This document shows positions 1 to 53,807 of a stretch of DNA of 53,807 nucleotides, in pieces. Numbering within the stretch: position 1 is the stretch's first letter; the number at the start of each line of letters is the position of its first letter. A program made the position numbers and the translations under genes. The notes beneath the pieces were generated by a model. The model made no database searches, had not been told where the DNA came from, and saw nothing but the letters and a program-made list of their open reading frames with translations. This stretch comes from Candidatus Staskawiczbacteria bacterium RIFCSPHIGHO2_02_FULL_43_16 (GTDB lineage Bacteria; Patescibacteriota; Minisyncoccia; Minisyncoccales; Staskawiczbacteraceae): positions 1-53,807 of the forward strand of contig MHOU01000008.1 of the NCBI GenBank assembly GCA_001821935.1. The letters run 5' to 3'.

Positions 1-1
1 C

Positions 2-223
2 CCCCGTCAAAAGACCCAGGACCACTTCACCGGCCAAGAGCTGATCGCCATCATCAAATCCTTGGACGACAAGTATAAAGACGTCATCTTACTCAAATAC
101 CTAGACGATCTTTCCACCAAAGAAATCGCTCTTGTGCTCAACGAAACCGAAAACAACATTTACGTGCGTTTGAGCCGGGGATTGGAAAAGGTGAAGGAAA
201 TCATAAAACACCAAGAAAATTAA
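2..223 (+). CDS. RNA polymerase sigma-70/ECF family factor, C-terminal part (region 4 HTH), truncated by window edge
   Basis: Translation ends ...YKDVILLKYLDDLSTKEIALVLNETENNIYVRLSRGLEKVKEIIKHQEN*, typical sigma region 4; followed by a DUF5667-like gene. Confidence 0.75.
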   Translation, partial: PRQKTQDHFTGQELIAIIKSLDDKYKDVILLKYLDDLSTKEIALVLNETENNIYVRLSRGLEKVKEIIKHQEN

Positions 224-226
224 TTT

Positions 227-1339
227 ATGATAGATAATACAGAGCAAAAATTACGAAACATAATACATTCCTCAAAAAAGGAGTCTTTGTTGCCTTCAGA
301 AAAAGAGGTGATAAAATCCAATCTCCTTCATTTTATTAAGCAAAACCCCATCAAAGAAAAACGGGAGTTTTTCCATTGGCCCGCGGTTTTCATGTCTATG
401 GCTAACGCGCCGACCGTGCGGTATGTTTCTTTGGTAGCCATGGTGTTGGTGGTAGGTGGTGGTTCAGTTGCTTTTGCCGCCCAAAATTCACAGCCGGGAG
501 AGTTTTTGTATTCGGTAAAAACCGGAGTGAGTGAAAAAGTGCTGGCCTTCACGTTGTTTTCTCCAAAAGCCAAGGCGGAGTTTCAAATTAACCTGGCCCA
601 GCTGCGGCTTGAAGAATTGGAAACCATAGCTTATCAAAATAAATTAGACGGCAAAAACAGCGCCAAGGTGCAAGCCCTGCTTAATAACCACGTGGAAGAT
701 GTGAAAAAAAGGGTTTCCAGTTTGAATGGCCAAGACAAGTCAAAAATTTCCGTGGAAATTAATTCTCGACTTGAAGCATCGCTCAATGCCCATGCTAAGG
801 TGTTGGGAGAATTGTCGGGCAAGGATAACAATTCGTCAGAAGGTTTGAAGAATATTTTGGATGACGTTACCGGTAAGGCCGCCCAAAGTGCCGCATCTCG
901 CCAAAGCGGTGAGTTAACGCTGGTAGTTGAAAAGTCAAATGGTTTTGCAAAGGCTTCGGAAGGAAAATTAAAGGCGGCCCAGCAGGCAATTAACGTTTCG
1001 GCCAGTTTGGTGGCCAGCAAGCAAGAAAACCTGAGCGCCCAGGTTTTTGCCAAGGCCCAAGCTGATTTGGATGTGGCGCGCCAGCATATTGTGGAAGGCC
1101 AAAAGGAAATGGTGATCGGTGAATATGCCAAAGCATTTATCTTTTTTCAGAATGCCTTGCGCCAAGCCCAGGAAGTGAAAATTTATATTTCCAATGAATC
1201 AAAACTGGAATTACATTTTAATTTGCAAGGATCTTTGCTTGCACCTATTAGGCAGCAAATGGAAGGCGGTGGACAAAAAAATGATATTGATGTTAAGATA
1301 GATATTGACAATAAGTTAAATATTATTAATAAGCAGTAA
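227..1339 (+). CDS. DUF5667-like membrane protein, putative anti-sigma-like partner
   Basis: Single TM segment then GEFLYSVKTGVSEKVLAFTLFSPKAKAEFQINLAQLRLEEL, typical DUF5667. Confidence 0.65.
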   Translation: MIDNTEQKLRNIIHSSKKESLLPSEKEVIKSNLLHFIKQNPIKEKREFFHWPAVFMSMANAPTVRYVSLVAMVLVVGGGSVAFAAQNSQPGEFLYSVKTGVSEKVLAFTLFSPKAKAEFQINLAQLRLEELETIAYQNKLDGKNSAKVQALLNNHVEDVKKRVSSLNGQDKSKISVEINSRLEASLNAHAKVLGELSGKDNNSSEGLKNILDDVTGKAAQSAASRQSGELTLVVEKSNGFAKASEGKLKAAQQAINVSASLVASKQENLSAQVFAKAQADLDVARQHIVEGQKEMVIGEYAKAFIFFQNALRQAQEVKIYISNESKLELHFNLQGSLLAPIRQQMEGGGQKNDIDVKIDIDNKLNIINKQ

Positions 1340-1343
1340 AACC

Positions 1344-1679
1344 ATGGATAATGTGCCCTTGAAAGTGCAGCGCTTCACGTATGATATTATTTATTATGTA
1401 CTGTGGATCATAGAAATAACCTTGTTTTTACGGTTCGCGCTAAAGCTTTTGGCGGCCAACCCGGCCAATGAAATTGTGGCATTTTTATACTCAATCAGCC
1501 TGGTGTTGATTGGCCCGTTTGACGGAATGTTCGGCACCTCCATGGTGGGCAATATGGTGCTGGAACCATCGGTGTTAATTGCCATGGTGTTTTACGCCTT
1601 GGTGGGATATGCTTTGGTTTCATTGGTGAAAGTGATTAGCGGGTTTCACAATAGCCCCCCGCCGCACTCATCCATATAA
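1344..1679 (+). CDS. YggT-like small membrane protein
   Basis: Hydrophobic, FLRFALKLLAANPANEIVAFLYSISLVLIGPFDGMF pattern. Confidence 0.5.
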   Translation: MDNVPLKVQRFTYDIIYYVLWIIEITLFLRFALKLLAANPANEIVAFLYSISLVLIGPFDGMFGTSMVGNMVLEPSVLIAMVFYALVGYALVSLVKVISGFHNSPPPHSSI

Positions 1680-1681
1680 TA

Positions 1682-1853
1682 CCTTGAATTACGAAATGCC
1701 TTATGAAAAAACGAGTTTCAGGTCTTTCCCCCAAATTTCAACGGAAAATGCGCAATAATTCCAAAACGTAGCTTGCTACGTTTTGGAATTCTATCGCATT
1801 TTCGTTTGGGAAATTTGGGAAAAATCCCATGAAAGCATTTCGTAATTCAAGGC
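1682..1853. repeat. Long fold-back (inverted repeat) element
   Basis: Termini CCTTGAATTACGAAATGC / GCATTTCGTAATTCAAGG; inner perfect arms AATTCCAAAACGTAGC / GCTACGTTTTGGAATT. Confidence 0.85.
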
Positions 1854-1866
1854 ATATTTTTTAAAA

Positions 1867-1897
1867 GCCGTCCCCATACGAATGGGGCGGTTTTTTG
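1867..1897 (+). terminator. Intrinsic terminator
   Basis: CCGTCCCCAT-ACGA-ATGGGGCGG followed by TTTTTT. Confidence 0.6.
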
Positions 1898-1932
1898 TTG
1901 TAAGGAACAAAAATGCCAGGCGTCTTATAGGT

Positions 1933-2316
1933 ATGAAAACAAACACTGTATCTTTTTTAACGCTGGGGATATTGTTTTTTTCGGCAATGTTTTTTGCGGG
2001 GGTAAGTCCGGTTGATGCTGCCATGCCGGCTGCCAGCCAACTGGTAAGTATGGAAACCCACAGTACCGACCTTAATGTTTACGACCAGGCCTATCCAGCC
2101 ACACTGATGCCCCAAGCAGAAGGAGGTTACGGATTCCCCTGGCTTTCGCTCAATGAAGTCATGTTGGCATTTTCCGTGGCAGCCGCGCTGGCAGGCGGCT
2201 TATTTTTGCTGTACCTGATAGCAGATTTTTTTACAGACCATGATAAAAAGCGCGCGGTCAGGATGCATTCGCATTCTTCGTTGATGCACCGGCACATAAC
2301 CCCCAAGCACCGATAA
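1933..2316 (+). CDS. Hypothetical secreted/membrane protein
   Basis: ORF with signal-like N-terminus MKTNTVSFLTLGILFFSAMFF; start trimmed to ATG 1933. Confidence 0.5.
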   Translation: MKTNTVSFLTLGILFFSAMFFAGVSPVDAAMPAASQLVSMETHSTDLNVYDQAYPATLMPQAEGGYGFPWLSLNEVMLAFSVAAALAGGLFLLYLIADFFTDHDKKRAVRMHSHSSLMHRHITPKHR

Positions 2317-2475
2317 TGGTAGGGCCCTAAAGGTCGAAGGCCCGTACTCTAATTCAAAATTAAAAAATCAAAAATCAAAATGACAATTCAAAATTAAAAA
2401 TGGAGTGAGTGCAAGTAATTTTACATTTTACACTGTCATTTTACATTTTGATATTTGCATTTTGCATTAACTTTT

Positions 2476-3237
2476 ATGAATAATAAAGGACTCATTATAG
2501 GAATAATCGTGGTAGTGGTAGCAGCATTAATTGGCGGTTGGTGGTGGATGATGTCTGGCGCCAATACTGGCCAGATAAGCAACAACACCAACCAAACGGG
2601 CACGCAAAATACTAACAACGCCGAAGGAACGTTATACGTTAATTTCACCGATGCCGCGGTGAACATGGGCAATGTGAGCACGGTCAATATGACTGTGGAT
2701 AAAGTATATGTGCATAGTCAGACCCAGGGTTGGGTTACCGTTTCAACCACTCCCCAGACCTTCAGTTTGTTAGCCTTAAAAGCCGCCGGTAAAACCGCGG
2801 TCATGGCCAAAACCAACGTTAAAGCCGATACCTATGACCAGGTATGGTTTCATATAACAGCCGTAGCCATAACTGAAACCGGCAAAACCGCCAAGCAGGC
2901 TACGCTGCCTTCCGCTGATTTCAAAATGGCAGGCGCGGTAAAGGTGGTTAACGGAGCAAGTTCAACCGCTACGCTTGATGTGCTGGCTGACCAGTCAATT
3001 TACAAAACCGACAAGGGTGAATTTATTTTCGCCCCGGTAGTAGAATTTGAAGGACGCCAAAGCGCCACGGTTAATGTTGACGCCGACAACATGGCCACTA
3101 TTACCAATGGAATGGTGAATTCAAACACCACCGCCGGCATGGATATTAACGGAGAAGTGAAGGCTAATTTCAAATTAGACCTTAATTCAAAAATTGAAAT
3201 TAACGGGGGAGTGATAAGCGTTAAGAGTGTGATATAG
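2476..3237 (+). CDS. DUF4382-like lipoprotein/secreted protein
   Basis: TM anchor then GTLYVNFTDAAVNMGNVSTVNMTVDKVYVH..., DUF4382 pattern. Confidence 0.6.
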   Translation: MNNKGLIIGIIVVVVAALIGGWWWMMSGANTGQISNNTNQTGTQNTNNAEGTLYVNFTDAAVNMGNVSTVNMTVDKVYVHSQTQGWVTVSTTPQTFSLLALKAAGKTAVMAKTNVKADTYDQVWFHITAVAITETGKTAKQATLPSADFKMAGAVKVVNGASSTATLDVLADQSIYKTDKGEFIFAPVVEFEGRQSATVNVDADNMATITNGMVNSNTTAGMDINGEVKANFKLDLNSKIEINGGVISVKSVI

Positions 3238-3239
3238 AA

Positions 3240-3400
3240 AGCGCGGAAAAAACGCGGAATCTTACGCCCAAAAACGCGGAAATGATTCTGCGTTTTTGTT
3301 TCCAATAAGTTTGCTTTTTTTTCCGAAAAAATACACAATTACATCGTATTATTGTTTTCTGCGTCATTCTGCGTAAATTTCCGCGGAGTTCCGCGGGTCG
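3240..3400. repeat. Intergenic cluster of iterated CGCGGAA/TTCCGCG motifs
   Basis: Multiple copies read directly; similar clusters at 31982-32075 and 41775-41815. Confidence 0.6.
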
Positions 3401-3406
3401 CGCCAT

Positions 3407-4870
3407 ATGCTAACTAAAACCGATTTTATGAATTACCTGGAATGCCCCATGTATTTGTGGCTTTCCAAAAACCGGCCGGAATTGTTGCCGGAAGATGACG
3501 CCGAAAAAGAGCGGATTTTGGCGGCGGGGCGCGAGGTGGACGAATTTGCCAAAAAGTTATTTCCCAAAGCAATAGAAATCAAAGGCTATAACGAAATTGG
3601 TTTTGAACAGACCCAAAAAGCCCTGGCCCAAAATCCCAAGGCGCTGTTTCAGCCCACTGCCGTGGCAGGCGAATTGGCAGCCCGGGCCGATATTTTGGTT
3701 GCCGGCCAAACGCCCGGCACCTTTGACATCAATGAAGTAAAAATGGCCACCAAGGTAAAAAAGGAATATCTGTATGACTTGGGATTCCAAAAAATCTGTT
3801 TTGAAGGCGCGGGCATACAAATCGGCCGATTAAAGTTGGTGCATATTAACGGCAACTATGTGCGCCACGGCGAAATTAACCCCAGCCAGCTGTTTGACAT
3901 TGAAGATATTACGGAAGATGTTAACGAAAAACTGCCCCAGATACAAGATGAAATTCAGCGCGCGCTAAAAATCATTAATCTAAAAGAAGAGCCCAGTGTT
4001 ACTTTGATTAATTCTTGCGCCAACCCCAAATACTGCGATTATATAGAACATTATTCTAAAATATCCGAAGATATTTTTCCGTTAGCCGAAAACATTCAAA
4101 TGCCGCACCTGTTGCACTTGTTGGAGCGTGAAATTTTAGACCACAAAAAAGTGCCCGCCACGCTGTTGGGAAAAATCGGGTTTGAACCGCCGGTGGAATT
4201 TACCAATATAAATACCGAAGGCATAAAACGCGAATTGGCAAAACTGCAATACCCGCTTTACTTTTTTGATTATGAAACTTACAACTGTGCTATTCCGCCG
4301 TTTGACGGCACCACGCCTTATCAGCAAATTCCGTTTCAATATTCACTGCATATCCAAGACGCGCCGGGTGCCCAGCTGCGCCATGCTGATTTTTTAGCCC
4401 AGACCTTTGAAAACCCCATTCCCGGTTTGTTGGAACATTTGCAAAAAGACATGGGCTCCAAAGGCAGCGTGATTGTTTGGTTCGCGCCGTTTGAAACGGG
4501 GCGCAATAAAGAAATGGCTCTGGGAAATCCGGAATTTGCCCAACTGTTGAATTCCATCAATGAACGGATGTTTGACTTGATGGTCATTTTTAAATTTAAA
4601 AATCAGCTGTACACCAAAAGCGAATTTAAAAAACTAGCTTCGTTAAAAGTTATTTTGCCGGTGCTGTGCCCGGAGCTTTCGTACAAAGATTTGGCTATTC
4701 AAGAAGGGGGGACAGCTTCCGCCAGTTGGCCTATTATGACTAACCCGCAAACTCCGCCCAGCGAGCGCGAACGGCTCAAACATGACATGGTTGAATACTG
4801 CAAGCGCGACACCTTGGCCATGGCGGCGATATTGGAGAGGGTGCGAGCAGACCTTGACATAGTTGTGTAA
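3407..4870 (+). CDS. DUF2779-like protein: PD-(D/E)XK nuclease plus RNase H-like exonuclease domain
   Basis: ARADILVA...FDINEVKMATKVKKEY (PD-(D/E)XK core) and FFDYETYN...HDMVEYCKRDTLAM (DEDD-like). Confidence 0.7.
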   Translation: MLTKTDFMNYLECPMYLWLSKNRPELLPEDDAEKERILAAGREVDEFAKKLFPKAIEIKGYNEIGFEQTQKALAQNPKALFQPTAVAGELAARADILVAGQTPGTFDINEVKMATKVKKEYLYDLGFQKICFEGAGIQIGRLKLVHINGNYVRHGEINPSQLFDIEDITEDVNEKLPQIQDEIQRALKIINLKEEPSVTLINSCANPKYCDYIEHYSKISEDIFPLAENIQMPHLLHLLEREILDHKKVPATLLGKIGFEPPVEFTNINTEGIKRELAKLQYPLYFFDYETYNCAIPPFDGTTPYQQIPFQYSLHIQDAPGAQLRHADFLAQTFENPIPGLLEHLQKDMGSKGSVIVWFAPFETGRNKEMALGNPEFAQLLNSINERMFDLMVIFKFKNQLYTKSEFKKLASLKVILPVLCPELSYKDLAIQEGGTASASWPIMTNPQTPPSERERLKHDMVEYCKRDTLAMAAILERVRADLDIVV

Positions 4871-4882
4871 ATAATACATAAT
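4854..4882 (+). promoter_or_regulatory. Sigma-70-like promoter for the CRISPR effector
   Basis: TTGACA (4854-4859), 17-nt spacer, CATAAT (4877-4882); SD AAGGAG at 4922-4927 before GTG 4935. Confidence 0.7.
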
Positions 4883-4934
4883 AGGAGACGTTTACAGTAC
4901 CTTACACTATCAACATTTCACAAGGAGTTTTTCC

Positions 4935-6383
4935 GTGAAAAACACCAAAGAAGAAAAGTGGATGCAGACGTATTGCTTCGATCTGACAGATGAGGAGTTC
5001 GGCGCGGAAAATATCCGCCTGGCGACGCACATCAGCGATAGCCTGGTGCCACTTTTTAATGAAGTTCTTCTGCAAGTTCTCAAGGGTGACGAAACCATCA
5101 AGGAGTTAAAGCAGGAGGTGAAACTACGTGGCAGAGCGCTCAAGCAAAAGGCTAAGGAGGCGCAGATGGAAGATTTGTGGGACAGGGAAAACAACGAGAT
5201 TGACGACGAAGAGTGGCTGGAAAGGGGATATGACCAAGAGGTTATCAAAGAGCATCGTGACTACGTTGACGAAATAGCAAAGCTATATTCGGAAAACAAA
5301 GTCACGGCCTTTGATCACAACTACCACTACGCCCAAGAAAATCTAGAGGCAATTGGTTGCACCGCACCGTACGTTAATATCTCTGCTGGACTTCGCCGTG
5401 GCGCCATTAAAAACTGCCACGGGGCAGTGGATTCATGGCGTAAGCATTTGGCGACGGGCGATTACAAGTCCAAGCCGCCCGGTCAGCAAGAGGTTGGCAA
5501 GTTTTATATGCTTCGGTGCGAACCTGGGTGCGCTGTCACCAAAGATCGTAAAAACGTGCGCATCAGTCTTGGAGATCGCAAGTCCAGCCCGGTGTTTGAG
5601 CTGCCTGGGCTTGATAATTCCAAAAACAAACCCCTGCACATGCTTTTGCGTTCTGATGCGAAGGTGAAAAGTTTTACTTTGAGCCGCCGTTCAGCTCGCA
5701 ACCCTGACAAAAAAGAGTCGGACTTGCAAAAGCCCGGCGTGTGGCGCATTTCAATTAATTTCGAATTGCCTTTGCCAGAGAAAAAGCCCGCGACTGAATA
5801 CAATACGGTGGCGTTGGTTATCGGGTCAAACTACCTTGGGGTGGCATTACATGATTCGGAGAGAAACTTTCCTTTGAATCTGCCATTGCCTCACAAGCAC
5901 TGGTTCCCGATTATTGGCGACATTGAGGGTCGGGCAAACGTTCCTTGGCGGAAGAAAGGGAGTAAAAAGTGGCGGCGAAAAATGTTTGGCGTCCAGAAAA
6001 AGCATTCTGGCGGCCGGCAGGCCTGCTACAGATACATGGCTCGCCAGCAAAAACAAGGCGAGTACGAAACCATTGCCGATCACCTGATTGGCTGTGGTGT
6101 TCACTTTGTGGTGAGCAAACCTTCAATCAACCATCCAAAAGGTTTGGCTGATGCTTCTGCTCCTGACCGCGGAGGTGATACCGGTCCCAACCGCATCATC
6201 TCTAGCACCGGTGTTAATTCGCTCGTGTTAAAGCTCAAGCAGAAAGTGAAGGAGTTTGGCGGGTCGGTCACAGAAATGGAAGCGCCACCGTTGCCCGAAC
6301 GATTTCGTTTTTGGGACAGCGGCCCCAAAAAAGTGATCGTTGCCCAGTTGTTGAGAAATCAATATCTGGCGCAAAAAAAATAA
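4935..6383 (+). CDS. Compact TnpB/Cas12-like (type V-like) CRISPR effector with apparently inactivated RuvC motifs
   Basis: N-terminal helical region, YVNISAGLRRGAIKNCHGAVDSWRKHL and KPGVWRISINFELP, then RuvC-I-like VALVIGSNYLGVALHD, basic KKGSKKWRRKM, RuvC-II-like HFVVSKPSIN, C-terminal NSLVLKLKQKVKEFGGSVTEME...GPKKVIVAQLLRNQYL; followed by cas1 and CRISPR array. Confidence 0.7.
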   Translation: MKNTKEEKWMQTYCFDLTDEEFGAENIRLATHISDSLVPLFNEVLLQVLKGDETIKELKQEVKLRGRALKQKAKEAQMEDLWDRENNEIDDEEWLERGYDQEVIKEHRDYVDEIAKLYSENKVTAFDHNYHYAQENLEAIGCTAPYVNISAGLRRGAIKNCHGAVDSWRKHLATGDYKSKPPGQQEVGKFYMLRCEPGCAVTKDRKNVRISLGDRKSSPVFELPGLDNSKNKPLHMLLRSDAKVKSFTLSRRSARNPDKKESDLQKPGVWRISINFELPLPEKKPATEYNTVALVIGSNYLGVALHDSERNFPLNLPLPHKHWFPIIGDIEGRANVPWRKKGSKKWRRKMFGVQKKHSGGRQACYRYMARQQKQGEYETIADHLIGCGVHFVVSKPSINHPKGLADASAPDRGGDTGPNRIISSTGVNSLVLKLKQKVKEFGGSVTEMEAPPLPERFRFWDSGPKKVIVAQLLRNQYLAQKK

Positions 6384-6388
6384 CTCAG

Positions 6389-6425
6389 GCCGTCCCGGTA
6401 CACCTGTATCGCGGACGGCATTTTT
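6389..6425 (+). terminator. Intrinsic terminator after effector
   Basis: GCCGTCC...GGACGGC followed by ATTTTT. Confidence 0.7.
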
Positions 6426-6439
6426 GTTACACTATAACT

Positions 6440-7171
6440 ATGAATGCCATTTGGTTAACTCATATTTCCAATTACCAAAAAACCGCACATGCTTTTGCTT
6501 CGGCTGAAAAGATTATGAATGTAAAAAACCAGCGGCGTGAATTACTCATGCAAAGGTATGGCACTCTGTTACCCAAAATACGTTTGGCAGATTATCATAA
6601 TAACCAAGAAATTATGTTAGCCGAAGGCCGCACCGCCCAAATATTTTGGAAAAAGTTTTCTTTGCTGTTGCCAAGATGGTGCAGCTTTCGTTCAAGATAC
6701 CCAGGGTCAGATGATCTGGTTAATCGATTACTAGATTTGGGCTACCATCAAATTACTAATGCTATCAGGAAAATCCTTGAAAAGTATGATATTTCGTCAG
6801 CGCTAGGAATTTTGCATGTTGCTCGCAAAACAACCAGCGCTCCACTGGCGTATGATTTGGTAGAAATGTTCCGGGCGGATATTGTGGAAGTGGAAGTCTT
6901 AAGATTTTTGCGCATGAAAAAACAGCCATTGGAAGAGCTGCGCCAAAAAGATATTGCTATTTTTTTATACAGAATTAATCACCGCCTTAATCATAGGTAT
7001 TTTATTAAATCGTTCAAGCAATGCCAAACCTACCGCTATTATATGGAATTACAAATCTTAAAATTTATCAAAGCGGTAAACCATAAAGAAGTTTTTTCTC
7101 CAATTTATTTACCTATTCGTCATGATACAAGATGTACTAAGGGAGTATGTTTTCATGACAAAAAAACTTGA
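6440..7171 (+). CDS. cas1: Short Cas1 integrase (alpha-helical catalytic domain only)
   Basis: EKIMNVKNQRRELL, AEGRTAQIFWKKFS (catalytic Glu), NRLLDLGYHQITNAIRKILEKYDISSALGILHVARKTTSAPLAYDLVEMFRADIVEVEV (His, Asp). Start trimmed from 6311 to ATG 6440, 6 nt after TGTTACACT extended -10. Confidence 0.8.
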   Translation: MNAIWLTHISNYQKTAHAFASAEKIMNVKNQRRELLMQRYGTLLPKIRLADYHNNQEIMLAEGRTAQIFWKKFSLLLPRWCSFRSRYPGSDDLVNRLLDLGYHQITNAIRKILEKYDISSALGILHVARKTTSAPLAYDLVEMFRADIVEVEVLRFLRMKKQPLEELRQKDIAIFLYRINHRLNHRYFIKSFKQCQTYRYYMELQILKFIKAVNHKEVFSPIYLPIRHDTRCTKGVCFHDKKT

Positions 7172-7197
7172 CAAATAAGGCGATGCCATGCTAAGCT
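7168..7197 (+). promoter_or_regulatory. Putative promoter for CRISPR leader RNA / array
   Basis: TTGACA 7168-7173, 18-nt spacer, TAAGCT 7192-7197 with upstream TG; overlaps the cas1 stop codon. Confidence 0.45.
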
Positions 7198-7203
7198 CAA
7201 AAT

Positions 7204-7428
7204 AGCACATCATAGGAATATGAGAAAAGTACCCCTGTTCTTGGCAGTTCAGGAAGTATTTTTCTCACCAACTAGTGGTAGTCAGGATGATTACCTTCAA
7301 TCAATTGACAGGATGTATGCGCTGTAGCAGCGCCGCCTGGTCTTGAGCGGACCGGGATGAGGCCTTGTAAAATCTCCTTGCTTTCCTGCAAGGTTGAGGA
7401 AAAAAACACCCCCAGCTCATTTTTTCTT
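7204..7428 (+). ncRNA. Structured CRISPR leader RNA, candidate tracrRNA/scoutRNA-like molecule
   Basis: Hairpins: GAGAAAAGTAC/GTATTTTTCTC (7222-7266), TGATT/AATCA (7288-7303), GCGCTG-TAG-CAGCGC (7319-7333), CCTGGTC/GACCGGG (7336-7356), CCTTGC/GCAAGG (7376-7393). Confidence 0.5.
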
Positions 7429-7955
7429 GTAGACGGGCCCTTGCCGACGACGGAGGGGGTTGGTTACTGAAGGGCAACTAGCCACAAATGTCCCATCTTG
7501 TAGACGGGCCCTTGCCGACGACGGAGGGGGTTGGTTACGATAACCGGTTCTGGGAATGAAATTTTTTCCAAGTAGACGGGCCCTTGCCGACGACGGAGGG
7601 GGTTGGTTACGAAAAACAGAACTTTTAGAGCCTCTCTGGTCTTGTAGACGGGCCCTTGCCGACGACGGAGGGGGTTGGTTACGGCAATAGACATGACAAA
7701 AAAAGCGATGATAAGTAGACGGGCCCTTGCCGACGACGGAGGGGGTTGGTTACTGGTCCACGAATGGGCCCTTTCTTAAACTTCGTAGACGGGCCCTTGC
7801 CGACGACGGAGGGGGTTGGTTACAAATAACGGCGACAAGAAAGTATTTTTAGCGGCGTAGACGGGCCCTTGCCGACGAAGACGGGGGTTGGCTACAACAC
7901 GGCCTTATCAATTTTCTTGGGCAAATGTAGACGGGCCCTTGCCGACGACGGAGGG
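7429..7955 (+). CRISPR. CRISPR array: 39-nt repeat GTAGACGGGCCCTTGCCGACGACGGAGGGGGTTGGTTAC, 8 units, 7 spacers of 31-33 nt
   Basis: Repeats start at 7429, 7500, 7572, 7644, 7715, 7785 (identical), 7857 (degenerate) and 7927 (truncated at 29 nt); spacers unique. Confidence 0.97.
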
Positions 7956-7980
7956 TCAAAACAAAAAACAAAAAACTGCC

Positions 7981-8008
7981 AAAGAGCTTCATTGGGGGCT
8001 CTTTTTTC
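7981..8008 (+). terminator. Intrinsic terminator after CRISPR array
   Basis: AAAGAGC-loop-GCTCTTT followed by TTT. Confidence 0.65.
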
Positions 8009-8138
8009 TTGTAGAACTTTTGTGGTAGAATGGTTTTATGAAAAAAAAGTGGCGATTTTTATAGAGGGGCCACAAAGATATTTCAAAACATATTTCAAAA
8101 CATTTGACAGTCATTTTTTAGAAGCATATAATGAAAAT

Positions 8139-8387
8139 ATGTTAGATGATAAAGATATACAAAAATTAATAGAGGTATTTGCAACAAGAGAGGAAATTGT
8201 TACAAAACCGATGTTTGAAGAATTAAAGTCAAGTTTTAATGACCTGCAAACTTCGGTTGATGCTTATGCCGAAAAAGCGGATACATATTTCCAGGAAATG
8301 GCAATGTTGACCCTTAAGGTAAATAGGCATGAAAAGTGGTTGGAAAAAATGGCAGAAAAATTGGGGATGAAACTTGATTATTACTAA
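8139..8387 (+). CDS. Small coiled-coil protein of the MLDDKDIQKLIEVFATREE type
   Basis: In-frame ATG 8139 in the ORF 7869-8387; LQTSVDAYAEKADTYFQEM...NRHEKWLEKMAEKLGMKL. Confidence 0.55.
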   Translation: MLDDKDIQKLIEVFATREEIVTKPMFEELKSSFNDLQTSVDAYAEKADTYFQEMAMLTLKVNRHEKWLEKMAEKLGMKLDYY

Positions 8388-8402
8388 CATTATCAAGGCT
8401 AC

Positions 8403-8431
8403 AAAAAATCACCTTAACACGGTGATTTTTT
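8403..8431 (+). terminator. Intrinsic terminator
   Basis: AAAAAATCACC-TTAACAC-GGTGATTTTTT. Confidence 0.65.
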
Positions 8432-8515
8432 GTGCATTTGACAGCAGGCAGTTTAACTGGTAATATTATTTTTAGTTGTAGATTTCACTGGCTAGTTTTC
8501 ATAAAGGAGTTGGGA

Positions 8516-8791
8516 ATGCGAAGTACCAGTACCGAGGCTGTTGTCTGCCCCATTGAAGGTAGTGATGGCCGTCACACGTGGCATCAGGTTGGTTTCGAAA
8601 TCAAGCCCGCTTGCAAATGTGGAATCGTGTTGTGCGGAGCCAATAGTCCGCAGCAAGGGGAATTCTACGCCCCCTGCAATCTTCCCAAAAACCATGATGG
8701 GCCGTGTGAATGCACCTGGCATCCTGAATTGGGCACTTGGGAAAAAACAACTCCCGCCAGGCACGAAACTGGCCAGTTAGTCGAAGTTTGA
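8516..8791 (+). CDS. Small Cys/His-rich hypothetical protein
   Basis: AAAGGAG before ATG 8516; CKCGIVLC...PCNLPKNHDGPCECTWH. Confidence 0.45.
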   Translation: MRSTSTEAVVCPIEGSDGRHTWHQVGFEIKPACKCGIVLCGANSPQQGEFYAPCNLPKNHDGPCECTWHPELGTWEKTTPARHETGQLVEV

Positions 8792-8808
8792 TCTGTTGCG
8801 GATCAACC

Positions 8809-8841
8809 AAGGCGGCCCGAATTACCGTGGCCGCCTTTTTT
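8809..8841 (+). terminator. Intrinsic terminator
   Basis: AAGGCGGCC...GGCCGCCTTTTTT. Confidence 0.7.
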
Positions 8842-8871
8842 CTTGGAAAAAATGTGTGGTAGAATACGGGT

Positions 8872-9594
8872 ATGAAACAAAAAGTCGCGATTTTTGATGT
8901 TGATGGCACGATTTTCCGATCCAGTTTATTAATAGAAGTGGTACGGGTTTTAATTGAAAATAAAATATTTCCGCAGAAAGTAAGGTTCACCTATGAAAAA
9001 AGTTACCAGGATTGGTTGGATAGAAAAGGCAGTTATGAAACCTATATTATGGATGTGGTTAAGGCTTTTGAGGGGAATTTGAAAATATTGGCCCACGATG
9101 ATTTTATGAGAGCGGTAAAACAGGTCATTGCTTTCCATAAAAACCGGACCTATGTTTACACGCGGGGCTTGATTGCCGATTTAAAAAAGAAAGGCTATTT
9201 TATTTTAGCCATTTCTCATTCGCCCAAAGAATTACTGGATGAGTTTTGTGCGCAGTGGGGGTTTGATAAGGTGTATGGCCGGGTGTATGAAGTGGGCAAG
9301 AACGGGAAATTTACCGGTGAAACATTATATAAAGAAGAAATTTCCGACAAGGCAAAAATTTTAAAGCGTTTTATTGAAAAGGCCACCGCCGTTGGCGGGG
9401 TCCCGTCCGAAGGCGGGAAAGGGTTGAGTTTGGCGGATTCCTATGGTGTGGGGGATTCGGAAAGTGATATTAAGTTTTTGACGTTTGTGGAAAACCCGAT
9501 TTGTTTTAACCCTAATGGTAAGCTGTATGAGCACGCCAAAAAGCATGGGTGGCAAATAGTCGTTGAGCGCAAAGATGTAATATATAATTTATAA
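8872..9594 (+). CDS. HAD-superfamily hydrolase (SerB-like)
   Basis: KVAIFDVDGTIFRSS...AISHSPKELL...GVGDSESDIKFL. Confidence 0.8.
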   Translation: MKQKVAIFDVDGTIFRSSLLIEVVRVLIENKIFPQKVRFTYEKSYQDWLDRKGSYETYIMDVVKAFEGNLKILAHDDFMRAVKQVIAFHKNRTYVYTRGLIADLKKKGYFILAISHSPKELLDEFCAQWGFDKVYGRVYEVGKNGKFTGETLYKEEISDKAKILKRFIEKATAVGGVPSEGGKGLSLADSYGVGDSESDIKFLTFVENPICFNPNGKLYEHAKKHGWQIVVERKDVIYNL

Positions 9595-9731
9595 ATCCAA
9601 AATACAAAATTACAAATCCCAAATAATACCAAAATCCAAACTTTTTAAATCCAAAACACTTTTTGAATTTTAAATTTCGAAGATTGTAATTTATTTGGAG
9701 CTTGTAATTTTGAATTTGTAATTTAACTTTC

Positions 9732-10442
9732 ATGGACTTAAAAGGAAAAACCATCATCATTACTGGGGCGGCGCGGATTGGGAAGGAAGTGGCAAAACAA
9801 CTTAAAGAAAAAGGGGCGAATTTGGTGATAGCGTATTTCAGCGACCCGGCTGAGGCCGGGCCCCATGGCGCGGGTGTGCAGGCCGATGTTTCAAAAAAAG
9901 AAGATGTGGCACGGGTGGTGGCATTTGCCAAAGAAACATTTGGCCGAGTGGACGGGCTGGTGCATATGGCGGCCATTTATGAAAAATCGCCTTGGGAAGC
10001 GCTGGACGAAAAGCATTGGGACAAAAATATGAATGTCATGGCCAAAAGCACGTTTTTATTTGGCAAGATTTTGGGGGATGAACTTTTGAAAAATGATGGG
10101 GAAGTAAAGGGGAAGATGATTTTCTTTGCTGATTGGTCGGTGCTGGCTAGCCCATACAAAGATTACTTAGCTTATAATGCGGCCAAAAGCGCCGTGGTGG
10201 GGTTGACCAAGTCGTTTGCCAAGGAATTGGCTCCCGGAGTTTTGGTCAATGCCATTGCGCCCGGCCCCATGTTGCGGCCGCTGGATTTGACCGATGAAGA
10301 AAATGAAGAAGCCATGGCCGGCACGCCGCTTGCCCGCTGGGGCGGGGCGGATGAAATTGCTAAAGGGGTTTGCTATTTAATGGATGCCGATTTTGTGACG
10401 GGGCAAGTGCTGACGATTGACGGAGGGAGGAGTATTGCTTGA
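9732..10442 (+). CDS. SDR-family oxidoreductase
   Basis: KTIIITGAARIGKEVA...YNAAKSAVVGLTKSFAKELAPGVLVNAIAPGP. Confidence 0.9.
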   Translation: MDLKGKTIIITGAARIGKEVAKQLKEKGANLVIAYFSDPAEAGPHGAGVQADVSKKEDVARVVAFAKETFGRVDGLVHMAAIYEKSPWEALDEKHWDKNMNVMAKSTFLFGKILGDELLKNDGEVKGKMIFFADWSVLASPYKDYLAYNAAKSAVVGLTKSFAKELAPGVLVNAIAPGPMLRPLDLTDEENEEAMAGTPLARWGGADEIAKGVCYLMDADFVTGQVLTIDGGRSIA

Positions 10443-10607
10443 CGGATTTATTAAGATATTGCATAGCTATTGACACGCAAAACATAGCATGCTAACATTA
10501 CCTTACTTAGTAGAAGCGGGGTCGAGTTTCTCACGAGGTAAAATTTAAAAGTAACAACAGGTGGCAGGCGGCGGGTTAATCCCCAAAACCTAACACCTAA
10601 AATCTAG

Positions 10608-10805
10608 ATGACAGGTACAATCAAAACTCTGACAGAAAAAGGTTTTGGATTTATCGCCCGCGAAGGCGAAGCCAAGGATCTTTTCTTCCATTCAAATGAT
10701 TTGAATGGCGTAACCTTCACTGAATTGAAAGTTGGCGATGTAGTCAACTTCGATGTTGAAGAAGGTCCAAAAGGACCTAGCGCAAAAAACGTAACACGCG
10801 CTTAG
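10608..10805 (+). CDS. Cold-shock-domain protein
   Basis: MTGTIKTLTEKGFGFIAREGEAKDLFFHSNDL. Confidence 0.9.
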   Translation: MTGTIKTLTEKGFGFIAREGEAKDLFFHSNDLNGVTFTELKVGDVVNFDVEEGPKGPSAKNVTRA

Positions 10806-10813
10806 TTAGTAAT

Positions 10814-10844
10814 AAAAGCCGCGCCCTGTCGGGCGCGGCTTTTA
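10814..10844 (+). terminator. Intrinsic terminator
   Basis: AAAAGCCGCGCCC-TGTC-GGGCGCGGCTTTT. Confidence 0.75.
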
Positions 10845-10887
10845 TGTTGTTGCAAAAAACCGCCACCAGTGAGATAATGTATATATT

Positions 10888-11664
10888 ATGGCCATACAGC
10901 GCAGAAGGTCAAATTTATATACACCGGGATTAGATGCTCCTTTCAATGTCAGCAGGTCAAAAATCGCGCTCTTCTTGGAATGCCCACAATGTTTTTGGCT
11001 GGACCGGCGGCTGGGGATTTCCCGGCCAGACATGCCCGGCTGGTCGCTTAACAGTGCGGTGGACACCTTGCTAAAAAACGAATTTGATTTACTGCGTGAA
11101 AAAAAAGAACCGCACCGGCTGATGCTGTTTCACCGCATAGACGCTGTTCCATTCAATCACCCCGATTTCCACATTTGGCGGGATGATCATGGTAAGCGCA
11201 TCGGGGCTTCTGTCTTACACAAAAAAACTAATTTGAATATTTGTGGTATCATTGATGATATCTGGCAAAACACGCAAACCGGGCAGCTGCACATTGTAGA
11301 TTACAAATCCACCAGCACCGATTACCGAATTTCCCTGGACGGCAAGTACAAAGATGGCTATAAAAAACAGATGGAAGTATACCAGTGGATTTTCAAACAG
11401 ATGGGCTTTGAGGTTGCGCCCGCCGGTTATTTCTTGTTTGCCAATGCCGTAAAAAACCGGCCGGGTTTTCATGGCAAATTGGAATTTGAGAGTTCTATTT
11501 TAGAGCACGTTGGCGATGATTTATGGATTGAACCTGTTTTGCTGGATATTAAAAAATCCCTTGATAGCGATCACATTCCCGAACCGGGGCCGCAATGTCA
11601 GCATTGCGCTTACCGCAAATTAATCAACCAAGCAAAATTAAAAACACAAATCAGTTTAATTTAA
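10888..11664 (+). CDS. PD-(D/E)XK nuclease (Cas4/RecB-like) with Cys pairs
   Basis: CPQCFWLDRR...GIIDDIWQNTQTGQLHIVDYKSTST...QMEVYQWI...CQHCAYRK. Confidence 0.7.
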   Translation: MAIQRRRSNLYTPGLDAPFNVSRSKIALFLECPQCFWLDRRLGISRPDMPGWSLNSAVDTLLKNEFDLLREKKEPHRLMLFHRIDAVPFNHPDFHIWRDDHGKRIGASVLHKKTNLNICGIIDDIWQNTQTGQLHIVDYKSTSTDYRISLDGKYKDGYKKQMEVYQWIFKQMGFEVAPAGYFLFANAVKNRPGFHGKLEFESSILEHVGDDLWIEPVLLDIKKSLDSDHIPEPGPQCQHCAYRKLINQAKLKTQISLI

Positions 11665-11668
11665 AAAC

Positions 11669-12064
11669 ATGGATGAAAAGTTAAAGTGGGGGATAATAAC
11701 CATTATCATAATTTCAGTCATTGCGGGCGGGTTTTTCGTTCTGCAAAACATCCAGCATGCCAAAGCGGTAAAGCTTCAACAGTTTGCCACGTGCTTGAAA
11801 GATAGTGGCGCGGTTTTTTACGGGGCGTTTTGGTGTTCACATTGCCAGAACCAAAAAGCCATGTTTAATACCTTATTTGAAAGCGCTGTGGATAAACTGC
11901 CTTACATTGAATGCTCAACGCCTGATACCAACGGTCAGCTGGAAATTTGCAAAACAGAAAAAATAGACACGTATCCAACCTGGAAATTCGCCGACGGTTC
12001 GGTTGAAACCGGAGAAGTTTCTTTGCAAAAACTTTCACAGAAAACTAATTGTCCGTTGCCATAG
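11669..12064 (+). CDS. Membrane-anchored thioredoxin-fold protein
   Basis: VFYGAFWCSHCQNQKAMF...TYPTWKFADG. Confidence 0.75.
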   Translation: MDEKLKWGIITIIIISVIAGGFFVLQNIQHAKAVKLQQFATCLKDSGAVFYGAFWCSHCQNQKAMFNTLFESAVDKLPYIECSTPDTNGQLEICKTEKIDTYPTWKFADGSVETGEVSLQKLSQKTNCPLP

Positions 12065-12066
12065 TT

Positions 12067-12609
12067 ATGGATTTACTGTTTATCGTCAATAAAAAACTTG
12101 CTATTGAAACGGTACTGGCCCAGCTGTTTATTGTTTGGGCTTTGGTGTATCTGTTTTTTTTGCGTAATAAGCACCGTACGATAACAGATTTTTTAGGAAA
12201 ATATGGAATTGCGTTTGCGTTTTTGATTTCTTTTACGGCAACCGCCGGCAGTTTATTTTATTCAAACGTGGCGGGGTATGCGCCATGTTACCTGTGCTGG
12301 TGGCAGAGGATTTTCATGTATCCACTGGTGATTATCACCGGTTTGGCTTTGTTAAAACGCGACCGGCGCGCCGTAGATTATATTCTTTCGCTTGCGGTGA
12401 TTGGGTTCGGTATTTCCCTTTGGCACAATTTCATTTACTACTACAATGGAGGGTTAAGTGTGTTTTGTGATTTAGGCGCCGGCCAGGTTTCTTGCGTGAA
12501 GCGCTATGTGTTTGAATTGGGTTATGTGACCATTCCCATGATGGCGCTGACGGCGTTTGCCCTGATTATTACCCTTACCATTTTTGTAAAATTAAAAGAT
12601 AAATCATAA
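12067..12609 (+). CDS. DsbB/BdbC-family disulfide bond formation protein
   Basis: 4 TM, PCYLCWWQRIFMYP and second Cys pair FCDLGAGQVSC. Confidence 0.8.
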   Translation: MDLLFIVNKKLAIETVLAQLFIVWALVYLFFLRNKHRTITDFLGKYGIAFAFLISFTATAGSLFYSNVAGYAPCYLCWWQRIFMYPLVIITGLALLKRDRRAVDYILSLAVIGFGISLWHNFIYYYNGGLSVFCDLGAGQVSCVKRYVFELGYVTIPMMALTAFALIITLTIFVKLKDKS

Positions 12610-12612
12610 ACC

Positions 12613-12912
12613 ATGTCAGATATTTTAGATATCGACGGTTACAAAATCGGTAGCATTTCAGAGGACGGCAAAGTGCATAACAAAAAAGGTTATGCTATTG
12701 GCCGTGTCTCTATTGACGGTAATGTTTTTAACGCTTCAGGTGGCAAGGTTGGCACATTTAAGCCGGACGGCCATGTTTATAAAATGGGCGAATATGTGGG
12801 TGATGTCAAAACCGACGGCAAGGTATACGATAATGACGAAGATTATGTGGGAAGGGTGAAGGGTGAACACATTATTTCAGGCGGGGCGGCGCTGTTACTG
12901 TTGATTATTTAG
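12613..12912 (+). CDS. 5-fold beta-flower-like repeat protein
   Basis: About 20-aa repeats GYKIGSISEDGKV / GYAIGRVSIDGNV / GKVGTFKPDGHV / EYVGDVKTDGKV / DYVGRVKG. Confidence 0.55.
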   Translation: MSDILDIDGYKIGSISEDGKVHNKKGYAIGRVSIDGNVFNASGGKVGTFKPDGHVYKMGEYVGDVKTDGKVYDNDEDYVGRVKGEHIISGGAALLLLII

Positions 12913-12987
12913 TGCGCCATGCTTGACAGGTTTTCTTTTATTTTTTACCGTGGTATAATGATTCTAATATAATAATTATTATTTTAT

Positions 12988-13368
12988 ATGTCTAAACAAC
13001 ATAAAGACGATTCCAATCCCTATGGAGCAGAGCTCATTATAGATTTGCATGAATGTGATCTGGATGGGCTGGTTAATAAAGAAAAATTAACCGAATTTTT
13101 TGTGACGTTATGCGAAAAAATTGACATGAAGCGGCACGGCGATCCGTTACTTTGGGAAGACTACAGCGATCTACCGCACTTAAACGGGGTTTCCGCCATG
13201 CAATTCATTGAAACCAGCACCATTGTCTGTCATCCGCTCCCTATGCTGGGGTCGGTGTATGTAAACATCTTTTCCTGCAAAGAGTTTGATTACAATATGG
13301 CCTTAGAATTTTGCAAAGGTTTTTGGCGCGCCAAAAAAGAGGTGCATACCTTGGTAGTGAGAACCTAG
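12988..13368 (+). CDS. Divergent S-adenosylmethionine decarboxylase-like protein
   Basis: GVSAMQFIETSTIVCHPLPMLGSVYVNIFSCKEFD resembles the SpeH/SpeD core. Confidence 0.5.
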   Translation: MSKQHKDDSNPYGAELIIDLHECDLDGLVNKEKLTEFFVTLCEKIDMKRHGDPLLWEDYSDLPHLNGVSAMQFIETSTIVCHPLPMLGSVYVNIFSCKEFDYNMALEFCKGFWRAKKEVHTLVVRT

Positions 13369-13371
13369 TTT

Positions 13372-13689
13372 ATGAACTTTTTTTATCAAATTTTATTCGT
13401 ACTTATTACAACCGGTTTTTTTGTAGCCGGAAATACCATTACCGCCCATTGGGCCAGAACCAATCAACAATGGCTTTGGATTCCAATTTTTTTGTGCGCC
13501 GCCATTGGGTACATGCTTTTCGGGTTATTGATAAGGCAAACCAATTTCTCTGTTTCCGTGGGACTAGTGGACGCCCTTTTGGTTGTTATCTCTATTGCTA
13601 TCGGAGTTTTTATTTTAAAAGATACAGTTAATATTCAGCAAATGATAGGACTTGCGTTTGCTTGTTTGGCTGTAATACTTCTTGTCTAG
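13372..13689 (+). CDS. SMR/EmrE-like small membrane transporter
   Basis: 4 TM, ...SVGLVDALLVVISIAIGVFILKDTVNIQQMIGLAFACLAVILLV. Confidence 0.5.
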   Translation: MNFFYQILFVLITTGFFVAGNTITAHWARTNQQWLWIPIFLCAAIGYMLFGLLIRQTNFSVSVGLVDALLVVISIAIGVFILKDTVNIQQMIGLAFACLAVILLV

Positions 13690-13726
13690 TCTTGCGTATC
13701 AAAAATATAGTATAATAAATAATAAA

Positions 13727-14566
13727 ATGTCTAACGGATTACTTTTACACAGAATATTCATTGCCTTAATGTCGCTGGTGTACCTTTTCTTCATCGGTTG
13801 GTTTTTAAAGTTGTGGCTTAACGGACAAACCCAGGGTGTAGAAAACTTATGGACTAATTTTTATGGAATTATTCCTCTGGCTGGCGGAATCTATGGTTTG
13901 GTCATTTCCCGTCATTGGGGCGGATTAAAAAGCAGTGTCGGGCGTGCAGTGGTGTTTCTTTCCCTGGGATTGGTAACGTGGGGAATTGGCATAGCCATAT
14001 GGATTTTTTATAACCTGGTGCTTGGCACAGAAGTCCCCTACCCCTCTTGGGCCGATGCCGGATTTATTTTGAGCTGGCCACTGTGGGGCATGGGGGCTGT
14101 TTATCTGTCACGGGCCACGGGCGCTCAATTCGGACTTAAAAATAAAGGCGGAAAATTGGTTCTTTTTATTGTACCGGTTGTTATTATCGGGTTTTCTTAT
14201 TATTTTCTGGTTACGGTTGCCCGGGGAGGGATTTTGCTGGACTTGTCTGAATGGAGCTTATTGAAAATCTTTTTCGATTTGGCGTATCCGATTGGCGATA
14301 TTGTTATTCTGACGCTTGCAATGCTGGTGTATGGCCTTTCGTATAAATACTTTGGAGGGAAATATCGTTACGCCATTTATCTCATTCTCTTGGCATTTGC
14401 GTTTAACTATCTGGCTGACTTTACCTTTTCTTATACCACCACCATTGAAAGCTATTATAATGGAAGTTTGGCGGATGCCCTGTTCGCAACAACCATGTTT
14501 ACTTTGTCGGCAGGCATTGCCATGCTCAACCCAGCCGTTCTGCGCAATAAAAAAGAAAATAGTTAA
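13727..14566 (+). CDS. Polytopic membrane protein
   Basis: Multiple TM helices; start trimmed to ATG 13727. Confidence 0.5.
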   Translation: MSNGLLLHRIFIALMSLVYLFFIGWFLKLWLNGQTQGVENLWTNFYGIIPLAGGIYGLVISRHWGGLKSSVGRAVVFLSLGLVTWGIGIAIWIFYNLVLGTEVPYPSWADAGFILSWPLWGMGAVYLSRATGAQFGLKNKGGKLVLFIVPVVIIGFSYYFLVTVARGGILLDLSEWSLLKIFFDLAYPIGDIVILTLAMLVYGLSYKYFGGKYRYAIYLILLAFAFNYLADFTFSYTTTIESYYNGSLADALFATTMFTLSAGIAMLNPAVLRNKKENS

Positions 14567-14571
14567 AACCC

Positions 14572-14868
14572 ATGTCATTTTTTGATCAAATAGCTATAAG
14601 GATCATCAAAGAACAGGAGCTTATTATTGGTCCGGTTGCTTGGGATGAAGCAAAAAAAGTTTCGGGCCTTCAAATGACTGGTTTAAACCATACCGAAATT
14701 AGTGTTCAAAATGGTGATCCTAAGGTAGTAATCAATAAGCTGGTAGAGCAATATGAAAATATTTTCGGCAAAGCTTCCCACGAAGTTTGCAAAGAGGCGG
14801 TGCAGGATTTGATTGCGGAAATGCCGGACGACCAGATTCCTTCAAGTTTGAAGCAACGGGCCCAATAA
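14572..14868 (+). CDS. Hypothetical protein
   Basis: Intact ORF in tandem. Confidence 0.4.
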   Translation: MSFFDQIAIRIIKEQELIIGPVAWDEAKKVSGLQMTGLNHTEISVQNGDPKVVINKLVEQYENIFGKASHEVCKEAVQDLIAEMPDDQIPSSLKQRAQ

Positions 14869-14974
14869 TTTGATATTAGTTGGCGAGGCCTCTTGGCGAG
14901 GCTTTTTGCATAAATATAATTTGACAAAGGTATTTTATATGTGTTAATATAGTAAACAAGAAAGGAGGTGGTGC

Positions 14975-15364
14975 ATGAAAAGGACTTTATTCCTTCTCAA
15001 GCCTGACTTTTTCGAGAAAGAACTTTGGCAAGAGTTTCTGGATGTCTTAAAAACGCACAACTTGGTGGTTGAATGCGATTTCTATGTCACGCTGGCAACC
15101 CTTGATGACGTGAAGGATCTTTATCAATGGGAAACCTTGTGGAACATAGAAATGATGATCCAGTACTGGTGCCAACAGCCTCATCGTGTCTTAGTGGTTA
15201 AGGCGAGGAATGCCGTACAAAAAGCCCATCAGGTCAAAAAGTTTTTCCGCTCTAAGTATTGCAACGAGTGTCATGTGATGTATACGCTTATACATTGTCC
15301 TGACACCTTCAAGGATTTTCAGAGGGAAATTAACTTTTTGATGGGCAAAAAGCTGGTGCAATAG
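14975..15364 (+). CDS. Divergent nucleoside diphosphate kinase-like protein
   Basis: SD AAAGGAGG; MKRTLFLLKPDFFEKELW...LIHCPDTFKDFQREINFL resembles NDK (KPD; VIHGSDS..EIxxF). Confidence 0.5.
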   Translation: MKRTLFLLKPDFFEKELWQEFLDVLKTHNLVVECDFYVTLATLDDVKDLYQWETLWNIEMMIQYWCQQPHRVLVVKARNAVQKAHQVKKFFRSKYCNECHVMYTLIHCPDTFKDFQREINFLMGKKLVQ

Positions 15365-15408
15365 CATATCGGGGAGAACTACTGCACCAGTTCTCCTTAC
15401 TTAAATTT

Positions 15409-16695
15409 ATGAAAGGTATTTTCTATTTAACTTTTAACGGAGTTGTAAATAATACTAACGGCATAGGAACTCAAACAAAACTATTATTAGATGGTTTTGA
15501 TTTTTTTTACGATAAGTTTAAGGAAAGATATGGTGATATTTTTTTGAATATTATTACACCAGATTATCCCGAAAACTACGAAGGTTATTCAAGGGATCAT
15601 GTTAATTTTTCAAAAGAAAAAGTAAATAGATTGGGAGGAAAGATATTTTTTTGTAAAGATTCAAAAACTGTTAAAGATTTTTGGACACCAGAATATTGGG
15701 ATGATTTATCAAAAGAGGCCTGTGAAATTATTAAAAGAGAGATGGTTAAATACGATGATATTCTGGTGATATGTGTTGATATGCCATTTCTTCAAATGCC
15801 GATTTATTTTGAGAATAAATATGGCAAGGTCAATAATATCAAATGGCTTTTATCGCCTTATGGCAGTTCCTATATACATGATAAAAATGCAATAAGTAAT
15901 AAGCGACTGGCTTGGGAGTTTGTGGGAATGTCAGCTTTACGGCTCAATAAAAATGTATATCTTGGCACAGTTTGTGATTTTATGAGTAATCACTGGGTTG
16001 AATACTATGGTGCGCCAAAAGATAAGTTTGCGCCTTATGAATCGAGCTTATTTTTACAAAGTAAGGATTTTGAGAAATTAAATAGTAAAGAAATTGAGGA
16101 CGTCCTTGTGCAATATAAAATACCAATAGATAAGGATATTGTATTTTGTTTTGGCAGAGGAGTATGGATTAAAGGTTTTGATATGGTGCTTAACGCCCTT
16201 CAATTTACTAAAAAAGATTTTCATTTGGTTATGATATCCGTTCCGACACAAAGCGAAATAAATGAGTATGGAGCGTATTTAGAAATGCTGAAAAAGGCTA
16301 AATATTCTTATACGATTATTCCCAAATTCTCAAGAATTTTACCAAAAGCTTTGTGCCAGTGGCGTAAAACAAGAATAGTTGTATGTCCATCAAGAGGAGA
16401 ACCTTTTTCCAATATTCCCCTTGAAACAGCAATTTGGGCGAAAGATAGTGGACCTATTGTTTTGGCTTCGAATATAGATGGATTTCTTGAGCAAATTAAA
16501 AGTGGATTTAATGGTTATTTGTTTAAGATCGAATCTCCTTCTGATTTAGCCAAGAATATCGATTCTGTCCTTTTCCTGAAGGCAAACACTTTAAAGAAAA
16601 TACGAAATAATGCCTATAATAAAGTTGTAAAAGAAAGAAATTTCTTCGCTAACATAAAAGATACGCTAGATTATTTTTGGAATCATAAAAAGTAA
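15409..16695 (+). CDS. Glycosyltransferase (GT4-like)
   Basis: VFCFGRGVWIKGFDMVLNAL...VVCPSRGEPFSNIPLETAIW. Confidence 0.7.
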   Translation: MKGIFYLTFNGVVNNTNGIGTQTKLLLDGFDFFYDKFKERYGDIFLNIITPDYPENYEGYSRDHVNFSKEKVNRLGGKIFFCKDSKTVKDFWTPEYWDDLSKEACEIIKREMVKYDDILVICVDMPFLQMPIYFENKYGKVNNIKWLLSPYGSSYIHDKNAISNKRLAWEFVGMSALRLNKNVYLGTVCDFMSNHWVEYYGAPKDKFAPYESSLFLQSKDFEKLNSKEIEDVLVQYKIPIDKDIVFCFGRGVWIKGFDMVLNALQFTKKDFHLVMISVPTQSEINEYGAYLEMLKKAKYSYTIIPKFSRILPKALCQWRKTRIVVCPSRGEPFSNIPLETAIWAKDSGPIVLASNIDGFLEQIKSGFNGYLFKIESPSDLAKNIDSVLFLKANTLKKIRNNAYNKVVKERNFFANIKDTLDYFWNHKK

Positions 16696-16756
16696 GAGTA
16701 ATTTTTGAAAAGTGCTATAATTAAAAAGCTTAAAATTAATAATATAATATAAAAAT

Positions 16757-17206
16757 ATGACATTTAGAACTTTAGCTCGCGTAGTAGTCTACGATATAAA
16801 TTCCCAAAGGATTTTATTAATTCGAAATAAAAACACTGATTTTTGGTATGTTCCCGGTGGTGGATGGGAATACGAAAAAGAAAATATCTTAGAATGTGGA
16901 GTCCGTGAAGTAAAAGAAGAGACAGGCCTTGATGTTGTGACTGATAAGTTTATGTATCTTAGAGAATATCACGAATCACCAGAAAAAATATTTTTTGAAA
17001 CTTTTTGGTTAGCGCACCCTAAAAACACTGTTGACTTAAATAAGGATCACGTGGATATGGATCTTAATGGAAAGGTAGAAGAAGCTAAATGGTTTACCCA
17101 GCAGGAATTGTTGAGATTAACTATTTTTCCTGAATTTTTAAAGAATAAGTTTTGGTCTGATGTAGAAAAAATAGGCAGTGATGAGGATAGATTCATTGGC
17201 TTTTAA
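16757..17206 (+). CDS. NUDIX hydrolase
   Basis: GGGWEYEKENILECGVREVKEETGLDV. Confidence 0.85.
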   Translation: MTFRTLARVVVYDINSQRILLIRNKNTDFWYVPGGGWEYEKENILECGVREVKEETGLDVVTDKFMYLREYHESPEKIFFETFWLAHPKNTVDLNKDHVDMDLNGKVEEAKWFTQQELLRLTIFPEFLKNKFWSDVEKIGSDEDRFIGF

Positions 17207-17211
17207 TTATT

Positions 17212-17736
17212 ATGGATATAACTGATATTGCTGAATTGTCTCTGACAAACAAAGAGGTAACTTCAATTAAAGATGTCATAGCTAGTTTGGTTAAACATAA
17301 AGATGATACAGAATGGTCAGCAAAAACTACCCATTTTGCAATAGATCATATTAAGGAATTTGAAAACGAATATAGTGGTGGTTGTGTAAAAGGATTATTG
17401 GGCAAAGAACACTTCTTAAATATAGTGTTACCCTTTCATGGTCATATGGAAGATTTTACGACGGGTATATTATTATTTCCCGACAACGTTTCAGTAAAAG
17501 AGGCTCTGGAATACTATAAAAAACCTGATCCAAGATATACTAAAAGTTGTTTTGATTATATATTACTTTTAAAAGATCAAATAAAAAACAAGGGTTTCAC
17601 CAGTGAGATAATCATAGAGCTTTTTGATGGTAAATTAAGACATATTGATGGATTGCACAGAATGATTGCATTAAGTCTTCTTTTGGAAGATAGTTATGAG
17701 TACAAGCCAATCCCTGTTTATATTCTTATAAGATAA
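17212..17736 (+). CDS. Hypothetical protein, possibly ParB/Srx-like fold
   Basis: IELFDGKLRHIDGLHRMIALSLL. Confidence 0.35.
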   Translation: MDITDIAELSLTNKEVTSIKDVIASLVKHKDDTEWSAKTTHFAIDHIKEFENEYSGGCVKGLLGKEHFLNIVLPFHGHMEDFTTGILLFPDNVSVKEALEYYKKPDPRYTKSCFDYILLLKDQIKNKGFTSEIIIELFDGKLRHIDGLHRMIALSLLLEDSYEYKPIPVYILIR

Positions 17737-17740
17737 AATT

Positions 17741-18364
17741 ATGAAGAAAGACATTGTTTTCATAGATTGGCATAATACGCTTTCTTGGTCAAAATATTGG
17801 GAAAGCCTATTGGGCAAGAATACTGACTTTACAAAAGTGGTAGATGATTTTTTTGCTTTTGAAAAAGAAATGGAAGCAGAGTGGATGCTGGGAAAGTTGA
17901 AGTCGGAAGATATAGTTAAATTAATCAGCAATAGGTCTGGTTTATCTGAAGATTTGCTTTGGCAAACATTTGTGTCCGACTGTCAAAAGATGCACATTGA
18001 TCCGGAAGCAGTTTCTCTAATAAAAAAACTAAAGGATAAGTATAATGTAGTACTTGTCACTGGTAACATGGATTGTTTTTCTCGTTTTACTGTCCCTGCA
18101 CTAGAATTGGACAAAGTATTTGACCGTATTATAAATTCAGCAGATGTCGGTTATTTAAAAACCGATCATGATGGAAAAACTTTTACTGATTGTTTTAAGC
18201 AATACAATATAAGCGATGTGTCGAAATCATATCTTCTAGATGATTCAGAAAAAACATGTGTTTTATTTAGTAAACTTGGAGGGAAATCTTTGCAAGTTAA
18301 TAGTAAAGAAGACACTATTGGTCATCTGAGTTTTATACTTAAAAACAATTACAATTTAAATTAG
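17741..18364 (+). CDS. HAD-like hydrolase
   Basis: DIVFIDWHNTLSW...VVLVTGNMDCF...YLLDDSEKTC. Confidence 0.6.
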   Translation: MKKDIVFIDWHNTLSWSKYWESLLGKNTDFTKVVDDFFAFEKEMEAEWMLGKLKSEDIVKLISNRSGLSEDLLWQTFVSDCQKMHIDPEAVSLIKKLKDKYNVVLVTGNMDCFSRFTVPALELDKVFDRIINSADVGYLKTDHDGKTFTDCFKQYNISDVSKSYLLDDSEKTCVLFSKLGGKSLQVNSKEDTIGHLSFILKNNYNLN

Positions 18365-18371
18365 AAATTTT

Positions 18372-19241
18372 ATGAATAAAGAACAATGTTATAAATTATC
18401 TATCTCGGCATTTTTAGGTGTTTTTTGTATATTTCTTATTACCAATTTTATATTCTTCAAAATTAATTGGCTGTTTTCGATTTTAATTTTCTGTTTTGGG
18501 GTGGTGCTTTTATTAATTGTTAAACTTTATTTAAAAATAGAGAGCAGTGTTGATAGAATCCAGCGCGAGTTGGGACTATCTAAAGTAATCAACGGAGAAA
18601 CAGATAGATGGAATATTGATGAAAAAACGGGAGAGAAAAAATATTATAGTCAATGCAAGCAAGATCAATGGATTATTGAAGAAGTGTTCGATTATAAGAA
18701 AAATGGTTTTTTCTTGGATCTTGGCGGAGCGGATGGAATAGACATTTCTAATACGTATGTACTAGAGAAAAAATATGGATGGAAAGGCATTTGCATAGAA
18801 TGCGAGGACTCATTGTTCGAAAAGTTAAAGTCCAATAGAAACTGTATTTGTGTTCATGTATGCATAGATGATTACTCTAAAAAAACAATTAAGTTTACAA
18901 AGAATAGGGGATTAATAGGAGGAATTATTGATCAAGATACTGACAATAAAGGTTTTATTAATACCAATGAATTTGATAAAAAAGAAACATATGCTTTGGC
19001 GGAAATTCTTGATAAATATAACGCTCCGAAAGTGATAGATTATTTCAGTTTAGACGTTGAGGGAGCAGAGCACCGGATTTTCAGAAATTTTCCCTTTGAT
19101 CGATATAAATTTCTGGCGATGAGCATAGAAAGGCCAAATGAAGATCTGGTAAAAAATCTCAGAGAGAACGGCTATATAAAAGTAGGAGCTAATGAATTTG
19201 ATAAATTATTTATTCACAAAGATTTTAATAAATATAGGTAA
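18372..19241 (+). CDS. FkbM-family methyltransferase, membrane-anchored
   Basis: GFFLDLGGADGIDISNTYVLEKKYGWKGICIE...IDYFSLDVEGAEHRI. Confidence 0.75.
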   Translation: MNKEQCYKLSISAFLGVFCIFLITNFIFFKINWLFSILIFCFGVVLLLIVKLYLKIESSVDRIQRELGLSKVINGETDRWNIDEKTGEKKYYSQCKQDQWIIEEVFDYKKNGFFLDLGGADGIDISNTYVLEKKYGWKGICIECEDSLFEKLKSNRNCICVHVCIDDYSKKTIKFTKNRGLIGGIIDQDTDNKGFINTNEFDKKETYALAEILDKYNAPKVIDYFSLDVEGAEHRIFRNFPFDRYKFLAMSIERPNEDLVKNLRENGYIKVGANEFDKLFIHKDFNKYR

Positions 19242-19345
19242 TGTATTGATGATTTGTAAAAGATAGATATGGGCGATAATTCAGTGGAGCGTAGCAAGAT
19301 TTTTGTTTATGCTATAATAGAACTAAGATTCAACAATATAAAGAT

Positions 19346-20722
19346 ATGTTTAAATTTTTTGGTGAAACCAAAAAAATAACCGAAAAACTCTACGAACAAA
19401 ACCTTGAGCTTGCGGTAAAAAACAAAACCCTTTCGCTTCTTGAAAACTTGTATCAAACAAGTGTTTTGACGTTAATGCCCGAAGATATGGCCCGTAAGAT
19501 TGCCGATATTATCCGCAAAGATTTAAATCTTGAATTTGCAGGGGTATTTGCTTTGGAAAAAGACGGGGATGCGCTTTTGCCACTGGCTTTTTCGGTTTCG
19601 GAAAGGCTGCAACGGGTACTGGGTGATTTTGGGATTTCCCTGAAAAATACCAAGATTACCGGCGTTTCTCGGAATGATTTTTTAAAAAGGATTATTTATG
19701 GCAAGTTGGAAAGCAGTACGAATGATTTTAAGGACATTTGGGAGGTGTTGCTGGACGAAAAGCGTTTGGCAGAAATAAAAAAAGAGTCGCATGTAAAAAC
19801 CATGTTGATGTATCCGCTGGTAAGGGGCCAGGAAGCGGACGGGGTGCTGATGCTGGGAATTAACCGCGATTATGCCAACTTGAATGCCTTTGAGAAAGCA
19901 TCCATAAAAAGCTGCATTAACGCCATCGCCCTTCTGTTGGATAAGGCTTATTTGTACAAAGATTTACAGGCTTCCTATGAAGTGGAAAAGCGCGCTCATG
20001 AAGTGGAAAAAAAGGCTAATGAAGAATTGGCTAATTTGGACAAAGTTAAAGACCAGTTTTTGACCATCACCCAGCATAATTTGCGCACGCCGCTGACCAG
20101 CATCATGGGCTATTCCGATTTGATTTTGAACGGCACCTACGGCAAGCAGAATAAAAAAACGGTGGAAGTGATAAAAAAGTTCCAAATACTGGGTAAAGGC
20201 ATGATAAGAATGGTTAATGACTTTTTGGATGCTTCGGCCTTTCAGCTGGGTAAAGACGTGGTGCAGTTGCAGCTGGGCGTTGCATTGAAACCGTTGCTGG
20301 ACGAGGTGGTGGGCGAATTGAAATTCAAGGCGGAAGAAAAAGGGATTTCCTTAACTTTAAAACAGCCCGAACAGCCGTTTATCATCAAGGCCGACCCGCA
20401 AAAACTGAAAGCCGCCATTTTCAACGTTATTGATAATTCTATCAAGTATACCGCCAAGGGCGGGGTTGAGGTGAAGTTTGCTAATCATGATAGTGTAAAA
20501 ATTATTGTTTCAGACACCGGCATTGGCATTGCCCCGGATCACTTGGCCAACTTGTTTACCAAAATGTTTGAGCGGGGGGCCAATGCTAAAAATATTTCGG
20601 GCAGTGGGGTGGGATTATATTTGTCATATCAAATTATCAAATCGCATCATGGAAAAATATGGGCCGAATCGGAGGGTGAAGGGAAGGGTTCTACGTTTTA
20701 TATTGAATTGCCGCTGGGGTAG
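19346..20722 (+). CDS. Sensor histidine kinase with GAF-like domain
   Basis: QHNLRTPLTSIMGYSDLIL (H-box), NVIDNSIKYT, SDTGIGI, GSGVGLYLSYQI. Confidence 0.9.
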   Translation: MFKFFGETKKITEKLYEQNLELAVKNKTLSLLENLYQTSVLTLMPEDMARKIADIIRKDLNLEFAGVFALEKDGDALLPLAFSVSERLQRVLGDFGISLKNTKITGVSRNDFLKRIIYGKLESSTNDFKDIWEVLLDEKRLAEIKKESHVKTMLMYPLVRGQEADGVLMLGINRDYANLNAFEKASIKSCINAIALLLDKAYLYKDLQASYEVEKRAHEVEKKANEELANLDKVKDQFLTITQHNLRTPLTSIMGYSDLILNGTYGKQNKKTVEVIKKFQILGKGMIRMVNDFLDASAFQLGKDVVQLQLGVALKPLLDEVVGELKFKAEEKGISLTLKQPEQPFIIKADPQKLKAAIFNVIDNSIKYTAKGGVEVKFANHDSVKIIVSDTGIGIAPDHLANLFTKMFERGANAKNISGSGVGLYLSYQIIKSHHGKIWAESEGEGKGSTFYIELPLG

Positions 20723-20870
20723 GGGCTGCACTCTCGGCGAAAAATTCGCCTGCGGGCGAAACCAATCTTTTTCGCCTCCGAGAGCCACTTTCAAAACCAA
20801 CGCCTCGCTTTGCCGCCGAAAAAACGGTTTTCTATTTCAGTATTGACAGAGTCAGTTAATAAGTATATCA

Positions 20871-21386
20871 TTGAATATTCGTGACCTACCCAACCATGTT
20901 CCTTTCACAACAAGGTGTGCCGTGGAAAAAATACTCAAGCTCATCACAGAAACCGAAAATCTTTTGGGAGAGGCAGAAAAAAACCTTGACCAAATCAAGG
21001 CACTAGATTTCCCAGAAAAAGTTTCCAAACTCGATGACTTAGCCAATAGGCATGATGCGCTAGCCCGAAGCCTGTACGACTGGAAGCGTATGGTTGTTCA
21101 GAAAATGGCTTCCCTCGCCGAAGCTATCGGCGCACGGGAAGAATTTGCGGGGAAATATCGCAAAAGAATCGGCTACGCCGATTTCAGCTTCTATTGCGAA
21201 GGGTCTTCATGTGTAGCTCATCCTGAGAGTGATCCCATCACAGAGTTCATGGGGCTCTGCAAAGATGTGATAGCAGCGGCCGAACAGTTTCTTACAGTAA
21301 AACCACGGGCCTTGCGCACTGAGATCAAACAGCTTTCCGGATTGGCAACCATGTTCGAAAAGCTCAATGAAAAAAAGAAAAAGTGA
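20871..21386 (+). CDS. Hypothetical coiled-coil protein
   Basis: Intact ORF followed by terminator. Confidence 0.4.
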   Translation: MNIRDLPNHVPFTTRCAVEKILKLITETENLLGEAEKNLDQIKALDFPEKVSKLDDLANRHDALARSLYDWKRMVVQKMASLAEAIGAREEFAGKYRKRIGYADFSFYCEGSSCVAHPESDPITEFMGLCKDVIAAAEQFLTVKPRALRTEIKQLSGLATMFEKLNEKKKK

Positions 21387-21394
21387 GTTATTTG

Positions 21395-21423
21395 AACTGC
21401 CTTAGCCCAAGGCAGTTTTTTTC
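21395..21423 (+). terminator. Intrinsic terminator
   Basis: AACTGCCTT-AGCCC-AAGGCAGTTTTTTT. Confidence 0.75.
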
Positions 21424-21434
21424 ATGTAATTTAA

Positions 21435-21641
21435 ACGGCTCAATACGTTGAGCCGTTCAGTAGAGCGAGGGCGTTGCGCCAAAAGTGCACCTCGCAGGCA
21501 GAAAAGCATGGTTTTTGCCAACAGGCAAAATTTTCTGCCGAGAGATGAGCGGGAATAGGCGAAGGGAGCCGCGCGCCCGCGGGCGCGCGGGCCCGCAGCC
21601 GGTTCGCGCTGGCGAAATTAACCGCGTCACTTTTGGCGCAA
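21435..21641. repeat. GC-rich nested inverted-repeat element
   Basis: ACGGCTCAA/TTGAGCCGT (21435-21456); TTGCGCCAAAAGTG (21474-21487)/CACTTTTGGCGCAA (21628-21641); 22-bp palindrome CCGCGCGCCCGCGGGCGCGCGG (21569-21590). Confidence 0.75.
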
Positions 21642-21706
21642 TACCCGAGCGGAACATATCCACAGGGTGGCTTTTTTTGTGTGTGGTAAAATAGATAAAC
21701 ATTCCT

Positions 21707-23461
21707 ATGAACATCGAACCGGAACGGCTTAAGAAATTTTTGGTTGATGCCAATCTCATTAAAGAGAAGGATTTTGATGCCGCCCAAAAAGAGGGCGTTA
21801 AAATCCGCGCCGCGGTAAGCGATATGTTGGTCAAGCGGGGTCTTATTGAACGGGAAAAGCTCACTAAATTTGAAGCCTATTTGTTAGGAGTGCCTTTTGT
21901 TAACATTGAAAAAGAAATTATTCCCCATGAAGTCCTGCAAATTATCCCCGAACAGATCGCCAGGGCTCACAGTGTTGTCGCCTTTCGCAAGCGGGAAAAT
22001 AACCTTGAGGTGGCCATGCTTGACCCGGAAGATTTAGCAACCATTGATTTTATCAAAAAAACCGATCCGTTTTTAAAAATCTTGCCGCGCCTGACTACGC
22101 CCGAAGGCATTAAAAATGCTTTGCGTCAATACCAGGAAACGCTGGATGTTGAATTCGGTGGCATTATGCCGGCTGGCGCGTCTGGCGCCATTAACCATAA
22201 GCCCGGAGAAGAAGTTCTGGTTGATAAAAGAGACTTGATTAAAGCTTCCCAGGAACTGCCCATTGTCAAAATTGTGGACACCTTGATGAAGCACGCCATT
22301 TTGCAAAACGCTTCGGATGTGCACATTGAACCGATGGAAAAAGAAGTGGTGGCGCGTTTCCGTATTGATGGTATTTTGCATGACATGATGGCTCTGCCGG
22401 TTTCCAGCGCCCTGGGCATTGTGGCGCGCATCAAGGTGCTGAGCAATTTAAAATTGGATGAACACCGCCTGCCCCAAGACGGGCGGTTTAAAATTGAAAC
22501 GGATGATTATAAATATTCGGTGAGGGTTTCCGTGTTACCGGTGTTTAACGGTGAAAAAATCGTGATGCGGCTTTTGGCCGAAGGCACCAAAGCTCAAACT
22601 TTGGAGGGCTTGGGGTTTTCGGGTAAAGCCTTGGAAATCATCAAGCAAAATTTGGTCAGGCCCACCGGCATGATTTTAATTACCGGGCCCACGGGCAGCG
22701 GGAAAACCACCACGCTCTATTCCATGATGGATATTTTAAACACTCCCAAGGTGAATATTTCCACGGTGGAAGATCCTATTGAATACCGCATGCCGCGAAT
22801 CAACCAAACCCAAACTAACGCGGCCATCGGTTTGACCTTTGCGGCCGGTTTGCGCGCTTTGGTTCGCCAAGACCCCAATATCATCATGGTGGGTGAAATC
22901 AGAGACAGTGAAACGGCTAGCCTCGCCATTAATGCCGCCCTTACCGGCCACTTGGTGCTTTCCACCATCCACACCACCGAAGCCGCCGGCGCCATCCCGC
23001 GGTTAATTGACATGCAGGTGGAACCGTTTTTGATTGCTTCAACCGTCAATGTGATTATCGCCCAGCGTTTGGTGCGCAAGTTTTCCGCCAACAAAGAAAA
23101 GTATCGGTTAAAAAAGGCCGAAGTTGATGAGTTGGCGGCGCACTGCAATATGGCCAGGGTGTTGGAAATACTGCGCGCTGAAAAAATACTGAAAGCTAAG
23201 GGGACGTTGTTGGATCTGGATTTTTACCGGCCGGATATTTCCCAGGGGTCCGGTACGGGATACAAGGGCCGGATGGGCATTTACGAAGTGTTGCCGGTCA
23301 CCCAGGCTATCAAAGAACTGATTGTTAAAAAAGCTTCCACCAAGGATATTACCGATGTGGCCGTTGCCGGTGGCATGCGCACCATGTTTGAAGACGGGCT
23401 AATCAAAGCCGCACAAGGCTTAACAAGCATTGAAGAAGTGTTGAGAGTGATTATAGAGTAA
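21707..23461 (+). CDS. pilB: Type IV pilus assembly ATPase PilB/GspE
   Basis: ILITGPTGSGKTTTLYSM, Walker B region, DVHIEP. Confidence 0.92.
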   Translation: MNIEPERLKKFLVDANLIKEKDFDAAQKEGVKIRAAVSDMLVKRGLIEREKLTKFEAYLLGVPFVNIEKEIIPHEVLQIIPEQIARAHSVVAFRKRENNLEVAMLDPEDLATIDFIKKTDPFLKILPRLTTPEGIKNALRQYQETLDVEFGGIMPAGASGAINHKPGEEVLVDKRDLIKASQELPIVKIVDTLMKHAILQNASDVHIEPMEKEVVARFRIDGILHDMMALPVSSALGIVARIKVLSNLKLDEHRLPQDGRFKIETDDYKYSVRVSVLPVFNGEKIVMRLLAEGTKAQTLEGLGFSGKALEIIKQNLVRPTGMILITGPTGSGKTTTLYSMMDILNTPKVNISTVEDPIEYRMPRINQTQTNAAIGLTFAAGLRALVRQDPNIIMVGEIRDSETASLAINAALTGHLVLSTIHTTEAAGAIPRLIDMQVEPFLIASTVNVIIAQRLVRKFSANKEKYRLKKAEVDELAAHCNMARVLEILRAEKILKAKGTLLDLDFYRPDISQGSGTGYKGRMGIYEVLPVTQAIKELIVKKASTKDITDVAVAGGMRTMFEDGLIKAAQGLTSIEEVLRVIIE

Positions 23462-23468
23462 ACTTAAA

Positions 23469-23864
23469 ATGATTCCTAAATATATTGATCACATAGTTCT
23501 CATTGTGAAAGATGTCAATAAAACATCAGAATTTTACATTAAGTTTCTGGGTAAGCCAGAATTAAAAAATGACGAAGAAGTTGCTTTTAAAATAGGTGAA
23601 ACGAAATTATTTTTTGTTTTGCCGCTAAAAGAATATAAACTAAATGATAAAGATAGTTATTCGCTAAATCACTTGTCGTTTGGTGTAACAAGCACAGAAG
23701 AATTAAGGGAATTTGAACAAGTTCTCAATAATGCAAAAATACCAAACAAAGGAATAAGGATAGACAAATATGGAAAAAAAGAATACGTTTCTTTTGATGA
23801 CCCTGACGGGTATAGGATAGAATTTTATAATCGGCCAATAGAAAAAGATAATGCAACACAATAA
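23469..23864 (+). CDS. VOC/glyoxalase-fold protein
   Basis: IDHIVLIVKDVNKTSEFYIKFLG...FDDPDGYRIEFYNRP. Confidence 0.75.
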   Translation: MIPKYIDHIVLIVKDVNKTSEFYIKFLGKPELKNDEEVAFKIGETKLFFVLPLKEYKLNDKDSYSLNHLSFGVTSTEELREFEQVLNNAKIPNKGIRIDKYGKKEYVSFDDPDGYRIEFYNRPIEKDNATQ

Positions 23865-24684
23865 TACGATTATAAACTTCGAAAATGTTCCGGTGCGGCG
23901 GGTTTGGGATGAAAAAAAAGAGACTTGGTATTTTTCAGTTGTTGATGTGGTGGGGATTTTAACTAACAGCAAAGCCCCTCGCCGGTATTGGTCAGATTTA
24001 AAAATTAAGTTAAAGCAGGAAGGTGCTCAGTTGTACGAAAAAATCGTACAACTGAAATTCTTAGCCCAAGATGGGAAAAAGTATGTTTCCGATGCGGCAG
24101 ATACCGAAACGATGTTTAGAATCATCCAAAGCATTCCTTCACCAAAAGCGGAACCATTAAAGCAATGGTTGGCGAAAGTGGGGTATGAAAGGTTGCAAGA
24201 AACCGTTAACCCAGAAATGGCGGTCAATCGTGCTAGAGGTCATTGGTTGCAAGTGGGCAGGTCAACAAAGTGGATAGAGCAGCGTATGCGTGGCCAAGAA
24301 ATCAGGAATAAACTTACTGATTATTGGGCTGGCCATGAGGTGACCAAAGAAGTTGAGTATGCCATGTTAACGGATATTATTCACAAAGAGTGGAGCGGGC
24401 TGACTACCAAACAACATAAAAAAGCTAAAAGTTTGCGGGGGCATAATTTGCGCGACAACATGACCGAAGCTGAATTAATTTTTACCGCCTTGGCGGAACT
24501 TTCAACCCGGCAGATAGCCGAAAGCGAAAAAGCCAAAGGCTATAGAGAAAATAAAGTTTCAGCACGTAAGGGTGGGAAAATTTCCGGTGATGCCCGTAAA
24601 AAACTTGAACTTCAAACTGGTAAAAAAGTGGTAAGCAAAGAAAACTTTTTACCGCCAAGGAAAGAAATTAAAACATTAACGTAA
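23851..24684 (+). CDS. BRO-N/DinD-like protein
   Basis: VRRVWDEKKETWYFSVVDVVGILTNSKAPRRYWSDLK...; C-terminal part DinD-like. Confidence 0.6.
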   Translation: MQHNNTIINFENVPVRRVWDEKKETWYFSVVDVVGILTNSKAPRRYWSDLKIKLKQEGAQLYEKIVQLKFLAQDGKKYVSDAADTETMFRIIQSIPSPKAEPLKQWLAKVGYERLQETVNPEMAVNRARGHWLQVGRSTKWIEQRMRGQEIRNKLTDYWAGHEVTKEVEYAMLTDIIHKEWSGLTTKQHKKAKSLRGHNLRDNMTEAELIFTALAELSTRQIAESEKAKGYRENKVSARKGGKISGDARKKLELQTGKKVVSKENFLPPRKEIKTLT

Positions 24685-25904
24685 TGCCCAATTTTTCTTA
24701 CAAAGCCAAATCGTTTGAGGGGGCTGATTCTTCCGGGAAGATGCAGGCGGTTGATGAGCGCGAGCTGGCTTTGGCTCTAAAAGCCCAGGGGCTGATTTTG
24801 ATTGACGCGGCCAAGGAAGGCAAAAAGAGGGGGTTGAACATGGAAATCAATGTGCCGTTTTTGGGCGTTTCCAGCACGGAAAAAATCATGATGACGCGCA
24901 ATTTGGGCGTCATGTTTTCCACGGGGCTTAGCATGGTGAAAATTTTTGATATTTTGTCAATTCAATCAAAAAGCCGGCAATTAAAAGATGCCCTGGCGAA
25001 TATTAAAGACAGCGTCAGTAAAGGAGAAAATCTTTCCGACGCGCTGGCGCGCTACCCGAAAATTTTCAATGAATTGTTTGTCAACATGATAAAAGTGGGG
25101 GAGGAGTCCGGCACCTTGGACGAAATTTTCCAAATTTTGGCTCTGCAGCTTGGCAAAGAGCACGAGTTAAAAAGCAAAATCAAAAACGCCATGACCTATC
25201 CGGCCATCATTGTGCTGGTGATGTTGTGCGTGGGCGTGGTGATCATTACCATTGTACTGCCCAGCCTGGATACGTTTTTTACTTCGCTCAACGTGCCGAT
25301 TCCTTTTTACACCCGGGCGGTATTATGGGGGGGGAGGTTTTTGTCAAAAAACTGGTGGCTGCTTTTTGCCGGACCGGCAGCGCTGGTGGGCGCTGTTATG
25401 CTGATCATTAGGACGCCCAAGGGCAAATGGGCTTTGGATACGTTATTGTTGCGTTTGCCGGTGGTTTCCCAGATTGTCAAAAAAGGCAATTCGGCATTTT
25501 TGATCCGGTCGCTCTCTTCATTAATCGCCTCCGGGGTTCCGCTGATACGCGCATTGGAAATTTCTTCCAAAACGGTGGGCAACCAGTATTTTTCAAAGGC
25601 CTTAGTGGAAGCGGCGGTGAAAATAAAAAAAGGGGAAAAATTATCCGGGGCCCTGCGCGAACATGCTAACCTGTTTTCGTTCGGAGTAATTGAAATGATG
25701 GAGGTGGGGGAGGAAACCGGAAAAACCGCCGTCATTTTAAAAAAACTGGCCGAATTTTATGAACAGGAAGCCGGCGCCGCGGTGGAAAAGATGGCCATTT
25801 TAATAGAACCGATGCTGATTATTTTCTTGGGAGTGTCTGTCGGATTTTTCGCTTTTTCCATTATCCAGCCCATGTATTCTTCACTAAAATTTATCGGAAG
25901 TTAA
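24684..25904 (+). CDS. pilC: Type IV pilus inner membrane protein PilC/GspF
   Basis: GLSMVKIFDILSIQSKS...VGEESGTLDEIF; two GspF repeats. Confidence 0.9.
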   Translation: MPNFSYKAKSFEGADSSGKMQAVDERELALALKAQGLILIDAAKEGKKRGLNMEINVPFLGVSSTEKIMMTRNLGVMFSTGLSMVKIFDILSIQSKSRQLKDALANIKDSVSKGENLSDALARYPKIFNELFVNMIKVGEESGTLDEIFQILALQLGKEHELKSKIKNAMTYPAIIVLVMLCVGVVIITIVLPSLDTFFTSLNVPIPFYTRAVLWGGRFLSKNWWLLFAGPAALVGAVMLIIRTPKGKWALDTLLLRLPVVSQIVKKGNSAFLIRSLSSLIASGVPLIRALEISSKTVGNQYFSKALVEAAVKIKKGEKLSGALREHANLFSFGVIEMMEVGEETGKTAVILKKLAEFYEQEAGAAVEKMAILIEPMLIIFLGVSVGFFAFSIIQPMYSSLKFIGS

Positions 25905-25926
25905 ATTTATGAAACAAAGGGGCTTT

Positions 25927-26031
25927 ACCCAAGCACCACTTTCGCTATGTCATTATTATCTAGTGCTTACCATTATTTTAAGAATATTATGATTTGCAAG
26001 AAACCCATCAATCGCGAAAGTGGTGCTGGGT
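25927..26031. repeat. 105-bp inverted-repeat element, copy A
   Basis: ACCCAAGCACCACTTTCGC ... GCGAAAGTGGTGCTGGGT; right arm lies inside the pilin leader codons. Confidence 0.8.
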
Positions 26032-26879
26032 TTACTTTGATTGAAATTTTGGTGGTAATTTTTATTCTCGCCGTTTTGGTGCTGGTTTCCATTCCCGCCC
26101 TCGACCTTTTTTTAAAAAATTCCCACGTGGCCAACGGTATGCAGGAATTTTACACCGCCCTCACCCTGGCCCAAAGTAAAACGATTGCCTCGCAAGACGA
26201 AAGCCAATATGGCGTATATGTGGATACCGGCGTTTCGCCCCACCGCTATGTCATATTCAAAGGAGCCACCTATGCCACGCGCCTTGAGGCGGCCGATCAA
26301 TCATTTTGGCTGCCAAAAACGGTGGAATTTTCGGAAATCCTTTTGGGCAGTGGCAATGAAGTGGTGTTTAGCAAGTTAACCGGATATGCTAATCCGGCGG
26401 GCAGCGTTTCTGTAAGATTAAAAGCCGATGCCAGCAAGACAAAAACCGTTTATATTTCCAGCGCCGGCATTTTGGATTTTACGGCTCCTGCGGTAGTGGC
26501 CGACACCCGGGTGAAAGATTCACGCCATGTGCACGTTGATTATAGCCGGGTGATTGATACTGCTACCGAAAGCATCACCATGCTGTTTGACGGCACGGTT
26601 TCCCAGGTTATTCCCATCGCCGTTAATATGGCGGGGGGTCAAATATACTGGACAGGCACGGTGGCGGCCGGCGGATCTGATCAAACCGTAACTGTACGCA
26701 CCCACCGTTTAAACGATGCCGATACCCAGTTTAGCATTCATCGCGACGCAAGCATGAACAATAAAAGCTTGCGCGTTACCATTTCAGGTGACAGTTCGGG
26801 CAACCTGGCGCTGTATTCGGCCGACGGCCTGACCACCAGCTTTTCGTCGGTGTATGTTTCTGATCTTGAGTGGCAATAG
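25947..26879 (+). CDS. Type IV pilin-like protein (prepilin N-terminus)
   Basis: ESGAGFTLIEILVVIFILAVLVLVSIPALDLF; alternative start ATG 25989. Confidence 0.8.
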   Translation: MSLLSSAYHYFKNIMICKKPINRESGAGFTLIEILVVIFILAVLVLVSIPALDLFLKNSHVANGMQEFYTALTLAQSKTIASQDESQYGVYVDTGVSPHRYVIFKGATYATRLEAADQSFWLPKTVEFSEILLGSGNEVVFSKLTGYANPAGSVSVRLKADASKTKTVYISSAGILDFTAPAVVADTRVKDSRHVHVDYSRVIDTATESITMLFDGTVSQVIPIAVNMAGGQIYWTGTVAAGGSDQTVTVRTHRLNDADTQFSIHRDASMNNKSLRVTISGDSSGNLALYSADGLTTSFSSVYVSDLEWQ

Positions 26880-26884
26880 GGTTC

Positions 26885-26989
26885 ACCCAAGCACCACTTT
26901 CGCCAAATAATTGTATGCAGACAAAAGTATGTTTATGAATTTGCCATCAAAATCTTATCAAAATGATATTCGCGAAAGTGGTGCTGGGT
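26885..26989. repeat. 105-bp inverted-repeat element, copy B
   Basis: Same arms as copy A, same outer length. Confidence 0.8.
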
Positions 26990-27465
26990 TCATATTTCTA
27001 GAAATTTTAATAGCCGTCACGTTAATCAGCGTGGTGTTTGTTACGTTACTGGGGGTCGGGTTTTCCGCTTTAACGCTTGCCACCTCACTGCAAAAAACCG
27101 CCCAAGCTGATTCTTTGATTAAAGAAGAATTGGAAGCGGTGCGTTCATTTCGGGAAGGAACCACCTGGCAAACCAATGGCTTGGCAACCAAAAGTATTGG
27201 CAGCGCCAACCCCTATTACGCAACCTTGGATCCGGAGATTAATCCGCCCGCATGGCAGTTAACCGAAGGCATTGAAACCGTGGGCGATTTTACCCGGAAG
27301 GTGGTTTTTGATGCCGTTTCGCGCGATCTGGCAACCAACAATATTGAAGCGGTGTATAATGCTACTCGTGACGATCCCGATACCCGTAAAGTCACCGTCA
27401 CCGTAACTTTGGGTGCTAAAACGTACCAAGTTATATCATATTTAACCAATTGGAATCAGCAATGA
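26911..27465 (+). CDS. Prepilin-like minor pilin
   Basis: ESGAGFIFLEILIAVTLISVVFVTLLGVGFSAL. Confidence 0.7.
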   Translation: MYADKSMFMNLPSKSYQNDIRESGAGFIFLEILIAVTLISVVFVTLLGVGFSALTLATSLQKTAQADSLIKEELEAVRSFREGTTWQTNGLATKSIGSANPYYATLDPEINPPAWQLTEGIETVGDFTRKVVFDAVSRDLATNNIEAVYNATRDDPDTRKVTVTVTLGAKTYQVISYLTNWNQQ

Positions 27466-28007
27466 ATGTAAAGCTTTACCGGTTACATTTTGGCAAAAAG
27501 GGTTTTTCCTTGGTTGAGGTTCTGGTTTCGGTTGCCATATCTTCATTTGTTTTGTTGGCTATTTTGGGGTTTGTTTTCTGGATGAATGTTACCAATCTTA
27601 AAACCAAAGCCAACGCCAACACCCTGGAAAATGCCCGCCGGATATTAGATGTGATAGCTTATGAAATAAAGGGAGCCGAAAATGTGTATTCGCCCACCAC
27701 CGGCGCAGCCCAGCTTTCTTTAAAAACCCTCCGGCACTTGCCTCTGGATGAAGACGTGACATTCATTGATTTTTTCTTGTGTGGCGCGGATAGTACAGAT
27801 ATTTGCTTGAAAAAAGAATCCCAGGTTCCCGTCGTGTTAAATGCTGGCAACGTAGCCATAACCAGCCTTTCCTTTTCGCAAATTGCCAATGGCGCCAACA
27901 CATCGGTTAAAATAAGCCTAACGGTTGAGAACAAAAATCCCACTAACGAAACCAGCCAAAGTTCTCTGGTGACATTGGATTCAACGGTTTCTTTAAGAAG
28001 TTATTAA
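27462..28007 (+). CDS. Prepilin-like minor pilin (PilW/PulJ-like)
   Basis: KKGFSLVEVLVSVAISSFVLLAILGFVF. Confidence 0.75.
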   Translation: MNVKLYRLHFGKKGFSLVEVLVSVAISSFVLLAILGFVFWMNVTNLKTKANANTLENARRILDVIAYEIKGAENVYSPTTGAAQLSLKTLRHLPLDEDVTFIDFFLCGADSTDICLKKESQVPVVLNAGNVAITSLSFSQIANGANTSVKISLTVENKNPTNETSQSSLVTLDSTVSLRSY

Positions 28008-28008
28008 T

Positions 28009-29253
28009 ATGAAACATATCATCAACAACCAGCAAGGCTTTGTCGTTTCTGTTATTACTTTTTTTGTGTTGATTATCATGTTGGCGGTGGCGGTGAGCAT
28101 GAGCGCTTTGGTGGCCCAGCGCCAGGGCGTTTCCACTAACGCGGTCAAAGCCACCCAGTCTTACTACGCGGCCGAATCTGGCATTGAAGATGCGCTGCTC
28201 AGGCTGAACAATGATCCCTCAATTTCCACGCTTTCGTACGCATTGCCCGTTGGCGGAGCCATAGCTGATGTTACCATCCCGGCCGCGGTGGGCGGGTCGC
28301 GGGCTATCAGTTCAAAGGGGGATGTGGATGGCCGTATCAGGACCGTAGAAACGGTATACAGCCTTGATGCCGCCGCCGCATCGTTTTTTTATGGCGCCCA
28401 GGTAGGCGAGGGCGGGTTGGATATGTCTAACGGAAGCCGGATTAAGGGCAACGTGTTTTCCAATGGCAACATTACCGGCACCGGAACGATTGATAATGAG
28501 GTCATCGTGGCGGGCAACGGTCATAGTATTGAAGATGTGTACGTGGGAGGCAGCGTGCAAAGTTATAGCTGTCTGGCTTCGGCCAGCGTGGCCAACTTAA
28601 CCTATGTGACGGGGGGAGTCCATACCTGTACGGTGCGGGGCAGCACTTCTTTACAATCCGATGAAATTCCCACCCAGCCCATGCCTATCAGCCAGTCGCA
28701 AATTAACGACTGGAAAACTGAAGCCGCCGCCGGCCAGGTGATAACCGGAAATTATAGCATTGGAAATAATGCCACCGTATCTCTGGGTCACGTTAAAATT
28801 ACCGGCAACCTGAGTTTTGGCAACGGAGCCGTCCTTAACATTACCGGGGTCATTTACGTGCAGGGTAACATTATTTTCGGTAACTCCAATACCATCCGTT
28901 TGGACAGTTCGTACGGTTCCCTCAGCGGGGTGTTTGTGCTTGATGGCACCATGGACACGGGCAATAACACGGTGCTGACGGGTTCGGGCCAGGAGGGAAG
29001 CTATTTATTGGTATTATCAACCAACGTATCGGATACGGCCATTGAAGTCAGCAACAACGCCGACGGCGCGGTATTTTACACCACGGTCGGGGGCATTAAG
29101 GTCAACAACAACGTAAGCGTGAGCGAATTGGTGGGATATAAAGTGAAACTCAATAACAACGCCGTGTTGGACTATAATAGCGGTTTGGCCAATACGTTTT
29201 TTTCATCAGGCCCCAGCGGCGGCTGGAAGGTGGAGAGCTGGCAGGAAAAATAG
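28009..29253 (+). CDS. PilX-like protein with polymer-forming/beta-helix-like C-terminal region
   Basis: N-terminal TM, SYYAAESGIEDALLRL; long G/N-rich repeats. Confidence 0.6.
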   Translation: MKHIINNQQGFVVSVITFFVLIIMLAVAVSMSALVAQRQGVSTNAVKATQSYYAAESGIEDALLRLNNDPSISTLSYALPVGGAIADVTIPAAVGGSRAISSKGDVDGRIRTVETVYSLDAAAASFFYGAQVGEGGLDMSNGSRIKGNVFSNGNITGTGTIDNEVIVAGNGHSIEDVYVGGSVQSYSCLASASVANLTYVTGGVHTCTVRGSTSLQSDEIPTQPMPISQSQINDWKTEAAAGQVITGNYSIGNNATVSLGHVKITGNLSFGNGAVLNITGVIYVQGNIIFGNSNTIRLDSSYGSLSGVFVLDGTMDTGNNTVLTGSGQEGSYLLVLSTNVSDTAIEVSNNADGAVFYTTVGGIKVNNNVSVSELVGYKVKLNNNAVLDYNSGLANTFFSSGPSGGWKVESWQEK

Positions 29254-29345
29254 TCCCATTTCTATGGTATAATAACTGAATTACCAAGCACATAAAATCT
29301 AAAGATTTTTGTGCTCGGTGAAAATTTTTAAATATTTAAATTTTC

Positions 29346-30464
29346 ATGTTTAAGTTTTTAAATTTACAGCCCGAATTGTTTGCTCTGGACATTAATGATT
29401 CTTCCGTAAAAGTGGTGAAACTGGAAAAAAGGAAGAAGAATTTTTTCCTGGCTTCTTATAATGAATTAAGGATTGCGCCCAATATTGTAAGGGGCGGGGT
29501 GATTTTACAGCAGGAGGTTTTGGTAAAAATCATCCGGGGCGCTTTGGAGGGCGTTAAGGGTAAAAAGATCGCTACCAAGCATGTCGTGTTGTCATTGCCG
29601 GAAGAGAAATCATTTTCCCAAATCATCCAAATGCCGCGCATGACCGAACAGGAATTAAAAAAAGCCGTGCCGTTTGAAGCGGAAAATTATATTCCTCTTC
29701 CCATTGACAGCGTCTATTTGGATTTCCAAGTCATTAATGCCCATCAAGAAGTTACGGACAGCGCCCATTTGGATATTTTAGTCAACGCCATGCCCAAGTA
29801 TATTGTTGATTCATATGTCGCCTGCGCGAAGGCGGCGGGCCTGGTGCCTTGCGTGCTGGAAATTGAGTCCCAGTCAATTGCTCGGGCCCTGGTAGAAAAC
29901 GGCCAGGCGCAAAAACCGGTGGCACTGATTGATGTTGGCAAAGACAATACCAGTTTCATTATCTTTTCAGGCAGTGCGCCGCGCTTTACCACTTCCGTGC
30001 CATTTTCTTCAAAACAGCTTACAGTTGCCATTGAAGGCGCGCTTCATGTAACCTCTCAAAAAGCCGAGGAGTTAAAAGTAAAAAACGGCCTGGTATCCAA
30101 AAAAGGCAAAGAAAACAAAGAAGCCATACTCGCCATGACACCGCTGCTGGAAGACTTCGCTTTAAAGATTAAAAAGTATATTGGCTTTTACCATGGCCAT
30201 TCTTCCCACGATTATTTTCCTTCGGATGATGATATTGAAAAAATCATCTTGTGCGGCGGCGGAGCCAATTTAAAAGGTTTGGCGGAATTTCTCTCAACGG
30301 CTCTTCATATCCCGGTTGGGTTGGGCGATCCCTTCATTAATATTATCCCCTGCAATAAGGGGGAGAGGTGCCCCATTATTTACCAAAAAGCCCTATCATA
30401 CACTACCGCTTTTGGTTTGGCGCTACGTGCTGCCGCCAACCAAGAAGATCAGCTCAATGATTAA
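29346..30464 (+). CDS. pilM: Type IV pilus assembly protein PilM
   Basis: FALDINDSSVKVVKLEKRKKNFFLASYNE...VALIDVGKDNTSFIIF. Confidence 0.88.
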   Translation: MFKFLNLQPELFALDINDSSVKVVKLEKRKKNFFLASYNELRIAPNIVRGGVILQQEVLVKIIRGALEGVKGKKIATKHVVLSLPEEKSFSQIIQMPRMTEQELKKAVPFEAENYIPLPIDSVYLDFQVINAHQEVTDSAHLDILVNAMPKYIVDSYVACAKAAGLVPCVLEIESQSIARALVENGQAQKPVALIDVGKDNTSFIIFSGSAPRFTTSVPFSSKQLTVAIEGALHVTSQKAEELKVKNGLVSKKGKENKEAILAMTPLLEDFALKIKKYIGFYHGHSSHDYFPSDDDIEKIILCGGGANLKGLAEFLSTALHIPVGLGDPFINIIPCNKGERCPIIYQKALSYTTAFGLALRAAANQEDQLND

Positions 30465-31014
30465 TTTATTGCCATTACAGGAAAAGAAGGAATTGCTGGC
30501 CCAAAAAAACCAAAAACTGGCGGCCGTGCTGGCATACATGGGTTTGGCGGCGCTGGCCTGTTTTGCGTTAATATTGCTTTCACTTTATTTTTATGTTTTA
30601 ACCGAGGTTGCCTACCATAGAGAAATATTGCGATCGGCTAAAAATACATATCAAACTAACGACTTCTTGAGTTATAAAAATATCATAAGCCAAAGCAACC
30701 AGGCTTTGCTCAAACTGGATAATTTCTATAAAAAAGAGGTGCGTTTTAGCGGTGCCTTAAAGACGGTTTCTGATATCCCAAAACCTGCGGATTTACGAGT
30801 AACCGATATCACCATGGAGCCGGGAACTAAAAATACCATTAAGATGGGCATTGGCGGGGTGGCGGACAGCCGTGAAAGCCTGCTGGCCTTTAAAGACAGT
30901 ATCCAACAGCAAAAAAGCGTCACGAACGTTTATTTTCCGCCGGATAATTGGATAAAGCCCAAAGACATCAATTTTTATTTAACCCTTGAGGTAATGCCTC
31001 CTAACGGCCCATGA
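30457..31014 (+). CDS. pilN: PilN-like protein
   Basis: MINLLPLQEKKELLAQK plus TM; start trimmed to 30457, overlaps pilM stop. Confidence 0.75.
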   Translation: MINLLPLQEKKELLAQKNQKLAAVLAYMGLAALACFALILLSLYFYVLTEVAYHREILRSAKNTYQTNDFLSYKNIISQSNQALLKLDNFYKKEVRFSGALKTVSDIPKPADLRVTDITMEPGTKNTIKMGIGGVADSRESLLAFKDSIQQQKSVTNVYFPPDNWIKPKDINFYLTLEVMPPNGP

Positions 31015-31568
31015 CTATTATTCCTAAAAATAAATGGCAAGTCACCTTGTTAATTCTTGCCGGCACGCTGATCGTGGCCCTGGCGGTTTTTTCTTATCTG
31101 GTTTTCGGGGCGATTCTTGGCGCCTCGGCTCAAATCACCCTGTCAAAAAAAGAGGTGGCATTGATGCAATTACAGGACAAAGAATTGGATTCTTTTAAAT
31201 CTCGGTATGGCGAGTATCAGGAAGATTTAAATAAGATCGGCCAGTTGTTTGTTGACGGCGCAAACCCCGTAGCCTTTATCACGTTTCTGGAAGGTATTTC
31301 TTCTGATACAAATATAACCAGCGATGTGGCCATAGCGCCCGCCACCAATAAAGAAGGGGCTTTGGGGGGGCGCAATATTACGTTTCAAATACGCGTCTAT
31401 GGCGACTTTTCAGATGTGTTGAAGTTCTCTGAAAAATTGGAAGCCGGGCCGTATTTGGTCAGGATAAACAGCTTTACGGTTAAAAAAAGCCAAAAAGATG
31501 CTGATGGTAAAGTCGCATCCGCCGATGCCGTGGAAGCGTATCTATTAGTAGAGGCGTTGCCCAGGTAA
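31011..31568 (+). CDS. pilO: PilO-like protein
   Basis: Position, single TM, periplasmic domain. Confidence 0.6.
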   Translation: MTIIPKNKWQVTLLILAGTLIVALAVFSYLVFGAILGASAQITLSKKEVALMQLQDKELDSFKSRYGEYQEDLNKIGQLFVDGANPVAFITFLEGISSDTNITSDVAIAPATNKEGALGGRNITFQIRVYGDFSDVLKFSEKLEAGPYLVRINSFTVKKSQKDADGKVASADAVEAYLLVEALPR

Positions 31569-31659
31569 AATATTATAGAAATTGCTTGCGCAATTTATAT
31601 AATTAATCGTGCGGTCGCTATGAAAATTTGCTATTTTCATATCTCCCTTACTCATAATT

Positions 31660-31980
31660 ATGGAAAACATATTTAACATTATTATTGAAGATAGTAAAAA
31701 AACGGTGGCTAAATATGGAGCCGTTGCCAAAAAACTTCCATGGGTTTTAGCGCGCCATGCGTTTTTATTTATCTTGTTGTTTGTTGTCTTGGAAGCGGTC
31801 ATCGGTACTTTCTTATTTTACGCCTACATCTTTGTTCCCAAAACAAAAAATACAGAAATGGTTGATTCTCCTGAAACGTTTCAGGAAAAAACTTATCGGT
31901 CAGTGCTAGAAGCATGGGAAAAGCGAGATGCCATTATTGAAAGTTCACCGCAAGAGGAATATAATGACCCATTTCAGTAA
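31660..31980 (+). CDS. Small membrane protein of pilus locus
   Basis: ORF with one TM. Confidence 0.5.
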   Translation: MENIFNIIIEDSKKTVAKYGAVAKKLPWVLARHAFLFILLFVVLEAVIGTFLFYAYIFVPKTKNTEMVDSPETFQEKTYRSVLEAWEKRDAIIESSPQEEYNDPFQ

Positions 31981-31981
31981 A

Positions 31982-32075
31982 CACCGCGGAAGTCCGCAGA
32001 AATTAACGCAGAAAAACGCGGAAGAACGTTTCCGCGAAATTCCGCGTAAGATTCCGCGTCATTCCGCGAAAAATT
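31982..32075. repeat. CGCGGAA/TTCCGCG motif cluster
   Basis: ACACCGCGGAAGTCCGCAG...AACGCGGAAGAACGTTTCCGCGAAATTCCGCGTAAGATTCCGCGTCATTCCGCG. Confidence 0.7.
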
Positions 32076-32459
32076 ATGAGTAAACGAATAATTTTAGTTG
32101 AGGACGATGCGGCCATTATAGATATTTATCAGACGGTGATGGCCAAAAGCCACTTTGATGTCCAAGTGCTGAGTTTGGGTGCGGATGTACTTAAAGAAAT
32201 AAAAGAAATAGAGGAAGGAAAAGTGCCATCGCCGGCAGCCTTGTTGCTGGACTTAATATTGCCCGACATGAATGGTATTGATATTCTTGTCCAGATACGC
32301 AAGAATCACGCCACCAAAGATATGAAAGTGTTTATATTAACCAACCAGGAAAACGCCGAAAAGCAAATGCCCGAAGGCATCAAAGCCGATAAAATCATCA
32401 TCAAGGCTAACACCAGTCCTACTGATCTGGTGGAAATCATCAAGAAGGCTGTAACATAA
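32076..32459 (+). CDS. Response regulator receiver protein
   Basis: IILVEDDAAIIDIY...LLLDLILPDMNG...VFILTN. Confidence 0.9.
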   Translation: MSKRIILVEDDAAIIDIYQTVMAKSHFDVQVLSLGADVLKEIKEIEEGKVPSPAALLLDLILPDMNGIDILVQIRKNHATKDMKVFILTNQENAEKQMPEGIKADKIIIKANTSPTDLVEIIKKAVT

Positions 32460-32474
32460 TTGGTGCAATAAAAT

Positions 32475-32502
32475 AACCCTGGAATCCTTCCAGGGTTTTC
32501 GC
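32475..32502. terminator. Bidirectional terminator between convergent genes
   Basis: AACCCTGG-AATCCTT-CCAGGGTT. Confidence 0.6.
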
Positions 32503-32507
32503 GCAGT

Positions 32508-33641
32508 TTAGTGCGCCTTTTTGACGTTTTGTATCTGTGGAGCTCCGAACTGGTTTTCAAACGGTTCCTTCAGCAATGGCCACAGTCCGTAAAACCACGC
32601 GCCGGCTATCAAAAACCATGCCAGGGCGAATGGAAAAGCATACTTGATGTAGAATTTCCATTCCGGAATGGTTTTAAAGAGCATTACTCCCACCAGGCTA
32701 CTGATGGGGGTTAAGAGCACGGCTGTGCTCAGAATATGGACATCATGCCACATATCCCCGCTCACCGGAAAAATGGCTCCCGTCAAAACCCCGTTTATCA
32801 CAGAGGGGAAGAAGGCCCACCATCCGCCCCACTTTGCCATATAGGGTTCAATTGGACCTGCCACGAAAGCGGCGAACACCAGTAGAAGCATCACCCCCAC
32901 TTCTGTTTCCGTTTTCATGATGTCTATTAAATCTTCTCCCTGGCCGGTGACAAAAGAGTACGCCAGCAAGATGCCAAGGCACAAAAAGGCATCGTGGGTG
33001 TAGAGCAAAAGCAAAATGGCTCCGGCAAACTCAAGGTAGTCACCCCAGTCAGCTTCGGTTTTCTTTTGGTGCCCGTTGCCATTGGTGCCGTTGCCATTTT
33101 TAAACGGCAACACTTTTAGTTCCAGCTTTGACGCCACAACCGAAAGCATCGACAAAAAAACAAACACCGGCGGGATCATGGGAAGCATGGAATACCAATC
33201 CCTTTGCCCGTACTTTAGGAGAACTGGTAGTATGTATATTTCTCCAATGTAAAGGGTGAGTCCTCCGATCAGGGCGGCAAACATGTTGAGCGCCTTGAAT
33301 TTCATCTTTGCCTTTTTCTCTCCCTGAAGGTTGGCTGCCTCGACCAAAAGCAACACCAAAAAGCTGTCCATGAATCCACTGATTAATCCACTGATGAGCG
33401 GATAGGCTCGAATGGGTATGGCCTTGCCGGCGATGCTGGAGGGAAAGGGGATTCTGGTAATTCCCATCAATCCTCCAAGAAAGATGACCAGCACAATGGT
33501 TTCCGGGACCACATTAAGGTGTGGCAGAAGACTTTCCTTGTAGAGCCAGATGAGGGCGAACCCGACCAGGCCCAGGAAAAGGCATTCCATATTCCAGCAC
33601 TTCTTCCGTTTTTCCGTCCCAACAACACTATTGGAGTCCAT
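32508..33641 (-). CDS. Putative Na+/H+ antiporter-like (ion transporter superfamily) membrane protein
   Basis: Multiple TM; FMDSFLVLLLVEAANL, SVINGVLTGAIFPVSGDMWHDVHILSTAVLLTPISS. Confidence 0.5.
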   Translation of the reverse strand: MDSNSVVGTEKRKKCWNMECLFLGLVGFALIWLYKESLLPHLNVVPETIVLVIFLGGLMGITRIPFPSSIAGKAIPIRAYPLISGLISGFMDSFLVLLLVEAANLQGEKKAKMKFKALNMFAALIGGLTLYIGEIYILPVLLKYGQRDWYSMLPMIPPVFVFLSMLSVVASKLELKVLPFKNGNGTNGNGHQKKTEADWGDYLEFAGAILLLLYTHDAFLCLGILLAYSFVTGQGEDLIDIMKTETEVGVMLLLVFAAFVAGPIEPYMAKWGGWWAFFPSVINGVLTGAIFPVSGDMWHDVHILSTAVLLTPISSLVGVMLFKTIPEWKFYIKYAFPFALAWFLIAGAWFYGLWPLLKEPFENQFGAPQIQNVKKAH

Positions 33642-33810
33642 TCTACCCTTCCTTCTAGAAAAAGTTTTTAATGTTCTAAACGCAAAAGAATTATAACACG
33701 AAAGTTATAAAAATACAATTGTTTGGGTAATCTTATTGTTATTGCAAAAAATATAAAATCGGGTTACAGTGGAATCATTAATTAATTAGTTCTGACCGCT
33801 TCCGATTAAT

Positions 33811-34083
33811 ATGAATGCATTACAACAAGAGCAACACAAGCAAATAGAAAAAATATTTTGGCTGGGGCTTCAAATTTCATTTATTTTTGCCATTCCGGCC
33901 GGTATTGCTGTTTTTGCGGGTAAAAAAGTTGATGCGATGCTTGGTACCGATGGTTTGGCAACCACTATCGCCCTGGCAACGGCTTTTATTTTTTCCTGGG
34001 CCTTAGTTTTGGTTCAGTACCACCGCTTAAATAAAAAATTGAAAGAGGTGAACCGGCGCATAAAAGAAAATAACCATGTTTAA
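33811..34083 (+). CDS. AtpI/AtpZ-like protein
   Basis: Two TM, first in atp operon. Confidence 0.6.
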   Translation: MNALQQEQHKQIEKIFWLGLQISFIFAIPAGIAVFAGKKVDAMLGTDGLATTIALATAFIFSWALVLVQYHRLNKKLKEVNRRIKENNHV

Positions 34084-34879
34084 TTTGAACTTTTTACAAA
34101 TATCCCGACCCATAGACCTCATATATTCTGAAACTATTTTTACAATAGCGGGTTTTCAGATAAATAACTCCACGATTTTTATTTTCCTTATCTTGCTTTT
34201 GTGCGCTCTTTTTTGTTTTTATGTTGTCACCAGGTTCACCCTGCTTCCCGGAAAAATCCAAGGGGCGGTTGAATTGGTATATGAATTGATTGAAAACCTT
34301 GTTTTGCAAATTACCGGAAGCAAAAAGCAGACCAAGTTTATTTTACCTTTTGTCGGCTCCATATTTTTATTTGTGTTATTTTCCAACCTTATGGGAATTT
34401 TACCCGGATTAACCAATATTACCTATAATGGCAAGGCGCTACTGAGAATTCCAACGGCGGATTTCAGCACCACTTTTTCTTTGGCGGTGGCTTCAATGGC
34501 AGTGATTCAAATAATGAGCATTAAAGATTTTGGGATGTTAGGTTATGTGGGAAGATTTATAAAAATCCATGAGGTATATTTTGGTTTTAAAGACGGGTTC
34601 AAAAATGGCATGATTTCCGTGGTGAATCTTTTTGTCGGTTTTTTGGATATCATCGGGGAAATTGCCAAAGTGCTTTCAATTTCGTTAAGGTTGTTTGGAA
34701 ATATGTACGCAGGGATTGTATTGGCAACGGTCATTGGTGGGATTGTGGCATATGTGTTGCCTGTTTTTTTGGTGGGGATGGGTTTGCTGGTTGCGGTTGT
34801 CCAGGCGATCGTTTTTACTTCATTGATAACCATATATTACATGTTGGCACTTAAGCCGGCGCCCCAGGAAGATTCTTAG
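34076..34879 (+). CDS. atpB: F0F1 ATP synthase subunit a
   Basis: SISLRLFGNMYAGIVLATVI...QAIVFTSLITIYYM. Confidence 0.93.
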   Translation: MFNLNFLQISRPIDLIYSETIFTIAGFQINNSTIFIFLILLLCALFCFYVVTRFTLLPGKIQGAVELVYELIENLVLQITGSKKQTKFILPFVGSIFLFVLFSNLMGILPGLTNITYNGKALLRIPTADFSTTFSLAVASMAVIQIMSIKDFGMLGYVGRFIKIHEVYFGFKDGFKNGMISVVNLFVGFLDIIGEIAKVLSISLRLFGNMYAGIVLATVIGGIVAYVLPVFLVGMGLLVAVVQAIVFTSLITIYYMLALKPAPQEDS

Positions 34880-34942
34880 CAGAGCAGAAAGTATTTAGTA
34901 GCTTACAGTAAATAATAATATTAAAAATAACATAAAAACATT

Positions 34943-35158
34943 ATGGAAGTAGAATCAGCGAGGTTAATTGCAAAAAGCATTATTATAATGGCAATGTTGG
35001 GGACAGCCATTGGAGAAGGCTATCTTTTGGGCAAGGGTTTTGAGGCCATGGGCAGGAATCCGGAAATTTCTGATTCTCTGTTTACCAAAATGATTATCGG
35101 GGTGGCGATGGCTGAATCAACCGCCATTTACGCCTTGGTGGCATTCTTTATTATCTAA
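34943..35158 (+). CDS. atpE: F0F1 ATP synthase subunit c
   Basis: AIGEGYLLGKGFEAMGRNPE...GVAMAESTAIYALVAF. Confidence 0.93.
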   Translation: MEVESARLIAKSIIIMAMLGTAIGEGYLLGKGFEAMGRNPEISDSLFTKMIIGVAMAESTAIYALVAFFII

Positions 35159-35169
35159 CCCTTTGTGGC

Positions 35170-35685
35170 ATGGTAAACCTTTACGAAATTTTACAAAAAA
35201 TCGGATTTGACTGGCAGGTGGCTTTAGCTAACCTGGTCAATTTTTTGATTATTCTTTTTTTGCTTAAAAAGTTTGCCTTCAAGCCCATTGGAAAACTGAT
35301 CAAAGACCGGCAGGATAAAATTAGTGAAGGTTTGCAAAAAGCCAAAGAAGCGGATGTCCGGTTGGCACAAGTGGATGCGATTGCCATTTTACGCCTGAAA
35401 GAAACAGACCAAAAATCCGCCGTTATGATGAGCCAGGCGCAAGAGCGCGCCAAAAAATTGGAAGAAGGCTTGGTGAAAAAAGCGCAAGAACGGCAACGCC
35501 AGCTACTAGCGCAAGCAGAGGACCAGCACAAAAAAGCGCAGGAAGAATCACAAAGGCAGATATTAAAAGAGGCCGGAGTCTTGGTTAAAGAAATGATTGT
35601 TAAAACCGTTGAGTTAAAGCCCGAAGCCGTTGATGAGGCGCTCATAGAAAAAGCCGTTTTACAGTTGCACCATGGCAAACATTAA
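35170..35685 (+). CDS. atpF: F0F1 ATP synthase subunit b
   Basis: N-terminal TM, ANLVNFLIILFLLKKFAFKPIGKLIKDRQDKI. Confidence 0.9.
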   Translation: MVNLYEILQKIGFDWQVALANLVNFLIILFLLKKFAFKPIGKLIKDRQDKISEGLQKAKEADVRLAQVDAIAILRLKETDQKSAVMMSQAQERAKKLEEGLVKKAQERQRQLLAQAEDQHKKAQEESQRQILKEAGVLVKEMIVKTVELKPEAVDEALIEKAVLQLHHGKH

Positions 35686-36031
35686 ACCCAAAATGTACGC
35701 AGAGGTTCTTTTGACAGCATTGGCGGTTAAAAAGACCGGTATTTTTGAAAGGTTTTTGAAGGTGCTTGAAAGAAACGGCGATACAAAAAAACTAAAACAG
35801 ATTGCGGTATCGGCGGAAAAGATGCTTTTGGAAAAAAGCGGTCATAAAAGCGTGGTGATTGAAACCGCGCGTCGCTTGCCGAAAAATTCCCTGAAAGGTT
35901 TTATAAAAAATGGGGATGCGGTAGTCGAAAAAATAAATCCCGAATTGATTGCCGGAATGAGAGTTATCGTTAACGGAGAAAAACAATTGGATTTCTCTTT
36001 GCAAAAAAAGTTAAATGAAATTTTCAATTAA
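35672..36031 (+). CDS. atpH: F0F1 ATP synthase subunit delta, short
   Basis: Operon position; C-terminal GMRVIVNGEKQLDFSLQKKLNEI. Confidence 0.75.
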   Translation: MANIKPKMYAEVLLTALAVKKTGIFERFLKVLERNGDTKKLKQIAVSAEKMLLEKSGHKSVVIETARRLPKNSLKGFIKNGDAVVEKINPELIAGMRVIVNGEKQLDFSLQKKLNEIFN

Positions 36032-37567
36032 ATGTCACATGAAATTTTAGAAAAATTAAAACAACAGATTGAAGGTTATAAGCCTGATCCAAAATGGGAA
36101 GAAATCGGCACCATTATTGAAGTGGGTGATGGAATTATAAAAATTTCCGGTCTTTCCAATGTGCAAAGCCAGGAGGTTTTGGTGGTAGAGGCTGGGAAAG
36201 AAAAGATTAAGGCTGTGGCATTAAACCTTGAAGAAGACGCGGTGGGCGCCCTTTTGCTGGGCGATACGGCCGGAGTGAAAGCGGGGCAGACAGTAAAACG
36301 CACCAAGCAACTGCTCTCTATTAACGTGGGCGAGCAGTTGTTGGGCCGGGTGGTTGATCCGTTAGGAAGCCCCATGGACGGCAAAGGGCCAATTTTTTCA
36401 GAAAAAGACAAGCCAAAAGCAAGCCCTTTGGAAAATAACGCTCCTGATGTGTTGGCTCGTCAATCCGTAAAACAGCCGTTGCACACCGGAATTAAAGCTA
36501 TTGATGCCATGATCCCGATTGGTAGGGGTCAGAGAGAATTAATTATCGGAGACCGCGGAACCGGGAAAACGGCTATTGCGTTGGATATGATTATCAATCA
36601 AGGTAAAGAAAGCGGTGGACGCCTGACGTCCACGGTCTGCGTTTACGTGGCGGTTGGGCAGAAAGAATCTAAAATTGCTAAAATTGTTGAAACCTTAAAA
36701 AATAATAACGCCCTAGAATACACCATTGTGGTGGTGGCGGGAGCTTCAAGCCCGGCCGCTTGGTGGTATTTGGCTCCTTTTGCCGGATGCGCTATTGGTG
36801 AATATTTCCGCGACAAAGGCCAGGATGCCTTGATTATTTATGATGATTTATCAAAGCATGCCTGGGCATATAGGCAAATTTCTTTGCTTTTGCGTAGACC
36901 ACCGGGAAGAGAAGCCTATCCGGGAGACGTGTTTTATCTACATTCAAGGCTTTTGGAACGCGCCGCCAAACTTTCCAAAGAAAACGGCGGAGGTTCGCTT
37001 ACAGCGATTCCCATTATTGAAACGCAACTTGGCGACGGCACAGCTTATATTCCTACCAACGTTATTTCCATTACCGACGGGCAGATTTATTTGGAATCAG
37101 ATTTGTTTTATCAGGGCACGCGGCCGGCGGTAAACGTGGGTTTATCCGTTTCGCGCGTGGGAGGCGCAGCCCAAACCAAAGCTATGAAAAAAGTGGCGGG
37201 AAGGTTAAGGCTTGAATTGGCGCAGTTCAGGGAATTACAAACCTTCGTACAATTTGCTTCCGATGTTGACGAACAAACCAAACAAAAAATCCACAAGGGA
37301 AGAATTATGACCGAAGTCTTAAAACAGTCTGATTTAAATCCCTTTCCATTTGAAGAACAGGTGCTGGTTTTGTACGCGGCATTAAACGGATATTTTGATA
37401 AGTTCAAACCCGAAGAAATCCAGAAACTTGAAGTGAAATTTTTAGAGTACGTAAAAGATTTACATGGGAATCTGTTGGAATCATTGAAAACCGAAAAACA
37501 GATAACTGATGACATTGAGGGAAAGTTGAAGGAAGTAATCACTAAATTCATAGAATCTAGTATCTAG
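36032..37567 (+). CDS. atpA: F0F1 ATP synthase subunit alpha
   Basis: [18 protein letters not shown]...[27 protein letters not shown]. Confidence 0.97.
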
Positions 37568-37647
37568 TAGCTGGAATCTAGAATGGAATAGAGAATTCTG
37601 AATTCAAAATTCTATTCAAGCTACAAGATACAAGATTCCAGATTCAC

Positions 37648-38613
37648 GTGGACAGTCCGCAACACTTAAAAAAACGGCTTAAATCAGTTGCCAACATCAA
37701 TAAAATTACCAAGGCGATGGAATTGGTGGCGGCGACGAAGATGCGTAGATCCCAAGAAATTGCGCTGGCTTCGCGCCCGTACGCTTTTGCGGCATTGGAT
37801 TTGTTGGCGAATTTGACTAGGTTAGAAATGAGTGGACGTCGGGCGTCCACGGAACTGCCAATATTATTGCAACAGCGGAAGATTAAGAAGGTGTTGTTTG
37901 TACTGGTGGCTTCAGATAAAGGTTTGGCAGGGGCGTTTAATAGTTCATTATTTAGAAAATTTGAGAAGTATTTACAGGAACATGACGCAAAATATCAGGA
38001 AGAAAAAATATTTTTAGCAATTGGAGAAAAAGCATTTCAATATCTTTCAAAAAAAGTTAGTCCTGTGGTTCGGACTACGGGACTAAAAAAGTTTACGCAA
38101 GTGGGGGATTTCACAACGGTTGAGCAAGTCCAGCCCATTGCCGATTTTTTAGTGAATGGTTATTTAGAAAAACAGTGGGATCGGGTGGTTGTTTTTTCAA
38201 CTAATTTCAAGTCAGCTTTGAAGCAAGAACCTATGGTGCGCAGGGTTTTGCCCATCAGTTTTGACTATATTAAAGAAACCATCCAAGAAATTGTTCCAGC
38301 CACTGGCAGATTTTCAGATATTATCAGTAAGATACAAGATACAAGAAACAATAACCAAACTTATACGATTGAACCTTCGCCAGAAAAAGTGTTAGAAAAA
38401 TTAGCCAGGCATTTACTGTTTATGCAAGTTTATCATGTTATTTTAGAGGCCAATGCTTCAGAACACAGCGCCCGCAGATTGGCCATGAAAACCGCTTCAG
38501 ATAATGCCAGCGATTTAGGTCAAAAATTAAATTTACAATACAACAAGGTACGGCAAGCGGGTATTACTAACCAGATTATTGAAATTTCAGCTGGTGCGGA
38601 AGCGCAAGCGTAG
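37648..38613 (+). CDS. atpG: F0F1 ATP synthase subunit gamma
   Basis: LKSVANINKITKAMELVAATKMRR...SDKGLAGAFNSSLF; GTG start. Confidence 0.93.
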   Translation: MDSPQHLKKRLKSVANINKITKAMELVAATKMRRSQEIALASRPYAFAALDLLANLTRLEMSGRRASTELPILLQQRKIKKVLFVLVASDKGLAGAFNSSLFRKFEKYLQEHDAKYQEEKIFLAIGEKAFQYLSKKVSPVVRTTGLKKFTQVGDFTTVEQVQPIADFLVNGYLEKQWDRVVVFSTNFKSALKQEPMVRRVLPISFDYIKETIQEIVPATGRFSDIISKIQDTRNNNQTYTIEPSPEKVLEKLARHLLFMQVYHVILEANASEHSARRLAMKTASDNASDLGQKLNLQYNKVRQAGITNQIIEISAGAEAQA

Positions 38614-38678
38614 ATGAGAATTATCAAGTATCAAGTATCAATTATCAATAAATTTTTAATCAATTAATTTTAAAAAAT

Positions 38679-39083
38679 ATGGAATCAGAACAGCCAAGTC
38701 CTCAAGAAGGCGACGATGCAGAAAGAGAAGCTTTCGAGGCAAAATTCGGTAAAATGAAAGAGTATAAGGCGTTAAAATTTGCTGAAAATTTTGATGAGCT
38801 TTTTGATATATTAAGGAATCGGCGATATATTGTAGATGGCGTGAAGACACAAGGTGAATGGGAAGTTTTTGGTGTGGAAAATTTAATTGGTGATATTGAA
38901 AGAATTCGTGCTCGGTGTGAAGAAATAAAGGGCGATAAGGGGGAAGTTAGTTATGATGATTTGATGGGGTTAACGGATGATTTGGTGCCAGTGGAAGAGA
39001 TGGGAAATATGAATTATCGTTACGTAAAAATCAGGGTTAAGGATTTCTTGTTTTCGCAGTATTGCTTTAAAGAAAAATCATAA
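38679..39083 (+). CDS. Hypothetical acidic protein within atp operon
   Basis: Intact ORF between atpG and atpD. Confidence 0.45.
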   Translation: MESEQPSPQEGDDAEREAFEAKFGKMKEYKALKFAENFDELFDILRNRRYIVDGVKTQGEWEVFGVENLIGDIERIRARCEEIKGDKGEVSYDDLMGLTDDLVPVEEMGNMNYRYVKIRVKDFLFSQYCFKEKS

Positions 39084-39085
39084 AT

Positions 39086-39117
39086 ATGAACAAAGGTAAA
39101 ATTGTACAAATTATTGG
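39086..39117. repeat. 32-bp direct duplication of atpD 5' end (upstream copy)
   Basis: ATGAACAAAGGTAAAATTGTACAAATTATTGG identical to 39682-39713. Confidence 0.95.
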
Positions 39118-39214
39118 ATTGATGTAATGCTGATCAACCTAATAGCGTCTTTGTGTGTGGAGTTAGAAAATTGACATAGGGGGCTAAAAATTCTATACTA
39201 AACTTAGAAAATAT

Positions 39215-39416
39215 ATGGAAAAAGCAGTTATTCTTTCTAAAAAAATGCTATCTGAAGGTAATTTGGTGGTTATCCATCGCAAAGACTACGAGGAGTATTT
39301 GGAATTGAAAAAAATCGTACCAATGGTAATTGCCACCGTGGCTGAAAAACGGGCTATCTACGAAGGAAGAAAACAGATAAAAAATGGGAAATATCTTTCA
39401 TTGGTAAAACTACGCC

Positions 39417-39433
<17 letters not shown>
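39215..39433 (+). CDS. Antitoxin (RelB/Phd-like)
   Basis: Small ORF overlapping a RelE-like toxin; preceded by TTGACA/TATACT promoter. Confidence 0.65.
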
Positions 39434-41073
<1,640 letters not shown>

Positions 41074-41144
41074 TAAATCCCAAATAATATCAAAATTACA
41101 ATAAATAAATCCAAAACGTGTTTTGAATTTGTGATTTTAAAGTA

Positions 41145-41384
41145 ATGAAACTTTCTGTTTATTCATTAAAAAAAGTGCTATTTTCTGGCCAGGCTCGTCT
41201 TTTAAACTGCAAAACCATGGTGGGCGAGATTACTATATTAGATAATCATGAAACGTATATTGGCGTATTAAAGCCAGGCGTGGCTAAAGTTATTGATACG
41301 GCTAATCAGGAACATTTTTTTGAAATTAAATCGGGATTTTTAGAAGTACGGGAGGGCAATGAAGTGAGGTGTTTGGTGGACTAG
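41145..41384 (+). CDS. atpC: F0F1 ATP synthase subunit epsilon, N-terminal domain only
   Basis: 79 aa beta-sandwich-like; operon position. Confidence 0.75.
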   Translation: MKLSVYSLKKVLFSGQARLLNCKTMVGEITILDNHETYIGVLKPGVAKVIDTANQEHFFEIKSGFLEVREGNEVRCLVD

Positions 41385-41505
41385 TGGATAACTTGTTTGA
41401 CGTGGTTAATTGCAAAAATGGTATAATTAATAAATCGTTAACATTTTAACGGGGAAAGGTCGTTTTGTTAAAAAAGATTACTATTAATTAATCGATTTTA
41501 AAAAA

Positions 41506-41715
41506 ATGAACATGAAAATGGTAGACATGATCGCCCTTATTTTGTTGGTAGTTGGCGGTTTAAATTGGGGGATCTTAGGACTAACGGGCAGCACCAATGT
41601 GGTATGGATGATCTTTGGCACATGGCCAATGTTGGTTAACCTTATCTATATCTTGGTAGGTTTGTCAGCGGTATATGTTGGCTGGATGGCAATGTCAAAA
41701 AAGGGAGCTATGTAA
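41506..41715 (+). CDS. DUF378 membrane protein
   Basis: MVDMIALILLVVGGLNWGILGL...IYILVGLSAVY. Confidence 0.85.
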   Translation: MNMKMVDMIALILLVVGGLNWGILGLTGSTNVVWMIFGTWPMLVNLIYILVGLSAVYVGWMAMSKKGAM

Positions 41716-41731
41716 TTTTCTTGCATGCAGC

Positions 41732-41759
41732 AAAAAATCGCCTGAGGGCGATTTTTTGT
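41732..41759 (+). terminator. Intrinsic terminator
   Basis: AAAAAATCGCC-TGA-GGGCGATTTTTT. Confidence 0.7.
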
Positions 41760-41816
41760 TGAAACGTTTTTGTGCATTTTTCTGCGTTAAATTCCGCGTT
41801 TTTCCGCGGCGTTACC

Positions 41817-41996
41817 TTAGTAACGCTTTGGAGGCCTGTTTTTCTTCCAGCAATCCAAGCAGTAAATAGGCCTGTCTGGGGCCGGTTCAAAAGGAAGTTC
41901 AGTTATTTCTTTACCGCAATCTGAACATTTCCAGTTCCCTTGCACTTTTGGGCGGGGAGTGAAATTTCCGCCCCCATTGTTATTGTTATCGAACAT
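41817..41996 (-). CDS. Small zinc-ribbon protein
   Basis: MFDNNNNGGG...WKCSDCGKEITELPFEPAPDRPIYCLDCWKKNRP. Confidence 0.65.
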   Translation of the reverse strand: MFDNNNNGGGNFTPRPKVQGNWKCSDCGKEITELPFEPAPDRPIYCLDCWKKNRPPKRY

Positions 41997-42144
41997 GTAT
42001 TTTTTTCTTTGACTAATTAAACGACCTTTTCCTAGATTAATGTAATTGTACCTTTTATTAAAAACCATGTCTAGCGCCAGGTAATTGATTTTTTATGCGG
42101 CAGGGATTAGGATGAAATCAATTAACCGCAAGCAAGGTATCCAG

Positions 42145-42222
42145 CGTAAATGGGGCCGCAAAGAATATTATAGATATTGGCCCCATTTACGAGGTGAATT
42201 TCCTCGCTTCGCTCCGTAAATT
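42145..42222 (+). promoter_or_regulatory. Tandem hairpin element upstream of start codon, copy 1
   Basis: CGTAAATGGGGCC/GGCCCCATTTACG then GTGAATTT...AAATTCAT. Confidence 0.65.
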
Positions 42223-42225
42223 CAT

Positions 42226-43032
42226 ATGAATAAAAATCTCATCATTAGTGTCATTGCGTTAGCCGCCATTATTATCGCGCTCACCGGCCTTTTGCTGTGG
42301 CCTCAAAATACCAATAATAACCCGCCGCAAGATACCGCGGATGTGCGCAACATTTCCGTAAAGGCGGGCGACACGGTGCAGCCTCCGCTAACCATAACCG
42401 GCGAGGCGCGGGGCAGTTGGTTTTTTGAAGCCAGTTTTCCCATTAAAGTTATAGATCAAGACGGCAACGTTTTGGCAAATTCCTATGTGCAGGCTCAAAG
42501 CGAATGGATGACTGCTGATTACGTGCCTTTTCAGGGGGAAATAACTTTTATTGCCAAAAAAGACGGGCCGGGATTTTTGGTCTTCGCCAAAGACAACCCT
42601 TCGGGACTTCCTGAAAATGACAAGGAAATCCGCGTGCCTATCATGTTGAAAATAACTGAAACGGCAAAGGTAAAAGTGTATTTTAGCAAAGGCGACGTCT
42701 GTGAAAATGTGGTAGCGTTGGAAAGGGAAATCCCTAAAACCCAAGCCATTGCCAGCGCCGCATTGCGTGAATTGTTAAAGGGCCCGACAGGGGCGGAAGG
42801 GATTGGGGGGTTTTCAACCAACATTAATTATGGCGTTACCGTAAAAAGCGTGAATATCGTAAACGGCGTGGCAACTGCCGATTTTGATGAAACATTGGGC
42901 GCGCAAGTGGCCGGCGCTTGCAGGGTTACGGCAATCAGGGCCCAAATTGAAAAAACTTTGAAACAATTCCCCACGGTCAAAAGCGTGGTCATTTCCATTA
43001 ACGGAAAAACAGAAGATATTTTGCAGCCGTAG
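42226..43032 (+). CDS. Gmad2 + GerMN domain lipoprotein-like protein
   Basis: Gmad2-like ITGEARGSWFFEASFPIKVIDQDGNVL; GerMN-like VKVYFSKGD...ALRELLKGPTGAE. Confidence 0.7.
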   Translation: MNKNLIISVIALAAIIIALTGLLLWPQNTNNNPPQDTADVRNISVKAGDTVQPPLTITGEARGSWFFEASFPIKVIDQDGNVLANSYVQAQSEWMTADYVPFQGEITFIAKKDGPGFLVFAKDNPSGLPENDKEIRVPIMLKITETAKVKVYFSKGDVCENVVALEREIPKTQAIASAALRELLKGPTGAEGIGGFSTNINYGVTVKSVNIVNGVATADFDETLGAQVAGACRVTAIRAQIEKTLKQFPTVKSVVISINGKTEDILQP

Positions 43033-43051
43033 AAAATATTAATGTATCCAG

Positions 43052-43130
43052 CGCAAATGTGGCCGCAAGGAATGCCATAGATATTAGCCACATTTGCGAG
43101 GTGAATTTATTCGCTTCGCTCCATAAATTC
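43052..43130 (+). promoter_or_regulatory. Tandem hairpin element upstream of start codon, copy 2
   Basis: CGCAAATGTGGC/GCCACATTTGCG then GTGAATTT...AAATTCAT. Confidence 0.65.
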
Positions 43131-44264
43131 ATGAATTTTAAAATTTTAAAAAAATCTAAACTCAGTAATGCCAGATTGGGGTTGATAGAAACATCACACG
43201 GAGTGGTTGAAACTCCGTGTTTGGTTACCGTGGCCACTCAGGCCACGGTAAAAACGTTAACCAGTGAAGAAATTGAACAGGTAAATTCACCCATGCTTAT
43301 TGCCAACACCTTTCATTTACACATCAAGCCAGGTGAACAGTTTTTGAAAAAAGCCGGCGGCATTCACAAGTTTATGAATTTTAATCGGCCTATGATGACG
43401 GATTCAGGCGGCTTTCAAGTATTTTCTTTGGGCTTTGGCCGCGACCACGGCGTGGGGAAAATTCTAAAGCAGGCGCACGATGCCGAAGTGACCGTAAACC
43501 AAAAGCCCAAACATATTAAAATTACTCAAGATGGGGTGTATTTTAAATCTCCCGTTGATGGCCGGCCATTGTTTATCGGCCCGCGCGAAAGTATAAAAAT
43601 CCAGCAAGACATTGGTGCCGATATTATTTTTGCCTTTGACGAATGCACTTCACCGGTGGCCAACCACGAATACACCAAAAGATCATTGGAAAAAACCCAT
43701 GCTTGGGCAAAAATTTGTTTGCAGGTCAAAACATCCAACCAGGCGCTTTTTGGCATTGTCCAGGGCGGAAAGTATAAAGATTTACGGATTGAGAGCGCAA
43801 AATTCATGGCTAGTTTGCCGTTTGACGGTTTTGGCATTGGCGGAGAATTTGGCGACGATAAGCGCCAAATGCCAAAAATGCTTGATTGGGTGATTAAAGA
43901 ATTACCGGAAAAAAAGCCGCGCCATTTATTGGGAGTAGGGCATTTAGACGACATGGAAAAAATGATCAAATGCGGGGTGGACACCTTTGATTGCACTGCA
44001 CCAACCCATTACGCCCGCCGCGGCGTGGCTTTTACTAGCGAAGGCAAGCTGATTATGCGCACCCAAAAATATTTAAAAAAACTGGAACCGTTGGATAAAA
44101 ACTGCGTCTGCCAAGTTTGCCTAAATTACACCAAAGCCTATATTTGTCATTTATTGCGGGCGGGGGAGATCACGGCGTTAAGGTTAATCACTTTTCACAA
44201 TTTGCATTATTTTAACGCCTATGTGGCTAACATTAGGGAGAAGATAAAGCGTGGTGAAATATAG
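43131..44264 (+). CDS. tgt: Queuine tRNA-ribosyltransferase
   Basis: MMTDSGGFQVFSLG, HLLGVGHLDDM, THYARRGVAFT, CVCQVC; start trimmed to ATG 43131. Confidence 0.92.
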   Translation: MNFKILKKSKLSNARLGLIETSHGVVETPCLVTVATQATVKTLTSEEIEQVNSPMLIANTFHLHIKPGEQFLKKAGGIHKFMNFNRPMMTDSGGFQVFSLGFGRDHGVGKILKQAHDAEVTVNQKPKHIKITQDGVYFKSPVDGRPLFIGPRESIKIQQDIGADIIFAFDECTSPVANHEYTKRSLEKTHAWAKICLQVKTSNQALFGIVQGGKYKDLRIESAKFMASLPFDGFGIGGEFGDDKRQMPKMLDWVIKELPEKKPRHLLGVGHLDDMEKMIKCGVDTFDCTAPTHYARRGVAFTSEGKLIMRTQKYLKKLEPLDKNCVCQVCLNYTKAYICHLLRAGEITALRLITFHNLHYFNAYVANIREKIKRGEI

Positions 44265-44288
44265 TGAAAGTTTTGGTATAATGAAACT

Positions 44289-44921
44289 ATGAATAAAAAT
44301 ATTCACACTTTGCCCCAGTTGCCGTATGCATATGATGCGCTGGAACCTTACATTTCAAAAGAAATTATGGAGCTTCATCACGATAAGCATCATGCAGGTT
44401 ATGTTAAAAATTTAAATGAAGCGCTGGAAAAGTTCTCGGAACTTTTTGGAAAATCAGCTGAAGAATTGTTAATGAATTTAAATACGGTACCGGAAGCAAT
44501 TCGTATGGCGGTGCGTAATAATGCTGGCGGACATGTTAACCATTCAATGTTTTGGGAGATAATGAAACCCGGGGGTGGAGGAGAACCAACTGGCGCGCTT
44601 TTAGAAGAAATCAAAAAGACTTTTGGCAGTTTTGAAGAATTCCAAAATACATTCAATGAGGCCGGGGCAAAAAGATTTGGTAGCGGGTGGGTGTGGTTGG
44701 TTAGGACCCATTCGACAGGCTCAGGGCAGGCAAAATTGGAAATCCTATCAACGGCTAACCAAGATAACCCCATGTCCGATGGCCATTATCCGATTATGGG
44801 AAACGACGTTTGGGAGCATGCTTATTATTTGCAATACAAAAATGTTCGGCCGGATTATCTAAAAGCTTGGTGGAACGTGGTCAATTGGCAGGAAGTAGAA
44901 AAAAGATTTAATAAAACATAA
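44289..44921 (+). CDS. sod: Fe/Mn superoxide dismutase
   Basis: [37 protein letters not shown]. Confidence 0.95.
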
Positions 44922-44922
44922 T

Positions 44923-45585
44923 ATGATAACTTTAAACGACGTTAAAAAGAATCCGCAGATTTTAGAATTTATCAACCAGACCGAGCAAGCCATGGAGGCC
45001 TTGCGTTACACTAATCATGGCTTGCGCCATTCGGAAGTGGTTTCCCAAAGGGTCTTGGAAATTTCTACGGCTATAGGGCTGGATGAACGCGAGGGGGAAT
45101 TAGCGGCCATTGCCGGCTTTTGTCATGACATGGGAAATTTTATGACTAGAACCTTGCACCACCATTTTGGGGGGTTGCTGTTCGGCCAGGTATTTACCGG
45201 TCAGTTTGAGCCCAGGGAATTGGCCATGATTATACAAGCAATCTCAAACCACGACAAATACGAAATGAATTTTGTGCACAATGTTTCAGCCTTGGTGGTG
45301 TTGGCGGATAAATCGGATGTGCACCGTAGCCGTGTAGCCAAACAAAGCATGGAAGAAACCAAGTCTGACATTCATGACCGGGTTAATTACGCCACTACGG
45401 AAAGTGCTGTGAAGGTAGATAAAAAAGAAAAGCGGATTACACTGACCCTAAAAATTGATACCAAGTTTTGTCCTATCATAGAATATTTTGAGATTTTTAC
45501 CGAAAGAATGATTTTCTGCCGTAAAGCCGCAAAATTTTTGGGGTATAACTTTGGGTTGGTTATCAATGATTTTCAACTACTTTAA
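44923..45585 (+). CDS. HD-domain phosphohydrolase
   Basis: HGLRHSEVV...IAGFCHDMGNF. Confidence 0.7.
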   Translation: MITLNDVKKNPQILEFINQTEQAMEALRYTNHGLRHSEVVSQRVLEISTAIGLDEREGELAAIAGFCHDMGNFMTRTLHHHFGGLLFGQVFTGQFEPRELAMIIQAISNHDKYEMNFVHNVSALVVLADKSDVHRSRVAKQSMEETKSDIHDRVNYATTESAVKVDKKEKRITLTLKIDTKFCPIIEYFEIFTERMIFCRKAAKFLGYNFGLVINDFQLL

Positions 45586-46046
45586 TGTTGGTCCAAAAAG
45601 ACTTCTTTGTGATTTGTGATAACATCCGTAGCTTGGAAAACATTGGTTCTATTTTCAGGACAGCAGATGCGCTGGGAGTGACGAAGGTTTTTTTATGTGG
45701 GATTTCGGGCAAGCCGCCGGAGGCAAAGATTAGTAAAACTGCGCTCGGCGCAGAAAAAATGGTGCCATGGGAACATCATAAGCAAATATGGCGCCTTATA
45801 GAAAAATTAAAATCTCAAAAAATCGCCATTGTTGCCTTGGAACAAAGTAAAAAATCCGTGGATTATAGCCAATTTAAGCCGCGCTTTCCCATGGCATTAA
45901 TTATCGGCAACGAAGTCAAGGGTGTTTCCAAAAAGGCATTAGAATTATCAGATGCTATTATCAGCCTGCCTATGAAAGGCAAAAAAGAATCATTGAACGT
46001 ATCGGTGGCGTTTGGGGTGGCCGGCTATGAAATCATAAAGCATTAA
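45585..46046 (+). CDS. SpoU/TrmH-family RNA methyltransferase
   Basis: DNIRSLENIGSIFRTADALG, ALIIGNEVKGVS, LPMKGKKESLNVSVAFGV. Confidence 0.9.
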   Translation: MLVQKDFFVICDNIRSLENIGSIFRTADALGVTKVFLCGISGKPPEAKISKTALGAEKMVPWEHHKQIWRLIEKLKSQKIAIVALEQSKKSVDYSQFKPRFPMALIIGNEVKGVSKKALELSDAIISLPMKGKKESLNVSVAFGVAGYEIIKH

Positions 46047-46076
46047 AAAACCACATCCTCCAATGTGGTTTTTGGT
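46047..46076 (+). terminator. Intrinsic terminator
   Basis: AAACCACAT-CCTCCA-ATGTGGTTTTT. Confidence 0.65.
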
Positions 46077-46087
46077 TGCTTGGGTTA

Positions 46088-46633
46088 CTAGAAATTTTTT
46101 TCTTCTGCTGATGCAAAAGTTATCCGATTGACGGTGGAAACGGGGGGAACGGGATTGGATGAATATTTCATCCTGTACCCATTGGTCATTTTGTATTCTC
46201 CGCCTGCGGGGTCATCCAATAGCACGGGGGTCGCAAATGCCCCTGCAACGGTTTCAATGTGCCGGAATTGATTTTTATTGGCAAGAAAGAGCTGGGTGGC
46301 TAGGTCGTCTTCCCTGACTAGCGCGGAAAGTTCATTGATGCCCCATTCTTTCAAGGCACCAATTATGCGGGTGCCGATATTCCGGTTGCGCAGGGGTGGC
46401 GCAACATAGATGTCGAAAATCCGCTGGCCTTTCAAAAAGGTAAAGCCGGCGATAGACTCGTTTGCCAGGGCGATGACCCCAAGAAGACTTTTCTTTTTTA
46501 CAATGTCCATGAGGTTTTCTTTTTGATAGGGGAAGTCGCCCATGGCTTTCATAAAACCAAGCATGTTGGGGATATCCGTTTCTGCCATAACCCTTATCCG
46601 GTATCTTTGCCTACTGGACTGATTTGAAAGCAT
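46088..46633 (-). CDS. GNAT N-acetyltransferase
   Basis: IFDIYVAPPLRNRNIGTRIIGALKEWG; start trimmed to MLSNQSS. Confidence 0.65.
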   Translation of the reverse strand: MLSNQSSRQRYRIRVMAETDIPNMLGFMKAMGDFPYQKENLMDIVKKKSLLGVIALANESIAGFTFLKGQRIFDIYVAPPLRNRNIGTRIIGALKEWGINELSALVREDDLATQLFLANKNQFRHIETVAGAFATPVLLDDPAGGEYKMTNGYRMKYSSNPVPPVSTVNRITFASAEEKNF

Positions 46634-46753
46634 GTGAGCCTCCCCTTGTTGTGAAAGGTGCTTTTTGGTTGTAATACCATTTATATTATAGGTTAAATAT
46701 TGATGAAGCGCAAAGGGTCGTGCCACAAATCTGTTATGTGGTATAATATCCAT

Positions 46754-47239
46754 ATGAAAAAGAATAAGATGTTTTCTTGGTTGTATCGGATTACCCCCCT
46801 GAAAATATCGGCATTGCTCCGTTTGCGAAAGCCACAAAAATATGTGTTGCCAGTGGCCATTGCCGTGGGTGTAGCCGTGGTAGTTTTGGGGGGGCTGATA
46901 TACGCCAATGTGGGGTTTTTAAACATTACCGGATATTTTGAAAAACACGATCCCTATAAAGATAGCATGGTGTTATTTTTCCACAATGAATGCCTTTATT
47001 GCGCCAAGGTTGACGACTATTTACGGGATAGTAATGCGGCCGAAAAACTGCAATACATAAGGTTGAATGTGCTGGAAAGCGACTATAACCGCAATGAATT
47101 GCAGGATAAGGCTCAGACCTGCGGCTTGGATGTTGAAAGCATCGGAGTGCCGTTTTTGTGGGACGGCCAGAGCAAGCAATGCATCATCGGGTATATTGAC
47201 ATTATCAATTTTTTTAATCAGAAGTTGAAAAAACCTTGA
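46754..47239 (+). CDS. Membrane-anchored glutaredoxin/thioredoxin-like protein
   Basis: VLFFHNECLYCAKVDDYL...GVPFLWDG; extended -10 TGGTATAAT ends 6 nt before ATG 46754. Confidence 0.65.
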   Translation: MKKNKMFSWLYRITPLKISALLRLRKPQKYVLPVAIAVGVAVVVLGGLIYANVGFLNITGYFEKHDPYKDSMVLFFHNECLYCAKVDDYLRDSNAAEKLQYIRLNVLESDYNRNELQDKAQTCGLDVESIGVPFLWDGQSKQCIIGYIDIINFFNQKLKKP

Positions 47240-47344
47240 CCCAGCACCACTTTCCTCCAATAATCTATATAGTAGTTTAATAATAATTTTTATAAAAATA
47301 GTTTGACAGATGTGAAAAATTGGTATGGGAAAGTGGTGCTGGGT
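47239..47344. repeat. 106-bp inverted-repeat element, copy C
   Basis: ACCCAGCACCACTTTCC ... GGAAAGTGGTGCTGGGT, perfect 17-bp arms. Confidence 0.85.
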
Positions 47345-47478
47345 TGACACAGGCTTGCGCCTCCCACCATTATAGGCTAAAATGGGGCAATAGTGTTCAT
47401 AACCGGTTTTCGCAATATCGCGAAAGCTTTAAAAAACAAGGTCGATTATCATTAATTATAATTTATTTAAAAAAAATT

Positions 47479-47736
47479 ATGCCAGGAAAAGCAAATTCGG
47501 CTTTTATGAAGCCAATGAAATTAAGCGCTGATTTAGAAGAGGTGGTTGGGAAGGGTCCGATGCCCAGAAGCCAGGTGGTAAAAAATATTTGGGTATATAT
47601 CAAAAAAAATAATCTCCAAAATCCAAAGAACAAAAGGAATATTTTAGCAGATGCGAAACTGAAAGCAGTATTTGGCGGAAAAGGTGAGGTTACCATGTTT
47701 GAAATGACAAAACTCGTTTCAAAACACCTTTCTTAA
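47479..47736 (+). CDS. SWIB-domain protein
   Basis: FMKPMKLSADLEEVVGKGPMPRSQVVKNIWVYIKKNNLQNPKNKRNILADAKLKAVF. Confidence 0.85.
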   Translation: MPGKANSAFMKPMKLSADLEEVVGKGPMPRSQVVKNIWVYIKKNNLQNPKNKRNILADAKLKAVFGGKGEVTMFEMTKLVSKHLS

Positions 47737-47755
47737 TAAATTAAATCGTCAAAAA

Positions 47756-47920
47756 ATGGCAACAGAAGCATATTGCGTAAAATGCAAAGCGAAGCGTATG
47801 ATGAAAGATGAAAAGCAGGTGACCATGAAGGGCAAGGGGGGCAAGGTGCGCCTGGCCATGACGGGAGCCTGTGAAAAGTGCGGGACAAAAATGTTTCGCA
47901 TTATGGGAATGAAAAAATAA
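47756..47920 (+). CDS. DUF5679-like small zinc protein (not in ORF track)
   Basis: MATEAYCVKCKAKRMMKDEKQVTMKGKGGKVRLAMTGACEKCGTKMFRIMGMKK*. Confidence 0.75.
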   Translation: MATEAYCVKCKAKRMMKDEKQVTMKGKGGKVRLAMTGACEKCGTKMFRIMGMKK

Positions 47921-48001
47921 GAGTTGCCACAGCGCGTTTCGTGGCCAAAGAACATCGGATTGCCGGTGTTTTTTGTTGGCAACTGGCGGTATAATAGATG
48001 T

Positions 48002-48865
48002 ATGGTTACAAAAAACAAGATATTGCTGGGACTTGTTGCCATGGTGGTTGTTTTGGATTTTTTGGTTTTTAAAGAAGTTTTCATGTTGGCGGGCCCGCGC
48101 TATTTGAACGTGGAAATACTGGATGTCGGGCAGGGGGACTCCATATTTATCCGGACTCCGGCGCACAGGAACATAGTCATTGACGGCGGGCCGGATGCGG
48201 CGGTTTTAAGCAAATTATCGGGGCGGTTGCCCTTTTGGCAAAAATCGTTGGATGTGGTTATCCTCACCCACCCTGACGCGGACCACCTGATGGGAATATT
48301 AGAAATACTGAAAAAATATAAAGCAGATTACATTGTCTGGACCGGCATGGAGCGTGAGGGGGCAAATTACCAAGAGTGGCTTTCGCTGTTGCAAAAAGCC
48401 AAAGAGCGGGGAAGTCAGATTATTATTGCCAAGCCGGGGCTTGTGATAACTTCTGGCGGGGCGGCGGTTGAGGTGTTGCATCCATTTGAAAATTTAGAAG
48501 GCCAGTTTTTTAAAGAAGCTAATGATACGGGGATAGTCGCACGTCTGGCCTACGGTAAAAAATCATTTTTATTTACCGCGGATATTTCCAGCAAGGTTGA
48601 AGAGCAGTTGGTAACGGCGGGAGGCGTTGCTTCAGACGTATTAAAAGTGGCGCACCACGGGTCTAAATATTCTTCTTTTGAAAGTTTTTTGCAGGCTGTT
48701 AATCCAAAAGTGGCCGTCATTTCTGTGGGCGGGGAAAATACCTATGGTCACCCCACGCCGGAAGTTTTGCAAAGGTTGGCGAAATTTGGTATAACGGTTT
48801 TGAGGACAGATCAGCGGGGGGATATTAAGTTTGTAAGCGATGGAGAGAAGATTCAAATAAAATAA
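48002..48865 (+). CDS. ComEC/Rec2-like metallo-beta-lactamase-fold hydrolase
   Basis: LDVGQGDSIFIRTPAHRNIVIDGGPD...ILTHPDADHLMG...VAHHGSKYSS. Confidence 0.88.
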   Translation: MVTKNKILLGLVAMVVVLDFLVFKEVFMLAGPRYLNVEILDVGQGDSIFIRTPAHRNIVIDGGPDAAVLSKLSGRLPFWQKSLDVVILTHPDADHLMGILEILKKYKADYIVWTGMEREGANYQEWLSLLQKAKERGSQIIIAKPGLVITSGGAAVEVLHPFENLEGQFFKEANDTGIVARLAYGKKSFLFTADISSKVEEQLVTAGGVASDVLKVAHHGSKYSSFESFLQAVNPKVAVISVGGENTYGHPTPEVLQRLAKFGITVLRTDQRGDIKFVSDGEKIQIK

Positions 48866-48874
48866 TTCACCACT

Positions 48875-49933
48875 ATGGATTTTCCTATTTTTAAGACTAA
48901 AACCGGCGAGAAAACATTTGACTTGACGGATGCAAAAGATCGTCAGGCGTATTTTGAATACAAAGCCGGGGCGGAAATTAAAAAGCTGCAGGATTACCTA
49001 AAAGATAAAACCTTTATCGTGTATTTGCTGGGAAAAAAATCTTCCGGAAAGGGCACCTATGCCAAAATGTTCAAGGAAGTTATTGACTCCCAAAAGATAG
49101 AGCATCTTTCCATCGGGGATATGATCCGCGGCTTTGATGAAGCCCTCAAAAACCCGGCCAAAAAACAGGAATTAGTTGATTTTTTGCACAAAAAATACCG
49201 CGGGCCCGTTTCCGTGGAGGATATTATTAAGGCCATGGAGAATCGGTCAACGAAAGTACTGTTGCCCTCAGAATTGATTTTGGCGTTAACGGAAAGGGAA
49301 ATTTCAAAGATGGGTAAAAAAGCTATTTTTTTAGATGGTTTTCCGCGCGACTTGGATCAGGTTTCTTATTCGTTGTTTTTTAAAAACCTGATTGATTACC
49401 GCCAAGATCCGGATATTTTTGTCCTAATAGATGTCCCAACTAATGTCATTGATGAAAGAGTTAAATATCGGTTAATTTGCCCCCTGTGCAATACGTCCAG
49501 GAATTTGAAATTGTTGCCTACCAAACATGTCGGCTATGATGCCGAGCGCAATTCGTATTATCTGATGTGCGATAATGCCAGCTGCAGCGGAGCCCGCATG
49601 ATTACCAAAGAGGGGGATGAGTTGGGCATTGAGCCGATCAAAGAAAGGCTGGATAAAGACGGGCTGTTGATGGGACAAATTTATAATATGCACGGAATCA
49701 AAAGGATATTGTTGCGTAATTCCATTCCCGTAAATAAAACGAAAGAACACTACGATGATTATGAAATTACTCCGGAGTACCATTATACATTTGACTTTGC
49801 ATTGCAAAAAGTAACGGTCCAAGAAAAACCCTGGGAAGTAAAAGATGATGAAGGCAATGCGGTTAATTCTTTAATGCCTCCGCCGGTGGTGGTTTCTTTA
49901 ATAAAGCAGATGGTGGCAATCTTGGAGTTATAA
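48875..49933 (+). CDS. Adenylate kinase-family nucleoside monophosphate kinase
   Basis: YLLGKKSSGKGTYAKMF...IFLDGFPRDLDQV; Cys zinc-like insert. Confidence 0.75.
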   Translation: MDFPIFKTKTGEKTFDLTDAKDRQAYFEYKAGAEIKKLQDYLKDKTFIVYLLGKKSSGKGTYAKMFKEVIDSQKIEHLSIGDMIRGFDEALKNPAKKQELVDFLHKKYRGPVSVEDIIKAMENRSTKVLLPSELILALTEREISKMGKKAIFLDGFPRDLDQVSYSLFFKNLIDYRQDPDIFVLIDVPTNVIDERVKYRLICPLCNTSRNLKLLPTKHVGYDAERNSYYLMCDNASCSGARMITKEGDELGIEPIKERLDKDGLLMGQIYNMHGIKRILLRNSIPVNKTKEHYDDYEITPEYHYTFDFALQKVTVQEKPWEVKDDEGNAVNSLMPPPVVVSLIKQMVAILEL

Positions 49934-49971
49934 ACACTTGACTTGGTTTTTGGAAGAGTTACAATGAAGAT

Positions 49972-50131
49972 AGCTCTGAGGTCCAGTAAATATTCTATAT
50001 TACATTTATCAAGGGAGTCCAATATTTGTTTTAGCCTTGGTTAAGACTTGAGGACACCCACTTAAAATTTCATAGAAATTTTAAAGGATGTCAGGGCAGC
50101 AAAAAAATCACCGCATGGTGATTTTTTTGCT
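49972..50131 (+). ncRNA. Structured RNA candidate, 6S-like, with terminator
   Basis: Promoter TTGACT-16-TACAAT; closing stem GCTCTGA (49973-49979)/TCAGGGC (50091-50097); inner hairpin CTTAAAATTT/AAATTTTAAAG; terminator AAAAAAATCACC-GCAT-GGTGATTTTTTT. Confidence 0.4.
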
Positions 50132-50205
50132 GCTGGAAGTGTGAAGTTATCCACATTGTTGACAACTTTTTTTAGTGGTAAAATGAATGAATATTTCTAA
50201 TATCT

Positions 50206-50286
50206 AATCTTTAAATTACGAAATGCTTTCAGGAGAAAAGACCTGAAAAGAAAATATTAAACGTGCATTTCGTAATTCAAAGATTC
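50206..50286. repeat. Short fold-back element sharing termini with 1682-1853
   Basis: AATCTTTAAATTACGAAATGC ... GCATTTCGTAATTCAAAGATT. Confidence 0.8.
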
Positions 50287-50295
50287 TAATACATT

Positions 50296-52716
50296 TTGGG
50301 CAAGTTTTTTGTATTTTTATTTATTGTTGTTACAGCTATAGGTTTGCCAGCGCAAGCGGTTTTTGCTTCAACTACTGACGGCACTATTTCCGGTTACGCC
50401 TGGTCCAGCCAGATTGGCTGGATTAATTTTGGCACTACCAATGGGAACACGCACATTACCGATTCTGTGGTAACTGGATATGCTTGGAATGAAAACATGG
50501 GTCGCATTAATTTAGACCCTACTAATAGCGGCGTGGTAAATAATAGCGAGGGTACTCTTTCAGGAAAAGCTTGGTGTGAAGGCACGGGGTGGATAAATTT
50601 TAGTGGGGTGACGGTAAGTTCTTCAGGTGTATTTTCCGGAACGGCAACAGGAGATAATAATGTAAGTATTAATTTTAATTGCGCTAACTGTAACGTAACC
50701 ACAGACTGGCGGCCAGCTAGTACCCGTTCTTCGGGCGGCGGGGGGGGGTCGGTATCTGGCGGTGGCGGTGGTGGCGAGACTAGCGGAACTTATGATGGAC
50801 CGTTTGGTATTGTCATAAATAATGAAAATCAGTATACCAACAGTAAAAATGTTACACTTTCTCTTAAAGGGGGCGTAGTTGTGGATAAAATGATGGTTTC
50901 TGATAATGTGGATTTTGCCAACGCTTTCCAAGAACTTTTTTCTGAGAATAAAAATTGGGTACTGCCCGGATCCGATGGCTTAAAAACGGTGTATGCTAAA
51001 TTTTATAATACCCAGGGCCTTGTTTCGCCCATCGTATCGGCCAATATTATATTAGACACCCAGCCGCCACTTATTAATCTTGGCGTTTTAAAAAAATCGT
51101 ATGATACGGTTGAACAGATTGCCATTACCGGAACCGCAGAGCCCGGTGCCCAGGTTATTTTTTTGTTGGATGGTTATTATGGAATTGTGCCAAGCGACCA
51201 ATGGGGCAATTGGGTGCTGCCTGTCGGCAATTTGGGAATAGGTAACCATCAAGTAGAGGTTTTTGCTAAAGATTTGGCGGGCAATGCAAGCCCCGTTATA
51301 AAAGCTGGATTTTCAGTGTACGACACGCCCATACCTTATCAACCCCCTGTCGTGGATATTTTTAAAAAATTGACCGAAGGCATTCAATTTTTATTCCCCC
51401 AGTTTTTTAAGCCAAAGGAATTACCCAAAGTTGCCATTACCGTTCCCCAAATTACTCCGCCCGCGTTTAAGGGAGCTTTTCACTATATTTCAACCATGAC
51501 CCTGGCCAGGCTAGTGCTGCAGCCCTTGCCTTCAGATGTAAAACTTCTTGCCCAAAAATTTCCCCAAGTGCAAAAAACCTTTAACGAAGTCGGGGTTAAT
51601 AAAATTACGGATCTTCAAAAACTTTCCAATGCCAATTTAAAATTGCCCAATCTCACTGAAACTGTATTGCCCAAACCAACCATCGCAGTTGGGAAGTTTG
51701 CGGTGCCCAAAGGAGTACCCATTGAAAAATTATCAGCTATTGCCAAAAACAGCATTCCTTCGGAAATTGTGTTCGCTAAAGTTGCCGGTGGGTTGGTTGA
51801 TTTAAATGTGGCGCTGTCAATTAACAACCAGGGAAAACCGGTACAAACCATTAAAGTTCTTTCCAGCCAGCATTTACAGTTGGTGGTAAGAACCGAACAG
51901 GAAGTTAGAAAAATGACCGGATATGTGGTGTTTAAATCAAAAAAATATAATTCCCCATCCGTCAAATCTGATTTAAATACTATGTCAGCTTCACTGCTGT
52001 TTGCCAATCCCAGCTTGGCGGCGTTGGCCGAGCCAAGCATCAAAATTCCCATTGAAGGAGCAACTCAAAAAATAAATACACAGGAATTCCCAGATGCATC
52101 AACCATAGAAAAAAGACTGGTAATTTCTGAATTTGAATACCAAGACAGTGGAAACGGAGTTTATATTTCTACCATCCAAACTCCGGTGGTTGACGGTGAG
52201 TATGAAATTATTACCGTCATTGATTACGTGGACGGTGATCAGGAAAAAGAAATAAAACTGATTACGTTAATTGACCCCGAGGGATATATTTATGAAAAAA
52301 ACGGGGATATGGAAACCCGAATTGCCGGAGCTATCGCTTCTTTATATTGGTTAAACCCCGAAAGCAAGCAGTATGAACTTTGGCCGGCCAAAGAATTCCA
52401 GCAGGAAAACCCCCAGACCACAGACATCCGGGGAACTTATTCATTTTTAGTGCCCGAAGGATATTATTATTTAAAGGTCGACTCTCCCGGATATTTAAGT
52501 TATGACGGGAAACCCTTTGAAGTGAAAGAGGGGAGCGGGATTCATATCAACATTGAACTGAAAACCAAATATTGGTTTTTGAACATAGTTGACTGGAAAA
52601 CAATTCTATTGGTTGCGGTTGTCTTGATGTTACTCTATAACTTTTATCGGGATAAAATTCGGGAGAAACAAAAAAATAACATACAAGTAAGTAATATACA
52701 AAATGGAATTAAATAA
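50296..52716 (+). CDS. Large surface protein with GYAW...GWINF repeats and Ig/carboxypeptidase-like domains
   Basis: Signal peptide, ISGYAWSSQIGWINFGT repeats, G-rich linker, C-terminal TM; TTG start. Confidence 0.7.
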   Translation: MGKFFVFLFIVVTAIGLPAQAVFASTTDGTISGYAWSSQIGWINFGTTNGNTHITDSVVTGYAWNENMGRINLDPTNSGVVNNSEGTLSGKAWCEGTGWINFSGVTVSSSGVFSGTATGDNNVSINFNCANCNVTTDWRPASTRSSGGGGGSVSGGGGGGETSGTYDGPFGIVINNENQYTNSKNVTLSLKGGVVVDKMMVSDNVDFANAFQELFSENKNWVLPGSDGLKTVYAKFYNTQGLVSPIVSANIILDTQPPLINLGVLKKSYDTVEQIAITGTAEPGAQVIFLLDGYYGIVPSDQWGNWVLPVGNLGIGNHQVEVFAKDLAGNASPVIKAGFSVYDTPIPYQPPVVDIFKKLTEGIQFLFPQFFKPKELPKVAITVPQITPPAFKGAFHYISTMTLARLVLQPLPSDVKLLAQKFPQVQKTFNEVGVNKITDLQKLSNANLKLPNLTETVLPKPTIAVGKFAVPKGVPIEKLSAIAKNSIPSEIVFAKVAGGLVDLNVALSINNQGKPVQTIKVLSSQHLQLVVRTEQEVRKMTGYVVFKSKKYNSPSVKSDLNTMSASLLFANPSLAALAEPSIKIPIEGATQKINTQEFPDASTIEKRLVISEFEYQDSGNGVYISTIQTPVVDGEYEIITVIDYVDGDQEKEIKLITLIDPEGYIYEKNGDMETRIAGAIASLYWLNPESKQYELWPAKEFQQENPQTTDIRGTYSFLVPEGYYYLKVDSPGYLSYDGKPFEVKEGSGIHINIELKTKYWFLNIVDWKTILLVAVVLMLLYNFYRDKIREKQKNNIQVSNIQNGIK

Positions 52717-53086
52717 TTCAGTGCAAACAAATAAAAAAAGCATTCTGCTAATGGTCGTCGTGGCGGCTCTTCTGGTAGCAGTTGTCTTTTTCGCCGTTCA
52801 GAGTTTTGTGAAAGTTCAGGAAGTCAGGGAAGCCCAAAAAGAACTGGCCCGGCAGAAAACCAATGTCAAAGTGGTTAACTTCTTAAGCTTATTTATCCAA
52901 AAAGTATTAAAAACCGACAAAGAGATTTCTTTTGAAGACCGGCTGAAACTGGAAAATGCCATACGCGATATTAATGACCCGGAAATTTTGGCAAAGTGGG
53001 AACAGTTTACCGGCGGCACTAATGAGGCGGAAATCCAGGCCGGAGTGAAAAATTTATTGGAAATCTTGGTGAGAAAGATGTATTAG
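52703..53086 (+). CDS. Hypothetical membrane-anchored protein
   Basis: TM plus coiled coil. Confidence 0.5.
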   Translation: MELNNSVQTNKKSILLMVVVAALLVAVVFFAVQSFVKVQEVREAQKELARQKTNVKVVNFLSLFIQKVLKTDKEISFEDRLKLENAIRDINDPEILAKWEQFTGGTNEAEIQAGVKNLLEILVRKMY

Positions 53087-53224
53087 CTTTCTGCTTTTTG
53101 ATAGTTGCCGGGCTCGGTAATTTTTAAAAAGCAGAAAGTTATTGCATTGAAGATTATGCACAGGGCGAGTACTGTCTTTTGTGGTAAAATAAATAAATAA
53201 TTTAGTGAATATAAGTTGCTAACA

Positions 53225-53807
53225 TTGAAAAATATTTCTAAAAAATTAAGACAAATCTTCTGGCCCAAAGAAGGGAATTTGTTTTCCTCATTGATTACTG
53301 GATTAGTTTTGGCCGGTTTGTTTTCTACGGCATTCTATGTCTTTGCCTTACCGTATAGTCCGGGTGAAACTACTGATCCTTCCTGTCTCCCAACCGATGC
53401 CAATTGCACTGTAACCGAATCAGTGCCATACACGGGAGCCACCGCCGCGGTTGATTTGGGCAGTAAAAATATAACCACTACCGGCACCGGATCTTTTGGT
53501 TCATTAAGTCTGACTACCACTTCTTTGACCGTAGGTAATGGAGGAACTGGCAATTCATCGCTTACTGCCTACGCGCTTTTATCAGGAGGAACCACTACGA
53601 CTGGCGCCCTTCAACAAATTTCCGGAGTGGGAACTTCAGGCCAGGTATTAACTTCAAACGGAGCGGGGGTTTTGCCAACTTGGCAAACAGGATCGGGTGG
53701 GGGAGCTAGTACTGCTTTGGATAACCTCGCCTCCGTAGCCATCAACACCTCTTTAATCTCTGACACCGATGACACCGACGACCTGGGTTCAGCCACCGTA
53801 GAATGGA
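53225..53807 (+). CDS. Large adhesin / tail-fibre-like repeat protein, truncated by window end (not in ORF track)
   Basis: TTG start; MKNISKKLRQIFWPKEGN...TVGNGGTGNSSLTAYALLSGGTTTTGALQQISGVGTSGQVLTSNGAGVLPTWQTG. Confidence 0.6.
   Translation, partial: MKNISKKLRQIFWPKEGNLFSSLITGLVLAGLFSTAFYVFALPYSPGETTDPSCLPTDANCTVTESVPYTGATAAVDLGSKNITTTGTGSFGSLSLTTTSLTVGNGGTGNSSLTAYALLSGGTTTTGALQQISGVGTSGQVLTSNGAGVLPTWQTGSGGGASTALDNLASVAINTSLISDTDDTDDLGSATVEW

What the first reader, a model, noticed from the sequence alone, without database searches (positions are those of the whole stretch)
4854..8008. Minimal two-protein CRISPR-Cas locus of type V-like architecture: compact effector, short Cas1, structured leader RNA, array
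Seen: strong promoter, 482-aa effector ORF, terminator, cas1 with its own extended -10, a second promoter, about 225 nt of hairpin-rich leader, eight-unit CRISPR array and terminator, all on the + strand. No Cas2 was found anywhere in the window and there is no Cas4 next to the array. Known: Cas12c (V-C) and Cas12d (V-D) loci are Cas1-only, but their effectors are much larger and their spacers short (about 17-19 nt). The combination of a sub-500-aa effector, Cas1 without Cas2, 39-nt repeats and 31-33-nt spacers does not match a subtype I can name. Inference: a new type V subtype or an early TnpB-to-Cas12 intermediate.
Basis: partly seen in the sequence, partly recalled or inferred. Interest (0 to 1): 0.95.

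Follow-up and report, generated by a model that had tools for sequence, protein, structure and literature searches.

The report
Nuclease-dead mini-CRISPR with self-matching spacers
A tiny bacterium of the Patescibacteria carries a stripped-down CRISPR system whose Cas12-like protein has lost its DNA-cutting residues, whose spacer-inserting enzyme works without its usual partner gene, and whose stored sequences mostly match the cell's own essential genes, so it most likely binds DNA without cutting it.

Summary
The locus is real: effector (4935-6383), short cas1 (6440-7171), structured RNA, eight-repeat CRISPR array (7429-7956). It is type V, but neither a nuclease nor an early TnpB intermediate.

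The effector family is already catalogued as V-F "Cas12_x1" (PADLOC), yet RuvC-I Asp and RuvC-II Glu are replaced (V and S here; also replaced in 31%-identical relatives). Strong purifying selection (dN/dS about 0.1) says the dead protein is used. Cas1 lacks its N-terminal domain but keeps its catalytic residues; no Cas2 was found in the genome. The RNA before the array is conserved with covariation and has a hairpin loop that pairs with the repeat's 3' end, as in Cas12f tracrRNA.

An independent locus in another Patescibacteria family (different RuvC-altered V-F effector, short Cas1) has four of four self-matching spacers, again including eno.

Best reading: Cas1-only adaptation samples self DNA, tolerated because the effector binds without cutting. 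Deliberate self-regulation is not excluded. New variant of a known kind.

The parts
4854..4882 (+). promoter of the effector gene (TTGACA-17-CATAAT)
   Evidence: 11 of 12 consensus matches; by sequence only
4935..6383 (+). RuvC-dead compact Cas12 effector, 482 aa, GTG start with AAGGAG upstream
   Evidence: PADLOC Cas12_x1 (V-F) 1.2e-42 over residues 2-480; RuvC-I 'LVIGSN' (D to V) and RuvC-II 'FVVSKPSI' (E to S) by alignment; dN/dS about 0.08 against the 76%-identical G001 copy
6389..6427 (+). terminator-like inverted repeat GCCGTCC...GGACGGC followed by ATTTTTG
   Evidence: direct reading of the sequence; loop too long for the scan
6440..7171 (+). cas1, 243 aa, lacks the N-terminal domain; catalytic E62, H126, D139/E142 kept
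   Evidence: PF01867 3e-20; alignment with full-length Cas1 of G407 shows about 85 N-terminal residues missing; conserved in G009 and G010
7168..7197 (+). candidate promoter of the RNA and array (TTGACA-18-TAAGCT), overlapping the cas1 stop
   Evidence: direct reading; TTGACA at the equivalent place in L006 and L007
7315..7428 (+). tracrRNA-like RNA core, directly upstream of repeat 1; the transcript may begin near 7200
   Evidence: conserved in three loci; 5 of 22 pairs changed on both sides, 97% of cells paired
7319..7333 (+). hairpin GCGC-TGTAGCA-GCGC; loop GTAGC pairs with the 3' end of the repeat (GTTAC, one G-U pair; GGCTAC in repeat 7 and in relatives)
   Evidence: equivalent to Stem 3 / AR:R 1 of Cas12f sgRNA (PMC8053092)
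7336..7356 (+). covarying hairpin whose loop TGAGC pairs with GCTCA at 7415-7419 (pseudoknot)
   Evidence: five double changes in the stem; the loop pairing itself is invariant
7429..7956 (+). CRISPR array: eight 39-nt repeats (last two degenerate or truncated), seven 31-33-nt spacers
7468..7499 (+). spacer 1, 32/32 match to own eno (G000:C10:75583-75614, antisense)
7539..7571 (+). spacer 2, 32/33 match to own fusA (G000:C10:15303-15335, antisense)
7611..7643 (+). spacer 3, no match found
7683..7714 (+). spacer 4, 25-26/32 match to an orthologous membrane-protein gene in G003 and G010; none in own genome
7754..7784 (+). spacer 5, 31/31 match to own rpsS (G000:C10:21429-21459, antisense)
7824..7856 (+). 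spacer 6, 31/33 match to own rplD (G000:C10:19942-19974, sense)
7896..7926 (+). spacer 7, glyA: 29/31 in G003, 28/31 in G005 and G012, 24/31 in own genome (antisense)
7981..8012 (+). terminator after the array
3407..4870 (+). DUF2779 protein with Cas4-like N-terminal domain; possible accessory nuclease, association unproven
   Evidence: adjacent in three of three loci with flank, in two divergent allelic contexts, but also in CRISPR-free genomes

Best explanation
A minimal, chromosomal type V CRISPR system derived from the V-F (Cas12f-like) lineage. A short Cas1 acting without Cas2 inserts pieces of about 30-32 bp at the leader side of the array. The array is transcribed with the adjacent tracrRNA-like RNA; a hairpin loop of that RNA pairs with the repeat's 3' end to make a Cas12f-type guide. 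The effector, having lost two of the three RuvC catalytic acids, binds guide-matched DNA and blocks transcription or replication instead of cutting. Because it cannot cut, spacers taken from the cell's own (or close kin's) chromosome are not lethal and make up most of the array. Shown: anatomy, loss of catalytic residues, purifying selection, RNA covariation, self matches in two independent loci. Inferred: DNA binding, silencing, Cas1-only integration, and that the self spacers are tolerated by-products of non-selective acquisition rather than purposeful regulators.
For: Effector in the V-F profile family with TnpB descent visible in the G009 copy (HTH_OrfB_IS605 1.2e-7, transposase phrog_506 2e-16). 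RuvC-I Asp and RuvC-II Glu replaced in all four copies. dN about 0.18 against saturated dS about 2. Catalytic Cas1 residues kept, N-terminal domain absent; no Cas2 genome-wide. Guide-RNA pairings, matching Stem 3 / AR:R 1 of Cas12f. Self matches: window spacers 1, 2, 5, 6 and all four spacers of G177, against 0.4% of spacers in general (PMC6990116). Oldest spacer (7) fits relatives better than the own gene and the newest fits perfectly, as expected of acquisition over time. Precedent: a CPR locus with Cas1 and a fragmented CasY holds 12 self-targeting spacers among 22 (PMC6509639). Binding-only immunity is established for Cas12m (PMC11013384) and stated for V-C in PMC12669027.
Against: No phage or plasmid target was found for any spacer, so a defence role rests on analogy. 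The single spacers of G009 and G010 do not match their own genomes. Targets lean towards highly expressed genes (eno twice, fusA, rpsS, rplD, glyA, dnaK), which random sampling would not give, although slow evolution of such genes also favours their recognition. No model of the effector fold could be obtained (pLDDT 37).
Confidence: 0.58

Rival explanations
1. A dedicated self-regulator: the array is a set of guides with which the dead effector dials down the cell's own housekeeping genes (translation, glycolysis), for example when the episymbiont leaves its host cell.
For: Most spacers in two independent multi-spacer arrays match own or genus chromosomal genes, many of them housekeeping; eno is hit in both; dead effector under strong purifying selection. 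[quoted passage not shown]
Against: Target sites lie anywhere in genes (base 7 of rpsS, 7% of eno, 57% of fusA), both strands occur, no shared T-rich PAM, spacer 7 no longer matches its own gene well (24/31), and spacers are not shared between G000, G009 and G010.
Confidence: 0.2
2. A decaying, non-functional V-F locus whose nuclease died and whose array is a fossil.
For: G009 and G010 arrays have only two repeats; the G010 cas1 shows two frameshifts in poly-A runs and an IS sits upstream; last two repeats of the window array degenerate.
Against: dN/dS near 0.1 between effectors that are all RuvC-dead, covarying RNA, intact Cas1 active site, six identical repeats, and exact spacer matches implying recent acquisition. 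The G010 frameshifts and Ns may be assembly errors.
Confidence: 0.12
3. An active novel type V nuclease subtype or an early TnpB-to-Cas12 intermediate.
For: Small size, TnpB-like N-terminus in the G009 relative, RNA adjoining repeat 1 as in an omegaRNA.
Against: RuvC-I Asp and RuvC-II Glu replaced in all four homologues; family already under V-F in PADLOC; self spacers would be lethal with an active nuclease.
Confidence: 0.05
4. Spacers are copied from abundant mRNA through one of the host's reverse transcriptases acting in trans.
For: Targets are mostly highly expressed genes; six RVT_1 genes in the genome; first spacer nucleotide often untemplated, 6 of 9 mismatched there against 9 of 278 elsewhere, p = 5e-7.
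Against: No RT at the locus; spacer orientation mixed; the RTs are unlinked to cas1 and have the size of diversity-generating-retroelement RTs (own knowledge).
Confidence: 0.05

Closest known systems
Type V-F (Cas12f/Cas14), in particular PADLOC families Cas12_x1 (PDLC01225) and PDLC01689
   Same: compact TnpB-derived effector, profile match over the full length, tracrRNA-like RNA whose hairpin loop pairs with the repeat 3' end
   Different: two RuvC catalytic acids lost, no TNB zinc ribbon, Cas1 without Cas2, self-matching spacers; the structurally characterised Cas12f is a nuclease with a D-E-D triad (PMC8053092)
Type V-M (Cas12m)
   Same: compact effector with altered RuvC site; proposed action by binding and blocking
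   Different: no specific sequence relation found; Cas12m is guided by a single crRNA (PMC11013384), here a tracrRNA-like RNA is predicted
Types V-C and V-D (Cas12c, Cas12d/CasY)
   Same: Cas1 without Cas2, separate small structured RNA, V-D found in Patescibacteria; V-C silences without cutting
   Different: much larger effectors (CasY 1,153-1,287 aa, PMC6509639); repeats and spacers about half the usual length, here 39 and 31-33 nt
Fragmented CasY locus of Roizmanbacteria (PMC6509639)
   Same: Patescibacteria, Cas1 and array next to a presumably cleavage-defective effector, 12 of 22 spacers self-targeting
   Different: recent fragmentation of a large nuclease by two mutations; here the inactive state is old, shared by four species and under selection
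TldR (nuclease-dead TnpB-like repressors)
   Same: RuvC-dead TnpB-derived RNA-guided binders that regulate genes
   Different: no cas1 and no array (own knowledge); here array plus adaptation gene

Membership tests
Type V-F (Cas12f) | effector matches V-F profiles | tested here: met
   PDLC01225 1.2e-42, full length; G009 and G010 copies 542 and 614 bits
Type V-F (Cas12f) | RuvC catalytic triad D-E-D | tested here: not met
   RuvC-I D to V (A in G009/G010), RuvC-II E to S (T in G009/G010)
Type V-F (Cas12f) | TNB zinc ribbon (PF07282) at the C-terminus | tested here: not met
   no Pfam match in window, G001, G009 or G010 proteins and no Cys pairs at the C-terminus; weakly present in G446
Type V-F (Cas12f) | tracrRNA with a stem-loop whose loop pairs with the crRNA repeat (AR:R 1) | tested here: met
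   predicted from sequence in three loci; weaker parallel in G177; no experiment
Type V-F (Cas12f) | RNA-guided DNA cleavage with a 5' T-rich PAM | not testable with these tools
   no assay possible; no T-rich PAM beside the self targets
Types V-C / V-D | Cas1 without Cas2 | tested here: met
Types V-C / V-D | large effector of the Cas12c or Cas12d family | tested here: not met
   482 aa, best profile V-F
Types V-C / V-D | short repeats and spacers (about 25 and 17-19 nt) | tested here: not met
   39-nt repeats, 31-33-nt spacers
Type V-M (Cas12m) | sequence relation to Cas12m | tested here: inconclusive
   no Cas12m model named among PADLOC hits at E up to 10; no direct profile comparison made
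Type V-M (Cas12m) | silencing by binding without cleavage | not testable with these tools
   inferred from lost catalytic residues only

The most novel reading that the evidence does not exclude
Patescibacteria have turned Cas1-only, nuclease-dead V-F systems into a heritable self-regulation device: new guides against the cell's own highly expressed genes are acquired into the array and used as a natural, updatable CRISPRi, in several independent lineages.
Probability: 0.18. Interest if true: 0.93.

Novelty: new variant of a known kind. Interest (0 to 1): 0.74.

Why it matters
It joins three open questions in one small, reconstitutable locus: whether self-targeting spacers are accidents or regulators, whether Cas1 alone can integrate normal-length spacers (the V-C mini-integrase prefers 17-19 bp, own knowledge of Wright 2019), and what a CRISPR system does once its nuclease is gone but selection persists. 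The near-total self-origin of spacers in two unrelated RuvC-altered loci, against 0.4% in general, is a strong and testable pattern.

Tried and rejected
No match in Rfam, PDB by profile, IMG/VR, or phage and plasmid collections. Viral origin of spacers 3 and 4: no exact match. DUF2779 as a dedicated cas gene: not accepted, because 11 of 13 genomes of the genus carry it, mostly without CRISPR, though its adjacency in two allelic contexts is noted. A PAM was looked for and not found; a T at the first position 5' of the matched stretch in seven of nine sites is a weak, post hoc lead. Escape mutations in own glyA: own gene is 71-74% like its relatives at the protospacer and 75-77% overall, so no special signal. 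Decay of the locus rejected on dN/dS.
Full report
Observation. A promoter (4854-4882) precedes a 482-codon GTG-start gene (4935-6383), followed by an inverted repeat with a T run, a 243-codon cas1 (6440-7171), a structured intergenic stretch and an array of eight 39-nt repeats with seven spacers of 31-33 nt, ended by a terminator. Six repeats are identical, the seventh is degenerate and the eighth truncated, so the array has grown from the cas1 side.

Host and distribution. The window is contig C8 of a 740-kb, 95%-complete genome; its closest homologue is in a MAG named Candidatus Staskawiczbacteria (76% identity). The effector family occurs in 4 of 13 genomes of the genus and in none of the other 234 genomes of the order. 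The PADLOC profile of the family hits only the window's own genome in a 380-genome sample of the phylum. In G009 and G010 (31-32% identity) the order effector, cas1, RNA, mini-array is the same; in G001 the contig ends inside cas1.

Effector. PADLOC's Cas12_x1 model, filed under V-F, matches the window protein over its full length (1.2e-42) and the G009 and G010 proteins with 542 and 614 bits, so the family was already in a public library. The G009 protein still shows the TnpB N-terminus (PF12323, 1.2e-7) and a phage transposase profile. A phmmer alignment of the G009 protein to a solved TnpB-like designed nuclease (9yyg) places its RuvC-I 'gvDlg' opposite 'flAig'; the window has 'lVig' there. 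At RuvC-II, read by eye against the TnpB pattern, the usual Glu is Ser in the window and Ala or Thr in the relatives. dN/dS is about 0.08 (window-G001) and 0.09 (G009-G010), although dS is near saturation. The protein is therefore dead as a RuvC nuclease, on sequence grounds, but under selection. The fold could not be modelled.

Adaptation. Cas1 aligns to the C-terminal domain of normal Cas1, lacking about 85 N-terminal residues relative to a 330-aa Cas1 of the same phylum, with E62, H126, D139 and E142 kept. No other Cas1 and no Cas2 above cut-off was found in the genome. V-C and V-D systems also lack Cas2, but their repeats and spacers are about half the usual size (PMC13034035); this one has normal lengths.

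Guide RNA. The core 7315-7467 aligns across three loci. A hairpin GCGC-TGTAGCM-GCGC exposes GTAGC(C), complementary to the repeat's 3' end (GGCTAC in G009 and G010, GGTTAC in the window with a G-U pair). A second hairpin has five pairs changed on both sides among three sequences, and its invariant loop TGAGC pairs with invariant GCTCA. With this structure 97% of cells pair, against 30-53% when slid. Three sequences are few, and the structure was read from them, so this is support rather than proof. Cas12f sgRNA has the same arrangement: a 5-bp Stem 3 whose loop forms the AR:R 1 duplex with the repeat (PMC8053092).

Spacers. A search of the whole genome with the array found own-chromosome matches for spacer 1 (eno, 32/32), spacer 2 (fusA, 32/33), spacer 5 (rpsS, 31/31) and spacer 6 (rplD, 31/33); spacer 7 matches glyA of relatives at 28-29/31 and its own glyA at 24/31; spacer 4 matches a membrane-protein gene of relatives at 25-26/32; spacer 3 has no match. 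Gene names are from reading the translated ORFs. None matches phages or plasmids. The targets are ordinary chromosomal genes, not prophage.

An independent case. A Cas1 profile search of the phylum led to G177, of another family: a 242-aa Cas1 beside a 602-aa effector of another V-F family (PDLC01689, 708 bits) whose RuvC-I motif reads GIHFG (D to H), and five repeats with four spacers. All four spacers match elsewhere in its own genome: a sugar epimerase, dnaK, a glycosyltransferase and eno. G446 has a 739-aa effector with GIAFG (D to A) and a 242-aa Cas1, but its contig ends before any array. Self-targeting spacers are otherwise 0.4% of all spacers (Stern 2010, cited in PMC6990116).

Details of the spacers. 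In the nine best matches the first spacer nucleotide is mismatched in six, against 9 of 278 elsewhere (p = 5e-7), so it is probably not templated by the protospacer. No PAM is evident. If the effector needs a PAM, the self sites may not be bound at all.

Mechanism. The committed reading is an RNA-guided DNA binder with Cas1-only adaptation that samples self DNA, tolerated because nothing is cut. The closest published parallel is a Roizmanbacteria locus with a fragmented CasY and 12 self-targeting spacers among 22; its authors note that Patescibacteria may lack RecBCD, which elsewhere curbs self acquisition, and they suggest a possible regulatory role (PMC6509639). The bias towards highly expressed genes (seven of ten identified targets) and eno in both arrays keep self-regulation and RNA-derived acquisition open. 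Slow evolution of such genes is a confounder, since old spacers remain recognisable only there. The expectation of about 8% used for such genes is my own estimate, not a measurement.

Neighbourhood. In the closed, CRISPR-free genome G005 and in G012 the genes flanking the locus, DUF2779 and a HAD phosphatase, lie close together with a single ORF between them, so the CRISPR locus is an insertion between 4870 and 8872. In G001 and G010 the locus sits beside a divergent DUF2779 allele (35-37% identity). DUF2779 has a Cas4-like N-terminal domain and could supply prespacer trimming, but it is a common gene of the genus.

Limits. Nearly all genomes are metagenome assemblies; only two arrays with more than one spacer were available; the two single spacers of G009 and G010 do not match their own genomes; nothing has been shown by experiment; and the literature library lacks most subscription papers, so the variant may have been pictured in published V-F surveys that I could not read.

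Noticed in passing
window 3407-4870; L091 2743-4302; L007 10288-11817: DUF2779 protein with Cas4-like N-terminal domain, single copy per genome in two divergent alleles, next to the CRISPR locus in all three loci that have flanking sequence (in G010 with an IS in between).
   Followed up: partly
L069 (G177:C38:3000-22000), 9461-12480: Independent Cas1-only locus with a RuvC-I D-to-H V-F effector of 602 aa; all four spacers match the own chromosome.
   Followed up: yes
L070 315-3342 (G446:C67): Third Cas1-only locus: 739-aa effector with RuvC-I D-to-A and a TNB-like zinc ribbon; contig ends before the array.
   Followed up: partly
G000: C12:82410, C2:103589, C12:112936, C2:831, C11:70883, C6:5870: Six reverse transcriptase genes (open frames 339-373 aa) in a 740-kb genome, one about 1 kb from the glyA protospacer region; possibly diversity-generating retroelements.
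   Followed up: no
L007 7160-7860 (cas1) and upstream of 9067: G010 cas1 is broken by two frameshifts in poly-A runs and an IS transposase lies between DUF2779 and the effector; assembly error or decay.
   Followed up: partly
L006 4840-5560: Inverted-repeat element (TTTGAATTACGAAATGC) between cas1 and the guide RNA and again after the array in G009; a related end lies upstream of the G010 effector.
   Followed up: no
first nucleotide of spacers in window 7429-7956 and L069 9461-9760: The first base of the spacers usually does not match the genomic source, suggesting an untemplated or repeat-derived base at the junction.
   Followed up: partly
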